A DNA stretch of 56,560 nucleotides from positions 1 to 56,560 of the IMG/VR virus record IMGVR_UViG_3300035126_000207; one strand, given 5' to 3'. Below the pieces are notes generated by a model. That model saw nothing but the letters and a program-made list of their open reading frames with translations. It did no database searches and was not told the origin of the DNA. Below are positions 1 to 56,560 of this stretch, in pieces. The stretch comes from a virus. The position numbers and the translations under genes are program-made. Every line of letters begins with the position of its first letter. Position 1 is the first letter of the stretch.

Positions 1-127
1 GCTGCCTATACCGCAGTCGTGAACGCCGAGGCGGCGAAGGAGGTCAACGACAACCCGGATGACTTCTACGACGCCGCCGTTGCTGCGGCTGCCAAGGCGA
101 CTCGCGATGCGAACATCGTGGCCATCA
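1..127. repeat. Left copy of exact 127-bp end repeat (circular closure)
   Basis: These bases are identical to the last 127 bases of the window. The same reading frame continues across the join, so the two ends overlap and the genome is a 56,433-bp circle or circularly permuted linear molecule. The length 127 is a common maximum assembler k-mer, so I read this as an assembly overlap and not a packaged terminal repeat. Confidence 0.95.
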
Positions 128-171
128 AGGCTGCGGCTACGCATGACGAGCTGGATGCGCTGGGCCTGTAA
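1..171 (+). CDS. 3' part of 143-aa protein spanning the circle junction (possible tail-fibre assembly protein)
   Basis: This is the last 56 codons, ending in TAA at 169-171, of the gene that begins at 56173. Joined over the circle the protein has 143 residues. This C-terminal part is alanine-rich and helical (many AAKA and AAA runs). The stop is followed after three bases by the ATG of the RCC1 propeller gene, so the two genes are probably co-translated. I do not recognise the family firmly. Position just before a fibre-like gene, small size and an acidic helical C-terminus would suit a fibre assembly chaperone, but this is inference. Confidence 0.85.
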   Translation, partial: AAYTAVVNAEAAKEVNDNPDDFYDAAVAAAAKATRDANIVAIKAAATHDELDALGL

Positions 172-174
172 GTC

Positions 175-1383
175 ATGTCCGAGCGGTATCCCGGCGGCCT
201 GATCCGAAAGACACCCCCGACGATCACTCCCCCGGTTGCGGGGGAGGGTGGCAGTGCGTCCGGGGTCTGGACTCTGGCGGATGTCTTGGCGGGGGAAAAA
301 GCGGACATCTGGCCGAAGCCTGTGTTGCCAAGGGCGCTTTATGCTTGGGGTTCTGGAGCTTCCGGTCAGCTTGGTCAAAACAATGTTATCTCCGCATCCA
401 GCCCTGTCCAAATTGGCGCTCTCACGAACTGGTCACAAGTCTCGGCTGGGTCAAGCCACTCATTGTCCACAAAAACAGACGGCACTCTTTGGGCGTGGGG
501 CTCTGGCTCGCTTGGAAAACTTGGTGATGGATCTGCAATTAACCGATCCAGCCCTGTCCAAATTGGCGCTCTCACGAACTGGTCACAAGCCTCGGCTGGG
601 TCAAGCCACTCATTGTCCACAAAAACAGACGGCACTCTTTGGGCGTGGGGTTATGGTGGCAAGGGCCAACTCGGCGATGGAACTGTCATCAGCCGCTCCA
701 GCCCTGTTCAAGTTGGGAGCCTTACAAACTGGTCACAAGTGTCGGCAGGAAACTCTCATACTGCTTCCACGAAAAGTGATGGAACTTTGTGGGCTTGGGG
801 ATACAACAACAACGGCCAACTTGGTCAAAACAACGTAACATATCGCTCTAGCCCTGTTCAAATCGGAACACTCACAAACTGGCGTCAAGTTTCTGCGGGT
901 GAAAACTTCTGCGCTTCCATTAAAACAGACGGCACCCTATGGTCTTGGGGCAACAACGGCAGCGGTCGACTTGGCGATGGCACAGTCATCAACCGCTCTA
1001 GCCCTGTACAGGTTGGCGCTCTCACAAACTGGGCGCGAGTCTCGGTGGGATCAAATCATTCCTCGTCCATAAAAACCGACGGCACGCTTTGGGCGTGGGG
1101 TTCCAATAACGACGGCCAACTTGGTCAAAATAACACCACTAGCCGTTCTAGCCCTGTTCAGGTTGGCGCTTTGACAAACTGGGCGCAGGTTTCAGCCGCC
1201 ATTTTAGGCTTCATGGCTGTGAAAACAGATGGCACTCTATGGGGGTGTGGTCAAAACGGTAGTGGAGAGCTCGGTGATGCTACCACCGTTACAAAATCCA
1301 GCCCTGTCCAGATTGGAGCTTTGACCAACTGGTTTCAGGTTGCGGCAGGCAGCACCTCTACCCTCGCCATCACCAAAGGCTAA
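175..1383 (+). CDS. RCC1-repeat seven-bladed beta-propeller protein, copy A (putative receptor-binding protein)
   Basis: The 402 residues consist of about 54 N-terminal residues and then seven consecutive RCC1 units, six of exactly 50 residues and a last one of 48. Each unit runs LWAWG...GQLG...SSPVQ.GALTNW..VSAG...KTDGT. Seven units is the number needed to close an RCC1/RLD propeller. The N-terminal stretch contains GVWTLADVLAGEKADIWP, which resembles the short 'GxWTL..a....GxWP' segments at the start of many phage tail proteins and may dock it to the virion. RCC1 folds are best known in eukaryotic exchange factors, but bacterial secreted and phage versions exist. Role as a fibre or receptor-binding protein is inferred from late-gene position. 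Blades 1 and 2 carry a nearly identical 105-bp DNA segment. Confidence 0.9.
   Translation: MSERYPGGLIRKTPPTITPPVAGEGGSASGVWTLADVLAGEKADIWPKPVLPRALYAWGSGASGQLGQNNVISASSPVQIGALTNWSQVSAGSSHSLSTKTDGTLWAWGSGSLGKLGDGSAINRSSPVQIGALTNWSQASAGSSHSLSTKTDGTLWAWGYGGKGQLGDGTVISRSSPVQVGSLTNWSQVSAGNSHTASTKSDGTLWAWGYNNNGQLGQNNVTYRSSPVQIGTLTNWRQVSAGENFCASIKTDGTLWSWGNNGSGRLGDGTVINRSSPVQVGALTNWARVSVGSNHSSSIKTDGTLWAWGSNNDGQLGQNNTTSRSSPVQVGALTNWAQVSAAILGFMAVKTDGTLWGCGQNGSGELGDATTVTKSSPVQIGALTNWFQVAAGSTSTLAITKG
396..650. repeat. Tandem 150-bp RCC1 blade repeat with 104/105 identical bases
   Basis: Bases 396-500 and 546-650 match at 104 of 105 positions; the only difference is t at 440 against c at 590. The offset of 150 bp is exactly one 50-residue RCC1 blade. 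Other blades of this gene share the layout but differ at many bases, so this pair reflects a recent blade duplication or gene conversion. Confidence 0.95.
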
Positions 1384-1386
1384 CCC

Positions 1387-2079
1387 GTGAAATCCCTCAA
1401 CTACGGCTACGACCAGACGGTCACCAAGGCGTACATCATCCGGGTCAGGGGCCACGAGCCCTCCGAGGTCAAGGCAAAGAGAGCCGCCGAGAGCTGCGAT
1501 CTGGCTGGCATGCCGTGGGAATATTGGGACGCCTACGACGGCATCCAGAACCCGATCCAGCCGCCAGAACACCACGGCGGCGTCCCGGCCATGGTCAAGG
1601 TCACCGACCACTACATGACCCGAGGCGAGGTGGCCTGCGCGTTGAGCCACATCAGCCTCTGGCAGAAGTGCGTGTTGGAAGACCGCCCGCTCGTGATCCT
1701 TGAGCATGACGCCGTCATGGTGCAGCCCTACACGCAGCACGCCGTCTTCAACTCGATCTGCTATCTGGGCAGCAACGAGCAGGTAAACCAAGGCTGGGGT
1801 GTCATGCCAACGCCGCCGCACGCCAGCGAGGGGCCGAACTACCACTTCATCTGCCGGGCCCACGCCTATGCCGTCGATCCTGCCGTGGCCAAGAACATGC
1901 TGGCCCACGTCCTGAAGTACGGGATCAACGCCCCGCTTGATATTTTGCTGCGCGCCGACATTTTCCCCATTCACCAGATGGGCGTCTTCGCATATGACGT
2001 GAAAGACCAAGAGACGACGATCTTGGGCCGCCCGAAAGAGGGCAGGAGCACCCTTCGCAACGATAGGCTGGATACGTGA
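1387..2079 (+). CDS. Glycosyltransferase family 25 (LPS-type glycosyltransferase)
   Basis: A 230-residue protein with the GT25 pattern: an N-terminal YIIRVRG strand, then RGEVACALSHISLW (about residues 79-92) followed by LVILEHDAV (102-110). This matches the 'GCalSH...iLEDDv' core of LOS/LPS beta-galactosyltransferases, with H in place of the usual first D of the metal-binding pair. It should transfer a hexose from a nucleotide sugar to a lipooligosaccharide or protein acceptor in the cytoplasm. It begins 3 bp after the RCC1 gene and shares GTGA with the next gene, so it is the first gene of the sugar cluster. Acceptor unknown. Confidence 0.85.
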   Translation: MKSLNYGYDQTVTKAYIIRVRGHEPSEVKAKRAAESCDLAGMPWEYWDAYDGIQNPIQPPEHHGGVPAMVKVTDHYMTRGEVACALSHISLWQKCVLEDRPLVILEHDAVMVQPYTQHAVFNSICYLGSNEQVNQGWGVMPTPPHASEGPNYHFICRAHAYAVDPAVAKNMLAHVLKYGINAPLDILLRADIFPIHQMGVFAYDVKDQETTILGRPKEGRSTLRNDRLDT

Positions 2080-2648
2080 ACTTTTCTGTCGTCTTCCATG
2101 ACCACACCAAGGCGACCCTCTCACGCATCTTCAACGAAGTCCTGATCCCGAACACCGTCATTGAGATCGGCGTCTTTGAGGGCGAGACCACCTTCAACCT
2201 GACCAGCCTGCTCAGAGGTTCGGGGGTCTACCGCCACTACGCCATCGACCCGTTCGCGGCATCAGAGAACCTGACCGACACCACGGTGACATCGGCCCGC
2301 GATGTCTTCACCAGCTTCCTGCCCGAGTTCCCCGAAGTCGAACACCTCGACAAGCCCTCTCTGGACGGCCTGATTGAACTCAAACAGCGTGGAGTCGTGG
2401 CTGACCTGATCTACGTCGATGGCTCACACTTCGCCAAGGACGTCCTCCTTGATGCGGCTCTGGGGTTCGAACTCCTGCGCGTGGGCGGCGTCATGGTCTT
2501 CGACGACGCGGTCAGCTGGCGGTACGGCGAGAGCATCCACGACAGCCCGAAGCAGGCCGTTGATGCCTTCATCGCCTGCAACTGGAACCGCTTGAAGGTT
2601 CTGGAGACGCCCGGCGGCTATCAAGTGGCGATCCAGCGCACATGCTAG
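2076..2648 (+). CDS. Class I SAM-dependent methyltransferase (Methyltransf_24 type)
   Basis: A 190-residue protein starting at GTG 2076, overlapping the previous stop by 4 bp. It shows the SAM-binding motif [10 protein letters not shown] (residues 30-39), an acidic AIDPF segment near 56-60, YVDGSH at 113-118 and [12 protein letters not shown] around 133-144. These are the marks of the Methyltransf_24 group often found in glycan and antibiotic loci. Inside this cluster it probably methylates a sugar or another glycan component, but the substrate cannot be read from sequence. It overlaps the adenylyltransferase start by 7 bp. Confidence 0.85.
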
Positions 2649-3157
2649 TCTTCACCAACGGCTGCTTTGACATCCTGCACGTCGGCCACATCCGATACCT
2701 GCAGGCGTCGAAAGCACTCGGTACGAGGCTGGTCGTCGGCCTGAACTCTGACGCATCCGTCCGGCGGATCAAGGGGCAGGATCGTCCCATCAATTCCCAA
2801 GAGGATCGGGCCGAGGTTCTGCGGGCGCTGGCCTGCGTCGACGAGGTCGTGATCTTCGACGAGGATACCCCATACGAGCTGATCAAAAGCCTGCATCCTG
2901 ACGTCATCACTAAAGGCGGTGACTATAGCGCAAATAATATTGTCGGAAGAGACTTGGCAAAGGTCGTCGTAATCCCTTACGTTGCCGACAAATCAACGAC
3001 AGGGATTATTGAACATGCGCGTCGAAAAGGGTTGGGGACACGAGGAGATTTTTGCCTCGACGGAGACCTACTGTGGGAAACTTCTCTGCTTCGAGCCGGG
3101 GAGGAAGTTCTCGATGCACTTTCATCGGGACAAGGACGAAACGTGGTACGTCCTTGA
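2642..3157 (+). CDS. hldE (C-terminal domain): D-glycero-beta-D-manno-heptose 1-phosphate adenylyltransferase (HldE C-terminal domain type)
   Basis: This follows the C-terminal half of HldE (RfaE2) throughout: [11 protein letters not shown] with the nucleotidyltransferase HxGH at residues 13-16, [30 protein letters not shown] at 91-95, VGRDL, and the closing STTGII at 118-122. The family transfers AMP from ATP to heptose 1-phosphate, giving ADP-heptose. Family members normally stop a few residues after STTxII. Here the frame stays open for about 41 more residues (to 171) and overlaps the cupin gene by 143 bp, so the ancestral stop appears lost. The extension reads like out-of-frame cupin sequence, not a domain. 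Confidence 0.9.
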
Positions 3158-3362
3158 GGGCGTCTTCAAACTCACGACCATAGACACCAAGACCGCGACG
3201 CCGCACTCTCAGTATCTCCGCAAGGGCGATGTCTGGCGCAATACGCCCCTCCTGCCTCACCAACTGCAGTGCGTCACTGGCCCCGGCGTCATCATTGAAG
3301 TCTCAGGCCGTGACACCGTCGAGGACAACTTCCGCGTCCTGCCGGGAGACAGTCAGGCATGA
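3015..3362 (+). CDS. Cupin-domain protein (mannose-6-phosphate isomerase type II-like)
   Basis: A 115-residue single cupin domain. I chose ATG 3015 because homology begins there with the segment [11 protein letters not shown]. Metal-ligand histidines fall in [16 protein letters not shown] (motif 1) and PHQL (motif 2). Small stand-alone cupins of this kind are regular members of LPS and capsule heptose clusters and are usually taken as sugar-phosphate isomerases or epimerases. It overlaps the 3' extension of the adenylyltransferase by 143 bp and the kinase start by 4 bp (ATGA). Precise reaction not assignable. Confidence 0.85.
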
Positions 3363-4075
3363 AAATCCTCGTGATCGGCGACGTCTGCGAGGACATTTAC
3401 GTCTACGGGACGACGGAGCGGAAGAACCCCGAGGCGGCGGCCACTCTCCTGCGGCAGACCCACACGCGCCGATCACCCGGCATGGCGGCCAACGTGGCCG
3501 AGAACCTTCGCGCCTTCTGCGACGTCACCGTTCACTTCCCGTCTGAGCCATATTCCAAGAAGACGCGCTTCTATGCCGAAGATGGGGTGACCCAGCTCAT
3601 GCGCGTGGATCAGGACACTCAGAGCCAGCCCTACAAGGTCAACACGCCTGAGTTCTATTCGAAGTTCGACGCCATCGTCGTGTCGGACTACAGCAAGGGC
3701 TTCATCACCCAAGACAACCTCTTGGCCCTCATCAACGCCTACCGTGGCCCGATCTTCGTTGACACCAAGAAAACGCATTTGAAGCCGCTCTCTGGCCCGA
3801 TCTTCAAGATCAACAGCGTCGAGCATGACAAGCTGAAAAGTGAGCCGGACGATCTGATCGTGACGTGCGGCGCTGGCGGCTGCTGGTACAGGGGCGAGAA
3901 CTTCCCGGCACCCAAGGTTGACGTGGTGGACGTCTGCGGCGCCGGAGACACCTTCCTTGCCGCGCTGGCCTACCACTACACCAAGTGGGGCGACATGCGC
4001 TCAGCCCTTGAGGCTGCCAACCACTACGCCGCACAGGCATGCACGCAGCCGGGTGTCTATGCGATACGTAATTGA
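3359..4075 (+). CDS. hldE (N-terminal domain): PfkB-family heptose 7-phosphate kinase (HldE N-terminal domain type)
   Basis: A 238-residue ribokinase/PfkB protein with GDVCEDIYVYG at the N-terminus, GMAANVAENL (41-50), KTRFYAEDGVTQLMRVDQD (68-86), VVSDYSKG (107-114), VDTKK (134-138) and the catalytic CGAGDTF (193-199). Each segment lines up with HldE-N (GAANVA, KTR...QLIRLD, SDYGKG, VDPKG, GAGDT). HldE-N phosphorylates C1 of heptose 7-phosphate. The protein is about 70 residues shorter than the usual domain, mainly between the N-terminal strand and GAANVA and in the distal loops, but active-site elements remain. In this phage kinase and adenylyltransferase are separate genes with the cupin between them. 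Confidence 0.85.
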   Translation: MKILVIGDVCEDIYVYGTTERKNPEAAATLLRQTHTRRSPGMAANVAENLRAFCDVTVHFPSEPYSKKTRFYAEDGVTQLMRVDQDTQSQPYKVNTPEFYSKFDAIVVSDYSKGFITQDNLLALINAYRGPIFVDTKKTHLKPLSGPIFKINSVEHDKLKSEPDDLIVTCGAGGCWYRGENFPAPKVDVVDVCGAGDTFLAALAYHYTKWGDMRSALEAANHYAAQACTQPGVYAIRN

Positions 4076-4340
4076 CATCGACGGGACGATTTGCACCCAG
4101 ACGGCAAGCTCCTACCCGGACGCTGAGCCCTACGCTGACCGGATTTCGAAGGTCAACGCGCTCTACGATCAGGGCTGCGAGATCGTCTACTGGACGGCCC
4201 GAGGCATGTCATCTGGCACCGACTGGTCGGAACTGACGAAGAGGCAGCTGGATCAGTGGGGCTGCAAATACCATCACCTGTGGATGGGAAAGCCTTCGTA
4301 CGATGTATGGGTGGATGATAAGGCACAATGGCTATTCTAG
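4059..4340 (+). CDS. Minimal HAD-family phosphatase (possible GmhB role)
   Basis: Only 93 residues, beginning at ATG 4059 (RYVIDIDGTIC), yet it holds all four HAD motifs: nucleophile D6 and acid D8 in DIDGT, T46 in YWTARG, K78 in MGKPS and D86-D87 in WVDDKA. There is no cap domain. Similar short HAD proteins occur in capsule and LPS loci. Its place between a heptose kinase and HldD suggests removal of the C7 phosphate from heptose 1,7-bisphosphate, the GmhB step, although GmhB proper is about 190 residues with zinc-binding cysteines that are absent here. It overlaps the kinase by 17 bp. Confidence 0.8.
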   Translation: MRYVIDIDGTICTQTASSYPDAEPYADRISKVNALYDQGCEIVYWTARGMSSGTDWSELTKRQLDQWGCKYHHLWMGKPSYDVWVDDKAQWLF

Positions 4341-4756
4341 GCTTCACCGCGTCGGCCTTCGACCTGATCCACGCCGGGCATATCTCAATGCTGGAGGAGG
4401 CTGCGTCGCTGTGCGACACGCTGATCTGCGGCCTGCACGTTGACCCGAGCACCGAGCGGGTTGAGAAGTCAAAGCCCGTGCAGCCCCTGTCTGAGCGGTA
4501 TATCCAACTCTCGGCCATCAAGTACGTTGGCAGGATCATCCCGTACCAGACCGAGGAGGAGCTGCTCCAGATCATCGCCTTGGTGCGGCCCAAAATTCGG
4601 TTCTTGGGCGAGGAGTATCGGGACAAGGCCTTCACGGGACGGGAACTCTGTGAGAGCCTCGGCGTCCACATCCACTACAACAGCCGGAGGCATGGCCTGT
4701 CTTCGACCCTGCAGCGCGCGAGGCTGGCACATGCCTATCCTGATCACCGGACATAG
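4328..4756 (+). CDS. Cytidylyltransferase-like nucleotidyltransferase (TagD/GCT type)
   Basis: A 142-residue protein with FDLIHAGHI (HAGH at 15-18), RYIQLSAIKYV, GEEYRDK and a terminal HGLSST motif typical of glycerol-3-phosphate or sugar-phosphate cytidylyltransferases. It is clearly distinct from the HldE-type adenylyltransferase 1.7 kb upstream, so the cluster has two nucleotide-transfer enzymes. It could activate a second sugar or polyol phosphate with CTP or ATP. It overlaps the HAD gene by 13 bp and the epimerase by 26 bp; translation is probably coupled. Confidence 0.82.
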   Translation: MAILGFTASAFDLIHAGHISMLEEAASLCDTLICGLHVDPSTERVEKSKPVQPLSERYIQLSAIKYVGRIIPYQTEEELLQIIALVRPKIRFLGEEYRDKAFTGRELCESLGVHIHYNSRRHGLSSTLQRARLAHAYPDHRT

Positions 4757-5492
4757 GGGCTTCATCGGCCAGAATATGATGGACGCGCTGCCGGGTTCCG
4801 TGGGCCACGAGTGGGGCGACGGCGAGCCTAACCTTGACGGTATCGACAGGGTTATCCACCTCGGCGCCATCAGCAGCACGGCATGCCGGGATTGGGATGC
4901 GCTCTTGCAGCAGAACGTCATCTCTTCCGTGCGCCTTATCACGGCCTGCGATGAGCGTGGCATCCCCATCCAGATCGCCTCGTCGGCTGCCGTCTATGGC
5001 CCCGACAACACCACCTTCGTTGAGACCGACAAGCCGCAGCCACTGAACCCTTACGCGCTGTCTAAGTTCATCGTGGAGAAATACGTTGAGCGTCATAACT
5101 GGTCGGTTCCTGTCCAGTTGTTCCGCTACTTCAACGTCTATGGACCGCACGAGGATCACAAGGATCAGCCATCGCCGCACAGTCTCTTCCGGCGGCAGGC
5201 TGCTGACGGTGTGATCAAGGTGTTTGAGGGCAGCGAGAATTTTCGGCGCGACTTCGTCCCGGTCGAAACCGTTATCGACATTCACAAGCGCTTCTTTGAC
5301 CTACCCGTCTTGGGCGTGTACAATGTCGGAACTGGAACTGCGGTGTCGTTTATGGATGTGGCTCGGCAGGTTGCCTCTGAGACTGGCGCGGAGATTCAAG
5401 AAATCCCCATGCCAAAGCACTTGCAGCGGAATTACCAGTCTTACACGCAGGCTGATATGACCAAAACAAACAACGCACTGAGAGGAGTTTGA
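4731..5492 (+). CDS. hldD: ADP-L-glycero-D-manno-heptose 6-epimerase-like SDR (HldD)
   Basis: A 253-residue extended SDR. NAD(P) is bound by GHRGFIG (7-13). Catalytic elements are ASSAAVYG (83-90) and Y108xxxK112. The middle and C-terminal parts follow HldD specifically: LGAISST (GACSST in HldD), PLNPYALSKF, FRYFNVYGPHEDHK, FEGSENFRRDFV, VYNVGTGTAVSF, and the terminal NYQSYTQADMTK. HldD inverts C6 of ADP-D,D-heptose to the L,D form used in LPS inner core. The protein is about 55 residues shorter than bacterial HldD, chiefly at the N-terminal half. I start at ATG 4731 because homology begins at PILITG; the frame is open further upstream without similarity. It ends the sugar cluster, 4 bp before lysozyme. 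Confidence 0.88.
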   Translation: MPILITGHRGFIGQNMMDALPGSVGHEWGDGEPNLDGIDRVIHLGAISSTACRDWDALLQQNVISSVRLITACDERGIPIQIASSAAVYGPDNTTFVETDKPQPLNPYALSKFIVEKYVERHNWSVPVQLFRYFNVYGPHEDHKDQPSPHSLFRRQAADGVIKVFEGSENFRRDFVPVETVIDIHKRFFDLPVLGVYNVGTGTAVSFMDVARQVASETGAEIQEIPMPKHLQRNYQSYTQADMTKTNNALRGV

Positions 5493-5496
5493 GAAG

Positions 5497-6162
5497 ATGA
5501 AAGTCAATCAGGCGACCATCAATTTGGTCAAGGAGTTTGAGGGCTTCCGAGCGAAGGCTTACAAATGCCCGGCTGGGGTGTGGACGATCGGCTACGGCAC
5601 GACTGCCAGCGCGGGCGTTGGCATTACGCCGGTTGAGGGCATGACGATCAGCAAAGAGGATGCTGAGAAATACCTCGACCAAAGCATAAAGAAGTTTGCG
5701 GAAAAGATTGCGCCGCTGATCACCGCTCCCATCAACGAGAACGAGTTTGGCGCGTTCGTCTCGCTGGCCTACAACATCGGACCCGGCGCATTCAAAAAGT
5801 CTTCGGCCCTGCGTCACTTCAATGCAGGCGACAAGGCCAAGGCGGCGGATGCCATGCTCCTTTGGAACAAGGCTGGCGGCAAGGTTCTCAATGGCTTGAA
5901 GCGCCGCCGTGAGGCTGAGCGGATGCTGTTTCTGACGCCCGTTGGCATCAAGTCCAAGGGGCGCAGCAGCCCGGTGCAGTCAACCACCGTGCAGGCTTCT
6001 GCCGTGCAGATCGCGTCTGGCGCTGGCGCTGGCATCGCTGCCGTTGGGTCTCTTGATGGCAACGCCCAGATCGTCGCGCTGGTGTTCGCGGGCATCGTGA
6101 TCGTGGCCGCCGCTTGGGTCATGCGGGAGCGGCTGAAGAAGTGGGCGGAGGGCATCCGTTGA
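5497..6162 (+). CDS. GH24 lysozyme (endolysin) with C-terminal membrane segment
   Basis: A 221-residue phage lysozyme. The catalytic spacing E-8-(D/C)-5-T is met by E15, C24 and T30 in FEGFRAKAYKCPAGVWT, followed by GYG. NEFGAFVSLAYNIG and the RRREAERMLF end are typical of GH24. After about residue 150 comes a linker and then a hydrophobic helix near 192-210 followed by basic residues, so the enzyme carries a C-terminal membrane anchor. This could couple pinholin or membrane-delivery behaviour to peptidoglycan cleavage. It follows the sugar cluster and precedes overlapping spanin genes, making a complete lysis cassette except for an obvious holin. Confidence 0.92.
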   Translation: MKVNQATINLVKEFEGFRAKAYKCPAGVWTIGYGTTASAGVGITPVEGMTISKEDAEKYLDQSIKKFAEKIAPLITAPINENEFGAFVSLAYNIGPGAFKKSSALRHFNAGDKAKAADAMLLWNKAGGKVLNGLKRRREAERMLFLTPVGIKSKGRSSPVQSTTVQASAVQIASGAGAGIAAVGSLDGNAQIVALVFAGIVIVAAAWVMRERLKKWAEGIR

Positions 6163-6389
6163 TCTTCGCACGCCTCAAAATGTACGCCATCGGCGTGGGG
6201 ATTTTCATCTCCGCGCTGGTGGCCAGTTATTTCAGCGGCAGAAAGTCAGCGCAGGCTGACGCCAAGCAAGAGGAGCTTGAGGGCTATGTTGAAACGAGAA
6301 AGCGCATGGATGACGTTGGTCGCATGTCTGATGCTGACATTGCCCGTGACTGGCTGCGTGAGCGCGGCAAGCGAAATGGCGATATGTGA
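6159..6389 (+). CDS. Putative i-spanin (Rz-like inner-membrane subunit)
   Basis: About 76 residues from a TTG at 6159 that overlaps the lysozyme stop (TTGA); an ATG at 6180 is the alternative start. One N-terminal transmembrane helix (MYAIGVGIFISALVASYF) is followed by a charged, helical periplasmic part (KQEELEGYVETRKRMDDVG). The small lipoprotein gene lies nested inside its 3' half in another frame, the classic Rz/Rz1 arrangement. Spanins fuse inner and outer membranes in the last step of Gram-negative lysis. Family similarity is weak, so the call rests on topology and context. Confidence 0.7.
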   Translation: MIFARLKMYAIGVGIFISALVASYFSGRKSAQADAKQEELEGYVETRKRMDDVGRMSDADIARDWLRERGKRNGDM

Positions 6390-6504
6390 TGGCACAGAGG
6401 CTGCAAGGACGGACCACGCGGCGGCACTGGCTCACGATGGCGGGCTTCTATCGGTTGTCACGGGCGCGCATCTAATCCAATTGATCGACGCGGGCTGCCG
6501 TTAA
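6286..6504 (+). CDS. Putative o-spanin lipoprotein (Rz1-like)
   Basis: A 72-residue product from ATG 6286, embedded in and extending beyond the i-spanin gene in another frame. The N-terminus is a basic, hydrophobic signal peptide ending in a lipobox LPVTGC, so the mature protein would be lipidated at the cysteine. Overlap with a membrane-anchored helical protein right after lysozyme makes an outer-membrane spanin subunit likely. The mature part is not proline-rich as in lambda Rz1. Confidence 0.65.
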   Translation: MLKRESAWMTLVACLMLTLPVTGCVSAASEMAICDGTEAARTDHAAALAHDGGLLSVVTGAHLIQLIDAGCR

Positions 6505-6525
6505 TCCGGGGCGCGCTAAATTGGG

Positions 6526-6555
6526 TTGCCTCTCACTGCCTTTCAAGGCTATAAT
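6526..6555 (+). promoter_or_regulatory. Sigma70-like promoter before the tail gene block
   Basis: TTGCCT (6526-6531), an 18-bp spacer and a perfect TATAAT (6550-6555) lie in the 105-bp gap between the o-spanin and the tail adaptor gene. The stretch CTATAATTCACC recurs with few changes at 47467. A ribosome binding site (ccggagt) follows before ATG 6610. Confidence 0.65.
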
Positions 6556-6609
6556 TCACCGCACGGGCGCATGCTGCAACAGCCAGCGGAAACTAAATCC
6601 GGAGTCCGC

Positions 6610-7242
6610 ATGGCATACAGCATGACCTATGACAGCTTGTTAACGGACGTGCGCCGTTATCTTGAGCGTGGTTTCACCGCTGAGAGCGATCAGATCGTCT
6701 ATGAGCAGCTGCCCCGTTTGATCACGCTGGGCGAGCGTCGGATTGCGCGTGAGCTGAAAATCCAAGGCTTTATCCGCGCGGTGCAGACCCCGCTGCAGGT
6801 GGGCGTCGCGGTCTACCTCAAGCCCGATCGGTGGCGCGACACGATCAGCATGACCGTCAACGGCTCGCCGATCTTCGCCCGCTCGTATGAATACTGCCGC
6901 AGCTACTGGCCCAATGAGGCCCAAACCAGCGCGCCTCAGTTCTATGCTGACTACGACTACCAGCACTGGCTGATCACCCCCACCCCGGCCACCGCCCAGA
7001 CGCTTGAGGTTCTCTACTACGAGCAACCTCGCTTCTTGGGCGATGACTTTCAAACCAATTGGCTTACTGAATACGCTCCGGACCTTCTGCTTTATGCGGC
7101 GCTGCTTGAGGCGGCACCGTTCCTGAAGAAAGACGAGCGCATTCAGACTTGGCAAGGGATGTACGACCGTTCCGCTCAGGCTCTGAACGGAGAAGACCTG
7201 AAGCGCATCATGGATCGTTCGGCTAACAGGAGCGAAGCGTAA
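6610..7242 (+). CDS. Phage head-tail adaptor / tail protein (SU10-adaptor-like)
   Basis: A 210-residue protein from ATG 6610 with a GGAGT site upstream. The N-terminal half is helical (LLTDVRRYLERG...LPRLITLGERRIARELKIQGF), then a beta part with KPDRWRDTISMTV and YDYQHWLITPTP, and a helical end. This layout is that of podovirus adaptor proteins bridging portal and tail. It begins the tail block and overlaps the next gene by a single base (TAATG). I infer virion location; the exact ring it forms cannot be read. Confidence 0.75.
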   Translation: MAYSMTYDSLLTDVRRYLERGFTAESDQIVYEQLPRLITLGERRIARELKIQGFIRAVQTPLQVGVAVYLKPDRWRDTISMTVNGSPIFARSYEYCRSYWPNEAQTSAPQFYADYDYQHWLITPTPATAQTLEVLYYEQPRFLGDDFQTNWLTEYAPDLLLYAALLEAAPFLKKDERIQTWQGMYDRSAQALNGEDLKRIMDRSANRSEA

Positions 7243-8441
7243 TGCCTATCTACACAGATGTGTTCGGCGGCGCGAACATTTACCCCAGCGAGATCAGCTA
7301 CAGCTCCGTTGCCCTGACGACGGACATCACGCTCAGCTGGCCCGAGGAGACGTCAACCAACGTCAACCTTGCCACCCGCATCATGGACGTTACCCCGTCC
7401 ACCACCGGGCTGAGCATCATCCTGCCCGACGCCAGCAAGACCGGCACCGGCAATACCATCCTGTTTAACAACCGTGGCGCTAACACCTTCACGGTGCGGG
7501 ACGCGACGGGCGTGCAGGTCGTCACGGTAGCGGCTGGCACGCTGTGGCAAATCTACCTGACCAACAACTCAACGGCGGCTGGTGTCTGGCGTTCTCTGCA
7601 GTATGGCGCCACCACCTCGGTGGCCAATGCCTCGGCTCTCGCTGGCACGGGCATCGTCGCTGTTGGCGCTCTCTTGAGCCAGTCGGTCCCGGTCACCTCG
7701 TTCAACTCCAACTACACCACCACGCTGGCTGACCGCGCCAAGATGTTCAACTGGACGGGCGCGGGCGGCACGCTGACGCTGCCAGACCCGGTCACGGTCG
7801 GCAACAACTGGTTTGTCTACCTGCGCAACTCGGGCAGCGGGGCTATCTCTGCCGACGCTCCCGGCGTTTCGCTAATCAACGGAGCCTCGTTCCTGAGCTT
7901 CCAGCCGGGCGAGTCTGCCATCATCGCCTGCGACGGCGCCAACTTCTATACCATCGGCTTCGGCCAATCGGCGACGTTTGCCTTTGACTACACCGTGATT
8001 GATGTCGCCGGGACGGGCAACTACACGCTGGTCGGCACCGAACTCAACCGCGTGGCATATCGCTTCACGGGCCTGCTGACGGGCAACCGCAACATCATCG
8101 TGCCCGCCACGGTGCAGCAGTATTGGGTCGATAACCGGACCACCGGCTCTTACACGCTGACCGTCAAGACGCCCGCTGGCCTCGGTGTGAGCGTCGCTCA
8201 GAACCAGCGTGCGATCCTTTATTCTGACGGCACCGACGTGCTGGACGCTGACACGGCAGGCGTCTCAATCCCTCTCGACGTCTCTCAGGGCGGCACAGGC
8301 GCGACCACCGCAGGCGCGGCGATTATCAACCTCGGCGGCACGTCGGTCGGCATCGGCGTGTTCACTGCCGTGGATCAGGCTGCAGCTTGGGCCGCGCTCG
8401 GGCCCGCGCCTGTGGGCACCGTCAACGGCGGGAGCTTCTAA
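7242..8441 (+). CDS. Virion structural / tail fibre-like beta protein
   Basis: A 399-residue, Ser/Thr/Gly-rich protein without cysteine clusters or membrane segments. It has repeated beta units (residues about 40-110, 150-220 and 245-320 each read TLPDP/ILPDA...NTILFNNRG/FVYLRNSGSG type strands) and a C-terminal QGGTGATTAGAAIINLGG segment. That GGTGAT module is found near the ends of many phage fibre proteins. It lies between the adaptor and the gp10-like protein and shares one base with the latter's start, so a tail hub or fibre role is likely. Confidence 0.75.
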   Translation: MPIYTDVFGGANIYPSEISYSSVALTTDITLSWPEETSTNVNLATRIMDVTPSTTGLSIILPDASKTGTGNTILFNNRGANTFTVRDATGVQVVTVAAGTLWQIYLTNNSTAAGVWRSLQYGATTSVANASALAGTGIVAVGALLSQSVPVTSFNSNYTTTLADRAKMFNWTGAGGTLTLPDPVTVGNNWFVYLRNSGSGAISADAPGVSLINGASFLSFQPGESAIIACDGANFYTIGFGQSATFAFDYTVIDVAGTGNYTLVGTELNRVAYRFTGLLTGNRNIIVPATVQQYWVDNRTTGSYTLTVKTPAGLGVSVAQNQRAILYSDGTDVLDADTAGVSIPLDVSQGGTGATTAGAAIINLGGTSVGIGVFTAVDQAAAWAALGPAPVGTVNGGSF

Positions 8442-10285
8442 TGGTCGACACGACGATCGTCCTCAAGTCTAGCCCCGGCATCAAGCGGGATGGGACCAAG
8501 TTTGAGGGCGACTTCTACGTGGACGGCCAGTGGGTGCGCTGGCAGCGCGGTCTGCCGCGTAAAATGGGTGGCTACAAGGCCACGCAGAAATACCTGACCG
8601 AGATCAGCCGAGGCTTCAGCACCTTCTCGCAGATGAAGTATGTCTATTGTCACTCAGGCGGCAGAAGCAAACTTGAGCGCTTCACCCTCGACTCGACCGG
8701 CAACAGTTCAATCGTCACCGATCGGACGCCTGTTGCTGTAGCTGGCACCTGCACCGTCACCCTGACCGGCGGCGCGTCTGGCTCCGTTGATGGCATCAAG
8801 ATCAACGACGTTGAGATCATGTCTGGTGCCGTTGCGTTTACGACCAACCTTGCGACGACGGCGACGGCGGTGGCCTCAAACATCACGGCATTTGCCTCGA
8901 CCCCGAACTACACGGCGACGGCTGCGGGCGCTGTGATCACAATCACCGCCTCGGCCACTGGCTCTGCTTCCAACGGCGAGGTGGTCGTGACTGCCACGAC
9001 GATCACGACGAGCAAGACCAACATGGTCAACGGGTCGGATGCTATCGCGGTCAGCTCCGAAAACATGTGGATGTTCGACTATCAGTACGATTCGTCCACC
9101 AATCAGAACTACCTGATGGCCCACGTGGCGCCGAACCTAGACTGCATCTGCAACTCCTCGGGCGGCCAAATCTTCTTCGGCGAGGTTCTCGGCACCGGAG
9201 ACCTGCTCAGCGTGAACTTGCCGCCTGACGCCAACGCCACCGGCGGCATCGTCTCGCTGCACCCCTACATGTTCTACTACGGCACCGACGGCATCATTGG
9301 CTGGTCTGTTCCCGGCGAGCCGACCAACCTGACCGACTTTGGGAGCGGCGCTGGCTTGGCTCGCGTCTGGGGCCAAAAGATCATCAAGGGGCTGCCGCTG
9401 CGCGCTGGCTCCGGCACGGCCCCCGCAGGCATCTTCTGGGCCTTTGATGCGGTTATCCGCGCCACCTTCACGGGTGGCGCTACGGTGTTTCAGTTCGACG
9501 TGGTGGCGACCGACACCTCGATCCTCTCGCCGGGCTGCGTGGTAGACTATGACGGCGTCTACTTCTGGGCCGGGGTTGATCGGTTCCTGATGTTCAACGG
9601 CGTTGTGCGCGAAGTACCGAACTCCATGAACCTGAACTACTTCTTCGACGGCCTGAACCGTCGATACGCGACGAAGGTGTTCGGCTTTAAGGTGCCGCGT
9701 TACGGCGAAATCTGGTGGTGCTACCCGAAGGGCGACGCCACCGAATGCACCCACGCTGTGGTCTATAACGTCCGAGAGAACACGTGGTACGACACCGAGC
9801 TGCCGAACCTCGGACGCTCCGCTGGCCAGTTCAACAACTCGTTCGCCGCGCCGATCCTGACCGGCGTTCAGGGCGACGCTGGCGACTACCGCGTCTGGGT
9901 GCATGAGCAGGGTGTTGACGAGCTTGACGGCCCGAACATCAACCCGATCCGCTCCTTCTTTGAGACGGCTGACTTGTCGTCACTGCCGCAGGGCAGAAAC
10001 GAATATCTGCGCATCACGCGGATTGAACCGGACTTTGTGCAGAATGGCCCGATGACCGTGCAGGTTACGGGTCGAGCCAACGCCCGCGCGCCTGAAGTCG
10101 TCAGCAGCATCTTCACGTTTGTGGACCCCAAAGACGTGGTCGAGCCGCAGCAGCAGATCGTCATGCTCAAGGAGCAGCGCCGCGAACTCCGCGTGCGCTT
10201 TGAGAGCAATGCCGTGTACGGGGACTACCAGATGGGACAGATCATCGGGCACGTCTCGCCCGGAGACGGGACGGTGCTGGGATGA
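8441..10285 (+). CDS. Tail hub / DNA-stabilization protein (P22 gp10-like propeller)
   Basis: A 614-residue protein starting at ATG 8441. The opening SPGIKRDGTKFEGDFYVDGQ with WVRWQRGLPRKMGGY, and later IGWSVPGEPTNLTDFG, CVVDYDGVYFWAGVDRFLMF and GRSAGQFNNSF, are the conserved marks of the short-tailed phage hub/stabilization family. Residues about 100-190 hold an inserted Thr/Ala-rich domain (GTCTVTLTGGASGSVDGIKINDVEI onward in part), a mobile beta module also seen in other phage structural proteins. It should form the distal tail tube that plugs packaged DNA. It shares 4 bp with the next gene. Confidence 0.8.
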   Translation: MVDTTIVLKSSPGIKRDGTKFEGDFYVDGQWVRWQRGLPRKMGGYKATQKYLTEISRGFSTFSQMKYVYCHSGGRSKLERFTLDSTGNSSIVTDRTPVAVAGTCTVTLTGGASGSVDGIKINDVEIMSGAVAFTTNLATTATAVASNITAFASTPNYTATAAGAVITITASATGSASNGEVVVTATTITTSKTNMVNGSDAIAVSSENMWMFDYQYDSSTNQNYLMAHVAPNLDCICNSSGGQIFFGEVLGTGDLLSVNLPPDANATGGIVSLHPYMFYYGTDGIIGWSVPGEPTNLTDFGSGAGLARVWGQKIIKGLPLRAGSGTAPAGIFWAFDAVIRATFTGGATVFQFDVVATDTSILSPGCVVDYDGVYFWAGVDRFLMFNGVVREVPNSMNLNYFFDGLNRRYATKVFGFKVPRYGEIWWCYPKGDATECTHAVVYNVRENTWYDTELPNLGRSAGQFNNSFAAPILTGVQGDAGDYRVWVHEQGVDELDGPNINPIRSFFETADLSSLPQGRNEYLRITRIEPDFVQNGPMTVQVTGRANARAPEVVSSIFTFVDPKDVVEPQQQIVMLKEQRRELRVRFESNAVYGDYQMGQIIGHVSPGDGTVLG

Positions 10286-10515
10286 GCATTCAAGTCACTC
10301 TTCCTACGGGCATGGGGTTGCGCGACTGGGCGGACCAGATCGCTCTCGACCTTGATCCGTACGGTGCATTCGGTCGCCTTGACGACGAGACACAATGGCA
10401 GAACTGGGCTATGCAGTTCCTGAACAACATGAGCCTGAAAGAGAACTTTCCGGTTCCCTATAACTTTACCGACTGGCGTGAATGGGCAGAGCGTTTTGTC
10501 CAGACAATAGCGTAA
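10282..10515 (+). CDS. Small virion-block protein, function unknown
   Basis: A 77-residue, Trp-rich, acidic protein (DWADQIALDLDPYGAF, QWQNWAMQFLNNM, DWREWAERF). It starts inside the end of the hub gene (ATGA-type overlap) and precedes the internal virion proteins. It is almost certainly translated with its neighbours. I do not recognise the family; the amphipathic helices suggest a small tail or ejection component. Confidence 0.75.
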   Translation: MSIQVTLPTGMGLRDWADQIALDLDPYGAFGRLDDETQWQNWAMQFLNNMSLKENFPVPYNFTDWREWAERFVQTIA

Positions 10516-10528
10516 CGGAGCAAGACAG

Positions 10529-12406
10529 ATGGAAATGCAGCAACTGATTCAACAAGCGGCTCAAGACCCGCGCTTTCAGCAGGCTCTGCAGGTTGCTCAG
10601 GCCGAGTTGTCGGACGCATCTCCTGAGCAAATTGAAGAGCTGATTGAGCTCTTTGAGCTTATGCTTCAGAAGCCAGAGGAATATCAGGCTATCCTTCAGG
10701 CGGCGATTCAGGACGACATGGTCGAGCCGGAAGACATGCCGCAGGAGTTTGACGCCACGGTGATCGCCTCGGCTCTGGTCGTGCTCTACAAGCTGCGTGA
10801 GGGCGGCGGTCAGGTGCAGATGTTCGCTCGCGGCGGTCTTGCTGGCATGCGGACGCTGGCGCGTCAGGGTCGCATGGGCGACACCATGATGGCCCACATC
10901 TCGCCCGAAGAGGCGGCGATGCTGAAGGCGCGCGGCGGCGCTGGCACCATCAACCCGCAGACCGGATACCCGCAGTATTTCTCGCTGAAGAAGTTGTTCA
11001 AGGCGATCCTGCCGATCGCTCTCAACTTCATCGCTCCGGGTCTGGGTTCGGCTATCGGTAGCGCTGTCGGCCTGAGCGGAGCAGCAGCCACCGCATTCGG
11101 CGGGGCGATCATCGGCGGGGCATCCTCTGCGCTGACCGGCGGCAATGTGCTGCAGGGCGCTCTCATGGGAGGCTTGGGCGGCGGCTTGGGCAACGTCGTT
11201 GGCGGCGCTGCCAACAAGATGCTCGGGCTGAATTTGGGCCAAGGCGCTCAGTCTATTCTGGGCAGCGGCCTTGTAGGCGGCGTGGCTGGCGCGGCCACTG
11301 GGCAGGGCTTCCTCAAGGGCGTTGGCCAAGGTGTGCTGGGCGGGGCGGTTGGCCAGCTGGCTGGCGGCATGTCTGGCCCCACGGCATTTCAGCAGGGTCT
11401 CGGCGCTGCAGGCAAAACCTTCGGCCAAGCCCTTACGGCTGGCTACGACCCCAAGAGCGCGCTGGTGGCTGGCGGCCTGAGCGGATTGGCCACGGGGATT
11501 TCGTACAAGCCGTCTGACGCTGCGGTTAGTGGGTTGAGAACGGGGCAAGGTTCCGGCTCTGAAGGCCAAACCATTAAGCTTCCTGACGGAACAACCACGA
11601 CCAATGTCCCCGGAACGCAAGGTGTTAACGCTGCTGGGCAGACGGGAACTTGGGTGACCAACCCAAATAGTGGTGCCGTCGAGTTTCGAGTCAACCCCGG
11701 CTCGTTCCAGTTCAACTCACAGACCAACGCAGTTGAGTGGGCGCCAAACACGTTTCTCCAAAACATCTTTGGCGGTGGTGGAGGAGGCGGAGGCGGCAGC
11801 GGTTCGTTCGGAACTCTCGGCAAACTCGCTCTGGCAGGCTCTGCAGTGTCCGGCCTGCTGTCAGCCCCGCCAGAGGTAAAGCAGGCGGCCTCTTCGCTGT
11901 CTCCTGAGCAGCAAGAGTACTTCAACCGCCCGAGTATCACTTGGGATTGGAACAAGATGCAGAGCGATGCCAACGCAGCAGGTATGAGCCTGAGCCAATT
12001 TATGGCGCGCAACTGGAACAACATCACCAGTGGCCAATACAACGCGGCCCCAGCAGCCCCGGCTCAGAACCCGGCAGCGATGCCTGCCAACGCGATGCCC
12101 GCCATGGCCCACGGCGGTCGCCACATGATGGCCAACGGCGGCTCGCCTCTGAGCGCTGTCGCCCGGTTCGCTCGTGGCGCTGGCACGGGTCGCTCGGATG
12201 AAATCGACGCCAAACTCTCTGACGGAGAGTATGTTATTGATGCCGAAACTGTGGCAATGTTGGGTGACGGCTCAAGCAAGGCGGGCGCTCAGCGATTGGA
12301 TCAGATGCGCGAAAAAATCCGCTCTCACAAGGGTAAGGCGCTGGCCAAGGGCAAGTTCAGCCCCGACGCCAAGTCCCCGCTGGCTTACATTAAAGGAGTT
12401 GCATGA
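10529..12406 (+). CDS. Internal virion (ejection) protein 1
   Basis: A 625-residue protein with a Gln/Glu-rich helical N-terminus (1-75), a long Gly/Ala-rich hydrophobic centre (about 165-330) with many GG..G repeats compatible with membrane insertion, a poly-Gly run near 415, and a C-terminal module RSDEIDAKLSDGEYVIDAE followed by a basic GKALAKGKFSPDAKSP tail. The last module recurs in internal proteins of roseobacter-type podoviruses. Such proteins leave the capsid early to build the channel across the cell envelope. It overlaps the next gene by 4 bp. Confidence 0.75.
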   Translation: MEMQQLIQQAAQDPRFQQALQVAQAELSDASPEQIEELIELFELMLQKPEEYQAILQAAIQDDMVEPEDMPQEFDATVIASALVVLYKLREGGGQVQMFARGGLAGMRTLARQGRMGDTMMAHISPEEAAMLKARGGAGTINPQTGYPQYFSLKKLFKAILPIALNFIAPGLGSAIGSAVGLSGAAATAFGGAIIGGASSALTGGNVLQGALMGGLGGGLGNVVGGAANKMLGLNLGQGAQSILGSGLVGGVAGAATGQGFLKGVGQGVLGGAVGQLAGGMSGPTAFQQGLGAAGKTFGQALTAGYDPKSALVAGGLSGLATGISYKPSDAAVSGLRTGQGSGSEGQTIKLPDGTTTTNVPGTQGVNAAGQTGTWVTNPNSGAVEFRVNPGSFQFNSQTNAVEWAPNTFLQNIFGGGGGGGGGSGSFGTLGKLALAGSAVSGLLSAPPEVKQAASSLSPEQQEYFNRPSITWDWNKMQSDANAAGMSLSQFMARNWNNITSGQYNAAPAAPAQNPAAMPANAMPAMAHGGRHMMANGGSPLSAVARFARGAGTGRSDEIDAKLSDGEYVIDAETVAMLGDGSSKAGAQRLDQMREKIRSHKGKALAKGKFSPDAKSPLAYIKGVA

Positions 12407-13848
12407 TGGGTGGGATATTTGAAGGCAGCCCGCAGACGGCAACATCCTACGCCACTTCGTCCACCGAGACGCCAAAGTGGATGCAGGACGCCATCTACAA
12501 CCAAATCCAGTGGGCGCAGAACATCGCCAACAGGCCGTATGAAGAATACGCATTTGATACCGTCGCAGACCTTTCTCCGCTGCAGCAGCAGGCCTACGCC
12601 AATGTCGTGGCCAACCAAGGCTCTTGGGCTCCGGGTATGCAAAAAGCGCAGCTCGGCATGGAGGGCTTCAGCAACAAAGGCACCGCTGACCAGCTTCGTG
12701 CCGAGCAAGCGAAATACCTTCGCCAAGATTTGGTTGGGAAAGGCCTTGATACCGGACAAGAATTGTTCGGCAGGGCTGCGGGTATGGACATTGTCGGTGC
12801 AGCGCAGCCTTACCTGCAGCGTGCGGGACAGATGGACATCGTCGGCGCAGCGCAGCCATATATGAACCAAGCTGGTCAGGCCACGGCGCAATCTCTGTCT
12901 GAGCGTGCCATGCAGGCCGCCAACCCTTACCTGCAGGCCTCTGCGCAGACTGCCGCGTCTCAAGTTGGTCAGTACATGAACCCGTACCAAACGGGCGTGA
13001 TGGATGTCATCGCCAAGCAGGGCGCGCGAAACCTGACCGAAAACATTATGCCGGGTGTTTCAGACGCCTTCATCAAGGCTGGGCAGTTTGGCTCCAGCCG
13101 CATGGGTGAAATGGGTTCGCGCGCAATCCGTGACACACAAGAGGCGATCCTCTCTCAACAAGCTCAGGCGGCGCAGCAGGGATACGGTCAGGCTCTTGGC
13201 GCTGCTCAGACAGACCTCGCTCGGCAGGCTCAGCTTGCTGGCACGGTCGGCAGCATCAGCGGTGCCGACCTGTCGCGCATTATGCAGGGCGGCTCCCAAT
13301 ATGGGAACTTGGCACAGACTGCGGGCCAACTCACCGGCCAGCAGATGCAGAACCTTGCGAACCTTGGGCAGACTACTGGTCAGCTCACTGGGCAGCAGAT
13401 GCAGAACCTTGCCAATCTTGGACAGATGCAGACGCAGGCTGGTCAGGCTCAGCAGCAGTTCGGGCTCAGTGCCGCGCAAAGCGCGCAGGCCGCCCAAGCG
13501 CAGGATTATCAGCGGCAGATGAGCGCGTTGTCTCAGATGGCTGGCATGGCTCAGCAGGAGCAGGGCATGCGTGCGGCAGATGTCGCGTCTTTGGAAACTG
13601 CCGGTGCGGCCCAGCAGGCGCAGCTTCAGCGAGACTTGGACGCAGCACGTGCTCAGGACATGGAAGAGAAGCTCTATCCGCAGCAGCAGATGGACTGGCT
13701 CAGCACGCAAATTCGTGGATTGGCGCCGATCACGCCGCAGACACAAATTCAGTCTTCTTCGACCACTGGTGCGACTTATAATCCCTCGCCGCTGTCACAG
13801 CTGGCAACGGGCTTGTATACGTATCAGGGTCTGCAGAACATGGGTTAA
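12403..13848 (+). CDS. Internal virion (ejection) protein 2, Gln-rich
   Basis: 481 residues, very rich in Gln and Ala, almost wholly helical. The centre and C-terminal half hold repeated heptad-like stretches, including two near-identical units around residues 300-345 (GQLTGQQMQNLANLGQ twice). No catalytic motif. ATGATG start overlaps the previous stop. The composition and position among three other large, poorly conserved proteins match the ejection proteins of podoviruses. Function inferred. Confidence 0.72.
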   Translation: MMGGIFEGSPQTATSYATSSTETPKWMQDAIYNQIQWAQNIANRPYEEYAFDTVADLSPLQQQAYANVVANQGSWAPGMQKAQLGMEGFSNKGTADQLRAEQAKYLRQDLVGKGLDTGQELFGRAAGMDIVGAAQPYLQRAGQMDIVGAAQPYMNQAGQATAQSLSERAMQAANPYLQASAQTAASQVGQYMNPYQTGVMDVIAKQGARNLTENIMPGVSDAFIKAGQFGSSRMGEMGSRAIRDTQEAILSQQAQAAQQGYGQALGAAQTDLARQAQLAGTVGSISGADLSRIMQGGSQYGNLAQTAGQLTGQQMQNLANLGQTTGQLTGQQMQNLANLGQMQTQAGQAQQQFGLSAAQSAQAAQAQDYQRQMSALSQMAGMAQQEQGMRAADVASLETAGAAQQAQLQRDLDAARAQDMEEKLYPQQQMDWLSTQIRGLAPITPQTQIQSSSTTGATYNPSPLSQLATGLYTYQGLQNMG

Positions 13849-13857
13849 GGAGAGGTC

Positions 13858-16248
13858 ATGGGACATGAACTTCAAAAACTGAAGCAGCTATACGGGGTCT
13901 CAACCCCGTCCATGGCCAACTATTCCGGAACTGCGGCTCCGGGAGCGGCTCCGACTGCTGTGAAAGAACTGCTTAAACCTGCAGACCTGCGGGCTCAGCC
14001 GGTTGAGCCAATCAAGCCGACCAAGCCCAAAAATAACGCCCCGGCAGAGGAAAAAGCCGCCTATGAAGCTGCCATGGCACAATACAACACCAATAAGACC
14101 GCATATGATGCGGACTTGAAGGCGTGGAAAACCGAAAAGAGCACATACGATACGGCGATCAAAGACTATAACGCCGCCCTGCCGCAGTACGAAAAAGACC
14201 TCGCTAAGTACAACGCTGATAAGGCCGCTTTTGACGAGCAGGTCCGCAAGTACGGCTTGGATCGTGCCGCCTATGATAAGTACGCCGCCGACTATCAGAA
14301 CCGGATCGGCAACACGAACCTGTACAATCAGGCGCAGTTCAGCACGACCGGCGCCAACGTCCCGGCGTTCACCACGTATTCTGACGCGCAGAAGGCCGCG
14401 ATGGGAATGCCGCCTGTGCAGCAGGCGCCTGTTGCGCCGCAGCCGGAATCAGACGTCGGTGGATTTATCCACTACTGGACTAGAGATGAAAACGGCAACA
14501 TAACCGAACATGGCGGAAATCCTAACCCTGTGCCACAGCCCGGCCCGCAGGACTTCGCTGGCATCGGTCAAGGCGGCTTGAACCAGCAAATCCAGAACTA
14601 CATGGGCACGAACCCGTCCATGCCTGACCTGAATGCGTATATGACTCGCTACGGCATCAGCGACTACGACATCCGCAACGCCATGGGAACGGGGACGCAG
14701 TACGGGACACCGCAGTGGCAGGACACGATCAAGGCTCCGATCTATAGCGCTCCGACGGTCAGTTCGCCGCTTGGCGTAGTGGCGGACACGCTGAACGGGA
14801 CCAACACGGGGACGACCACCGGGACGACCACCGGGACCAACACGGGCACGACGGCCACCGTCTATGACCCCAATCAAACGTATTGGGACGACCCGAATTG
14901 GTATGGTTCGGCTGCATGGCAAGAGTGGAAGTCAAACAACCGAGCCCGTGGTGGCTACATCAAAAGCTACGCCCAAGGCGGCTCAGTCAAAGGCTACCGC
15001 CCCGGCGGCCCGGTTGACATGCTCTACGGCGGCGCTGGCAATGACGCGCTGATGGGTCGCCCTGCAGGTGACAGGCTGACCACGCCTGCGCCAGCTCCCG
15101 TTGACCCCATGGCCGAAATGCGAGCGATGCTTGATCTCTACGCAGCCCCTACCGTCACCAGCGAACAGATTGCTGCTGCCGCCGAGCGTCGCGTCGCAGA
15201 GCAGAAAGCGTTCGAAGACATCCTGCGCTCGCAACTGCAGGACACCGACGGCGTTCCGATGTCCAAGGCCGAGAAGTATTTCCGCCTTGCGGCAGCGTTC
15301 GGCGCGCCCACGAAGACCGGACACTTTGCCGAGAACCTTTCCCTCGTGGGCAAAGAGATGGCCGACCAGTTGGCGGCAAGAGCCGAACTTGAGCGCGAGG
15401 CTCGTGAGAAGAGACTAGGCGTTGATCTGGAGATCCAGAAGATGCGCATGGAGGCGGCTGGCGAGGATTACGACTTGCTGCAAGGCTTGCAGGCCGATGA
15501 AGCCAAGTACCGTCGGGATGTGGCCAAAGAACTGCTCAAAGAGCAGATGGAGGCTGGGAAAAATAAGTTCCGCCGAGCAACGGCAGAAGAAGCGGCGGCG
15601 TATAACGCGGCAGCTGGGCAGTTTGGCCCGGACGGTCGCTTCTATGCAATTGACGTCCCGCAGGGCATGACGATTGAGAGTGACGGCGCTGGTGGTGTCC
15701 GCATTGTGCAGGGGCCAACCGGCACCGGAGGGTCCGGTAAACCGCCGACCGAGGGCCAACTTGCGGGCGCTGGATATCTGCAGCGAATGACGGCAGCTGA
15801 AGAAATTCTGCGTGATACGGAGCGTCGCGAAGGTGTAGTCTCTATCCCGGTTGAGAAGACCATTTTGATGGATACGGGGATTGAAGGTTACGTTCTAAAC
15901 TCCACCGAACAGCAGCTCGCTCAAGCGCAGCGCGACTGGGTTCGGGCAAAACTTCGCGAGGAATCTGGTGCCGTCATTGGCGCAGAAGAAATGGCCGCTG
16001 AAATTAAAACCTACTTCCCACAGCCGGGGGAAGGGCCTGAAGTCATCGCCCAAAAGGCTGAGGCGCGTCGCCGGGCAGAACGCCAGATGCAGATTGGTTC
16101 GGGAACCGCAGCAGAGCAGGCTGGTGACATTTCACAGCCATATGCAGCGCCGATCCGCGCTGATGAGCTGGCGCGCGCAGGGATTGGTGGTGGCCCGGCA
16201 TCTCAACCCGTCGTGATTGATGGCGTTACCATTCGAAAGGTGAACTGA
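13858..16248 (+). CDS. Internal virion (ejection) protein 3, coiled-coil rich
   Basis: 796 residues. Residues about 55-150 form Lys/Ala/Tyr-rich helical repeats (YNADKAAFDEQ, YDADLKAWKTEK), then a Pro/Gln and Thr-Gly-rich linker (TGTTTGTNTG near 320), GGYIKSYAQGGSVKGY basic motifs around 365, and a long charged coiled coil from 400 to 580. It starts with an AGGAG site 9 bp after the previous gene and shares one base with the next. Best read as a structural protein packed in the head or tail; no enzyme motif seen. Confidence 0.72.
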   Translation: MGHELQKLKQLYGVSTPSMANYSGTAAPGAAPTAVKELLKPADLRAQPVEPIKPTKPKNNAPAEEKAAYEAAMAQYNTNKTAYDADLKAWKTEKSTYDTAIKDYNAALPQYEKDLAKYNADKAAFDEQVRKYGLDRAAYDKYAADYQNRIGNTNLYNQAQFSTTGANVPAFTTYSDAQKAAMGMPPVQQAPVAPQPESDVGGFIHYWTRDENGNITEHGGNPNPVPQPGPQDFAGIGQGGLNQQIQNYMGTNPSMPDLNAYMTRYGISDYDIRNAMGTGTQYGTPQWQDTIKAPIYSAPTVSSPLGVVADTLNGTNTGTTTGTTTGTNTGTTATVYDPNQTYWDDPNWYGSAAWQEWKSNNRARGGYIKSYAQGGSVKGYRPGGPVDMLYGGAGNDALMGRPAGDRLTTPAPAPVDPMAEMRAMLDLYAAPTVTSEQIAAAAERRVAEQKAFEDILRSQLQDTDGVPMSKAEKYFRLAAAFGAPTKTGHFAENLSLVGKEMADQLAARAELEREAREKRLGVDLEIQKMRMEAAGEDYDLLQGLQADEAKYRRDVAKELLKEQMEAGKNKFRRATAEEAAAYNAAAGQFGPDGRFYAIDVPQGMTIESDGAGGVRIVQGPTGTGGSGKPPTEGQLAGAGYLQRMTAAEEILRDTERREGVVSIPVEKTILMDTGIEGYVLNSTEQQLAQAQRDWVRAKLREESGAVIGAEEMAAEIKTYFPQPGEGPEVIAQKAEARRRAERQMQIGSGTAAEQAGDISQPYAAPIRADELARAGIGGGPASQPVVIDGVTIRKVN

Positions 16249-18662
16249 TGGCCGACTTTGAGCTGACGCTGCCCGATGGCAGCAAATACGCTGTCACCGC
16301 CGACACCGAGCAGCAAGCCTTCGCTGCTTTGCAGAAAATGCTTGGAGGCTCCATCCCGCAGCCAGAACCCGAGCGCGGCCTTTTGGGTCGTGCCGCAGAT
16401 TGGTTTTCTGGCGCCAATCGAGAAGAAAACATCGGCGGCCCGCTCTCCCTTGAGCTGCCGATGACGTCTGGGCAGTCTGCTCAGATGACCGCGCTCATGG
16501 CTACGACAATGTCGCCTGATCGCCTCAAGTCTGGCATCCTGAAAATTGAGCCTGACGCTCAGTTTCGCGAAGACAGTTTTGGTAACCTTGTCGCCCTTTG
16601 GCCGAGAAAGGACGAGAGCGGGAAGGTCACGGGCTATCAGCAGTTCTACCCGAACCCAGCTGGCCTTGACGTCTCCGACGTTATGCGCACATCGGGAGTC
16701 GTCGCGGCGGCAACACCTATTGGGCGCGCACTGAAGGTTGTTGGCCTACCTACGACTGGCCTTTTGGGTGGCGCAACCATTGGCGCAACTGAGGCTGCGC
16801 TAATTGAGGGGGCAAGTTCCCAGCTTTCCGACGCGCCATACCAATACTCTGACATCCCTTATGGCGCTCTGGGTGGCGCTGGCGGTGAAGTCCTCGGACG
16901 CGCGGTACAGAGACTTGTCGGGATCATCAGGTCTGCTGGGCCTCAATCTGTAGTGGACGCATCCGGGAATCTTCTTCCTAAATATGCTGAAATTGTCAAA
17001 AAAGCTGGTCTTGATCCAGATCAGGTTTCTGCCGCCGTCGCTGCCGACATCACAAATATGGTGAGGTCTGGGGCCGAGGGCAGCCAAGCGGCGATCACTG
17101 CTATGTCTCGCGGGCTTCCAGTGCCTGTCCCTATGACAAAAGGTCAAATCACCGGCAGCGCTGGTCAGCAGCTCTTTGAAGATATGGCTGGCAAGGAAGT
17201 ATATGGAAAAACTGCCGAGGCGCTGATCACTCGCCAGCGCCAGCGCCAGCAAGAAGCTCTGACAGAAAATCTTGACCAAATCCTTGAGGGGCTACGCCCC
17301 GGCTCTGCACCGATTAGCAGGGGCGTGGGCGGCATCAATGCGCAAGAGGCGCTTGTGCTCGCAAGGAAGGCGGAAGGAGCTGAGGCAAACCGTCTCTACA
17401 CTGAAGCGCGCGAAACTACTGCCATGGTGGACCCGGACGCCGCGCTTGACATAGCAGACAGTATGCGCGGCGCATACTCAGAAGGTTACAGCCCGTCCAC
17501 TGCGCCAATCATGTTCAAACTCCTTGATGAGTTTGACACCATTTCATTGGGCGGGAAAACCCCATCAGGAACCGTAGCGCCGGGCGACATCAGGACCATG
17601 ATGGAGTGGCGGCAAAAGGTCTCCAACCTGCGGAAAGGGCCGCCAACTGTAGAAGCCTCTGCTGCTACAGATGTTTTAAAAAGGTTCGACGATCAAGTTG
17701 AAAGCGCGATAAACGATGCTCTGCTGGCTGGAGATGCTGATGCCGTTGCAAAGTGGGGACTAGCCATTAGCAATTATGCAGACTTTGCGTCAAAATGGAA
17801 AAGCAAGGGCGGCGTCCTGAACCTTTTGACTGAAAAAGTAACCCGTGACGGCGAACGAGTTTTGAAGATTGCACCTGAACAGGCTGCTGATGTTATTTTT
17901 GGGGCGACCGTTAGTGGGCTTGCTAGCAAAACTGGCTTAGCTCGAGACTTGACAACACTGAAATCAACGCTCCCCGATGACGAGTGGAACCAGCTTCGGC
18001 AGGATGCTTTTATTCGCCTTATGGACACGTCTAAGGGGGCATTCCGCAGCGGAGAACAGCAGGTTTCTGGCGTCAACTTTAAGAAGGCGTGGGAGAATTT
18101 GCGTGAGAAAAATCCCAGCGTCGTGAATGCTTTGTTCACCCCTGATGAGCGAAAGCTGTTTCAGCAATTTGCAGATGTCTCGGCTCGTGCAACCAATACC
18201 GCTGTCAATGCTTCTAACTCGGCAGCTGCGATGGGTGGGATCATCCAGAGGCTTGCGTCATCGTTTGGCGGAACTCAACTCGCTCGCTTCATGATGACTG
18301 TTCCTCTCGCGCGCGGTTTTACCGAGGCACTGGGTGGCGCTAGGGCGGTCGGGGCGACAAAAGGGGTGGCCCCGCTTCCAAGAACCCCGTTGACAATTGG
18401 TGGCGCTGGGCTGGGGGCTGCGGCGGCTAACACCGAAGAAGGGCGCAGGCAGATTAATTCAATTCCGCCTGTTGTCGGTAACACGTACAATAAACTCATG
18501 GGCCTTCTCGTGGATGAACAAGGTTTCGCTCGCGGCGGCGACGTGAAGCTTCAGAAGCCCGCTTCTGGCCCTCTGGCGTCCATCTCTCAGGGTCTAAGGC
18601 AGTCTGCCATGCGCTCAGCACCGCTGCAGGCTGTGGCACGCGGCCAGAGGGGGATGCTTTAG
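16248..18662 (+). CDS. Internal virion (ejection) protein 4
   Basis: 804 residues, last gene of the late block. It begins with a short ubiquitin-like or DNA-binding beta segment (FELTLPDGSKYAVTADTEQQ) of the kind found at the N-terminus of many phage internal proteins, followed by GLLGRAADWFSG, a hydrophobic Gly/Ala region (about 145-215) and long helices. The end carries FARGGDVKLQKPASGP and a basic tail similar in style to the other internal proteins. No lytic transglycosylase motif was found. Confidence 0.72.
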   Translation: MADFELTLPDGSKYAVTADTEQQAFAALQKMLGGSIPQPEPERGLLGRAADWFSGANREENIGGPLSLELPMTSGQSAQMTALMATTMSPDRLKSGILKIEPDAQFREDSFGNLVALWPRKDESGKVTGYQQFYPNPAGLDVSDVMRTSGVVAAATPIGRALKVVGLPTTGLLGGATIGATEAALIEGASSQLSDAPYQYSDIPYGALGGAGGEVLGRAVQRLVGIIRSAGPQSVVDASGNLLPKYAEIVKKAGLDPDQVSAAVAADITNMVRSGAEGSQAAITAMSRGLPVPVPMTKGQITGSAGQQLFEDMAGKEVYGKTAEALITRQRQRQQEALTENLDQILEGLRPGSAPISRGVGGINAQEALVLARKAEGAEANRLYTEARETTAMVDPDAALDIADSMRGAYSEGYSPSTAPIMFKLLDEFDTISLGGKTPSGTVAPGDIRTMMEWRQKVSNLRKGPPTVEASAATDVLKRFDDQVESAINDALLAGDADAVAKWGLAISNYADFASKWKSKGGVLNLLTEKVTRDGERVLKIAPEQAADVIFGATVSGLASKTGLARDLTTLKSTLPDDEWNQLRQDAFIRLMDTSKGAFRSGEQQVSGVNFKKAWENLREKNPSVVNALFTPDERKLFQQFADVSARATNTAVNASNSAAAMGGIIQRLASSFGGTQLARFMMTVPLARGFTEALGGARAVGATKGVAPLPRTPLTIGGAGLGAAAANTEEGRRQINSIPPVVGNTYNKLMGLLVDEQGFARGGDVKLQKPASGPLASISQGLRQSAMRSAPLQAVARGQRGML

Positions 18663-18701
18663 CGATCGACCAGCCCGCCGATCTTCCGTAGGTTTAATCG
18701 T

Positions 18702-18785
18702 GAGGGGCGCTAATGGTGGATGGTGAGCCGTAGCGCAGTCTGACCGTCGACCAATACAAAACCGCAGGTTTCGTATGCGCCCCTC
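18702..18785. ncRNA. 84-nt three-way-junction structure between convergent late and early genes
   Basis: Three perfectly abutting helices can be drawn. P1 is GAGGGGCGC (18702-18710) with GCGCCCCTC (18777-18785). P2 is TGGTGGATGGT (18714-18724) with ACCGTCGACCA (18743-18753): ten pairs round one G/G mismatch. P3 is ATACAAAACC (18754-18763) with GGTTTCGTAT (18767-18776): nine pairs, one A/C mismatch, triloop GCA. P2-P3 and P3-P1 join without a free base. Read on the minus strand P3 gains a G.U pair and P2 loses its own, so either strand could fold. GCGCTA (18707-18712) can alternatively pair with TAGCGC (18731-18736). It is not a tRNA. Strand and function are unknown: candidate small RNA, 3'-end protector or bidirectional terminator. 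Confidence 0.6.
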
Positions 18786-18794
18786 GTGATAAAT

Positions 18795-18992
18795 TTATCG
18801 GGTCAGTTTGCGGCCCGCAATCGCTTTTTCCTCGGCCTCGGCCTTGATGCGGGTGATCTGAGACAGGTTTTGGCGGGCCATATATTCAATCAGCTGCAGT
18901 TGCTCCTCAGTCACCCACCACGCCGGTAGTTTGATGTAACCGGCGCGTCGTAAGGCTCGTGCGCCGGGGCTGTTGCTAACGTCGCGGGTCAT
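18795..18992 (-). CDS. Small early protein, function unknown
   Basis: 65 residues, last gene of the leftward early operon. It reads RRAGYIKLPAWWVTEEQLQLIEYMARQ, then a charged helix. Small phage proteins with this AGY.KLP..WVT..QL pattern are common, without known function. It overlaps the upstream gene by 4 bp (ATGA). Confidence 0.8.
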   Translation of the reverse strand: MTRDVSNSPGARALRRAGYIKLPAWWVTEEQLQLIEYMARQNLSQITRIKAEAEEKAIAGRKLTR

Positions 18993-19195
18993 GGTGCCTT
19001 ATCGACCATCCGACCGTGCGTTATGTTCTTCTGGCCCCGGACTTTGGAGTTGTCCCACGTCCAGCACTCGCCGTTGCTGTCGTTGAAGCAGACCCAAAGC
19101 AGGTTATGCTCAGGCCCATAGTCCATGACGAAGTGCGCCAGAGCGGAACCCTTGGGCGTGTCCAAGGGGATAGGCGGGTTAAGTTGCAGGATCAT
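18989..19195 (-). CDS. Conserved small phage protein, function unknown
   Basis: 68 residues beginning ILQLNPPIPLDTPKG and containing HFVMDYGPEHNLLWVCF, GECWTW and QKNITHGR. This is a compact protein I recognise as frequent in proteobacterial phages and prophages, without assigned function. It shares 4 bp with both flanking genes, so the whole run is translationally coupled. Confidence 0.85.
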   Translation of the reverse strand: MILQLNPPIPLDTPKGSALAHFVMDYGPEHNLLWVCFNDSNGECWTWDNSKVRGQKNITHGRMVDKAP

Positions 19196-19368
19196 GTCTG
19201 TTTTCCATCCTCGATCAATTCGTGCTGCACGATGGCCAGCACACCCACGGCAGCGGCCAGCGTCACCCGCCCGCTGTATTCATAGATCAACTCTCTGATG
19301 CGCTCGGCCATCTCGCCCGTCACGTCCTCGGCCCTCTGGCCCGCACCGGGTATGACTTTCAGGGTCAC
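19192..19368 (-). CDS. Small early protein starting at GTG
   Basis: 58 residues from GTG 19368 to TGA at 19192. It is too short for most gene finders but fills the gap exactly: its start overlaps the stop of the zinc-ribbon gene (GTGA) and its stop overlaps the start of the next (ATGA). Sequence: a charged amphipathic N-terminus (GQRAEDVTGEMAERIRELIY), then a hydrophobic Ala/Val stretch (VTLAAAVGVLAIV). It could be membrane-associated. Confidence 0.78.
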   Translation of the reverse strand: MTLKVIPGAGQRAEDVTGEMAERIRELIYEYSGRVTLAAAVGVLAIVQHELIEDGKQT

Positions 19369-19649
19369 GGCTCCTTCCCCTCAATAAGCTGGGCGATCTG
19401 GTTGGCCAAGAAACCGATCTTCAGGTTCGTGCCAGTCACCCGATGGGCGATGGCGTGTAGGGCTTCTTCGGTGAGTTCAAAGGTCGTAGACCTTCCGCCG
19501 CATGACTGACAGTCGCGGCGTCTCCTGACTGCGTGGGCGGCGACACCAAACGCTTCCATGTGGACGGGTCTACTGTCAGCAGTCCCGCCCAAACTTTTTT
19601 CTCCGCACAGCGGGCAATACATATGGTTGATTTTCAATGCTCCGCTCAT
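19365..19649 (-). CDS. NrdR-like zinc-ribbon protein without ATP-cone
   Basis: 94 residues from ATG 19649. The N-terminal half copies the zinc ribbon of NrdR, the ribonucleotide reductase repressor: YCPLCG, then ADSRP, VRRRRDCQSCGGRSTTFEL (NrdR: CPFCG, VxDSR, IRRRRxCxxCGxRFTTxE). The ATP-cone that follows in NrdR is missing; in its place is a short helix (AIAHRVTGTNLKIGFLANQIAQLIEG). Known NrdR senses (d)ATP and binds nrd promoters. A ribbon-only phage version could bind the same DNA or interfere with host NrdR; that is inference. No nrd genes are in this genome. Confidence 0.78.
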   Translation of the reverse strand: MSGALKINHMYCPLCGEKSLGGTADSRPVHMEAFGVAAHAVRRRRDCQSCGGRSTTFELTEEALHAIAHRVTGTNLKIGFLANQIAQLIEGKEP

Positions 19650-19837
19650 GTCTTCTCCTCCTTCACATTCGCCCGCAGATACAGCCGCTTCGACCCGGCC
19701 CCGCAGGTCGGGCATTTGGTTTCCCGCACCAGCTTGCTCAGCTTCTTCACGTCCATCGGGAAGACCGCATCGGGGGTGCTGAAGTTGGTTTCGCAGTCTC
19801 CGCAGCGGAAGTGCATGCGGTTGTCTAGGTCGGTCAT
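19646..19837 (-). CDS. Small zinc-ribbon protein
   Basis: 63 residues with two CxxC pairs: FRCGDC (about 11-16) and KCPTCG (41-46), separated by about 27 residues, and a basic end (SKRLYLRANVKEEKT). Typical treble-clef or ribbon fold. It overlaps its neighbours by 4 bp each. It is one of three successive cysteine-rich early proteins, perhaps host transcription or translation modifiers, but nothing identifies a partner. Confidence 0.82.
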   Translation of the reverse strand: MTDLDNRMHFRCGDCETNFSTPDAVFPMDVKKLSKLVRETKCPTCGAGSKRLYLRANVKEEKT

Positions 19838-20367
19838 GTCTTCTCTCCCTCAATCTCGGCCAGCGTGGCGCGGGCGATTTTACCAAAATCTGTGCTTCCG
19901 AGACCCCAAGGGCCATCACTTGGCAGGCCGTATCTATTTTCGTCCGCATAGAACCGCAGCACCTCCACCGCCTTCGCCAGCTCCTCCCGCAGCTCGTGCA
20001 TCTCGTTGTGCCACTCGCCGCAATAGCCAGTGTTGAAACAGTCAGAGCAGCCATACGGCTCAGGCGCTCCTCTGGGGCCGCTGCAAGTCATGCACACCCC
20101 CTGTCGCCCAGCAACATCTTGCCAGTGGTCCCTCTCCTTCTCCAACTCCTCCGCATAAGCCTCGGCCTCCTTGGCGTCAGCACGGGCGGCTTCGAGTTGC
20201 TCGGTCATGGCTTCGATGCGCTTCGTTACCGTGGCAAGAGCCTCAGCGCTGTCGCACTGGCAGTCTGGGTCATGCAGACCACGGCCTTTGTATGCCTCGT
20301 GGCAGCGGCATCGAACCACGTCGACAAGTTCTGCCAGAGCCTGCTTCACCAGTTCTTCGTCAGTCAT
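19834..20367 (-). CDS. Cysteine-rich coiled-coil early protein (Ea22-like layout)
   Basis: 177 residues. The N-terminus has CRCHEAYKG...DPDCQC (a CxC/CxC cluster), then a coiled coil of about 50 residues (IEAMTEQLEAARADAKEAEAY onward in part), then a CxxC...CxxC...C cluster (VCMTCSG, GCSDCFNTGYC) resembling the DnaJ zinc finger, and a C-terminal helix ending KIARATLAEIEG. Such composite proteins are common in early regions of phages and lack known function. Confidence 0.78.
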   Translation of the reverse strand: MTDEELVKQALAELVDVVRCRCHEAYKGRGLHDPDCQCDSAEALATVTKRIEAMTEQLEAARADAKEAEAYAEELEKERDHWQDVAGRQGVCMTCSGPRGAPEPYGCSDCFNTGYCGEWHNEMHELREELAKAVEVLRFYADENRYGLPSDGPWGLGSTDFGKIARATLAEIEGEKT

Positions 20368-20368
20368 G

Positions 20369-20557
20369 TCAGTCCCTCCATGTTTTCATCAGCAGCGAGT
20401 TCAGATGCACAACTTCACCAAGCCTCGCCATGCGCCATCTCCCCCACGCCCAACTGTATCCGTCCTCTGGGTATGACTTCCGCACCATCACGACAGGGAG
20501 CCACCCCCACTTGAGGTGGATGCAGACTTGCTGTGCGTCATGCGATGGTTCACTCAT
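20369..20557 (-). CDS. Small early protein, function unknown
   Basis: 62 residues from ATG 20557, chosen because it overlaps the end of the upstream 48-residue gene by 8 bp; a longer upstream reading has no supporting features. Trp-rich and basic (HLKWGWLPVVMVRK, YSWAWGRWRMARLG). The stop is just before the start of the next gene. Not recognised. Confidence 0.7.
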   Translation of the reverse strand: MSEPSHDAQQVCIHLKWGWLPVVMVRKSYPEDGYSWAWGRWRMARLGEVVHLNSLLMKTWRD

Positions 20558-20696
20558 CCCCGTGGCCTCCGCTAGTGCAGATGGTGATAACGCCAAAAAT
20601 GACTGCGACAGGGACAACCCACGCAACGATGAGCATGGTCAGGGCAAAGCCCAGCATTACAAACTCCGCCATACCCTCGACAAAGGTCTCAATCAT
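20550..20696 (-). CDS. 48-residue single-pass membrane protein
   Basis: ATG 20696 to TGA 20550. One long hydrophobic helix covers residues about 10-41 (EFVMLGFALTMLIVAWVV onward), followed by a short polar GGHGDE tail. It overlaps both neighbours by 8 bp. Small inner-membrane early proteins of phages often act as superinfection or host-takeover factors; a pinholin-like role is conceivable but it lies far from the lysis genes. Confidence 0.68.
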   Translation of the reverse strand: MIETFVEGMAEFVMLGFALTMLIVAWVVPVAVIFGVITICTSGGHGDE

Positions 20697-20913
20697 AGTC
20701 CTTCACCCCATGCTTCTCGATGTCCTTGAGCATCAGCATCAGCGCCTTCTGCACGTCCTCGACGCTCTCCCCGGTCACTTTGATAGGCTCGTCGGTCCAT
20801 GCAGGCCCATCGTCCATCTCGTAGAGTTCGTGGATGGCGTAGTAGTATTCCCCGTCCACTTCGTTCGGTCGCGCCAGCTTGTGACGCATGAGTTGGTAGT
20901 GCCAGTGGCTCAT
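20689..20913 (-). CDS. Conserved small early protein, function unknown
   Basis: 74 residues, acidic, with EYYYAIHELYEMDDGPAWTDEPI and a helical end EDVQKALMLMLKDIEKHG. This type recurs in proteobacterial phages without function. It overlaps the upstream gene by 4 bp. Confidence 0.8.
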   Translation of the reverse strand: MSHWHYQLMRHKLARPNEVDGEYYYAIHELYEMDDGPAWTDEPIKVTGESVEDVQKALMLMLKDIEKHGVKDYD

Positions 20914-21320
20914 CTCGGCCTCCGTTGCTTGCTGTCTCGCCAGTCACACGTCCCGATCTGCACCACGATGCCGGGGAAGCCGTCGATGCGGCGGTACTCG
21001 CTAGAGTTTGTGTGCCAAAAAAAACTATTACCAATGGGTTCATCCTGCCATGCATAGATTTCTCCGTCCTGATCCCGTGACACCCACTTTACCCACGCAG
21101 GCAGCTTCTCCCATGCGATCACGTCTTGTGTCTTTGGCAGGGGGACGGTGCGGTAGGTGCCGTGATCGGTGAAACCACCTGAAGTTTTTATAAACCACGG
21201 ACTCCCAAGTGTTGTTACGAGAAAATCCCCACCTGCCTTCTCATGCTCATGCAGCGCAGCCTTTTCCTCTTCGGTCAGCAGGCCGTACTGCACTCGGTTG
21301 TTGGTCATGTCTACGGTCAT
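20910..21320 (-). CDS. Early protein, function unknown
   Basis: 136 residues; an alternative ATG four codons in (TNNRVQYGL) is possible. The N-terminal TEEEKAALHEHEKAGGD helix is followed by a beta-rich part with several Trp (WEKLPAWVKWVSRDQDGEIYAW). The layout recalls small phage proteins that repeat the W...PG...W pattern. No motif gives a function. Confidence 0.75.
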   Translation of the reverse strand: MTVDMTNNRVQYGLLTEEEKAALHEHEKAGGDFLVTTLGSPWFIKTSGGFTDHGTYRTVPLPKTQDVIAWEKLPAWVKWVSRDQDGEIYAWQDEPIGNSFFWHTNSSEYRRIDGFPGIVVQIGTCDWRDSKQRRPR

Positions 21321-21568
21321 TTCAAAACACTCCTGACCTTCTTCTCAAAGTTCGCCTGAGCGGCATCTGTGGCTGACAGAACGTCAACGTATTCGTCCAA
21401 CGCAATGCCGCCGGGCATCCCAAGATACACGCCAACCTTGTCGTCAAAGCGGTGCAGTTCGTATGTGCCGACGATGCTATATGCGACAAGCCATAGGCCG
21501 CCAGTTGCGCCTTCTGGGATGGTCACGTCGCGCCAGATCAGGCTTTTGATCTTGACCTGTTTGCTCAT
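21317..21568 (-). CDS. Early protein, function unknown
   Basis: 83 residues from ATG 21568, which overlaps the end of the upstream gene by 4 bp; a start six codons earlier is less suitable. Begins KQVKIKSLIWRDVTIP, then beta strands (LWLVAYSIVGTYELHRF) and ends in a helix. Not recognised. Confidence 0.75.
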   Translation of the reverse strand: MSKQVKIKSLIWRDVTIPEGATGGLWLVAYSIVGTYELHRFDDKVGVYLGMPGGIALDEYVDVLSATDAAQANFEKKVRSVLK

Positions 21569-21780
21569 CTCCGCCCCCGCTCCCAAGCCAGCCGCGACAG
21601 GCGGTTTGCCAGCGTGTCGATGTCCTCGACAGTCATCTGCCGATTTTCAAGGATGGCATAGTAGACAAAGTTCATGAACCGCTTGGGCGGTAGCACGGAT
21701 GCGGCGTTGCTGATCCCCATTGCGGCCTCTGCCTGCACGTCGCGGTGCGGCATGACCGCCTGCTTCTTTCTCCAGAACAT
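21565..21780 (-). CDS. Small early protein, function unknown
   Basis: 71 residues, helical and basic at both ends (FWRKKQAVMPHRDVQ; LANRLSRLAWERGRR). No cysteine or membrane motif. Separated by 10 bp from the gene before it in the operon and overlapping the following one by 4 bp. Confidence 0.75.
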   Translation of the reverse strand: MFWRKKQAVMPHRDVQAEAAMGISNAASVLPPKRFMNFVYYAILENRQMTVEDIDTLANRLSRLAWERGRR

Positions 21781-21790
21781 ATTGATCTCC

Positions 21791-22054
21791 CTAGTGTGTT
21801 GTTTGCTTGCTTTTCATTTCGTCGTGCAGGTCTGCCGTCATCCGAAGACCGAGCGAAATCCTGTCTTTGCTGATGCCCTTGGTGTCGCCGTAAGTGTAAA
21901 TCGCGGCGATCAGAGACGAGATTATTTCCCTCGGGTCTTCTTGGTAGGCGCTGTAGATCGTCAACGTCAGCGCGCACAGTTCGGCCTCGTCCATCTCATC
22001 GGGCAGCGCGTCTATCACGGCAGTCAAGTGAGCGTCTGTCATGTTCTTGCTCAT
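21791..22054 (-). CDS. Small acidic early protein, function unknown
   Basis: 87 residues from ATG 22054 (overlaps the upstream stop by 4 bp). Predicted all-helical: LTAVIDALPDEMDEAELCALTLTIY, REIISSLIAAIYTYG, RMTADLHDEMKSK. A longer in-frame opening upstream is shadow of the neighbouring gene. Not recognised. Confidence 0.75.
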   Translation of the reverse strand: MSKNMTDAHLTAVIDALPDEMDEAELCALTLTIYSAYQEDPREIISSLIAAIYTYGDTKGISKDRISLGLRMTADLHDEMKSKQTTH

Positions 22055-22470
22055 GCCAGCACCCGCAGGTCCATAGCGTCCAAAGCCCACAGTTCCGTGT
22101 GTGGCAGCCGCATCGTACGCAGCTCCGCCTCCACGTCCCTCACCTCGGCTCCCAGCGCGTTGGCCAGCTCGTAAACCGTCGCCGCCCCGTTGCCGAGTTC
22201 GGCGCGGATGCGGTCGCGCAGGCTGGTGTCGGACGTCGCATCCTTTTCGCTGCCGTGCAGCGCGATGCAGAGCCACGGCGTCTTTTCCGGCTGCTGGATG
22301 TTCGGCACGAGGTTGGCCATGATTTTCATGCCGGGCCGCACGTTGGCTTCCAGAGCCAGCTTGGACGGGATGAAGATGTTTTCGGTCATAGCATCCGCCC
22401 GCACGGCGAAGGTTGTGCCGGTCTGGAGGCGGTTCGTTACAATGATCTCAACGGGTTGCATTTGCATCAC
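22051..22470 (-). CDS. OB-fold / winged-helix type early protein
   Basis: 139 residues with two parts. The first 75 residues form a beta-barrel-like stretch (NRLQTGTTFAVRADAMTENIFIPS, RPGMKIMANLVPN) similar to the S1/cold-shock pattern of small phage proteins. Residues about 85-125 read as a winged helix (LRDRIRAELGNGAATVYELANALGAEV). Nucleic-acid binding is plausible from both halves, but this rests on pattern only. Confidence 0.75.
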   Translation of the reverse strand: MMQMQPVEIIVTNRLQTGTTFAVRADAMTENIFIPSKLALEANVRPGMKIMANLVPNIQQPEKTPWLCIALHGSEKDATSDTSLRDRIRAELGNGAATVYELANALGAEVRDVEAELRTMRLPHTELWALDAMDLRVLA

Positions 22471-22658
22471 TCCACCCCCAGCCGATCCAGCGCGAAAAAC
22501 GATTTCCGGTACGATGCGATCAGGCGGTCAACGCTGGCAATTCTGGCCTGTATATGCGGGGTGGGCGCAGTGTCGTTGCAGGTGGTCAGCGTTTCGCGGT
22601 AATCCCACAGCGCGGTCAGCACGATGTGGGTGTCCATTGCTCCGAGTCTGATTGCCAT
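22467..22658 (-). CDS. Small early protein, function unknown
   Basis: 63 residues from ATG 22658, one base after the stop of the membrane mini-gene. Two helices (THIVLTALWDYRETL; QARIASVDRLIASYRKSFFAL). Not recognised. Confidence 0.72.
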   Translation of the reverse strand: MAIRLGAMDTHIVLTALWDYRETLTTCNDTAPTPHIQARIASVDRLIASYRKSFFALDRLGVE

Positions 22659-22659
22659 T

Positions 22660-22758
22660 TTACCACCCCATCCCGTGGCCAAACAGAAGGGCCGCGTACA
22701 GTACGGCGAAGATGCACAGGGTTCCGATCATGGCGGAAAGGACGTCGCGGATACGCAT
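22660..22758 (-). CDS. 32-residue membrane peptide
   Basis: ATG 22758 to TAA 22660. A basic start (RIRDVLSAM) followed by one hydrophobic helix (IGTLCIFAVLYAALLF) and GHGMGW. It fills the space between two real genes with 1 and 3 bp gaps, which supports translation. Below the usual length cut-off; function unknown. Confidence 0.62.
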   Translation of the reverse strand: MRIRDVLSAMIGTLCIFAVLYAALLFGHGMGW

Positions 22759-22761
22759 GGT

Positions 22762-22956
22762 TTATTTTCCTTTGTTTGCATTAATTGCGGCGATCAAGCG
22801 CAGGCGCAGTTCAGCGCGGCGTAACAGAAACATGATCTCGCCAGTGTCGTGGTAGTTCGGGTGGTCGTCGGTGTAATTGCGCTCGATGTCGCGGTCGATA
22901 CACTCCAGAGCCGCTTCGGCCTGCTCCAGAGTGATGAGGATGGTTGGGTCTGACAT
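22762..22956 (-). CDS. Small early protein, function unknown
   Basis: 64 residues from ATG 22956 (SDPTILITLEQAEAAL). Helical, with an acidic first half and a basic end (LLRRAELRLRLIAAINANKGK). An upstream extension in frame overlaps the next gene and is rejected. Not recognised. Confidence 0.75.
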   Translation of the reverse strand: MSDPTILITLEQAEAALECIDRDIERNYTDDHPNYHDTGEIMFLLRRAELRLRLIAAINANKGK

Positions 22957-22970
22957 GTTGTTAGTTTCCT

Positions 22971-23099
22971 TCAAAACGGCGGCTCTTCGCCGGGGTAAGT
23001 CGGTTTCCACTGGGGCGGCGCGTAGGCCGCTGGCTGGGGGCGGGGTTTTGGCGGGGCGATGACGCCCAGCCTGCTGAGTTCAAGTTCTAAGTCGGTCAT
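22971..23099 (-). CDS. 42-residue protein with SSB-like acidic tail
   Basis: ATG 23099 (overlapping the upstream stop by 4 bp) to TGA 22971. It consists of a short N-terminal helix (TDLELELSRLGV), a Pro-rich linker (PPKPRPQPAAYAPPQ) and the ending PGEEPPF. The last residues mimic the conserved DDDIPF tip of single-stranded DNA binding proteins, which docks SSB-interacting repair and replication enzymes. It directly follows an OB-fold gene, so the pair may act as a split SSB. Inference from pattern. Confidence 0.65.
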   Translation of the reverse strand: MTDLELELSRLGVIAPPKPRPQPAAYAPPQWKPTYPGEEPPF

Positions 23100-23731
23100 G
23101 CGGCGACCGGGCGTGAAATCTTGGTCTGCTTCACGCCGTCGCGGCTGTCGTGGTCTTTGATGGTAGCTTTGACCGAGACCGCGTTGCCCTTCTCGCCGAG
23201 CAGGTTGGTGCCCTTGTAGACCACCACATTGCCGTCGACGTCATGCATGACGTGCAGGTAGCTGGTGCCGTACATGCCCGACATCTCGAAAACCATGCGG
23301 ATGGTCAGGTCGAACACGCGACGCTGGCCGATCTCGCCGATCCAGCCCGACTTGTCGGCGTCGGCCTGACGCGCCTCTTCGCGAGCCTTAGCACGCTCTG
23401 CCACGCGGGCCTCGCCACGCTCGATCATGGCCAGCACGACCTTGGTCTGGCCTTCGGTCAGGCCGCCCCACTCGTTCACGCTCGAGCGCATCTTGCCGTA
23501 AAACTCACCGAGGCTGGCTTTTACGACCGGGTGAGTGGCGTCGAAGTTTCCATCATCACGATACGTCGGCTCGAACTCGTCCAGCTCGAACAGGAACGCA
23601 TTGGCACGCGCGCCGTCGGCGGTGGCCAGCCATTTGGCTGCTCGGGTCTTGCGGGCGTTGATGCTGATGTTGCGCGCGATAGCAGCCTCGTAGGCTGCTT
23701 CGTTTTCGACGTAGTGTTTCCAAGTTGCCAT
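23096..23731 (-). CDS. OB-fold containing early protein (possible ssDNA-binding)
   Basis: 211 residues, first gene of the leftward small-gene operon. N-terminal half is helical (YEAAIARNISINARKTRAAKW). The C-terminal 75 residues are beta-rich: FDLTIRMVFEMSGMYGTSYLHVMHD, GNVVVYKGTN, GNAVSVKATIKDHDSRDGVKQT. This 'G..V.v.gtiK.H...dG.kQT' ending matches a small OB-fold seen in actinophage and alphaproteobacterial phage proteins. A strong start with an upstream leftward promoter. Likely a nucleic-acid binding protein. Confidence 0.75.
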   Translation of the reverse strand: MATWKHYVENEAAYEAAIARNISINARKTRAAKWLATADGARANAFLFELDEFEPTYRDDGNFDATHPVVKASLGEFYGKMRSSVNEWGGLTEGQTKVVLAMIERGEARVAERAKAREEARQADADKSGWIGEIGQRRVFDLTIRMVFEMSGMYGTSYLHVMHDVDGNVVVYKGTNLLGEKGNAVSVKATIKDHDSRDGVKQTKISRPVAA

Positions 23732-23763
23732 GGTCGTCTCCTTGTTTGCTAGTTCGTGTCACC

Positions 23764-23791
23764 ACCATACAGCCCGCCCCACCTCATGCAA
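23764..23791 (-). promoter_or_regulatory. Leftward early promoter
   Basis: On the minus strand TTGCAT (23791-23786), a 16-bp spacer and TATGGT (23769-23764) lie about 33 bp before the start of the 211-residue gene. This would drive the small-gene operon down to 18.8 kb. It is back-to-back with the rightward promoter of the repressor gene. Confidence 0.5.
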
Positions 23792-23805
23792 GCAGAAAAA
23801 TGCGC

Positions 23806-23834
23806 TTGACGCAAAATTATTTCACAAATAGACA
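23806..23834 (+). promoter_or_regulatory. Rightward promoter of the small regulator gene
   Basis: TTGACG (23806-23811), a 17-bp AT-rich spacer and TAGACA (23829-23834) precede the GTG at 23862, which has a strong CAGGAGG site. The -10 is poor, as in regulated promoters. Confidence 0.45.
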
Positions 23835-23861
23835 GATCGAACCGAAGCACAGGAGGATGCC

Positions 23862-24062
23862 GTGAAGGCGCAAGATTTAATCAGACAATGGGCGAAAGAC
23901 GGCGGGCGCAAGCTCGGCTGGCTGGCCGACCAAATCCCGGTCGCGAAGTCCAGCATGTCACGCTGGATGCAGGGCGGCATCGTGCCGGGCGCGATCTACC
24001 GCAACCGCATCGCCCAGATCACCGGGCTGGAAAGCCTGCGCGACCGGGAGCCGTGGAAATGA
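23862..24062 (+). CDS. Small helix-turn-helix regulator (Cro/CI-like)
   Basis: 66 residues starting at GTG 23862 behind a CAGGAGG site. Helix-turn-helix signature: KLGWLADQIPVAKSSMSRWMQGGIVPGAI, where A-Q-I...SS-S-RW is the recognition pattern. It is transcribed divergently from the leftward early operon, so it probably binds the 130-bp intergenic region and controls early transcription. No dimerisation or cleavage domain, so it is Cro-like in size. Confidence 0.78.
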   Translation: MKAQDLIRQWAKDGGRKLGWLADQIPVAKSSMSRWMQGGIVPGAIYRNRIAQITGLESLRDREPWK

Positions 24063-24373
24063 ACAGGTCGGAAATTTTGGACACCGCCAAAGAGTACGTC
24101 ACCAAGGATCGGCAGGAAGCGCACGGCGACGCCGAGGCCAACTTCGGTCTCATCGCTGCCTACTGGTCGGCCCACCTTGGGCGGAACATCAAGCCGCACG
24201 ACGTCGCCGTCATGATGACGCTGTTGAAGCTGGCACGCGCCAAGTCGAACCCGGCCAACGCTGACAACTGGGTCGACGGCTGCGGCTATCTGGCTTGCGG
24301 CGGTGAGATTGCTGACAAGGAGAAAGACATGCAGGCCAAGATGCTGGTCGGGTTGAGGGGCGAGGCTCTTTGA
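24059..24373 (+). CDS. DUF6378-type phage protein
   Basis: 104 residues from ATG 24059, overlapping the regulator stop (ATGA). The pattern AKEYVTKDRQEAHGDAEANFGLIAAYW, GRNIKPHDVAVMMTLLKLAR and DNWVDGCGYLA is that of a widely spread phage family (DUF6378) of all-helical proteins. It resembles MazG-like NTP pyrophosphohydrolases in helical outline but lacks a clear EExxE site. Function unknown. Confidence 0.82.
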   Translation: MNRSEILDTAKEYVTKDRQEAHGDAEANFGLIAAYWSAHLGRNIKPHDVAVMMTLLKLARAKSNPANADNWVDGCGYLACGGEIADKEKDMQAKMLVGLRGEAL

Positions 24374-24594
24374 GGCCAGACAGGACTGAGGCAGAATGGC
24401 ATTGCCTGCGTGTTGCGGCACGCGGGCAAGAGCCAACGCACGCAGAAAAGGTGGCGACAATTTTTAGTGTTCAAGAGCTGAAAGGTTACATGCTGCAACT
24501 GCGAAAAGAACTTCGGTTAGATGCCGATGCTAGGGCGGCCATTGATGGCAGGCTTTCAGAACTGGAAGTTTTTTATGGGCGAAAATTACGATAA
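24370..24594 (+). CDS. Small early protein, function unknown
   Basis: 74 residues from TTG 24370, which overlaps the previous stop (TTGA); other starts would leave a gap. Helical (AEKVATIFSVQELKGYMLQLRKEL). It ends 9 bp inside the 3' end of the convergent nuclease gene. Confidence 0.65.
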   Translation: MRPDRTEAEWHCLRVAARGQEPTHAEKVATIFSVQELKGYMLQLRKELRLDADARAAIDGRLSELEVFYGRKLR

Positions 24595-25029
24595 GTCATT
24601 GGCCGCCAGCCAAACTTCAAACGCTTGCCACGCTGCATCACAGCCCAGCGCAACGCAGGCAAACGCGCCAGTCTTGGCCGATGCCGCGAGATACTCTTTC
24701 TGACCGTCTTGCCATTTTCCCAGCGTCGGATCGCGGCGCTTCAATTCGCAAACAAAGGCCACCCGCGCCGGAATAATGATGTCCGAAGCGCCCGGTGTCA
24801 TGCCTTCAGCCTTGTGCTTTGATACTGCACCAAACTGGCCGCCGGTCCGCAGGCCCTCATTGCGCGGATGCAACGCCAACCGTCCCCATGTTTCCGGATG
24901 CAGGCGCCGCAACCGACCGAAGAACGTGATCTGTTCTTGCTCCTCTGTCGGGCATTTGCCGCGAAACTCCAGATCACCAAATGTCAGAACGCCATCTTTA
25001 GCGATGTCCTGAAAATCACTGAGCCGCAT
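24586..25029 (-). CDS. VRR-NUC-type PD-(D/E)XK nuclease
   Basis: 147 residues from ATG 25029. After TEEQEQITFFGRL the core reads HPRNEG, then EGMTPGASDIIIP, FVCELKRRD and GKWQDGQKEYL: the SD...ELK of the PD-(D/E)XK active site and the Q..YL following helix, as in VRR-NUC proteins. In phages these stand next to a helicase and act on branched or flap DNA, a Holliday junction resolvase-like role. It overlaps the helicase 3' end by 14 bp. Confidence 0.82.
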   Translation of the reverse strand: MRLSDFQDIAKDGVLTFGDLEFRGKCPTEEQEQITFFGRLRRLHPETWGRLALHPRNEGLRTGGQFGAVSKHKAEGMTPGASDIIIPARVAFVCELKRRDPTLGKWQDGQKEYLAASAKTGAFACVALGCDAAWQAFEVWLAANDLS

Positions 25030-26887
25030 GTTGTTCTGCCTCGCTAAATGGATCCCACTCAATTTCCGCAACGCTTGGCATTTCCGGCTCTAAGTCCTCT
25101 GGGCGGTTATAAGCGCAGACATCAAAGAACCCGCTCTCAACGTCTTTGCGATACGTCACGGTCCTTGGCGCAACCGTCCCGCATTGCGTAGCAGCCTCAA
25201 AGGCGTTCCATTGGGACTGCCCCCGAGTATGCTTAGCCTCTGGCATCACCCAAGTCGTGAATTGTCTGTAAGGCGTTACCCATTCGACGCGCAGGGTCTT
25301 GTTGCCGCTGCGGCTGATGCTGGGTAATGCCGACATGCTGACAACGCGGTCAGTCTGCCATCTCGTGGGGTCACGCTTCAGCGCCTTGAAGTCTGCAACC
25401 AGTTTCTCATTGGGGTCAACGATCTCCCCCTTGCAGGATGTACAGTATCGAGCTGCGATGTCGTTATCTCCACCGCAATGCGGGCACTCTTTGAATGTCC
25501 ACCGATAGCCGCAGCGCTGATACTCACCACGCCGCCCAACCCGCTCTAGACCCATGCAGCGCCGCCCATAATGCACTGGGATCGGCCCGAAGTCCGACAT
25601 CACCTGTTGACCGTCAAGATCAAGTGCATAACCCGCCTCGTCGTGCTGGTAATCCAAATACTGCGGATTGGCTGTGAATGTGTTCTCATATGAGCAAGAG
25701 GGGCAGAGGCAAGTTATGCCACCACCCACCCCGCCAGCCTTACCAGCCTTAACCACCGGCGCGAACAGATCGCCATCCGGGCAATGGTCTTCAAGGTTGG
25801 TCGTATAGTCCAGCACAAGGCAGTCCGTCTTGCCCTCATGCAAGCGCAGCCCGCGCCCGATAATCTGCTGCAGGAGACCTATGCTTTCGGTCTTGCGAAG
25901 GATGGCGATCAGATCGACGTGGCTGGCGTCGAAGCCAGTGGTCAGCACTGAGACATTGACCAGATATTTGATCTGCTGCGCCTTAAATCGCTTTAGGATG
26001 CTGTCGCGCTGGGCCTTTGGTGTCCCCCCGGTGACGATCTGTGAAAGCTCTGGCGGCAGGCTGGCCATGATTTCGTGCGCGTGTTTCACCGTGGCAGCGA
26101 AGAACATAACGCCTTTGCGGTTGGCCGCCTGAGCCACAACATCGCCCACAATCGCCGCCGTCTTGCGACCGTGGCCGTGATAGGCCCTGTCCACTGCATC
26201 AGCATCAAACTGGCCACGGCTGTTGAGCGCAAGCCCGCTTGTATCGTAGCCGCTGGCGTTGATGGCACCGATCACCGGCGGCGTTAGATAACCCATGCCG
26301 ATCAGCGCGCGTGCATCTATTTTATAGACGCACTTTGCAAAGTATGGATCGCGCGCCGTGTCCTCACCGTTTATGCGTCCGGTGTCCTGCTCGCGGAAAA
26401 TCCAGCCAGACCCAAGGCGGTAAGGCGTGGCCGTCAGCCCGCAGACGCGCAGGTTTGGGTTGCCTTCGCGCATCGCTGCGATGATATCACGCACCGTCGG
26501 CGTGATGCCGTGCGCCTCGTCGATGATGACCAAAGCATAACCGTTGGGCCCCTGCATTTGAAAGCGGCTGATCTTGTTCTTGACGGTCAGCGGAGAGCCA
26601 AACACCACAGGGTGCCGCAATTCCTTCATGCCTGCGGTGGCTGAGAAGGTGCTCGCCCGGTTTCCCGTGGCCAGAAATTTTTCGCGGTTCTGCATCACCA
26701 GCTCAGCACTGGGCGCAAGGCATAGCACGCGCTTTCCCGTCATACCGTGGATCACGCGCGCTATCTCTGCGATGATGTGCGATTTACCTGCGCCCGTAGC
26801 CGCGTCAATGATGAACGGTGCCGCGCTGCGCTTCATCCATTCCAAAGCCGCATCTGCCGCGTCCTGCTGATATGGGCGGAGTGTCAT
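25016..26887 (-). CDS. Superfamily 2 DEAH helicase with zinc fingers
   Basis: 623 residues from ATG 26887. Q-motif-like LRPYQQDA, Walker A TGAGKS (31-36), Walker B DEAH (123-126), motif III LTATP, motif V-like TTGFDASHVD, motif VI QIIGRGLR. After the RecA-like lobes come cysteine clusters (CLCPSC; CPHCG...CTSC) and a C-terminal domain of about 110 residues with repeated Trp. This is the phage UvsW/RadD-like helicase type, acting in recombination-dependent replication. It sits between exonuclease and nuclease genes with 4-bp and 14-bp overlaps. Confidence 0.92.
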   Translation of the reverse strand: MTLRPYQQDAADAALEWMKRSAAPFIIDAATGAGKSHIIAEIARVIHGMTGKRVLCLAPSAELVMQNREKFLATGNRASTFSATAGMKELRHPVVFGSPLTVKNKISRFQMQGPNGYALVIIDEAHGITPTVRDIIAAMREGNPNLRVCGLTATPYRLGSGWIFREQDTGRINGEDTARDPYFAKCVYKIDARALIGMGYLTPPVIGAINASGYDTSGLALNSRGQFDADAVDRAYHGHGRKTAAIVGDVVAQAANRKGVMFFAATVKHAHEIMASLPPELSQIVTGGTPKAQRDSILKRFKAQQIKYLVNVSVLTTGFDASHVDLIAILRKTESIGLLQQIIGRGLRLHEGKTDCLVLDYTTNLEDHCPDGDLFAPVVKAGKAGGVGGGITCLCPSCSYENTFTANPQYLDYQHDEAGYALDLDGQQVMSDFGPIPVHYGRRCMGLERVGRRGEYQRCGYRWTFKECPHCGGDNDIAARYCTSCKGEIVDPNEKLVADFKALKRDPTRWQTDRVVSMSALPSISRSGNKTLRVEWVTPYRQFTTWVMPEAKHTRGQSQWNAFEAATQCGTVAPRTVTYRKDVESGFFDVCAYNRPEDLEPEMPSVAEIEWDPFSEAEQHAAQ

Positions 26888-27822
26888 TTGACCACCCAAT
26901 AGCTTGAAGGCTTGCCGCGATACGGCTCAAGATCGGCATTCGGGATCAGAGCCTTGACAGCCTTGGCATAGGCAATCGCGCCAGCCTTTTCGATCTTGGT
27001 CAGCTTGCGCCCGGCAAAGATCGTGTCCTTCTGACCAGAAATGCGAACCATATCAGCAAGCAATTCCTTCTTGCGTTCCTCTGCGCGGTCGATGGCCTCA
27101 CAGATTTGGTCGTATTCAGCCGCGATCCGATGCGCCTCTGGCGTGTCGATGATCAGGCGCTTTGGCTCCAAGTGGATTGCAGGTTCTTCCCGCTCGGCCA
27201 AATACTCCGCATAAAACTGGCGCAGCTTGGGCAGATTTTCGTCCTGCCATGCCGTGTTGACCTTGACGCCTTCCAATGCAGAGCCTCGCGGCGACCACTG
27301 GTAAAAATCCCACCAAGGCCGATCCGTGACCCACATAGAAAACTGGATTTGATCGTAATAGTGCGGCTGATCTGCAAGCGTCTTAAACGCAGGCACTTCA
27401 TCTTTCCGCAGGCCAAACGGGCATTTGATTTCCAACCCGTAATTGTCGCTGACCAACCCATCAGGGCTGCATCCCGCCCAATCCTCGCGCGTAATAAAGC
27501 CGACAGCCTCAACGGCGTTGCCCGTTTCCATGATGTATTCAGCCAGCGCCCCAGCCTCATTGCGCGTGCCGTATTCGGTGGCGATGTTGCCTTCAAACTC
27601 TGGCTCTGCCCCGACCCATTCCCGCACCATGCGGCGCATCACGTCGTCGCGCGTGGCATATGGCGCATTGCCCAAGATCGCCCCCACAGACGATGCTGTG
27701 ATACGGCCTCTACGTGCTGCGTGCCATTCTTCTGTCCGCTGTTCCAATTTTGGCTCCTGTGTGTTTTGATGGTGTTGCCAGCGCCGCGCCTCTGAATGCT
27801 CAGGGTAATCGGCCACTCCCAC
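26884..27822 (-). CDS. YqaJ-family recombination exonuclease
   Basis: 312 residues; start set at GTG 27822, the first possible start after the SSB gene. The YqaJ/lambda-exonuclease nuclease core is clear: RRGRITASSVGAILG, RNEAGALAEYIM with an active-site Glu, CSPDGLV with the Asp, and GLEIKCPF with ExK. The family degrades the 5' strand of dsDNA to feed strand annealing. A helical domain (about 215-270) follows. It works with the neighbouring Sak4-like ATPase and SSB. Confidence 0.9.
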   Translation of the reverse strand: MGVADYPEHSEARRWQHHQNTQEPKLEQRTEEWHAARRGRITASSVGAILGNAPYATRDDVMRRMVREWVGAEPEFEGNIATEYGTRNEAGALAEYIMETGNAVEAVGFITREDWAGCSPDGLVSDNYGLEIKCPFGLRKDEVPAFKTLADQPHYYDQIQFSMWVTDRPWWDFYQWSPRGSALEGVKVNTAWQDENLPKLRQFYAEYLAEREEPAIHLEPKRLIIDTPEAHRIAAEYDQICEAIDRAEERKKELLADMVRISGQKDTIFAGRKLTKIEKAGAIAYAKAVKALIPNADLEPYRGKPSSYWVVK

Positions 27823-27851
27823 CTTCGTGGCGCTGGCAACTTTGTCCCGGC

Positions 27852-28502
27852 TTAGATCAACCAGACCGGAGCAAACGGAATTTCATCGTCAACCAGTCCG
27901 GGCTTGGCATAACCGCCACCTCGCTGAGTGCCGAAGTCATCACGCGATCCAGTTGCTGCAGGAGCACTATTGGTCGGCAGTGGCTTGGCCTCGGCAACGT
28001 GAATGTCCTTCGACGCTTTGGATGCCACCGCTGACACCCAGTTGCCATGCATCATACCGCCGTTTCGCGTGTCCGGCATTGACCAGATCATCATAGTAGC
28101 GACCATCGGCTTGCTGGTCAGGTGCAGCAGATCGTCGTTGGTCGGGCGCCCCGGCTTTGCAGTCAGCTTACCGCCTGCGTTGGCGTCAATGGCTGCCAGC
28201 ATCTTGCGGGCTTTGTCGCGCTTTTTCAGGCCGGACGCCTCGTCCTTTGAACTTGGGTCCATGTCCATGACCCACAGCTTGTGGAACACCTTGCGGTTCT
28301 TGTATTCCTCGGGCGCAAGGACAGTCCAGCGTGCCGAGATAAACTCCTCGCCAGTGGGCTTCATCTCCCACTTGCATTCGTCAATCATGGCCAGCACCGA
28401 CGACCCTGCCGGGATTGGGTCCATGTTGCCCGACGGCACCTCATATTCGGTGCCAGTGTTTGCGGCTGTTTCGCCGTCGCTCAAATCCCAAAAGCCCATC
28501 AT
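27852..28502 (-). CDS. Phage single-stranded DNA-binding protein (DUF669-like)
   Basis: 216 residues. N-terminal beta-rich core (GNMDPIPAGSSVLAMIDECKW, GEEFISARWTVL, NRKVFHKLWVMD), a central helical part (KARKMLAAIDANAG), a disordered Gly/Ala linker and the acidic tip VDDEIPF as in SSB proteins, followed by seven extra residues. Position between Sak4-like ATPase and exonuclease agrees. An ATG one codon downstream is an alternative start. Confidence 0.82.
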   Translation of the reverse strand: MMGFWDLSDGETAANTGTEYEVPSGNMDPIPAGSSVLAMIDECKWEMKPTGEEFISARWTVLAPEEYKNRKVFHKLWVMDMDPSSKDEASGLKKRDKARKMLAAIDANAGGKLTAKPGRPTNDDLLHLTSKPMVATMMIWSMPDTRNGGMMHGNWVSAVASKASKDIHVAEAKPLPTNSAPAATGSRDDFGTQRGGGYAKPGLVDDEIPFAPVWLI

Positions 28503-29287
28503 TCGGCTCCTTCTTCAGTGTTAAGTTTTACTCCGCCAAGCGACGGGATGACTTTTGCCAGCGGGTTTTCCCCGAGGTGGTAATCCAAAGGCTCGGTGAT
28601 GCCGTAGCGGTTCTTGGAAACGTTGGCCGCCGTGGCGTGGCAGACCATTTCCAGATCGCCCGTGCTGATGGCCTTTTTGCGGTCGCCGTCCTCGCCCTTG
28701 GTGTAGGTCACAAGGCGCAGGAACCCGACAACATCAACGTCGTCGGTGTAGGGCGGCTGCGACTTCGGCGGCAGGCGCAGGGTCCAGCGCATGTAATCGT
28801 CAACGTCGGGCAGCTTCAGCGTTTCCACATCAGCGTGCGCCACGAAGACAACGTGCATCCCGCGCTTTTCGTTTGCCAGCCCAGCGCCTTTGCGGACGCG
28901 CTGGTGCATTGCAGACACCGCAGCCGTGCCAGCGCCGTAGCCGCCGAGGGCTTGGTTGATGCTCTTGGCCTTCGGGTCTTGCGCCAGAACATCGGCCACA
29001 AACAGCCGCTCCAGCGCCGTCACGCTGTCGATCACCAGAGTCTGGTAATCGTGTGGCTCGTGGATCACGGCAGTGATTTGCTCCCAAAGCTGCGCGGCGT
29101 TTTGCAGAAGCGGAAACGCATCTGGGCGCTTGTCGGCTGGGATAGCTTGCATCCCATCTTCTGCGCGGATGAAGATCGGCTTGGGGAATGCCGCCGCGAG
29201 GCTTGTCTTGCCCCGCCCAGCATCGCCGCAAACTGTCACGATGACAGGCCGGTCAACCGGCTTGCGTGCTAACTCCATGATTGACAT
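28499..29287 (-). CDS. RecA-like ATPase, Sak4-type single-strand annealing/recombination protein
   Basis: 262 residues with Walker A GDAGRGKT (21-28), Walker B TLVIDSVT (about 83-90), FVAHADV and GDxxRKKAISTG. This single RecA-core domain is characteristic of phage Sak4 proteins (AAA_24), which with SSB promote strand annealing. It is the first gene of the recombination operon and lies beside the divergent operator at 29353-29388. Confidence 0.87.
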   Translation of the reverse strand: MSIMELARKPVDRPVIVTVCGDAGRGKTSLAAAFPKPIFIRAEDGMQAIPADKRPDAFPLLQNAAQLWEQITAVIHEPHDYQTLVIDSVTALERLFVADVLAQDPKAKSINQALGGYGAGTAAVSAMHQRVRKGAGLANEKRGMHVVFVAHADVETLKLPDVDDYMRWTLRLPPKSQPPYTDDVDVVGFLRLVTYTKGEDGDRKKAISTGDLEMVCHATAANVSKNRYGITEPLDYHLGENPLAKVIPSLGGVKLNTEEGAE

Positions 29288-29352
29288 GGATCGTTCCTTT
29301 CATGTTTGGCACCTTGTGCCGTGCGTGGCGGGTCACGCTCCAAATCCCGCAT

Positions 29353-29388
29353 ATTGACAATGCACGCTGCATCATGGCATGTCAATAG
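29353..29388. promoter_or_regulatory. Inverted-repeat operator with face-to-face TTGACA boxes
   Basis: TATTGACAATGC (29353-29364) is inverted as GCATGTCAATA (29378-29388) with one base difference. The arms give a TTGACA -35 box on each strand between the divergent Sak4 and helix-turn-helix genes. Neither has a convincing -10 at 17 bp. The symmetry suggests the binding site of the regulator encoded just to the right, regulating both directions. Confidence 0.55.
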
Positions 29389-29391
29389 GGC

Positions 29392-29595
29392 ATGGTGCAC
29401 AAATCAGGGGAGAACAAATTGCTGACACTCGACCATATAAAGCGCTTACTTTCTGACCGACGGCTAGATGTTGTGTCACGCGCCACGGGCGTTCACCGCA
29501 ACACTTTGGCTGCCATTCGAGACGGTAAGAACACCAACCCGACGCTCAAAACGATTGAGGCTTTGTCGGATTATCTTTCGCCACGTGACGCATGA
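29392..29595 (+). CDS. Small helix-turn-helix regulator
   Basis: 67 residues. HTH pattern in LDVVSRATGVHRNTLAAIRDGKNTNPTLKTIEALSDYL, typical of XRE-family proteins. It probably autoregulates through the inverted repeat just upstream. The next gene starts inside its stop region (4-bp overlap), so regulator, unknown and DUF3987 genes form one operon. Confidence 0.82.
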   Translation: MVHKSGENKLLTLDHIKRLLSDRRLDVVSRATGVHRNTLAAIRDGKNTNPTLKTIEALSDYLSPRDA

Positions 29596-30002
29596 CCCAC
29601 GATCCTGACTTTCCCGCGCCTGTTCGGCCTGCACGTCCAGCGCACATCGTCTCGCAGGCGGTTGTCTATCTTGACACGCTGGCTGAGCAAGACCCCGAGG
29701 CTGTTGCATGGGCCGCCTATGATTGGCTGAACATCCGCGCGGCTGGCTTGCCACTTCTGCCGCTTATTGACGGCACCGCCCGCGATGACGCAAGGTTTTG
29801 GGCTGAGACTGCGAACCCATCGGAACTTGAATGCTATGCGCTTGCCGCCGTCGACAGGCTTGGCGGCATGAGCGGTGGTCATGCGCTGTTTGCATCGCGG
29901 CAGATCAAGCGTCTTGTCGGCGCGCTTTGGAGGCGTATGTCGCCCAGCGAACAATCGGCCTTTGTAAAGTGGGCCGCAGATCAAATGGAAGGTAAAAAAT
30001 GA
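29592..30002 (+). CDS. Conserved protein upstream of the DUF3987 gene
   Basis: 136 residues, helical, with AVVYLDTLAEQDPEAVAWAAYDWLN and ASRQIKRLVGALWRRMSPSEQSAFVKW. Not recognised as an enzyme. Its 4-bp overlaps with both neighbours suggest it works with the replication protein that follows. Confidence 0.78.
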   Translation: MTHDPDFPAPVRPARPAHIVSQAVVYLDTLAEQDPEAVAWAAYDWLNIRAAGLPLLPLIDGTARDDARFWAETANPSELECYALAAVDRLGGMSGGHALFASRQIKRLVGALWRRMSPSEQSAFVKWAADQMEGKK

Positions 30003-31507
30003 GTGCCGACGATTTTGCAGACTTTGAGGCTGGCTATAACGGCGCCAAGTTCGGGCAGGCACCTCAAGCCGCGCAAGCCTATTCACAGGACGAGTTTAGC
30101 GCCGAAGATTTCGCACCGCCCGCGCCAGAGGCCCCGGAAAGCAACGACCGTTTCCCGCCCCCCTTTCCCCTTGACGGCCTAGACCTTCTCACCCCGCCCG
30201 GCTTTGTTGGTGATGTGGCCGCGTGGATCGACAGTCAGTGCCGCTATCCTCGCCGTCGCTTGGCCGTGGCATCTGCTATTTCTGCCATTGGCAACATCGG
30301 CGGCCTTCGCCACGAAGACCTGCGAGATGGCGTCACAGCCAACATGTTGGCTTTCTGCGTGGCTGCCAGCGCCACCGGGAAAGAAGCTGTTATGCAGGCC
30401 CTGACCGATCTGCACATCGCGGCGGGCGTGCATTACGCGCTGCAAGGCGGCATCAAGTCCGAGCAAGAGATCATGCGGAACTTGATCGAACACCAGTCGG
30501 CTTATTACATCATCGATGAAATCGGCATTTTTCTCATCAAGGTTCGCAATGCCCAGAAGCGGGGCGGTGCTGCCTACCTTGAGAGTGTGTTCGGCGCGAT
30601 CATGTCGGGCTATTCAAAGGCCAACAGCCGAATGCTTTTGCAGGGCGACACCAAGCGCGACCTTCGCAAGATGTTTGGCGGGATGCTGGCCAAGGCCGAA
30701 GATGATGGCCGCGATGATCTAATCGCCCGCGCTCAGCGTATGCTAAAGATGGTGGATGAAGGCCTTGATCGCCCGTTCCTATCCGTGGTCGGATTCACAA
30801 CGCCCGGCACCTTCGATCAAATCATGGACGGTGAAACGGCAACGCAGGGCTTCGTGGGCCGCGCGATCATCGTGGCCGAAACAGATAACAACCCAGAAGA
30901 ACGAGAGAACTTTCGCAAGCGCCCGATGCCGGAAAACCTTGCCATGAGGCTGGCGCAGATTTTCCACGGCGGTAACTTTGACGTGATGAACAGCGGCGGG
31001 CGTGTGGAGTATTCCGGCGACCGCGAACCCGTTAAAACCGACGATGATGCCAGCGATATGCTCCGCAAGGTGTCCAAGTGGCTGCACGCCTACGCTGAGG
31101 AGATGGGCGAGAACACCGGCGAGGCATCCGTCGCCATGATCCGGCGCGCCTATGAATTGGTCGCTAAGATCAGCTTCATTCTGGCCATACCAACAGCCCA
31201 GAGAACCGCCGAGCATGTGCGCTGGGCCTTCGCCTATGTCCGCGCCGAACTCGACGCCAAGATCAAACTGGTCTTCGCCAATGACAACTCCAAGGATCGC
31301 CCAGAAGAAGCAATCGCCGCCCGCGTCATCAACTACATCGACCCAGACAAGGGCGCATCAACCAAGGTGCTGGCAAACCGCATGAGAATGAAGCCCGAGG
31401 CGCTTGAGCCGATCCTGAACAAGATGGTGAGCGCAGGCATGATCCGTCGCGAGGCTGGCAAGAAGGCTTGGAAGGGGAAAATCCCAGATGTTTGGGTGGT
31501 GGCGTGA
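29999..31507 (+). CDS. DUF3987-type helicase/primase-like replication protein
   Basis: 502 residues. A disordered Gln/Ala/Pro N-terminus (1-55) is followed by a RecA-like core: ASATGKEAV as Walker A (about 123-131), YYIIDEIG as Walker B (about 168-175), then GYSKANSRMLLQGD and a conserved SVVGFTTP strand. The C-terminal 80 residues form a winged helix (KGASTKVLANRMRMKPEALEPIL). DUF3987 proteins are phage and plasmid replication ATPases. In a genome lacking its own polymerase this is the best candidate for the replication initiator/helicase, and the AT-rich gap follows directly. Confidence 0.82.
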   Translation: MSADDFADFEAGYNGAKFGQAPQAAQAYSQDEFSAEDFAPPAPEAPESNDRFPPPFPLDGLDLLTPPGFVGDVAAWIDSQCRYPRRRLAVASAISAIGNIGGLRHEDLRDGVTANMLAFCVAASATGKEAVMQALTDLHIAAGVHYALQGGIKSEQEIMRNLIEHQSAYYIIDEIGIFLIKVRNAQKRGGAAYLESVFGAIMSGYSKANSRMLLQGDTKRDLRKMFGGMLAKAEDDGRDDLIARAQRMLKMVDEGLDRPFLSVVGFTTPGTFDQIMDGETATQGFVGRAIIVAETDNNPEERENFRKRPMPENLAMRLAQIFHGGNFDVMNSGGRVEYSGDREPVKTDDDASDMLRKVSKWLHAYAEEMGENTGEASVAMIRRAYELVAKISFILAIPTAQRTAEHVRWAFAYVRAELDAKIKLVFANDNSKDRPEEAIAARVINYIDPDKGASTKVLANRMRMKPEALEPILNKMVSAGMIRREAGKKAWKGKIPDVWVVA

Positions 31508-31533
31508 TGGGGCGCGCTTTTGGGCGCGCCATC
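31506..31533 (+). terminator. GC-rich hairpin at the end of the DUF3987 gene
   Basis: GGCGCGC and GCGCGCC form a 7-bp stem round TTTTGG, extended by GAT/ATC across a two-base bulge. It overlaps the TGA of the upstream gene. There is no T run after it, so it is a weak terminator or an RNA end-stabilising hairpin. Confidence 0.5.
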
Positions 31534-31821
31534 CAACATGTTTACGCAATGATACACGTTGTTTTTGCGATGTTTTATCACTTAAGTATTTGATTTTATT
31601 GATTTATTCATGTTTACACGGATTTGGTCGTAAGAGGCATAGATATACCCATATGGGGTGCCACAGTGGGATTCCTATAGAGGGTCTATGGGTAAAATAA
31701 GTAAGTATATATATATGTGTAAACATATAATATCTATAGAAAAGCCTTATAGGCCAGTGGGTTGGAAGTTATCAAGCCTGTGTATCTTGGCGCGTAATGT
31801 GCAAACATCTTGGATGGGCAA
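31534..31821. other. AT-rich gene-free region, candidate replication origin
   Basis: About 290 bp with no plausible gene, strikingly AT-rich against the GC-rich genome (TTTTATTGATTTATT and TATATATATATG tracts). CATGTTTAC occurs at 31537 and again at 31609 as CATGTTTACAC, and inverted as GTGTAAACAT at 31717, so there are three copies of a short iteron-like element. TACCCATA near 31646 is inverted as TATGGGTA near 31687. CTTAAG palindrome near 31582. It separates the DUF3987 replication operon from the late genes. Confidence 0.55.
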
Positions 31822-32043
31822 ATGACCAACACGATCTACATCACCGGCGACACCAAGCAGGATGCCCTCTACCGCGCGCTGGGCGAGGCGCAGAAGGGCG
31901 ACCGCATCGTTTACCATGTCGGGCAGTGCTGCGGCGGACTGCATCGCTACGCGGCTGCCAAAGCGGAATCTGAAAAGCTGTGCCTGCTCTTCTGCAGGCG
32001 GGCTGGTCCGGGCCTCTTCGAATACATCGCCGTGAAGCGATAA
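31822..32043 (+). CDS. Small protein before the terminase genes, function unknown
   Basis: 73 residues from ATG 31822 (a TTG at 31810 is an alternative). It reads NTIYITGDTKQDALYRALGEAQKGDRIVYHVGQCCGG and ends in FEYIAVKR. Mixed alpha/beta with a CCGG motif. Not recognised; lies between the AT-rich region and the late promoter. Confidence 0.75.
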   Translation: MTNTIYITGDTKQDALYRALGEAQKGDRIVYHVGQCCGGLHRYAAAKAESEKLCLLFCRRAGPGLFEYIAVKR

Positions 32044-32053
32044 TCAGCCGGGC

Positions 32054-32082
32054 TTCCTTTTCGTCAGCACTGAGCGTATAAT
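32054..32082 (+). promoter_or_regulatory. Late promoter before terminase
   Basis: Perfect TATAAT (32077-32082) with TTCCTT (32054-32059) at 17 bp. The downstream sequence GCCCGCCAAC is repeated almost unchanged after the CATAAT at 51119, so the two sites share an extended element of about 16 bp. Confidence 0.55.
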
Positions 32083-32126
32083 GCCCGCCAACCAATCCGC
32101 ACCGTGAACGACAGAGCGAGGGAAGC

Positions 32127-32564
32127 ATGCCAGCCGGACGGCCTACGAAATACGACCCCTCGATGTGCGACATCGTCATAGCCGCAGGCGAAGAAGGTGA
32201 AACCCTCGCAGGAATGGCCGAAGCATGTGATGTTGATAGGGCAACAATTACAAACTGGATGGACGAACATCCTGAATTTTTCAGCGCCGTAAAGCGCGGA
32301 CTGCAGCGCGCGCAGGTCTGGTGGGAGCGTCAGGGCAAGCTGGCAACCTTCGGCTCAGTTCCCGGCTTCAACGCGACCAGCTACATCTTCAACATGAAAA
32401 ACCGCTTCCCGAACGATTGGCGCGAGAAGCAGGACGTTGACCTGACCTCCTCCGACGGCTCCATGACGCCGCAGGCCTTGAACCTCAAGAACCTCACCGA
32501 CACCGAACTTGCGGCTATGGCCAAACTCATGGCTAAAGCTCAGGCCCAACCCAAAGAGCAATGA
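32127..32564 (+). CDS. terS: Terminase small subunit
   Basis: 145 residues beginning AGRPTKYDPSM, with a helix-turn-helix (LAGMAEACDVDRATITNWMDEHPEF) near 27-51, a central helical part that ends in FNMKNRFPNDWREKQ, and a variable acidic/Ala tail. The family recognises packaging-initiation DNA and regulates the large subunit. It overlaps the large subunit gene by 4 bp. Confidence 0.88.
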   Translation: MPAGRPTKYDPSMCDIVIAAGEEGETLAGMAEACDVDRATITNWMDEHPEFFSAVKRGLQRAQVWWERQGKLATFGSVPGFNATSYIFNMKNRFPNDWREKQDVDLTSSDGSMTPQALNLKNLTDTELAAMAKLMAKAQAQPKEQ

Positions 32565-34132
32565 ACGCTCAGCTCAGCCCCGAGGTCATGCTGGACCTCA
32601 TCCGCAAGGAGCAGGAGCGCAGGGCGGCGTCAGCATCGCTTTACGAGTTCGTTCGCCAAGCGTGGCATGTGGTTGAGCCCGGCGTCCCGTTCATTCCCTC
32701 GTGGCACATTGAGGCGATCTGCGAGCATCTTGAGGCTGTCAGCGCAGGCGAAATCCACCGCCTGCTGGTCAACATCCCGCCCCGTCACTCCAAGTCGACG
32801 ATCGTCAGCGTCATGTGGCCCATGTGGGAGTGGCTGACCGATCCGGCGCAGAAGTTCCTCTGCGCGTCCTACTCGGGCAACCTGTCGATCCGCGACAACT
32901 TGAAAGCCCGGCGCCTCGTGCAGTCGCCGTGGTATCAGGAACGCTGGGGCCACATGTTCAGGCTGGCGGGCGACCAGAACGCCAAGCAGCGCTTCGAGAA
33001 CGACCAGACCGGCTACCGCATTGCCACCTCGGTCGGCGGCACGGCAACGGGTGAAGGCGGCTCGCGCCTGATCCTCGACGACCCGCACGGCGCGCAGGAC
33101 GCCCAGTCAGAGGCCATGCGAGAGTCGGCGCTGGAGTGGTTCGATCAGGTCTGGTCAACCCGACTGAACAACCCGAAGACCGACGCCATGGTCACTGTCA
33201 TGCAGCGCCTGCATGAGAAGGACATCAGCGGCCACATCCTCGAGGACATCGGCGGGTGGGAACACATCTGCATCCCGGCTGAGTGGGACGGCGCGGCTCG
33301 GCGGACCATCCTCGGCCCGTACGATCCACGCAAGAAGATCGGCGAGCTGATCTGCCCGGAGCGCTTCGGCGAGAAAGAGATCACCACCCTCAAGCAGCTC
33401 CTCGGCGAGTACGGCACGGCTGGCCAGCTGCAGCAAGATCCGACCCCGACCGGCGGCGGCATCCTCAAGACGGACTACTTCGAGCTCTGGCCGTCTGACA
33501 AGGCGCTGCCGCAGTTCGAATACATCCTGCAGTCCTACGACTGCGCCTTCACCGAGAAGACCACGGGCGACCCCACGGCCTGCTCGGTCTGGGCGATCTT
33601 CACGCACAACAACGAGCGAAACGCCATGCTCATAGATGCGTGGGATGAGCATCTGTCTTACCCTGACCTGCGCAATCGGGCGATCAAGGACTGGGGCACA
33701 GAGTACGGCGGCACCAGCGTCAAGGACGGCATCAGGCGCGCACGCAGGCCCGATCGCATCCTAGTCGAGGCCAAGGCCAGCGGGCAGTCCCTGCTGCAAG
33801 ATTTGCGCCTAGCGAAAGTGCCTGCGGTCGGGTATAATCCGGGCATGGCGGACAAGGTCAGCCGCGCGCATCAAGCCGCGCCGACCTTGGAGCTGGGGTT
33901 GTTGTGGGTGCCGGAGAGCGGGAAAAACCGTGGGCACGCTGTGAGTTGGGCGCAGCCCTTCATGAAGCAGCTCAGCAAATTCCCGGTGGCCGACCATGAC
34001 GATTATGTGGACACGTTCACTCAGGCGATCATCTACCTGAAGAACGACGGATGGTTCGAACTGCCGCAAGCTCGTGACCGTGACGAGCCCAAGCAATACA
34101 AGCGCGAGAAGGGAAACCCTTATGCCGTCTAA
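32561..34132 (+). CDS. terL: Terminase large subunit
   Basis: 523 residues with the ATPase then nuclease layout. Walker A-like NIPPRHSKST (71-80), Walker B RLILDDPHG near 166, coupling TVMQRLHEKD, and nuclease strands QSYDCAFTEKTTGD and ILVEAKASGQSLLQDL. NIPPRHSKS is characteristic of the terminase group shared by many short- and long-tailed phages with headful-like or permuted ends. It powers DNA packaging through the portal. Confidence 0.95.
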   Translation: MNAQLSPEVMLDLIRKEQERRAASASLYEFVRQAWHVVEPGVPFIPSWHIEAICEHLEAVSAGEIHRLLVNIPPRHSKSTIVSVMWPMWEWLTDPAQKFLCASYSGNLSIRDNLKARRLVQSPWYQERWGHMFRLAGDQNAKQRFENDQTGYRIATSVGGTATGEGGSRLILDDPHGAQDAQSEAMRESALEWFDQVWSTRLNNPKTDAMVTVMQRLHEKDISGHILEDIGGWEHICIPAEWDGAARRTILGPYDPRKKIGELICPERFGEKEITTLKQLLGEYGTAGQLQQDPTPTGGGILKTDYFELWPSDKALPQFEYILQSYDCAFTEKTTGDPTACSVWAIFTHNNERNAMLIDAWDEHLSYPDLRNRAIKDWGTEYGGTSVKDGIRRARRPDRILVEAKASGQSLLQDLRLAKVPAVGYNPGMADKVSRAHQAAPTLELGLLWVPESGKNRGHAVSWAQPFMKQLSKFPVADHDDYVDTFTQAIIYLKNDGWFELPQARDRDEPKQYKREKGNPYAV

Positions 34133-34289
34133 AGAAAAGCCAGTCTGGGACAAGAAGCGGCCCAAGGGTCTCGGTGAGAGCAAGCCCCTCTCGGACAAGA
34201 AGAAAGACAGCGCCAAGCGCATGGCCGAGGCTGCGGGCCGCCCCTATCCGAACCTCGTCGACAACATGCGGGCCGCGAGGAAGAAATGA
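34122..34289 (+). CDS. Small basic protein after terminase
   Basis: 55 residues from ATG 34122, overlapping the terminase end by 11 bp and the next gene by 4 bp. Lys-rich start (PSKEKPVWDKKRPKGLG), then KKKDSAKRMAEAAGRPYPNLVDNMRAARK. Short proteins with the 'GRPYPNLVDNM' ending are frequent next to terminase in related phages. Possibly a DNA-binding virion protein; function unknown. Confidence 0.8.
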   Translation: MPSKEKPVWDKKRPKGLGESKPLSDKKKDSAKRMAEAAGRPYPNLVDNMRAARKK

Positions 34290-37200
34290 TCGACAAAGAC
34301 AGCTTGCCGCTCGACAAGCCGCGCCGCACGCCCGACCACCCGACCAAGTCGCACGTGGTCAAGACGCGCGTTGACGGCAAGGAAAAGATCATCCGCTTTG
34401 GTGAGCAGGGTGCCAGCACGGCAGGCAAGCCCAAGGAGGGCGAGTCGGATCGCATGAAGCAGAAGCGCGCATCGTTCAAGGCTCGCCACGCAAAGAACAT
34501 CGCCAAGGGCAAGTCGAGCCCGGCTTACTGGGCGAACAAGGTCAAGTGGAAGACTGGGGGCGCTGTGGGGCTTGAGGAACTTGACGAGAAGTACGAGGGC
34601 ATCAAGAAGCCCGACTTCTCGCTGCTGGAATCGTTTCAAGATTTGATCCGTACTTTGCAAAGCAAGGCCGCAGATGCGGGAACGCAGGAGTTCGACCCCG
34701 TGCGCGCTCTGGGCCGCAGCGGTGCAGCCGGAAGCTTAGAGGATCTTTACGAGGCCTACGCGGATGAGCCGAGGCCGCATGCTGCCCGCGTCGAGGCGGG
34801 AGGCAATGCCAATCCCGATCGAGCCAAGACGGCCAAGATGGTGTTTGATTCCTTCAAGGCTGCCGGGTTCTCGGATGCTCAGGCCAAGGCGCTGACGGCT
34901 GAGATCAACCGCGAGGGCAGCTTCAATCCGGCGTATCTGTACGGCTCGCACACCGACGCCGCCAACAAGGCGACCAATGTCGGCATGCTGAGCTGGCAGG
35001 GCGACCGGGCTGACCGCCTGATGTCGTTCATGGCTGATCGCGGGCTGATCGATCCGGCCGGCCGCATCGTTCCCGGTCAGGAGGCTCTCAACGCGCAGGC
35101 AATGTATCTGCGCGATGAGATGGAGAACGACCCCATCTATTCCAGAACCCGCGAGACGTTCTTGGGCAACCCCAACATCGACCCCGACGCGGCCCACGAC
35201 ATCTTGGGCAAGAACTTCATCCGCTGGCGCATTGATGACCCGAAGTATCGGGGCAGCGGCTTTGACCGCATCAGCGAGGGCTACGACATCCTCAACATGG
35301 CTCAGGGCTTCGCCGAGGGCGGCCTTGCCGAGCTTGACCACAAGTACAAGCGGGGCGGGAAGAAGAAGGAAGCATATGATAGCGCCCGCGCGGCGGCCAA
35401 GGAAGACAAGGGTCTGCCGTACAGCGAGCTGCTGATCGACAACCTCATCGGCTTGGACAACAAATACATGTCGGCCGGGGAGCGACTTGGGCAGGCGTTC
35501 AATGAGGATCCGCTTGGGTTTTTGAAAAGTGCTGGCAGCGCGGCCTATGAGGGTGCGAAGAGCGCTGTCACATCGCCCATTGAGACTATCCAAGGGGTTG
35601 GCGACTCAATCTATGGCAGCGGCGAATCCCTTCTGCGCGGTCTAGATGGCAAGACCCAAGAGCTGTTTGGGGTCGGCTATGACGATGCCACGCCCGATCA
35701 AATCACGCTGGCGCGGGAAGCGCTTGCTGGGGACGTGCTGAACGTGTCTCAGCTCATCCCCGGCGCGGTGGTGGCGAGAAAAGGGGTTGGTGCGGTTGGC
35801 GATACAATGCGCGCCGTTGGCCGTGATGTCGTGGATCGCCTCAACCAGCCCGGCCCGATGCCGACGACATATGCGAACCCGATCCCCGGCAAAGGCCCGT
35901 CAAAGATCCCGGATCTGCGCACGTTGCCGGTCGAGGAGGCTGTGCGCATTGCAAAGCGTGAGCCGCACCTCATTGAGAGCGGAAACCGCTCTGAAGGGCT
36001 TTACGTTGGTGGACCTCGCACCATTCAGTCAAAGCGCGACCTGAACAGAATGCGCCGTGAGCTTGATGCTTACATTGCAGCCGACCCGCGCGGTGGCGAT
36101 TGGTATGACCGATATCGCGCCGGTGTAAACGAAGTCACGGGTGGCGATCCTGTGGACAATTACTGGATGACGAACCTTGAGGGCCAATATTCGGCTGGGG
36201 TTTCGCCTGAAGGCGAACTTGGCTTTGCACTCAAAGACACCAACAGCATGATTGCCACCGGCGATCCCGGTAAACCAGCGCGCCCCGCGCAGGCGGAAGC
36301 TTCGCGCAGAGCTGCAGCGACCGGAAGCCCGGATAATTTTCAGCTTGGCCCCAAAACTGGGGAATATGCAAAGCGCGTGGACCCCAGCCGTCAAGGTCTT
36401 GAGACTGCAACAGGCGTTAACGACTTCCGACACTTGCGGAATTTGGGATACACTGAGGTGGGCGGCGAAGCGCAGCGCAACGCGGTTGGCGCAGCGGGTC
36501 ATCGATTTGCTGACTATGAGACTGCACTCGCAGTCGGTCGAGCCAACAAGGCTGGGCTGGCTGGCCGTTCGGACTGGACTGGTGAGCAGCTACAGGCAGC
36601 GCCGTGGGTTCGCCAGAAAGCTCTGGATCTGCTTGAGAGAGGCCAAGCCCCGTATGAGGCCAAGGCCACTTCCACGCTTCGGTCTCTTGGTCAGGATGCT
36701 ACGCCAGAGCGTGTTGGCGAAATGGCGTATGAACTGGCGTTCCAAGACGCCAACAAGACCATTGCAGACTTCTTCCCGAAGCACACCGCTTTTGCCACGC
36801 ACGAGGCGCAGCCCTATCGCTATGGCGATCACCTCTCGGGCCTGGCCGACGCGCCCTCGGACGTGAAGTCTGCATTTGCTGCAGATCCACGCTCAACATG
36901 GGCCATCGCCCCCGGTGGCCGTGATGCGATCTACTCGGGCCTGCGCTTTGGGGATACGGGATACGCAATGCGCGTTCGGCCGACGGTCGGCATGCAGGGT
37001 GTTTATGAAGCCCCCGGAGGGATGCTGGAATACAACATGGGTGAGGTTGCTCGCCCGCTTGTTTCCTTCGACAGCGGCAAGGTTAAGACCGTTTCAGCTC
37101 CAGACCGCGCGCTGCTTGACATGAGTGAGGCGCTGCGCGGGTATGTGGACTATCAAGGCGCAACACCTTGGCATAAAGCTTGGGTCGGTGGTCAGCCCGG

Positions 37201-37792
37201 CATGTCAAACTCTGTCGTCGCAACACGCTCAGCATCATCTCCTGCCACACCAGAAGACATAATCAAGTTGCGGGAGCTTGGCGCTAAGTACGGCCTGCCT
37301 GATGTGATCGACACTGGCGACGGGGTCACCTTCACTAACTTTGCAGACGACAGCTTCAATCTTGACAGCAAAGCCTATAAGGCTCTGAACCGTGAGATTG
37401 ACAAGCTTGGCGGCTTCAAGAGCACTGACCGCGCAAAGATTGACAGCGGATATCCGGGATACGAGGGGACGTGGGAGGCTGGCATGGGATCTGGCGCTGC
37501 CACGCGTCAGCTCTTTACATACTTGGACGCTGCACCATCTCAGGCTCTAAAGGCACTTGATGCTAATCCGTTAATCGCCAAGGCGGCTCTCAACCGCCTT
37601 GAGCGTGACGCAGATTACGCCCAGCAATGGGGCGCTGCGCGTGAAGATGTGCAGAATGCCCGCCGGATTATTGGTGACGGCCCCGGATGGGTTAACCGTC
37701 TGCGGAAGGCTCTATCTTCTGGGGCTGTTTTGCCCGGTGTCGCTGCGGCTTTGATTGTCCCGCAGATGCAGGACGAGGAGAGCGCGCAATGA
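34286..37792 (+). CDS. Large polyvalent protein with DUF5872-like and lysozyme-like domains
   Basis: 1168 residues, the largest protein. Residues about 35-90 carry a basic module (IRFGEQGASTAGKPKEGES, FKARHAKNIAKGK, AYWANKVKW), the DUF5872-type element common in phage virion proteins. Residues about 175-330 resemble the phage tail lysozyme fold (FKAAGFSDAQAKALTAEINREGSFNP, then NVGMLSWQGDRADRL), with the Glu of EINREGSFNP a likely catalytic residue. Further on are GGLAELDHKYKRGG and long unassigned parts, some AT-richer. Placed between terminase and portal, it is probably an ejected or capsid-internal multifunction protein. Confidence 0.82.
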   Translation: MIDKDSLPLDKPRRTPDHPTKSHVVKTRVDGKEKIIRFGEQGASTAGKPKEGESDRMKQKRASFKARHAKNIAKGKSSPAYWANKVKWKTGGAVGLEELDEKYEGIKKPDFSLLESFQDLIRTLQSKAADAGTQEFDPVRALGRSGAAGSLEDLYEAYADEPRPHAARVEAGGNANPDRAKTAKMVFDSFKAAGFSDAQAKALTAEINREGSFNPAYLYGSHTDAANKATNVGMLSWQGDRADRLMSFMADRGLIDPAGRIVPGQEALNAQAMYLRDEMENDPIYSRTRETFLGNPNIDPDAAHDILGKNFIRWRIDDPKYRGSGFDRISEGYDILNMAQGFAEGGLAELDHKYKRGGKKKEAYDSARAAAKEDKGLPYSELLIDNLIGLDNKYMSAGERLGQAFNEDPLGFLKSAGSAAYEGAKSAVTSPIETIQGVGDSIYGSGESLLRGLDGKTQELFGVGYDDATPDQITLAREALAGDVLNVSQLIPGAVVARKGVGAVGDTMRAVGRDVVDRLNQPGPMPTTYANPIPGKGPSKIPDLRTLPVEEAVRIAKREPHLIESGNRSEGLYVGGPRTIQSKRDLNRMRRELDAYIAADPRGGDWYDRYRAGVNEVTGGDPVDNYWMTNLEGQYSAGVSPEGELGFALKDTNSMIATGDPGKPARPAQAEASRRAAATGSPDNFQLGPKTGEYAKRVDPSRQGLETATGVNDFRHLRNLGYTEVGGEAQRNAVGAAGHRFADYETALAVGRANKAGLAGRSDWTGEQLQAAPWVRQKALDLLERGQAPYEAKATSTLRSLGQDATPERVGEMAYELAFQDANKTIADFFPKHTAFATHEAQPYRYGDHLSGLADAPSDVKSAFAADPRSTWAIAPGGRDAIYSGLRFGDTGYAMRVRPTVGMQGVYEAPGGMLEYNMGEVARPLVSFDSGKVKTVSAPDRALLDMSEALRGYVDYQGATPWHKAWVGGQPGMSNSVVATRSASSPATPEDIIKLRELGAKYGLPDVIDTGDGVTFTNFADDSFNLDSKAYKALNREIDKLGGFKSTDRAKIDSGYPGYEGTWEAGMGSGAATRQLFTYLDAAPSQALKALDANPLIAKAALNRLERDADYAQQWGAAREDVQNARRIIGDGPGWVNRLRKALSSGAVLPGVAAALIVPQMQDEESAQ

Positions 37793-37941
37793 CCATCGGT
37801 CCGTCAAGTGCCGCATATACGGCGGCCTCATCCCAACGATCAAGCTTTCCTGATCGCATGATGAGACCGTTTTCCAGTATTTCTGTCGCCATGTCTGCCT
37901 CCAAAATCGACATATCGTCAACTTATTTGAACAGGTTGTAA
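37789..37941 (+). CDS. Doubtful 50-residue gene (coding strand uncertain)
   Basis: ATG 37789 overlaps the previous stop (ATGA) and the frame ends at TAA 37941, one base before the next gene. The Ser/Arg-rich product (TIGPSSAAYTAASSQRSSF) does not look protein-like. The opposite strand is also open (37692-37913) and reads more convincingly in its first half (EILENGLIMRSGKLDRWDEA), but its end runs antisense through the upstream gene. I cannot decide between them. Confidence 0.35.
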   Translation: MTIGPSSAAYTAASSQRSSFPDRMMRPFSSISVAMSASKIDISSTYLNRL

Positions 37942-37942
37942 A

Positions 37943-38059
37943 ATGCCAATGGAAAATGGATCTTTCAAAAATGAGTTTGCGGCTGGCGGCGCTGTCAAAT
38001 ACGATCCCTCTGCCGTAGACCGGATCATCAACCAACTTCGCGAGGTCAACCGTGGCTGA
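37943..38059 (+). CDS. 38-residue protein preceding the portal
   Basis: ATG 37943 to TGA 38059, overlapping the portal start by 8 bp. It reads ENGSFKNEFAAGGAVKYDPS and then AVDRIINQLREVNRG. Tiny proteins of this KYDPSAVDxIxNQLR type stand directly before the portal gene in related phages. Function unknown; perhaps a small virion component. Confidence 0.72.
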   Translation: MPMENGSFKNEFAAGGAVKYDPSAVDRIINQLREVNRG

Positions 38060-40547
38060 TATGGACGAGAACGAGGACCGGCTCGAAGGCGAGATGGTTG
38101 AGCTGATGGATGAGACCTCCGAGGTCGAGGACACCGAGGACGGTGGCGCCATCATCCGCCTTGAGAACGAGGAAGACGAGCGCAAGAACCTTGAGCACTT
38201 CGCCAACATCGTCGACGAGGTTGACCCCGGCGAGCTCAAGGCGGCTGTGCATGATCTCCTTGAAAAGATCGACCGCGACAAGGAAGCCCGCGAAAAGCGC
38301 GACAAACTCTACGAAGAGGGACTGCGTCGTACGGGACTGGGCGATGACGCACCCGGCGGCGCGCAGTTCACGGGTGCGACTAAAGTCGTACACCCGATGC
38401 TGGTCGAAGCCTGCGTGGACTTCTCCGCGCGCTTTATGAAAGAAGTCTTCCCGCCTTCTGGCCCGGTGAAGAGCAAGATTTACGGCGAGTCTGACAAGGT
38501 CAAAGTTGAGAAAGCTCAGCGCAAGGCTGAGTTCATGAACTGGCAGACCACCGAGCAGATGACCGAGTTCCGGGGCGAGCTGGAGCAACTGAGCACGCAG
38601 CTCCCTCTCGGCGGCGGCCAGTACATGAAGTTCATGTGGAACCCGCAGCATCGCCGCCCGGCCAGCGAGTTCATTCCGATTGATGACGTCTACCTGCCGT
38701 TCGCCGCGACGAACTTCTACACCGCCGAGCGCAAGACGCACGTCCAGTACATCACGAAGATGGAGTACCAAAAGCGCGTCAAGTCTGGGATGTACCGCGA
38801 CGTTGATGTCGGCATGCCCGAAGACCCGGACTTCAGCAAGGCGAGCCAAGCCAACGACAAGATCGAGGGCCGCAAGGATTCCAGCTATAACGAGGACGGC
38901 CTGCGCACGATCTTTGAGGTCTACACGTACCTGTCCTTCGACGAAGAAGACCTGAGCCCGTACATCCTGAGCATCGACAAGTCGAGCGGCCAAGCCCTCT
39001 CGCTTTATCGCAACTGGGAGGCCGAGGACAGCTACCGCAAGGAGCTGGACTGGATCGTCGAGTTCCCGTTCGTGCCGTGGCGCGGGGCTTACCCCATCGG
39101 CCTGACGCACATGATCGGCGGCTTGAGCGGTGCCGCGACGGGCGCCCTGCGCGCCCTGCTCGACAGCGCCCACATCCAGAACATACCCACGCTGCTGAAG
39201 CTGAAGGGCGGCCCCAACGGCCAGACCATCAACCTGCAGCCGACCGAGGTTGTCGAGATGGAGGGCGGCGCGCTGATCGACGACGTGCGCAAGCTTGCCA
39301 TGCCGATGCCGTTCAACCCGCCGAGCCCGGTGCTGTTCCAGCTTCTGGGCTTCTTGGTGGATGCGGGCAAGGGCGTGGTGCAGACCTCGTTTGAGAAGCT
39401 GTCTGACCAGAACCCCAACCAGCCCGTCGGCACCACCATGGCGCTGATTGAGCAGGGCATGGTGGTGTTCAGCAGCATCCACTCGCGCCTGCACAGCGCC
39501 ATGGCACGCTGCTTCAAAATCCTGCACCGCATCAACTCGGCATACCTGACCGAAGAAGACATCGCAGCGCAGGAATCGGGCCTTGAGATCGACCCGTCAG
39601 ACTTCGACGGCCCGTCGGATGTCGTGCCGGTCAGCGATCCCGCGATCTTCAGCGAGACGCAGCGCTTCGCCCAGATTCAGGCCATCATGCAGCGGGCGGC
39701 CATGATGCCGCAGCTCTACGACCAGCGTAAGGTCGAGGAGATGTTCCTGCGCACCCTGAAGGTGCCGGGAGAGGAAGTCCTGCAGCCGCTGTTGACCGAG
39801 CAGGACATGGACCCGGTCAGCGAGAACGTGGCGGCTGCGATGGGCAGGCCGCTCTATGTGCTGCCGCGTCAGGATCACTTGGCGCACATTATGACGCACA
39901 TGGCGTTCCTGAAGTCGCCGCTGCTTGGCGGCAACCCACCGATCATGCAGGCCTCGCTCTACGCAATGGCGCAGCACCTGAAGGATCACCTGCTGAACTA
40001 CTACCTCGTCGAGTCGCACAATGCCGTGGATAAGGCAGAGCGTGAGGGTCTGATTGAGTCTGACGCCGAGCAGCAGGTCAAGCTGATCCTTCAGGTCCAG
40101 CAACTGATTGAGCAGCAGCTTGGTGGGTTCGGTCAGGAACTTGCGACCATCACGCAGGCTGCCGAGCAGTTCAAGCCGCAGCCGCCGATGCCGCCGGACA
40201 ACAGCATGCAGATCGCGCAGATGAACATGCAGATGAAGGGTCAGGAGATGCAGCAGCGCGCTGCGATTGACCAAGGCCGCATGCAGATTGAGTCGCAGAA
40301 AATGCAAATGGATCAGCAGCTTGAGGCTCAGAAGCTCGCCGCGCAGCAGCAGGCTCGCGCTGAGCAGATGCAGCTTGATATGTTCAGGCAGCAGCAGGAA
40401 AGCATGCGCACCGCAGAGGAGATCGCGTCTCGTGAGCGCATGAACACGGCTGACAACGACACTGCGAAACTGCTTGCCGCAGCCGAGATGGCGACGGGTG
40501 AGAAGGTCGCGGTGAGCACAGGCACAGGATTGAATCCAAATCCATGA
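38052..40547 (+). CDS. Portal protein (P22-like, long C-terminal barrel)
   Basis: 831 residues from GTG 38052. Acidic N-terminus, then the portal core (GAQFTGATKVVHPMLVEACVDFSARFMKEVFPP; FIPIDDVYLPFAATNF; NPNQPVGTTMALIEQGM). The last 170 residues are a Gln/Met-rich helix (QMNMQMKGQEMQQRAAIDQG) like the barrel of P22 portal reaching into the capsid. It forms the dodecameric DNA entry vertex. The end overlaps the HNH gene start by 4 bp. Confidence 0.92.
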   Translation: MADMDENEDRLEGEMVELMDETSEVEDTEDGGAIIRLENEEDERKNLEHFANIVDEVDPGELKAAVHDLLEKIDRDKEAREKRDKLYEEGLRRTGLGDDAPGGAQFTGATKVVHPMLVEACVDFSARFMKEVFPPSGPVKSKIYGESDKVKVEKAQRKAEFMNWQTTEQMTEFRGELEQLSTQLPLGGGQYMKFMWNPQHRRPASEFIPIDDVYLPFAATNFYTAERKTHVQYITKMEYQKRVKSGMYRDVDVGMPEDPDFSKASQANDKIEGRKDSSYNEDGLRTIFEVYTYLSFDEEDLSPYILSIDKSSGQALSLYRNWEAEDSYRKELDWIVEFPFVPWRGAYPIGLTHMIGGLSGAATGALRALLDSAHIQNIPTLLKLKGGPNGQTINLQPTEVVEMEGGALIDDVRKLAMPMPFNPPSPVLFQLLGFLVDAGKGVVQTSFEKLSDQNPNQPVGTTMALIEQGMVVFSSIHSRLHSAMARCFKILHRINSAYLTEEDIAAQESGLEIDPSDFDGPSDVVPVSDPAIFSETQRFAQIQAIMQRAAMMPQLYDQRKVEEMFLRTLKVPGEEVLQPLLTEQDMDPVSENVAAAMGRPLYVLPRQDHLAHIMTHMAFLKSPLLGGNPPIMQASLYAMAQHLKDHLLNYYLVESHNAVDKAEREGLIESDAEQQVKLILQVQQLIEQQLGGFGQELATITQAAEQFKPQPPMPPDNSMQIAQMNMQMKGQEMQQRAAIDQGRMQIESQKMQMDQQLEAQKLAAQQQARAEQMQLDMFRQQQESMRTAEEIASRERMNTADNDTAKLLAAAEMATGEKVAVSTGTGLNPNP

Positions 40548-41206
40548 ATTATTCCAAACACTACGAGGCGCTTGTCGCTAAAGCTAAGGCGCGGAGTAAG
40601 CCGAAAGGGTACGTAGAGCGGCATCATGTCGTTCCGCGTAGCTTGGGTGGGTTGGATGATCATAATAACCTCGTATGGTTAACCGCGCGTGAGCATTTTA
40701 TCGCTCACGTTTTGTTGGCACACATTTATGGCGGCTCGCAGTGGTATGCCGTGATGATGTTTGCTGCCGGGGATCGACGCACGATTAATAGTCGCCTGTA
40801 CGATTTAGCAAAACGCAAGCATGCTATGTGGATGTCTGAACGCTTCAAGGGGCATTCTTTGTCAAATGAACACCGTTCAGCCATATCCATAGGTCTTTTA
40901 GGGAATCGCAACACTGCGGGTAAAGTTTTGTCTGATGGCCATAAGTCTGCTATAAGTTTGGGACTTAAAGGCAATAAAAACACTTTTGGCAAACTGGCCA
41001 GTCAAAGCACCAAGACCAAGATGTCCGCCGCTCACAGTGGGGAAAAACATCATTATTTCGGAAAACGTCGTGACCCTGACACTTGTGCTAAAATTAGCGC
41101 CAAATTGTCTGGAGTTAAACGAGCCCCAAGGAGCGAAGAGACAAAAGAGAGAATACGCGCTGGCGTGATGGCGGCCAACGCAGCTAGCATCAATCCCAAC
41201 CCCTGA
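40544..41206 (+). CDS. Free-standing HNH homing endonuclease with NUMOD3 repeats
   Basis: 220 residues. HNH core: GYVERHHVVPRSLGGLDDHN, NLVWLTAREHFIAHVLL. Then three NUMOD3-like DNA-binding repeats: GHSLSNEHRSAISIGLLGN, GKVLSDGHKSAISLGLKGN and a later RDPDTCAKISAKLSG. The gene is visibly AT-richer than portal and capsid genes. Its last residues (INPNP, tga) repeat the portal end (LNPNP, tga), as expected if insertion duplicated or captured the portal 3' tip. It probably cleaves an intron-less portal locus of related phages. Confidence 0.9.
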   Translation: MNYSKHYEALVAKAKARSKPKGYVERHHVVPRSLGGLDDHNNLVWLTAREHFIAHVLLAHIYGGSQWYAVMMFAAGDRRTINSRLYDLAKRKHAMWMSERFKGHSLSNEHRSAISIGLLGNRNTAGKVLSDGHKSAISLGLKGNKNTFGKLASQSTKTKMSAAHSGEKHHYFGKRRDPDTCAKISAKLSGVKRAPRSEETKERIRAGVMAANAASINPNP

Positions 41207-41218
41207 TAGGAGAGCGCT

Positions 41219-41359
41219 ATGAGCGACGACCCGAACAAGTCCAAAGAAGTCCAGATGAACAGCGCCTTGGTTAAGCAAAAGCACCGCATGGCTGCAGGCG
41301 AGAAGGTTGACGGGCAGTCCCTGCCCCCCGCGCCCAAGGTTGAGAAAAACCAAGCGTGA
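41219..41359 (+). CDS. Small 46-residue protein, function unknown
   Basis: ATG 41219, 7 bp after an AGGAG site, to TGA 41359, which overlaps the next GTG start. Polar and lysine-rich (NKSKEVQMNSALVKQKHRMAAGEKV) with a Pro-rich end. It probably directly followed the portal before the endonuclease gene arrived. Confidence 0.7.
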   Translation: MSDDPNKSKEVQMNSALVKQKHRMAAGEKVDGQSLPPAPKVEKNQA

Positions 41360-41553
41360 GCATTGAAGCTAAACTGTTAAACCGGCTCAAGGCAGAACAG
41401 CAGCAGTTCGCTGTTGACGCCTTGAGTCGGCCACAAGCTCGCGATGCCTTTGAGTACGGGTATCGTGTCGGCGTCGTTGCCGGATATGAGGCAGCGATCA
41501 ACGTACTCTTAAAACTTCTTGATGAGGAGAAATATAGTGACAACGACCTCTGA
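41356..41553 (+). CDS. Small helical protein, function unknown
   Basis: 65 residues from GTG 41356. Helical throughout: AKLLNRLKAEQQQFAVDALSR, then FEYGYRVGVVAGYEAAINVLL. Its 3' end overlaps the co-chaperonin start by 17 bp. Not recognised. Confidence 0.75.
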   Translation: MSIEAKLLNRLKAEQQQFAVDALSRPQARDAFEYGYRVGVVAGYEAAINVLLKLLDEEKYSDNDL

Positions 41554-41962
41554 GAGCGCAATGGCGGAGGCTTTCCCGGACGTTGATCCGGGCGTACAGC
41601 CTTTCGGTAGCCGCGTTCTGGTTCAAATCCGGACCCCCAAGACGATGACATCGGGCGGCCTTATCCTTCACAGCGAATCCCGCGACACTGAGAAGTGGAA
41701 CACGCAGGTGGCGAAGGTCATCAGCACGGGCCCGCTGGCGTTCAAGAACCGCAACACCCAAGAGAGCTGGCCCGAGGGTCAGTGGTGCAAGCCGGGTGAC
41801 TTCGTTCGCGTACCCAAATACGGCGGCGATCGGTGGGAAGTCCCCTTGGGTCGGCGCGGAACGAATGGCGACATGGAGTCCGCTATGTTCGTGATTTTCA
41901 ACGACCTTGACATCATCGGGCAGGTTACCTCTGACCCGCTGGCGATCAAGGCATTCATCTGA
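41537..41962 (+). CDS. GroES-like co-chaperonin (Cpn10)
   Basis: 141 residues from GTG 41537 behind GAGGAGA. Cpn10 outline: QPFGSRVLVQIRTPKTMTSGGLILH (start of the beta barrel and mobile-loop region), VAKVISTGPLAFKN, WCKPGDFVRVPKYGGDRWEV, and the FVIFNDLDIIGQV ending. Like T4 gp31 it would cap host GroEL to fold the capsid protein, whose gene lies 2.4 kb downstream. A 20-residue C-terminal addition is present. Confidence 0.85.
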   Translation: MTTTSESAMAEAFPDVDPGVQPFGSRVLVQIRTPKTMTSGGLILHSESRDTEKWNTQVAKVISTGPLAFKNRNTQESWPEGQWCKPGDFVRVPKYGGDRWEVPLGRRGTNGDMESAMFVIFNDLDIIGQVTSDPLAIKAFI

Positions 41963-41975
41963 AAGGAGATGAACG

Positions 41976-42224
41976 ATGACTAGAGGTGAATACCGCGTAG
42001 GGATCAATTTCAACCCGTCTGCTGACAACATGGTCGACAGGATTAAGCGCACTGCGGCGAATTTCATCGACCTGATCGACGAGATTCCGTCCCTCGGGGC
42101 CGAGACTGAGTGGCAGCTTGTCTTGGCGGGAGAAGTCGCCCGTCTCAAGGCGCTTGCCCAAACCCACATTGAGGATGCCGCCATGTGGGCCGTGAAGGCC
42201 GCAACCAAGCAGGAGCCGAAGTGA
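41976..42224 (+). CDS. acb2-like: Acb2/Tad1-like cyclic-nucleotide sponge (anti-CBASS/Thoeris)
   Basis: 82 residues: a short beta start (EYRVGINFNPS), a helix (MVDRIKRTAANFIDLIDEI) and the C-terminal helix with ARLKALAQTHIEDAAMWAVK. The 'ala.thiEdAaMWAvKAat' signature is that of the Acb2/Tad1 hairpin family. Size and helical hairpin match Acb2, which forms hexamers that sequester cyclic di- and trinucleotides made by CBASS. Placed among early-late structural genes, overlapping the scaffold start by one base. Family call from pattern; ligand unproven. Confidence 0.7.
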   Translation: MTRGEYRVGINFNPSADNMVDRIKRTAANFIDLIDEIPSLGAETEWQLVLAGEVARLKALAQTHIEDAAMWAVKAATKQEPK

Positions 42225-43180
42225 TGCCTGAAGCACTCCGCGAAGACGACGACAATGATGAAGACATCGTCATTGTCGAGGACGAGAGCCAACTCTCGCA
42301 GAACAATGAAGACGATGACGACGATCAGGATGACGAGCAGGTAGCTCGATCCGGCGACGATGACACCGAAGACGAGCGCGAGGCTATCCGCGAGCGCCGC
42401 CGTCAGGAAAAGCAGGAACGCAAGGTGCGCCGCGATGAGGCCATCAAGCGTGACAAGCTGGAGCTGGACTTCCTGCGCAAGCGCAATGACGACCTTGAGC
42501 GCCGCGTGTCGGCCCAAGAGCAGCGCACGCACAAGATGGACCTGAGCAGCTTTGACGCCGAGATTTCTCAGGCGTCCAAAGAGGCTGAGATGGCTGAGCG
42601 CGTCATCGCCAAGGCGGTGGCGGCGGGCAACGGCGAAGACGTCACGCAGGCCATGCGCTATCGCGATCAGGCTCTGGCCCGCATTCAGTTGCTGAACTCC
42701 CAGAAAAACCAGTTCGCGGCGCAGCGGCCCCAGCCGCAGCAGATCGACGACATCACGATGACCTATGCGAAAGAGTTCATCGCGGAAAACCCATGGTATG
42801 ATGCTCAGGGCCGCGACGAAGACTCAGCCATTGTCATCGCGATTGACCAGTCGCTCTCCAAGGACGGCTACGATCCGCGCTCAGCAGACTACTGGGACGA
42901 GCTGCGCCGCCGTGCGGCACGCCGTTTGCCCGAGCGGTTCGACGCCCAGAAGCCTGCCAAGAGAGCCGCAGAAGATCGCAACGAGCCGCGCCGCGAGCCT
43001 CGTGGTGGCCCTGCGGTGGGATCGGGCCGAGAGCACGCCCCCGCCAGCACTCGCAAGGAGATTTACGTCTCCCCTGAGCGCAAGCAGGCTCTCATTGAGG
43101 CCGGAGTGTGGGATGACCCCGTACTGCGCTCAAAATACGTCAAGCGCTACGCCGAGTACGATCGGCAGAACCGCTCTTGA
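42224..43180 (+). CDS. Capsid scaffolding protein
   Basis: 318 residues from ATG 42224. Very acidic N-terminus (runs of D and E through about residue 60), a charged coiled coil (about 60-115), a helical middle, and a basic region with EIYVSPERKQALIEAGVWDDP at the end. The acidic start plus coiled coil, absence of enzymatic motifs and position between portal and capsid genes define a scaffold. It should direct assembly of the procapsid and then leave. Confidence 0.82.
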   Translation: MPEALREDDDNDEDIVIVEDESQLSQNNEDDDDDQDDEQVARSGDDDTEDEREAIRERRRQEKQERKVRRDEAIKRDKLELDFLRKRNDDLERRVSAQEQRTHKMDLSSFDAEISQASKEAEMAERVIAKAVAAGNGEDVTQAMRYRDQALARIQLLNSQKNQFAAQRPQPQQIDDITMTYAKEFIAENPWYDAQGRDEDSAIVIAIDQSLSKDGYDPRSADYWDELRRRAARRLPERFDAQKPAKRAAEDRNEPRREPRGGPAVGSGREHAPASTRKEIYVSPERKQALIEAGVWDDPVLRSKYVKRYAEYDRQNRS

Positions 43181-43186
43181 CCGGGA

Positions 43187-43215
43187 TTGTGTTTTTAGCC
43201 ATCCCGACTTATAGT
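43187..43215 (+). promoter_or_regulatory. Late promoter before the capsid block
   Basis: TTGTGT (43187-43192), a 17-bp spacer and TATAGT (43210-43215), followed by TCACT as in the other TATAATTC-type sites. It lies in the 64-bp gap after the scaffold gene; CGGGAT/ATCCCG (43182-43187 and 43201-43206) can form a small hairpin across it. Confidence 0.5.
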
Positions 43216-43244
43216 TCACTCAATCGCTGGAAGGAGCGAGTAGC

Positions 43245-43775
43245 ATGACCGACGAACGACTAAAGAAATCCGCTGGAGAAGGCCGCGAAAACAGAGCGCT
43301 GCAGGACCGCGCTGTAACTGAAAATCGCGAGATTTCCGATGATGAGCGGGTTGAGATGTTCCGTCAGCAGTTTTTTCAGTCCTCTCTACCGGACTTGCCA
43401 AAAATCCCCGGCTGGCACATGTGCTGGCTGACGACCACCAACCCGCGTGACTCGATCCATATGCGTATGCGATTGGGTTATGAACCCGTGAAGCCGGAAG
43501 ACATTCCCGGCTGGGACTATGCCACGCTGAAGACAGGCGATTGGGCAGGGTTCATCGGTGTGAACGAGATGCTCGCGTTCAAGCTGCCGATTTCTCTCTA
43601 TGAGAAGTACATGCTTGAGGCGCACCATCACGCACCCCTGCGCGAAGAGGAGAAGCTCACCGACACGGCTGAGTTCTTGGAGCAGCAGGCACGCGCCTCA
43701 AAGTCGAAGCTGCAAGTTGGGGAAGGCAATATGGAGATGGGGCTCGACCGAGAGGCGATGTTCGACCTCTCATGA
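43245..43775 (+). CDS. Structural-block protein, function unknown
   Basis: 176 residues behind a GGAAGGAG site. Helical charged ends enclose a core PKIPGWHMCWLTTTNPRDSI and RLGYEPVKPEDIPGWDY. Proteins with the 'PGwhmcWlttTNp.Dsi..R..lGYe' core are constant neighbours of the capsid gene in this phage group. Role unknown; head assembly is likely from position. Confidence 0.8.
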   Translation: MTDERLKKSAGEGRENRALQDRAVTENREISDDERVEMFRQQFFQSSLPDLPKIPGWHMCWLTTTNPRDSIHMRMRLGYEPVKPEDIPGWDYATLKTGDWAGFIGVNEMLAFKLPISLYEKYMLEAHHHAPLREEEKLTDTAEFLEQQARASKSKLQVGEGNMEMGLDREAMFDLS

Positions 43776-43805
43776 CGCAACCCTTTGACCAATCAGGAGC
43801 TCACT

Positions 43806-44399
43806 ATGTCTTCGACTAGCGCACCCTTTGGTTTTCGTCCGTCTTACCACAACAGTGGCCAGATGCGCCCGAAAGCCTACACGATCGCTAGCACCTATGC
43901 GGCCAACATCTTTTCGGGTGACCCCGTAAAGCTGACCGACAACGGTGTTATCCAGCTCGGCACCAGCGATGGTACTCGTTCCGGCACCACCGACGGCATC
44001 ACGCTGCTCGGTATCTTTGCTGGCTGCCAGTACCTCGACGCCTCGGGCAAGCCGACCATCAGCCCCTTCTGGCCTTCGGGCGCCACCGGCACGGAAATCG
44101 TTGCTTGGGTGTACGATGACCCGGAAACGCTGTACGACGTTCAGTACACCAACCCCTCGGCAGGCACCACGGTGCAAACCGCTGTGGGCGAAGAGTGCGA
44201 CTGGACCGTGGCTTCGCCGGGTGGCTCGACCCAGACGGGTCTGTCGACCACCCAACTCACCGCAATTCAGTCGACCTCTGGCCAGTTCCAGATCACTGGC
44301 TTTGCATACAACATCAACGACTCTTTGACTGATGCCTATGTCACGGTTACCGTTCGCCTGAACGAAGCCGCGTACAAGGCCGCTGTCAACAGCATCTAA
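43806..44399 (+). CDS. Capsid-associated beta protein (decoration/stabilisation)
   Basis: 197 residues from ATG 43806 with AGGAG upstream. Starts SSTSAPFGFRPSYHNSGQMRP; then barrel-like strands with GDPVKLTDNGVIQL, LLGIFAGCQY, EIVAWVYDDPETLYDVQY. It directly precedes the major capsid gene. Similar proteins decorate HK97-type heads at the threefold axes; the assignment is by fold pattern and position. Confidence 0.75.
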   Translation: MSSTSAPFGFRPSYHNSGQMRPKAYTIASTYAANIFSGDPVKLTDNGVIQLGTSDGTRSGTTDGITLLGIFAGCQYLDASGKPTISPFWPSGATGTEIVAWVYDDPETLYDVQYTNPSAGTTVQTAVGEECDWTVASPGGSTQTGLSTTQLTAIQSTSGQFQITGFAYNINDSLTDAYVTVTVRLNEAAYKAAVNSI

Positions 44400-44413
44400 G
44401 GAGGGCTTGAACC

Positions 44414-45328
44414 ATGGCTACCCCTATGCGCAGTACTGACTTTCGGTCAGTAGTCGAGCCCATCCTTAACGAAGTGTTCGACGGCGTCTACAATCAGCGC
44501 GCCGACGAATGGAACATGGTGTTCCGTGAGCAAAAAGGCATTCCGCGCAACTACCATGAAGAGCCTGTGCTCTATGGTTTTGGCGCTGCGCCGGAACTGC
44601 CCGACGGTATGGCTGTGTCCTACCAGTCCGGCGGCGTGCTGTTCCTGCAGCGCTACCTCTACAAGGTCTACGGTCTGGCGTTCTCGCTGACCAAGGTTCT
44701 TGTCGAGGACGGCGATCACATTCGTATCGGTCAAACCTACGCCAAGCACTTGGCTCAGTCGCTGATCGAAACGAAGGAAACGCTGGGTGCCAACATCCTG
44801 AACCGCGCCTTCAACGCTGCCTATCCGGGCGGCGACGGTGTGGCTCTGGTGAGCGCCTCGCACCCGATCGTCAACGGCACCTTCAGCAACCAGCTGACCA
44901 CCCCGGCTGCTCTCTCGCAGACCTCGTTGGAACAGCTGCTGATCCAGATTCGCAACGCTGTTGACAACAACGGCAAGCGTATCCGCCTGACGCCGAAGAA
45001 GATCGTGACGGGTCCGTCGAACGTCTTCCAAGCCGAAGTGCTGCTGAAGTCGGTTCTGCGCACCGGCACCGCCGACAACGACATCAACCCCGTCAAATCG
45101 ATGGGTCTGCTGTCGGACGGCCAAGCCAACCTCTCGCGTATCACCTCGACCACCGCTTGGTGGATCCAGACTGATGCGCCGGAAGGCCTGAAGCTGCTGA
45201 TGCGTCGTGGCCTTGAAAAGTCGATGGAAGGTGACTTCGAAACCGACTCGATGCGCTACAAGGCGACAGAAAGGTATACGTTTGGATGGACGGACCCCCG
45301 TGGCGTTTACGGAACTGCTGGCGTCTGA
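44414..45328 (+). CDS. Major capsid protein (HK97-fold)
   Basis: 304 residues behind AAGGAGG. N-terminal segment RSVVEPILNEVFDGVYNQ, E-loop-like region (VSYQSGGVLFLQRYLYKVYG), a spine helix (HIRIGQTYAKHLAQSLIETKE) and A-domain parts ending RYTFGWTDPRGVYG. The terminator hairpin immediately after, and strong translation signal, fit the most highly produced protein. Family assigned from layout and gene order. Confidence 0.85.
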   Translation: MATPMRSTDFRSVVEPILNEVFDGVYNQRADEWNMVFREQKGIPRNYHEEPVLYGFGAAPELPDGMAVSYQSGGVLFLQRYLYKVYGLAFSLTKVLVEDGDHIRIGQTYAKHLAQSLIETKETLGANILNRAFNAAYPGGDGVALVSASHPIVNGTFSNQLTTPAALSQTSLEQLLIQIRNAVDNNGKRIRLTPKKIVTGPSNVFQAEVLLKSVLRTGTADNDINPVKSMGLLSDGQANLSRITSTTAWWIQTDAPEGLKLLMRRGLEKSMEGDFETDSMRYKATERYTFGWTDPRGVYGTAGV

Positions 45329-45371
45329 TAAGTAGCTGAAAACTAACAGTTTTTGGCTAACTGCAAAGTGG

Positions 45372-45418
45372 CCTCCCCGATACTAGGATACAATCCTAAA
45401 CATCGGGGAGGTTTTTTT
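45372..45418 (+). terminator. Strong rho-independent terminator after the capsid gene
   Basis: CCTCCCCGAT (45372-45381) pairs perfectly with ATCGGGGAGG (45402-45411), followed by seven T (45412-45418). Inside the loop TAGGAT/ATCCTA forms a second perfect stem round ACA. The right arm GGGGAGG is also a perfect ribosome binding site for the 25-codon frame beginning at 45419. Confidence 0.92.
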
Positions 45419-45496
45419 ATGCAAAAACTCGGCCTCTTCAATGACGACCCTGCGCTACTAGTCAAGGCTCAGGCTTATGTGCTAAAGTATTCCTAG
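45419..45496 (+). CDS. 25-codon leader-like frame behind the terminator
   Basis: ATG 45419 to TAG 45496 encodes QKLGLFNDDPALLVKAQAYV and a few more residues. The ATG stands 7 bp after GGAGG, which is buried in the terminator stem. Ribosome access therefore competes with the hairpin. It may be a chance frame or a read-through sensor of capsid-operon transcription. The rest of the 252-bp gap (45497-45580) holds only a GAGGAAA site for the next gene. Confidence 0.4.
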   Translation: MQKLGLFNDDPALLVKAQAYVLKYS

Positions 45497-45580
45497 TCTG
45501 GGACTACACCCAGCTTGTCAGACCGGCCCAGCGGACGATGCACAGACTGACAGGCGACTCGTGCAAAAGAGGAAATCACC

Positions 45581-45976
45581 ATGGCTTCGACAACTTTCTC
45601 CGGCCCGGTAACTTCGACCAACGGCTTCATCGGCGCGGTCACCGGCAACATCACCGGCAACGTGACGGGCAACATCACGGGCGACGTGTTCGCCTCGGTT
45701 CAATCCCTGTCCGGCGCTGGCGCGGTCAACGTGACCGACATGCTGACCTCGCTGACATCCACCGGCGCGGCTCAGGCTCTGACCTTGGCCAACGGCACCG
45801 CAGGCCAGATTAAGGTCATCACCCACACGGTTGATGGCGGCTCGGCTGTCCTTACTCCCACCACCAAGATTGGCTTCACCACCATCACCTTCACGGGTGT
45901 TGGCGAGTCGGCCACGCTGATTTACACCGCCGCTGGCTGGGCCATCATGGCTCTGAACGGCGCCGTTGCAGCCTAA
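45581..45976 (+). CDS. Head fibre / decoration-like protein
   Basis: 131 residues. The N-terminus is a short-repeat beta segment (GPVTSTNGFIGAVTGNITGN, VTGNITGDVF), then a beta domain (ALTLANGTAGQIKVITHTVDGG; TTITFTGVGESATLIYTAAGW). The VTGNxTG start is a common trimerising fibre module. Probably a capsid surface protein. A GC-rich hairpin follows the stop. Confidence 0.75.
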   Translation: MASTTFSGPVTSTNGFIGAVTGNITGNVTGNITGDVFASVQSLSGAGAVNVTDMLTSLTSTGAAQALTLANGTAGQIKVITHTVDGGSAVLTPTTKIGFTTITFTGVGESATLIYTAAGWAIMALNGAVAA

Positions 45977-45987
45977 TTGGTGAAACC

Positions 45988-46010
45988 GAGGGGGCCGACA
46001 CAGCCCCCTC
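45988..46010 (+). terminator. Intergenic GC hairpin
   Basis: GAGGGGGC and GCCCCCTC pair perfectly (8 bp, 7-nt loop) 12 bp after the decoration gene. No T run follows, so it is a weak attenuator or mRNA-processing/stability element between two structural genes. Confidence 0.5.
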
Positions 46011-46028
46011 CTCATTGAGGAGATAGGT

Positions 46029-46442
46029 ATGGCTGACGCTGTTACTTCCCAGACGATCCTTGATGGTGAGCGGTTGTTCATCGGCAAGTTCACGAACATT
46101 TCTGATGGCACGGGCGAGTCTGCGGTCGTAAAGATCGACGTCTCCACCCTGAACCCCAGCGCGGCGGGGAATGCCTGCAACGGCGTCAAGATCAACAAGA
46201 TTTGGGCGCAGACGCAGGGTATGGCCGTTGACATCCTCTGGGATGCCACGACCGATCTGATCTGCGAGACGATCCCTGAAAATCAGTTTTACCTGATGGA
46301 TTACTCGTCGTTCGGCGGCTTCCCGAACAATGCAGGCACGGGCAAAACTGGTGACGTGCTGTTCACCACTGTGGGCGCTGCGGCTGGTGATCGTTACACC
46401 ATCACGCTGGAGTGCATCAAAACCTATGGTACGCAGCCGTAA
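46029..46442 (+). CDS. Structural-block protein, function unknown
   Basis: 137 residues, start behind GAGGAGA. Beta-rich, with TILDGERLFIGKFTNISDGTG, VKINKIWAQTQGMAVDILWD and GDRYTITLECIKTYG. Related small proteins follow the decoration protein in many podoviruses and are taken as virion proteins. No further function. Confidence 0.75.
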   Translation: MADAVTSQTILDGERLFIGKFTNISDGTGESAVVKIDVSTLNPSAAGNACNGVKINKIWAQTQGMAVDILWDATTDLICETIPENQFYLMDYSSFGGFPNNAGTGKTGDVLFTTVGAAAGDRYTITLECIKTYGTQP

Positions 46443-46451
46443 GAGGGTGCC

Positions 46452-46709
46452 ATGTCAGAGGTAATGCTGTGGAACACCATCCTGTCGGTTCTGCTCGCGT
46501 TGATCAGCTGGGTTCTGAAGGAGAAATCCAACGAGCTCAGCCGGATCACCATACTGCTGAATCGTACGAGAGAAGAAGTCGCCAAAGAATATGTCACCAA
46601 GGTCGAGGTGCACGCTGACATTAACCGGGTAATGACCCGGCTGGAAGTCTTGGACGCGAAGCTAGATCGGCTGATCGAGGGCTATCACTCAGATAGGAGC
46701 ATAAAATGA
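46452..46709 (+). CDS. Membrane-anchored coiled-coil protein (holin candidate)
   Basis: 85 residues. One N-terminal transmembrane helix (MLWNTILSVLLALISWVL) and a charged coiled coil (RTREEVAKEYVTKVEVHADI; TRLEVLDAKLDRLIEGY). This layout is frequent in phages; it may act as a holin or membrane accessory, but distance from the lysozyme leaves this open. It overlaps the next gene by 4 bp. Confidence 0.72.
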   Translation: MSEVMLWNTILSVLLALISWVLKEKSNELSRITILLNRTREEVAKEYVTKVEVHADINRVMTRLEVLDAKLDRLIEGYHSDRSIK

Positions 46710-47443
46710 GTAAGTCTCTAAAATACGTGTCAGACTTCCAGTTCCCCAGCGAGTGCGGGTTCACTGGATCGACTGGCAAGACGATGGTCAAAGGCTATGC
46801 ACGCGGCGGTCACACCGACGTGGCCAAGGACAAGGCCATGATCAGTGCCGCCATGAAAAAAGACATGGCGCAGGACAAGGCTATGGTGAAAACCGCCGTC
46901 CACAAGCATGAAAAGAGCATGCACAAGGGCGAGCCTCTGACCAAGATGGCCATGGGTGGCGCGGCTAAGGCCAAGGACGCGATGCGCAATGAGCGCGCTG
47001 AGATGTCCCGCATCAAGCAGGAAACCCGCAGCGAGCGTAAGGATGCAGGCGAGGAGATGTCGCGCGTCCGCAAGGAGATGCGCTACGACGAGGCCAAGCT
47101 GAAGAGCGACATGCCGATGCGTAAGCAGTATCCGACCAACCGCAGCGAGCCGATGATCAAGGCGATGGCGGGCGGCATGATACGGGACAAGAGCAAGCTT
47201 GGCATCGAGGGGAACAAAAACCCCGGCGAGACCAAGATGCACACGGCCCCCGATCTTCCCGGCCCGAAGACCATGATGAAGCGCGGCGGCATGACCCCCA
47301 AGCAGGAAGCCAAGGTCGGCAAGGTCATGGGCGAGTTCAAGGCTGGCGAGCTGCACTCGGGCAGCAAGTCTGGCCCGATGGTCAAAAGCCGCAAGCAGGC
47401 CATCGCCATTGCCATGTCCGAGGCGGGCAAGAAAAAGAAGTGA
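46706..47443 (+). CDS. Basic Lys/Met-rich protein with DUF6496-type end
   Basis: 245 residues, extremely rich in K, M, E and R, with repeated DKAM units and a coiled-coil-like RNERAEMSRIKQETRSERKD region. The last 45 residues (EAKVGKVMGEFKAGELHSGS, KSGPMVKSRKQAIAIAMSEA) match the DUF6496 pattern known from phage and plasmid small proteins. Likely DNA- or membrane-binding virion protein; unproved. Confidence 0.75.
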   Translation: MSKSLKYVSDFQFPSECGFTGSTGKTMVKGYARGGHTDVAKDKAMISAAMKKDMAQDKAMVKTAVHKHEKSMHKGEPLTKMAMGGAAKAKDAMRNERAEMSRIKQETRSERKDAGEEMSRVRKEMRYDEAKLKSDMPMRKQYPTNRSEPMIKAMAGGMIRDKSKLGIEGNKNPGETKMHTAPDLPGPKTMMKRGGMTPKQEAKVGKVMGEFKAGELHSGSKSGPMVKSRKQAIAIAMSEAGKKKK

Positions 47444-47444
47444 C

Positions 47445-47473
47445 TTTCTCTTTCAGGGGGGTTGGTCTATAAT
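47445..47473 (+). promoter_or_regulatory. Late promoter before the gp4-like adaptor gene
   Basis: Perfect TATAAT (47468-47473) with TTTCTC (47445-47450) at 17 bp. The core TTTCA-GG-CTATAATTC-CC repeats the promoter at 6526-6555 with minor changes. The 96-bp gap contains nothing else but a GGAGA site before ATG 47540. Confidence 0.6.
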
Positions 47474-47539
47474 TCCCCTGAACAAACTCCCGAGGCGTGC
47501 TGAACCAGCGGCCAGCTTTGATCACGCAGCGGAGACAGT

Positions 47540-48523
47540 ATGGCCTATTCCGGGAATGTGAGCGGCACGACGTTTAACGCTCTGAAGGTGGTAGATCACG
47601 CCTTCAGACGCTGTCGTTTGCCCGCTCAGGCCATCACCGCCGAGATGCAAACCTACGCGCTCGACTCGCTGTACCTGATGCTTTCTGAGCTTGCCAACAT
47701 CAGGACGCCCAGCTGGTGCATCGAGCAACTCATCCTTCCCATGTATGAGAACCAGCCGCTGATCACGCTGCCGCCGGGCACCGTCGAGGTCTTGAACCTG
47801 AACTACCGCGTGCTGCAGCTGCTCAGTGGGGCTTCGGTCACCACGTCCACCAGCTACACCGTCAACTTCACCACGCAGACGGTGGTGAACACGGTCGGCA
47901 TCAAGTGGTCGGCGGCTGCCGTGCCCGTCAACTTCCAAGTCAGCACAAATGGCTCGTCGTGGACGACCGTGGGGACATCAAGTGTCACGGCATCGGCTGG
48001 CGATATTACGTGGACCGACATCAGCGGCGCTCTGGCCTATGCCTATTTCCGGATCGTAGCGACCAGTGGCACCCTGAATTTTTCTGCGATTACGCTGGGC
48101 AACCTGCCGCAGCAAATCCCGCTCGGCCAGCTAAACCGCGACTCGTATGTGAACCAGTCGAACCTGCAGTTCCCCGGTCGCCCGAGCAACTACTACTTCC
48201 AGCGCGACCTGCCGGAGCCTGTGGTCTATCTTTGGCCCGCGCCGTTCTCGGCTGCAGAGCAAGCGCAGCTGATCCTGTGGCGTCACCGCCAGATCATGGA
48301 CACCGAGAACCTGCAGCAGGAGGTCGAGGTACCGCAGCGCTGGCTGCAGGCCATCGTCGATGGTCTGGCCAGCAAGGTCGCCGCCGAGACGCCGCAGGTT
48401 GACGCAGCCTTGATGCCTCTCTTGGAGCAGCGTGCGGCTGTGAGCATGCAGCGTGCGTGGGACGGCGACAATGACGGCTCGCCAATCCAGATTAACCCCG
48501 GCATTAGGGCGTACACCGCATGA
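47540..48523 (+). CDS. Head-to-tail adaptor (P22 gp4-like) with inserted beta domain
   Basis: 327 residues. N-terminal helices (FNALKVVDHAFRRCRLPAQA, ITAEMQTYALDSLYLMLSEL) are the gp4/adaptor signature. Residues about 98-195 hold an extra beta-sandwich (VGIKWSAAAVPVNFQVSTNG, YFRIVATSGTLNF) resembling F5/8-type carbohydrate-binding modules. The C-terminal part is helical. It should ring the portal base; the insert may face outward. It overlaps the next gene by 4 bp. Confidence 0.82.
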   Translation: MAYSGNVSGTTFNALKVVDHAFRRCRLPAQAITAEMQTYALDSLYLMLSELANIRTPSWCIEQLILPMYENQPLITLPPGTVEVLNLNYRVLQLLSGASVTTSTSYTVNFTTQTVVNTVGIKWSAAAVPVNFQVSTNGSSWTTVGTSSVTASAGDITWTDISGALAYAYFRIVATSGTLNFSAITLGNLPQQIPLGQLNRDSYVNQSNLQFPGRPSNYYFQRDLPEPVVYLWPAPFSAAEQAQLILWRHRQIMDTENLQQEVEVPQRWLQAIVDGLASKVAAETPQVDAALMPLLEQRAAVSMQRAWDGDNDGSPIQINPGIRAYTA

Positions 48524-48828
48524 GCAATTCGCTGTACCTAGACCCTACTGGACAGCCGACATACGGTATCGGAATTTGCGGACGCTGCTCGCGCAAGTTT
48601 TTTCTTTCCGAACTGGCGCCGGACCCGAACTATCCGGGGCTGATGGTCTGCCGGGAAGATCGCGACCAATACGACCCATACCGACTCGCCCCTCGCCCAC
48701 CGGACCAGATCGTGCTCCCGTTTGTACGCCCCGACACGCCGATCAACACCCGCCCCGCCGGGTTGATCCAAGAGCAAGGCAACGAGTTCATCATCACGGA
48801 AGATGGTGACGGATACTTGGAGCTATAA
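48520..48828 (+). CDS. Small protein with cysteine cluster, structural block
   Basis: 102 residues. GICGRCSRKFFLSELAPDP and MVCREDRDQYDPYRL form a CxxC...C zinc-knuckle-like head; the rest is Pro-rich and acidic. This family is constant next to the gp4-like adaptor in related podoviruses; function unknown. The next gene starts directly after the stop. Confidence 0.78.
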   Translation: MSNSLYLDPTGQPTYGIGICGRCSRKFFLSELAPDPNYPGLMVCREDRDQYDPYRLAPRPPDQIVLPFVRPDTPINTRPAGLIQEQGNEFIITEDGDGYLEL

Positions 48829-51084
48829 ATGTCAGACGTACCCAGCAATCTGATCCCAACCCGCGTCACGCAGCTCCCCGTCGCCCCCGTGGCCGACGAA
48901 AACTCGCTGATGATGATCGTCTATCAGGGCAACAACTACCAAATCCGGGTGGGTGACCTGCTGAGCGTGGCGGGCGTGCCGACGTCGCGGCAGGTGATCG
49001 CTGGCACGGGCCTACAGGGTGGCGGGCAACTGTCGTCCAACGTCACGCTGTCGATCGCCAACGGTGGCGTGGGCTCGGTGCAGCTCGCATCGTCCGGCGT
49101 GACGCCGGGCTCCTATGGTTCGGCCACTGAAATCCCTGTCCTGACCGTCGACACCACGGGCCGCGTGGTGGCCGCCACGACCATCGCCGCGTCAATCAGC
49201 GGCTATGTCCCGGACAGCCGTCAGGTCATCGCCGGGACGGGCCTGAGCGGTGGCGGCGCTCTCACTGGTAACGTCACCCTGACGGCCAATCTGTCCAGCG
49301 CGACGCCGCTTGTTTTGGATGGCACGGGCACGGCTGGCGTATCTACGAATATGGCTCGCGCCGACCACCAGCACCCGGCAGTTGATCTTTCCGACCAAGC
49401 GCAGATCAATGGCATTTTGCCGCTCGACCAAGGCGGCACGGCACGCAGCCTCGTTGCTGACGCTGGTGCGATCATCTGGTGCGGCGCTGATGGCCTTTAT
49501 GTCGGCCCGGTCGGCAATGCGGGTCAGGTTCTGGTGTCGAACGGCACCGGGGAGTACACGTGGGGCTCCGCGCTTCTGGTGGTCGATCAGCCTGCCAACG
49601 TGATCTACGCTGGCCCTGCCGCTGGCCCAGATGCGCCCACAGCCTTCCGCGCCATGGTCAACGCGGACTTGCCGAACTCCGGCGTGTCGGCCAACACCTA
49701 CGGCTCCTCAACGGCCATCCCGGTCATCACGGTCAACGCCAAGGGCGTCATCACGGCGGTGACCACGGCGAGTTTCGGATCAGTGACTTCGGTCAACGGG
49801 CAGACGGGCGTCGTGGTTTTGACTGCGTCTGATGTCGGTGCACCATCAACGTCAGGCACGGGTGCCACCGGCACGTGGGGCATCAGCGTCAGCGGCAACG
49901 CGGCGACCGCGACCAACGTGGCGGGCGGCGCCGCGAACAAGATCGTCTACAACACTGGATCAAACACCAGCGCCTTCATCGACGCGCCGACGCTGTCTGC
50001 GACGTTCCTGAAGTGGACAGGGTCTGCCTTCACGTGGGACACCGCAGGCGCGGGCACTGTGACGTCGGTCGATGTATCGGGCGGCACTACGGGCCTCACG
50101 ACGACTGGAGGCCCGATCACCTCATCCGGCACGATCACGATCGCTGGCACGCTTGCTGTGGCCAATGGCGGCACCGGGGCTACGGATGCGAGCACAGCCC
50201 GCACCAACCTCGGAGCGGCTGCCTCTGGCGCGAATGCCGACATCACCTCCATGACCGGCGTCACGGGCGGCATCAGCTCGCCGGACTTTATCCAATTCGA
50301 CACCACGGCCACCGTGACGGACGCCACCGGGCGCCTTTATTACGACGACGCCGACATGTTCCAGACGCTGGCGTTCCAGATGAACGGCGCCGTGATCCAG
50401 CACGTCGGCGAGGAGATGTACTACCGCGTCAAGCTGTCGGCTGGTGCGACCAAGGGCCAAGTGCTCATGTTCACGGGCACGCTTGGCGCAAGCGGTGGCT
50501 TGACGGCTGCGCCTGCCACGGGCCTCTTGCCGGAGCAGTCCAGCTACATCCTCGGCATCTCAATGCAGACCGGGATTACCAACGACTGGGTAACGGTTGT
50601 TCAGTTCGGTGAAATCAAAGGCATCAATACCACAGGCGGGGCCGAGACTTGGGCTCAGGGCGACGTGCTTTACTACAATCCGGCTGTCGCTGGCGGGCTG
50701 ACAAAGAACAAGCCATCGGCTCCCAATGCCATCGCCCTCATGGCCGCTGTCGTCTACGCCGACGCTTCCAACGGCATCCTGTTCGTGCGTCCGACATACG
50801 GCACGGTTCTGGGCGGCACCGATGGCAACGTGCAGTTCACCTCGCTGACGGGCGGCGATGTCATCGTCTACGACAGCGTCGATTCGCGCTGGGAAAACCG
50901 GACGCAAGCCTCTCTCGCCGTAGGGACAGCTACCAACCTCGCAGGCGGCGCGGCCAGCCAAATCCCGTATCAGACCGGCGCCGGTGCGACGACGTTCTTG
51001 GCTAACGGCACGGCTGGGCAGGTGTTGCTGTCGAATGGTGCGAGCGCGCCGAGCTGGGGCGGAATGGATGGGGGGACGTTTTGA
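48829..51084 (+). CDS. Long tail fibre / collar fibre protein
   Basis: 751 residues, beta-rich. N-terminal docking part (IPTRVTQLPVAPVADENSLM, YQIRVGDLLSVAGV), then repeats of 'VIAGTGLxGGGxLxxNVTL', 'GSYGSATEIPVLTVDTTGRV', 'ADHQHPAVDLSDQAQINGIL' and 'GGTGATDASTARTNLGAAA', typical of fibre shafts. The end GQVLLSNGASAPSWGGMDGG matches other fibre C-termini. Likely a trimeric side or collar fibre. Confidence 0.85.
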   Translation: MSDVPSNLIPTRVTQLPVAPVADENSLMMIVYQGNNYQIRVGDLLSVAGVPTSRQVIAGTGLQGGGQLSSNVTLSIANGGVGSVQLASSGVTPGSYGSATEIPVLTVDTTGRVVAATTIAASISGYVPDSRQVIAGTGLSGGGALTGNVTLTANLSSATPLVLDGTGTAGVSTNMARADHQHPAVDLSDQAQINGILPLDQGGTARSLVADAGAIIWCGADGLYVGPVGNAGQVLVSNGTGEYTWGSALLVVDQPANVIYAGPAAGPDAPTAFRAMVNADLPNSGVSANTYGSSTAIPVITVNAKGVITAVTTASFGSVTSVNGQTGVVVLTASDVGAPSTSGTGATGTWGISVSGNAATATNVAGGAANKIVYNTGSNTSAFIDAPTLSATFLKWTGSAFTWDTAGAGTVTSVDVSGGTTGLTTTGGPITSSGTITIAGTLAVANGGTGATDASTARTNLGAAASGANADITSMTGVTGGISSPDFIQFDTTATVTDATGRLYYDDADMFQTLAFQMNGAVIQHVGEEMYYRVKLSAGATKGQVLMFTGTLGASGGLTAAPATGLLPEQSSYILGISMQTGITNDWVTVVQFGEIKGINTTGGAETWAQGDVLYYNPAVAGGLTKNKPSAPNAIALMAAVVYADASNGILFVRPTYGTVLGGTDGNVQFTSLTGGDVIVYDSVDSRWENRTQASLAVGTATNLAGGAASQIPYQTGAGATTFLANGTAGQVLLSNGASAPSWGGMDGGTF

Positions 51085-51101
51085 TGAATAAGCTATCGCG
51101 T

Positions 51102-51128
51102 TGCCCTGAATTTAAGGGCATAATGCCC
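51102..51128 (+). promoter_or_regulatory. Competing hairpins and promoter-like element before the fibre-adaptor genes
   Basis: TGCCCT (51102-51107) can pair with AGGGCA (51115-51120), and the latter also with TGCCC (51124-51128), giving two mutually exclusive stems. The centre CATAATGCCCGCTAAC nearly repeats the promoter at 32077. No good -35 at 16-18 bp was seen. May attenuate transcription after the long fibre gene. Confidence 0.4.
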
Positions 51129-51157
51129 GCTAACAACCCTGAAAAGAGGTAACAGCA

Positions 51158-51472
51158 ATGCCGCAGACCGGATACACTCCGATTCAGCTGTACCGCAGCA
51201 CCACGTCAGGTGCCGCGCCTTCCGCTGGCAACCTGAACCCCGGCGAACTCGCGATCAACATCAATGATGCCGACATGGCCATCTACGCAGAGAATGCGTC
51301 GGGGACGGTTAAGCGCATCATCAACAACCCGGCGGGCCTTAAATATCCGACAGCAGACGGAACCGCAGGCCAAGTCGTCAGCACGGATGGCTCGGGCAAC
51401 CTGACATTCACAACGCCGTCTGCGGGCATCTCAGCTGGCAAGGCAATCGCCTTCACCCTGATTTTTGGATAA
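51158..51472 (+). CDS. Short fibre or fibre-adaptor protein
   Basis: 104 residues. Starts TPIQLYRSTTSGAAPSAGNL and NPGELAININDADMAIYAEN, the pattern that opens many phage fibres ('L..GELAiN..Dgk.f'), then a short repeat region (GTAGQVVSTDGSGNLTFTTP). Probably an N-terminal adaptor that binds separate receptor proteins, fitting the propeller genes just downstream. Confidence 0.78.
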   Translation: MPQTGYTPIQLYRSTTSGAAPSAGNLNPGELAININDADMAIYAENASGTVKRIINNPAGLKYPTADGTAGQVVSTDGSGNLTFTTPSAGISAGKAIAFTLIFG

Positions 51473-51483
51473 GGAGATAAACT

Positions 51484-51858
51484 GTGGCAGCCCCGAATAT
51501 CGTCAACGTCACCTCAATCATCGGCAAGTCTGCCGTGATTGACCTGACTTCCACCAGCGCCACGTCTGTGTTGAGCAACGCGGCGTCATCCAACAAGGTC
51601 TTCAAGATTGAGTCGCTGATCGTGGCAAACGTGGACGGCACCAATGCCGCCGACATCACGATCAACTACTACACCGCTGCGGCTCTTGGCGGCACGGCCT
51701 CGCAGATCGTGAGCACGGTCTCGGTCCCGGCTGACTCCTCGCTCGTGGTCATCGACCGGAACACCTCGATCTATCTTGAGGAAGACAAGTCGATCGGTGC
51801 GACGGCGGGTTCCGCAAACGACCTGAAGGTGATAATTAGTTACGAGGACATTTCGTGA
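51484..51858 (+). CDS. Small beta-sandwich virion protein
   Basis: 124 residues: VNVTSIIGKSAVIDLTSTSA, KVFKIESLIVANVDGTNAAD, VIDRNTSIYLEEDKSI. Conserved in many phages next to fibre genes; probably a small head or tail decoration protein. Starts behind AAGGAG; a GGAGG site for the next gene follows. Confidence 0.75.
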   Translation: MAAPNIVNVTSIIGKSAVIDLTSTSATSVLSNAASSNKVFKIESLIVANVDGTNAADITINYYTAAALGGTASQIVSTVSVPADSSLVVIDRNTSIYLEEDKSIGATAGSANDLKVIISYEDIS

Positions 51859-51873
51859 CGTTAGGAGGCTAGT

Positions 51874-53280
51874 ATGGCTACGTCCCAAGGCGGCTATGTC
51901 GACGGCGGCTTTGACCTTCTGAAAGCCCCCGACGCCCCGACCATCACGTCTGTCACGACCAGCATCGGGTCTATGTCCGTGGCATTCACTGCGCCCGCCA
52001 ACCCCGGCGGAAGCGCGGTCACGGGCTATACGGTCACGGCGATCAACGAAAGCACCGGGGCATCCGTCGGCGCGACTGGGTCGGCGTCTCCTATTAGCAT
52101 TTCACCCGGTGGCGGCACGTTCAGGGTTCGCGCTGCGGCGACCAATATCTATGGGCCGGGTCGGGTGTCTGCGTTCAATACGGGGAACGTGGTGTTTTCT
52201 GGGGCGGAGCTGGAGACTTGGGGCGGAAATGGTTTCGGCCAACTTGGACTTGGGGACACGGTTGCTCGTTCTAGTCCTGTTCAAGTGGGAGCGTTGCAAG
52301 CATGGTCAGTTGTTTCATCGGGCGGATACGCTTCAGCCGCTATAAAAACTGACAACACCTTGTGGGCTTGGGGCTACAATGGCACCGGTGGACTTGGTGA
52401 TAACACCATCATTACCCGCTCCAGCCCTGTTCAGGTTGGCGCTTTAACCGTATGGGCAACGGTCGCTGTTGAGGGCAGTGCTACTGCTGCTGTTCGAACC
52501 AACGGGACTCTCTGGACATGGGGCCTAAACAATGCTGGTCAGCTTGGTCAAAATTTCAGCGGCTTTCAAAGGTCTAGTCCGATTCAGGTCGGAGCGCTTA
52601 CAGATTGGGCGAAAGTGACGGCCTTCAAGCAAGGTTCTGCGTTCACCTCAGTCAAAACAAACGGCACTTTGTGGGCGTGGGGGTCAAACGCTTCAAGCAA
52701 GCTTGGAGACACTACGTCTACCTATCGGTCTAGTCCTGTTCAGATAGGGGCTTTGACCAATTGGTATTCGACTGCAGGGGGGTATAGACACTGCATCGCG
52801 GTGAAGACAGACGGCACTTTGTGGGCGTGGGGTTACAATGGGAATGGGCAGCTAGGTCTGAACTCTGTTTCAGGGGTGGCATCCCCCAACCAAGTCGGGT
52901 CGCTGACAACTTGGGCGATTCCCGCCGCCGGGAGAGATCATTCAGCAGCAACCACAACAAACTTCACCTTGTGGGCATGGGGCCGTAACAACCACGGGCA
53001 ACTTGGACAAAACAACCTGACCGACCGCTCCAGCCCCGTTCAGGTTGGCGCGTTGACCAATTGGCAAAAGGTCGACGCCGCATCTTTCCATACGGCATGC
53101 GCAAAAACGGATGGAACGCTGTGGGAGTTTGGTAGAAATAATAACGGCCAGCTCGGAGACAATACGATTGTTAACCGATCCAGTCCGGTGCAGGTTGGTG
53201 CATTGACAGGCTGGTTTGATGTATCTGCTGGCGGCACCTTTGGAAGCGGTTTCACCCTCGCCCTCTACGGAGTAACCTAA
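51874..53280 (+). CDS. FN3 plus RCC1 seven-bladed propeller protein, copy B
   Basis: 468 residues. Residues about 17-105 form a fibronectin type III domain (APDAPTITSVTTSIGSMSVA, GGSAVTGYTVTAI, FRVRAAATNIYGPG). From about 110 there are seven RCC1 units of 50-53 residues (LWAWG...GQLG...SSPVQVGALT.W) ending a few residues from the stop. Strong start site AGGAGG. It is separated by no gap from copy C. Probably a virion-attached adhesin with propeller binding face; binding partner unknown. Confidence 0.9.
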   Translation: MATSQGGYVDGGFDLLKAPDAPTITSVTTSIGSMSVAFTAPANPGGSAVTGYTVTAINESTGASVGATGSASPISISPGGGTFRVRAAATNIYGPGRVSAFNTGNVVFSGAELETWGGNGFGQLGLGDTVARSSPVQVGALQAWSVVSSGGYASAAIKTDNTLWAWGYNGTGGLGDNTIITRSSPVQVGALTVWATVAVEGSATAAVRTNGTLWTWGLNNAGQLGQNFSGFQRSSPIQVGALTDWAKVTAFKQGSAFTSVKTNGTLWAWGSNASSKLGDTTSTYRSSPVQIGALTNWYSTAGGYRHCIAVKTDGTLWAWGYNGNGQLGLNSVSGVASPNQVGSLTTWAIPAAGRDHSAATTTNFTLWAWGRNNHGQLGQNNLTDRSSPVQVGALTNWQKVDAASFHTACAKTDGTLWEFGRNNNGQLGDNTIVNRSSPVQVGALTGWFDVSAGGTFGSGFTLALYGVT

Positions 53281-54435
53281 ATGCCGAATTTCTCCGCAAA
53301 ATGGGGCTTGATGGAGCAACTGCAGGCCGTGGCCGCAGGGACGTGGACGGGGTTGCCGACGTATGAGTTGTATGCGTGGGGGCAGAATAGCAGCGGGACG
53401 CTTGGACTAAACGACAGAAATGGGCGTTCTAGCCCGTCTCAAGTTGGAACACTAACCAATTGGGATGCAAGCTCGTCTGGCCAAGGCTTTATAGGTGCCT
53501 TGAAAAGCGATGGCACCTTGTGGATGTCTGGGTCAAACAATAACGGGCAGCTCGGAGACAACAGTGTTATCAATAGATCAAGCCCTGTTCAAGTCGGGTT
53601 ACTGTCGGACTGGTCTGTAATCGCCTGCGGCGCTGGGTTTACCGTTGCAGTAAAAAACAACAACACGCTTTGGGCTTGGGGGTACGGAGATGCGGGGCGG
53701 TTGGCAAACAACTCATACTCTAACCGATCAAGCCCGATTCAAGTCGGGGCGCTAACAAATTGGGCCAATGCAAAAACTTCTTTGGTTAGTGTCGGCCACG
53801 CAGCTGCAGTAAAGACTGACGGCACTCTTTGGACGTGGGGTAGCAATGCTGTAGGCCAGCTTGGGGTTGGAAACACTATATCCCGCTCCAGCCCAGTTCA
53901 GGTTGGGGCGCTTACAGACTGGAGCATAATTGCTGTGGGCGTAGGAAACGTTGGTTCGATTAAGGCTGATGGAACTTTGTGGACTTGGGGTGAGAATGCA
54001 AACGGTCAGCTTGGGAACGGGCTATCCGGAATCGGTAACAGGGCTTCTAGCCCTGTAAAGATTGGGGCTCTTACCGACTGGTCTAAACTTAGCGCCGGAA
54101 GCTATTGTTTTATGGCCGTAAAAACTGACGGCACGCTTTGGGCGTGGGGCAACAATACGCAAGGGGAACTCGGACAGGACAACGTTATCGCGCGGTCTTC
54201 TCCGGTGCAAATTGGTGCCCTCACAACTTGGTCAAGCGTTTCCGGCCCCTCAGCCATCAAAAATGACGGGACACTTTGGGCTTGGGGTTCCAACGCCAGC
54301 GGCCAAGTTGGCGATGGAACCGTTGTTCGTCGTTCGAGTCCTGTTCAAATTGGCTCCTCGACCGCGTGGCTCAGTACTAGCAAAAATGATGGGTCAGGTG
54401 TTTCAACGGCCATCTACCAAGGCTCCACCAACTAA
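53281..54435 (+). CDS. RCC1 seven-bladed propeller protein, copy C
   Basis: 384 residues with a short N-terminal stretch (PNFSAKWGLMEQLQAVAAGTW) and seven RCC1 units, some with small insertions (53 residues in blades 3 and 5) and one of 46. The start KWGLMEQLQAVAAGTW resembles the segment in copy A and may be a shared docking motif. The ATG follows copy B's stop without a gap, and the end shares one base with the next gene. Blades differ among the three copies mainly in the loops. Confidence 0.9.
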   Translation: MPNFSAKWGLMEQLQAVAAGTWTGLPTYELYAWGQNSSGTLGLNDRNGRSSPSQVGTLTNWDASSSGQGFIGALKSDGTLWMSGSNNNGQLGDNSVINRSSPVQVGLLSDWSVIACGAGFTVAVKNNNTLWAWGYGDAGRLANNSYSNRSSPIQVGALTNWANAKTSLVSVGHAAAVKTDGTLWTWGSNAVGQLGVGNTISRSSPVQVGALTDWSIIAVGVGNVGSIKADGTLWTWGENANGQLGNGLSGIGNRASSPVKIGALTDWSKLSAGSYCFMAVKTDGTLWAWGNNTQGELGQDNVIARSSPVQIGALTTWSSVSGPSAIKNDGTLWAWGSNASGQVGDGTVVRRSSPVQIGSSTAWLSTSKNDGSGVSTAIYQGSTN

Positions 54436-56252
54436 TGCCCCAGAAAACCTTCCACTTCCTCGCAGGCCTTCCCCGCTCGGGCAGCACCGTCCTTGCCGCG
54501 CTCTTGAACCAGCATCCCGACCTTCACGCCAGCCCCACCAGCGGCATGGGCGAGGTGATGTTTAACACGTTCAAGGCGTGGCAGGGCAGCTCGGCTGAGC
54601 AGGCGGCACCGGACGAAGACCAGATCAAGGCTGTGCTGCGCGGCATCATGGACGCCAAGTACGCCAAGGTGGAAAAGCCTGTCGTGATCGACAAGGCGCG
54701 GAACTGGGCAGAGGTCTCAAGCCTCCGGGTGCTGCACGAACTTCTGGGCCGAAAGCCGAAGATCATCGCCACCGTTCGCAACATCGACGACTGCGCGGCA
54801 TCCTTCGTGCGCGTGGCGAAGCCCAACGATGTCGAGGACTTCCTCCGCAACAGCGACCTGATCGACCACCTCAAGAAGTCCTATCAGGTGCTTCTGACGG
54901 GCTTCAACTACGACAAGTCCTGCTTCCTCTTTGTCGAGTACGAAGACCTGATCGCCGACCCCAAGAAGCAGCTGGCCCGCATCCACGAGTTTCTTGAGAT
55001 CGGCGACTTCGACTACGACTTCAACCACCTCGACGAGCATGCCCCCAAGGAGCGCGACGAGGAAATCTGGCAGGTGCCGGGCCTGCACACGGTGGCACCG
55101 AAGCTGGCCAAGCGTCACAACGAAGACTCCGCCGACATCCTCCAGCACATGCGCCAGAACTTCGTGCAGCCCTGCTTCTGGCGCGAGAAGCCGCTGACGA
55201 CCGAGATGATCCACCCGCTCGACATGCAGTTGGCCGCCGGGATCATTGGCGACTTCAAGCGCGGCGAGGAGATCGCTCAGGAGCTGGCGATCAAGGAGCC
55301 GAAGAACCATCGCGCGGCCTTCAATCGCGGCTGGTACGAGATGCGCAAGGGTCACCTGCACGACGGCATGATGCTGCTTGAGCGTGGCCGGATTGAGAAG
55401 GTTTTCGGCAACGAGGCACCGAAAGTGCCGACGCCGCTCTGGGATGGGCAGCAGGTCGGCACCGCGCTCTTGAACCTTGAGGCGGGCTTGGGCGACCAAA
55501 TCCACGGCCTGCGCTTTGCCCGCGAGTTGAAGAAGCGCGGCAATCAGGTCATCGTGGCCTGCTCCGGGCCGCTGGCCTTGGTGGCACGTCAGGCCGAGGG
55601 CGTGGACATGGTCATCCAGCACGAGGCTGCCTTCGGCGTGGTGCATGACTTCTGGCTGCCCAGCATGACGGCCAGCCTGCCCATGCGGTGGCAGTACAAG
55701 GACATCGACGGGTCGGCCTATCTGCCGCGCCCGCACACGAAGGGTGCCAAGCTGCGGATCGGCCTGCGCTGGCAGGGCAACCCCGAGTTCGAGCATCAGC
55801 AGCATCGGCTCTTCCCGGCGCAGCTTCTCTTTAACGCGGTGCGGGGCTTGGATGTCGAGTACGTCAGCCTGCAGCGTGACGAGGGCGCGCAGCATCGGCC
55901 CGCGTGGGTTCGGGAGTTGAACCTTTCTTCGTGGTCGGACACAGCTTCGGCTGTTGCATCTTGCGATCTTGTGATATCGTCATGCACATCGGTGGCTCAC
56001 TTGGCTGGTGCCATGGGCGTTCCGACATGGATTGTGGTTCCGGTGTTGCCGTATTATCTTTGGGCTAAGCCGGGACAGCGGACGGAGTGGTACGACAGCG
56101 TTCGCCTCTTCCGTCAGAGTGGACATGGGGACTGGACGACAGTCTTTGGGGAATTGAAAAAGGAGCTTCAGCATGCCTACGAAAACGGGCTTCTGGATTC
56201 GGGTCAAGAACGGTCAGGTTACGGACGTCTGGGACTACAAGCCGTCGGCTGA
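54435..56252 (+). CDS. Sulfotransferase - TPR - GT9-like glycosyltransferase fusion
   Basis: 605 residues. Residues 1 to about 235 form a PAPS sulfotransferase: GLPRSGSTVLAALLNQHP (P-loop PRSGST at 13-18), VIDKARNW and LLFVEYEDLIADP-type strands. A TPR-like pair follows (GDFKRGEEIAQELAIKEP; GWYEMRKGHLHDGMMLLERG). From about 330 a glycosyltransferase related to the ADP-heptose:LPS heptosyltransferase family: LLNLEAGLGDQIHGLRFA, LRIGLRWQGNPEF, and SSCTSVAHLAGAMGVPTWIV. The last 30 residues overlap the next gene by 80 bp. It could transfer the heptose made by the cluster and sulfate to one glycan. Confidence 0.87.
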   Translation: MPQKTFHFLAGLPRSGSTVLAALLNQHPDLHASPTSGMGEVMFNTFKAWQGSSAEQAAPDEDQIKAVLRGIMDAKYAKVEKPVVIDKARNWAEVSSLRVLHELLGRKPKIIATVRNIDDCAASFVRVAKPNDVEDFLRNSDLIDHLKKSYQVLLTGFNYDKSCFLFVEYEDLIADPKKQLARIHEFLEIGDFDYDFNHLDEHAPKERDEEIWQVPGLHTVAPKLAKRHNEDSADILQHMRQNFVQPCFWREKPLTTEMIHPLDMQLAAGIIGDFKRGEEIAQELAIKEPKNHRAAFNRGWYEMRKGHLHDGMMLLERGRIEKVFGNEAPKVPTPLWDGQQVGTALLNLEAGLGDQIHGLRFARELKKRGNQVIVACSGPLALVARQAEGVDMVIQHEAAFGVVHDFWLPSMTASLPMRWQYKDIDGSAYLPRPHTKGAKLRIGLRWQGNPEFEHQQHRLFPAQLLFNAVRGLDVEYVSLQRDEGAQHRPAWVRELNLSSWSDTASAVASCDLVISSCTSVAHLAGAMGVPTWIVVPVLPYYLWAKPGQRTEWYDSVRLFRQSGHGDWTTVFGELKKELQHAYENGLLDSGQERSGYGRLGLQAVG

Positions 56253-56560
56253 CAAGCTGGCGTCTGAGCCCGGCTGGCGTGAGGCTGTCGAGGTTCACCC
56301 CGACATCGTCCCGAACCGCGAGATTTACACCACGCACCACTTCAACATCGACGCAGAACCTGCGCAGATTGTTTGGGGTTCGCGCGAGGTGAGCGTCGAG
56401 GAGCGTCAGGAGATGCTCATCTCGGCGCAGAAGGCTGCCTATACCGCAGTCGTGAACGCCGAGGCGGCGAAGGAGGTCAACGACAACCCGGATGACTTCT
56501 ACGACGCCGCCGTTGCTGCGGCTGCCAAGGCGACTCGCGATGCGAACATCGTGGCCATCA
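56173..56560 (+). CDS. 5' part of the 143-aa junction-spanning protein
   Basis: ATG 56173 with an AGGAG site 7 bp before it; the frame is open to the window end and continues at base 1, stopping at 171. N-terminal half: PTKTGFWIRVKNGQVTDVWD, then PNREIYTTHHFNID and IVWGSREVSVEERQ. The end overlaps the preceding transferase gene by 80 bp in another frame. The WGSREVSxEER and helical tail pattern recalls small fibre-associated phage proteins. Function uncertain. Confidence 0.85.
   Translation, partial: MPTKTGFWIRVKNGQVTDVWDYKPSADKLASEPGWREAVEVHPDIVPNREIYTTHHFNIDAEPAQIVWGSREVSVEERQEMLISAQKAAYTAVVNAEAAKEVNDNPDDFYDAAVAAAAKATRDANIVAI
56434..56560. repeat. Right copy of exact 127-bp end repeat
   Basis: Identical to bases 1-127. 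See the left copy for the reading as assembly overlap of a circular 56,433-bp genome. Confidence 0.95.

Follow-up and report, generated by a model that had tools for sequence, protein, structure and literature searches.

A predicted phage small-RNA gene with a conserved three-way-junction fold and promoter signature at the end of an early operon

The narrow gap between the convergent late and early genes of a virus recorded in IMG/VR probably holds a gene for a small non-coding RNA, read from the minus strand, equipped with its own promoter and yielding a free RNA that probably works on a partner in the host (probability of about 0.66 for this explanation as a whole). The window analyzed here is the 56,560-nt stretch at positions 1–56,560 of record IMGVR_UViG_3300035126_000207. 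From sequence comparison, it is very probable that the element is a dedicated phage small-RNA gene, and action of the RNA in trans on a host factor is given slightly less than even odds. The structure, the strand, the promoter signature, the approximate extent, the single copy per record and the operon-end position are all supported by computation.

The element fills most of the 132 nt that separate the stop codons of the rightward ORF 16248–18662 and the leftward ORF 18795–18992. This is where the first-pass annotation had placed it, between rightward late genes and leftward early genes. The features of the region are as follows, in window coordinates.

18702–18785, minus strand: structured core of the predicted small RNA, an 84-nt closed three-way junction (fold z of about −5, covariation over 98 relatives, G.U/A.C asymmetry).
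18777–18785, minus strand: 5′ arm of P1, GAGGGGCGC (predicted +1 at 18785, at a fixed distance from the promoter).
18702–18710, minus strand: 3′ arm of P1, GCGCCCCTC (covarying versions in relatives).
18755–18775, minus strand: P3 hairpin, TACGAAACC-TGC-GGTTTTGTA (arm length varies over the family; 3′ strand almost invariant).
18714–18753, minus strand: P2 arm, tipped by the mini-hairpin CUG-CGCUA-CGG (18728–18738).
18692–18701, minus strand: 3′ tail, ACGATTAAAC (RCRA followed by five G-free bases across the family).
18815–18820, minus strand: predicted −35 element, TTGCGG (TTG at −34 to −38 from P1 in 18 of 18 unrelated contexts).
18792–18797, minus strand: predicted −10 element, TAAATT (17-nt spacer; overlaps the stop codon of the upstream gene; TA conserved in 18 of 18).
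18795–18992, minus strand: terminal gene of the leftward early operon, encoding 65 aa (its 3′ end carries the predicted promoter of the RNA).
16248–18662, plus strand: last rightward late gene, 804 aa (from the ORF list; convergent with the RNA).

The description of 18702–18785 as an 84-nt three-way junction was confirmed, with P1 of nine pairs and two more arms. The folding energies are −43.2 kcal/mol on the plus strand and −39.9 kcal/mol on the minus strand, with z scores of −5.19 and −5.10, respectively, against dinucleotide shuffles; on either strand, none of 200 shuffles folded as well. The limits given in the first-pass annotation are correct for the folded core but miss the promoter (18792–18820) and the 3′ tail (18692–18701). 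It had also suggested a two-state switch formed by pairing of GCGCTA with TAGCGC. Such a pairing exists in the window, but no more than 20 of 98 relatives can form it over all 6 nt; it is not conserved, and the switch is not supported.

The element belongs to an RNA family of at least 132 loci in IMG/VR, distinct in element plus flanks and spread over a broad range of uncultured aquatic phages. When IMG/VR was scanned with the P1 arms, allowing any 52–80 nt between them, 108 of the 124 matches listed shared the conserved interior, and these 108 represent 68 distinct sequences of 72–96 nt. The remaining 16 were rejected as chance hairpins without this interior. L080, L091 and other P1-only matches, unrelated hairpins with the same arms and no core, score 12–20 bits on both strands under the covariance model R1 and were regarded as background. 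A scan by the interior alone brought in more members, in which the P1 sequence is different yet still pairs. Each of the 38 records with any site has one. The types of P2 and P3 arm are combined in many ways, as would result from recombination exchanging arms between phages.

Within Rfam 15 and the collections and literature searched, the RNA matches no known family, and to that extent the label "previously undescribed" holds. Against Rfam 15, the whole window gave no hit at the gathering score and the element none at E ≤ 10, and three further members gave hits far below the cut-off only. The family was not found in 50,697 phage records, and blastn against INPHARED and PLSDB returned no relatives. 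Two core patterns found no relative in bacterial and archaeal genomes totaling 257 Gb, the two hits being chance matches inside unrelated sequence. No tRNA or tmRNA cloverleaf was detected in the element by ARAGORN. Judged by terminase and portal, the nearest named relatives include Roseobacter, Pelagibacter and other aquatic phages, and an aquatic, perhaps alphaproteobacterial, host is plausible. Two separate proteins encoded in the window (175–1383 and 51874–53280) match phage families annotated "regulator of chromosome condensation."

A search for covariation in related phages, proposed in the first-pass annotation, revealed compensatory changes in all three helices. In an alignment of 98 distinct members, which was fitted to R1 and therefore leans towards that model, 96.4% of pair positions have standard pairs, and both sides have changed in 19 of the 32 pairs. 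Cells with both-side changes number 125, compared with 32 ± 4 in shuffles, and control structures slid along the alignment reach at most 7 such pairs with 37%–47% pairing. A hand-set structure on 41 members, in an alignment not fitted to the model, has 93.7% of cells paired and 11 pairs with both-side changes; slid controls drop equally far there. RNAalifold on MAFFT alignments alone recovered mainly P1, and P2 and P3 required the manual structure. P1 is 99.2% paired, with compensatory changes in 7 of its 9 pairs, and its covarying arm pairs in relatives include GAGGGAGCGC/GCGCTCCCTC, GAGGGAAGC/GCTTCCCTC, GCGAGGGGGCGC/GCGCCCCCTCGC, GAGAGGCGC/GCGCCTCTC and GGGGGCGC/GCGCCCCC. The P2 tip, CUGCGCUACGG, is nearly invariant. 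Its loop, GCGCUACGG, is unchanged in 98 of 98 members, a count biased towards the loop by members fetched with the core pattern, the first, P1-only scan being free of that bias; the stem pairs of the mini-hairpin covary (GC/AU/CG). The 3′ strand of P3 reads GGYUUUGURUUGGUC and barely changes across the family. The element is not coding, because the lengths of the 98 members show no preference for any of the three frames and ATG is scarce (11 of 98, where 62 are expected).

The single sequence looks symmetric, and the earlier observation that different helices pair better on opposite strands is correct for it. Over the family this symmetry is lost in favor of the minus strand. There, non-Watson-Crick pairs comprise 202 G.U and 31 A.C, and because G.U far exceeds A.C, comparison clearly identifies the minus strand of the window as the RNA strand. 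In P3, one side is a constant UUUGU and the 5′ side alternates between A and G, which gives A-U or G-U pairs on the minus strand only and would give A.C clashes on the opposite one. Under R1, the window scores 105.8 bits on the minus strand and 19.9 bits on the plus strand, the latter within the 12–20 bits reached by unrelated hairpins with the same arms.

Upstream of P1, a promoter signature has been conserved. TTG at −34 to −38 together with TA at about −11 to −14 from P1 was found in 18 of 18 unrelated contexts, grouped so that no two stretches are 60% alike, and in 105 of 105 distinct upstream sequences. The same test passes at 0.58% of 15,244 control positions (binomial P ∼5e-41), and at the other end of the element, on the other strand, in 0 of 28. 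The arrangement is TTGCGG-N17-TAAATT-N6-GAGG in the window, TTGACA-N16-TATGGT-N8-GAGG in L133 and TTGCCA-N16-TATCAA-N7-GAGG in L050, and the start point implied by it is the first base of P1. The TTG has no constant relation to the upstream gene, occurring in each of the three reading frames, past the stop codon or at places with no gene, and constraint on codons therefore fails as an explanation. The predicted promoter of the window matches the E. coli consensus weakly, and the case for a promoter rests on conservation rather than on consensus match.

The position of the element was also examined independently of the element itself, by starting from the two small proteins usually encoded before the RNA and fetching their relatives from IMG/VR. 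The RNA lies on the same strand behind the small-protein gene at 75 of 79 and 66 of 79 loci, the latter being relatives of the 65-aa protein. Six of the misses are contig ends, one of which cuts through an element; the others lie in ten records without any site when searched whole, in which further genes follow the small-protein gene. The 65-aa (18795–18992, A3) and 103-aa (A4) proteins form families at the early-operon end in the fetched phages; among named phage records, the 103-aa protein has one relative (MW202675) and the 65-aa protein none. In Roseobacter phage CRP-901, the gap at the convergent point is 2 nt. One class has a different arrangement, with the RNA between the terminase and portal genes, in the same sense and 64–67 nt before the portal start. 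In this setting, a canonical intrinsic terminator, GGCCCGGCG..CCGCCGGGCC-ATTTTC, is seen between terminase and RNA gene, 60–150 nt upstream of the latter (L019, L021, L039, L070, L097, L160).

At 123 of the 132 loci a same-sense stop codon lies no more than 60 nt upstream of the element, and most loci are convergent with opposing genes. Such a position would suit a cis-acting transcription boundary, a hairpin that ends or protects the leftward early transcript and separates it from the rightward late one. L365 (MW202675), a relative without the RNA, has the canonical intrinsic terminator GGGGGCC-ACTA-GGCCCCC-TTTTT at the same early-operon end (3382–3402), and records whose early operon runs into another gene are without the element. 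A boundary is nevertheless unlikely. It could work without an invariant loop and without a promoter signature, the element has no U-run on either strand, and in the terminase-portal class the element is not needed as a stop because a canonical terminator already lies upstream (L019/L039/L070/L097/L160). The bidirectional stop of the first-pass annotation is not supported on present evidence: both flanks lack a U-run, the pairing is strand-specific, and the plus strand is without matching features. Its proposal of a stable small RNA fared better, being supported by covariation in three helices, one clear strand and a promoter that starts at P1.

Behind P1, conservation extends for about 10 nt. 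In 29 unrelated downstream contexts, the tail consists of R, then C at +2 (27 of 29), mostly G or A, and A at +4 (26 of 29), followed at +5 to +9 by bases of which none is G in 145 cells; conservation fades beyond. No intrinsic terminator occurs within 350 nt downstream in any of the 29 contexts. Convergent genes frequently end 0–7 nt from the element, so that the RNA gene is squeezed between its own promoter and the opposing gene. A nuclease-blocking 3′ end, also suggested earlier, may be a secondary property, consistent with a short tail and no terminator, but is not the main reading.

The put RNAs of phage HK022 are structured, begin at the start point of a phage promoter and head long early transcripts. 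By analogy, the element could be a cis-acting RNA at the head of a longer transcript that acts on its own polymerase in antitermination, its structure starting exactly at the predicted start point. A leader role in cis may apply in the portal class, which has a same-sense structural operon downstream. At most loci, though, what lies downstream is the antisense of convergent late genes, where antitermination has no obvious purpose, and in the portal class a separate promoter-like TGCTATAGT stands between element and gene, which makes this explanation improbable. Promoter-like CGGTGCTTTYCTGCTATAGTGCCGC is conserved between RNA and portal gene in L133, L134, L136, L150 and L138; on this sequence evidence, the structural operon of the class likely has a separate promoter.

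The reshuffling of arm types between phages, with flanks that differ on both sides, and the presence of one site per genome could also point to an element acting as DNA: a recombination site, an origin or a packaging site folded as a single strand. There is also a small turn in cumulative GC skew near the site, although it coincides with the change in gene direction. Since the promoter signature is confined to one strand, the excess of G.U over A.C is best explained by RNA, and the flanks show no target-site duplication, such a role is very improbable. Also very improbable is a role as an antisense to host tRNA: with a loop of the common type, the P2 tip (CAGACUGCGCUAC) would pair over 13 nt with the D-arm GUAGCGCAGUCUG of some bacterial proline tRNAs, but loop types B, C and D retain only GCGCUACGG and have lost the rest. 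A transposable element was rejected, there being no target duplication and an outer repeat that is inverted and partly inside the promoter.

For the preferred small-RNA gene, transcription, RNA stability, the 3′ end, a host partner and any regulatory or decoy effect are what we infer, as follows. Initiation by the RNA polymerase of the host, carrying the main sigma factor, would fall on the first G in P1 (about 18785), with the promoter embedded in the final part of the early gene before it. The transcript would be roughly 90–95 nt long, with both ends closed in P1 and the arms P3 and P2 displayed. Trimming or factor-dependent termination immediately after P1 would probably produce its 3′ end, with the short G-poor tail left over. 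Through its invariant loop, the free, stable RNA would most likely bind a factor of the host, either a protein or another RNA. We favor a host partner over a phage partner because no protein cluster common to all RNA-bearing records and no conserved complementary site was found in the phages. The longest complementary runs in the phages themselves, the window record not counted, are 9–12, near shuffled controls. By presence and absence, no protein cluster occurs in all 22 RNA-bearing records compared (partial contigs, simple clustering); the best shared, an endolysin-like protein, is present in 18 of the 22 and also in 4 of the 8 RNA-free records.

Among these 22 records, the RNA is more widely shared than any protein cluster. 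Tentatively, it may represent a new kind of phage RNA, one that commandeers a single host factor or gives protection from it and that is kept by a broad, otherwise very mosaic phage pool. If so, the RNA would be the common tool of a phage guild whose hosts are aquatic bacteria of a single group. Annotation of phage genomes is concerned almost solely with proteins, and here a non-coding gene could be read, together with its fold, strand, promoter signature and rough limits, from comparison of sequences. Even for an element whose single sequence looks symmetric, this approach can settle the strand and the promoter. The work also provides a covariance model, ready for use, for an RNA family that Rfam lacks, as well as a concrete target for the bench, a predicted RNA of ∼90 nt whose invariant loop could serve as bait for the partner.

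Among known systems, the element shares with the HK022 put RNAs a structured RNA beginning at a phage promoter start point, but it occupies the end of an operon and in most cases has a gene running towards it. Like intrinsic terminators and REP-like 3′ end hairpins, it has a GC-rich stem behind a stop codon and between convergent genes; unlike them, it has no U-run and possesses its own promoter signature, an invariant loop and strand-specific pairing. The pRNA of phi29, which works with the ATPase gp16, is likewise a phage RNA of ∼100 nt with a three-way junction and paired ends (PMC5340915, PMC6765105). In contrast, the element has no Rfam match at E ≤ 10, its record encodes an ordinary large terminase instead of a gp16-type ATPase, and its P3 loop varies in length and sequence, without the conserved loop-loop complementarity of pRNA. 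Trans-acting small RNAs encoded by phages are a known class (reviewed in PMC12197685), and the element resembles them as a non-coding small-RNA gene in a phage that is expected to act on host or phage. It differs from them in having no known homologous family, no U-rich terminator and no conserved complementary site found in phages, and in its closed three-way junction and invariant loop.
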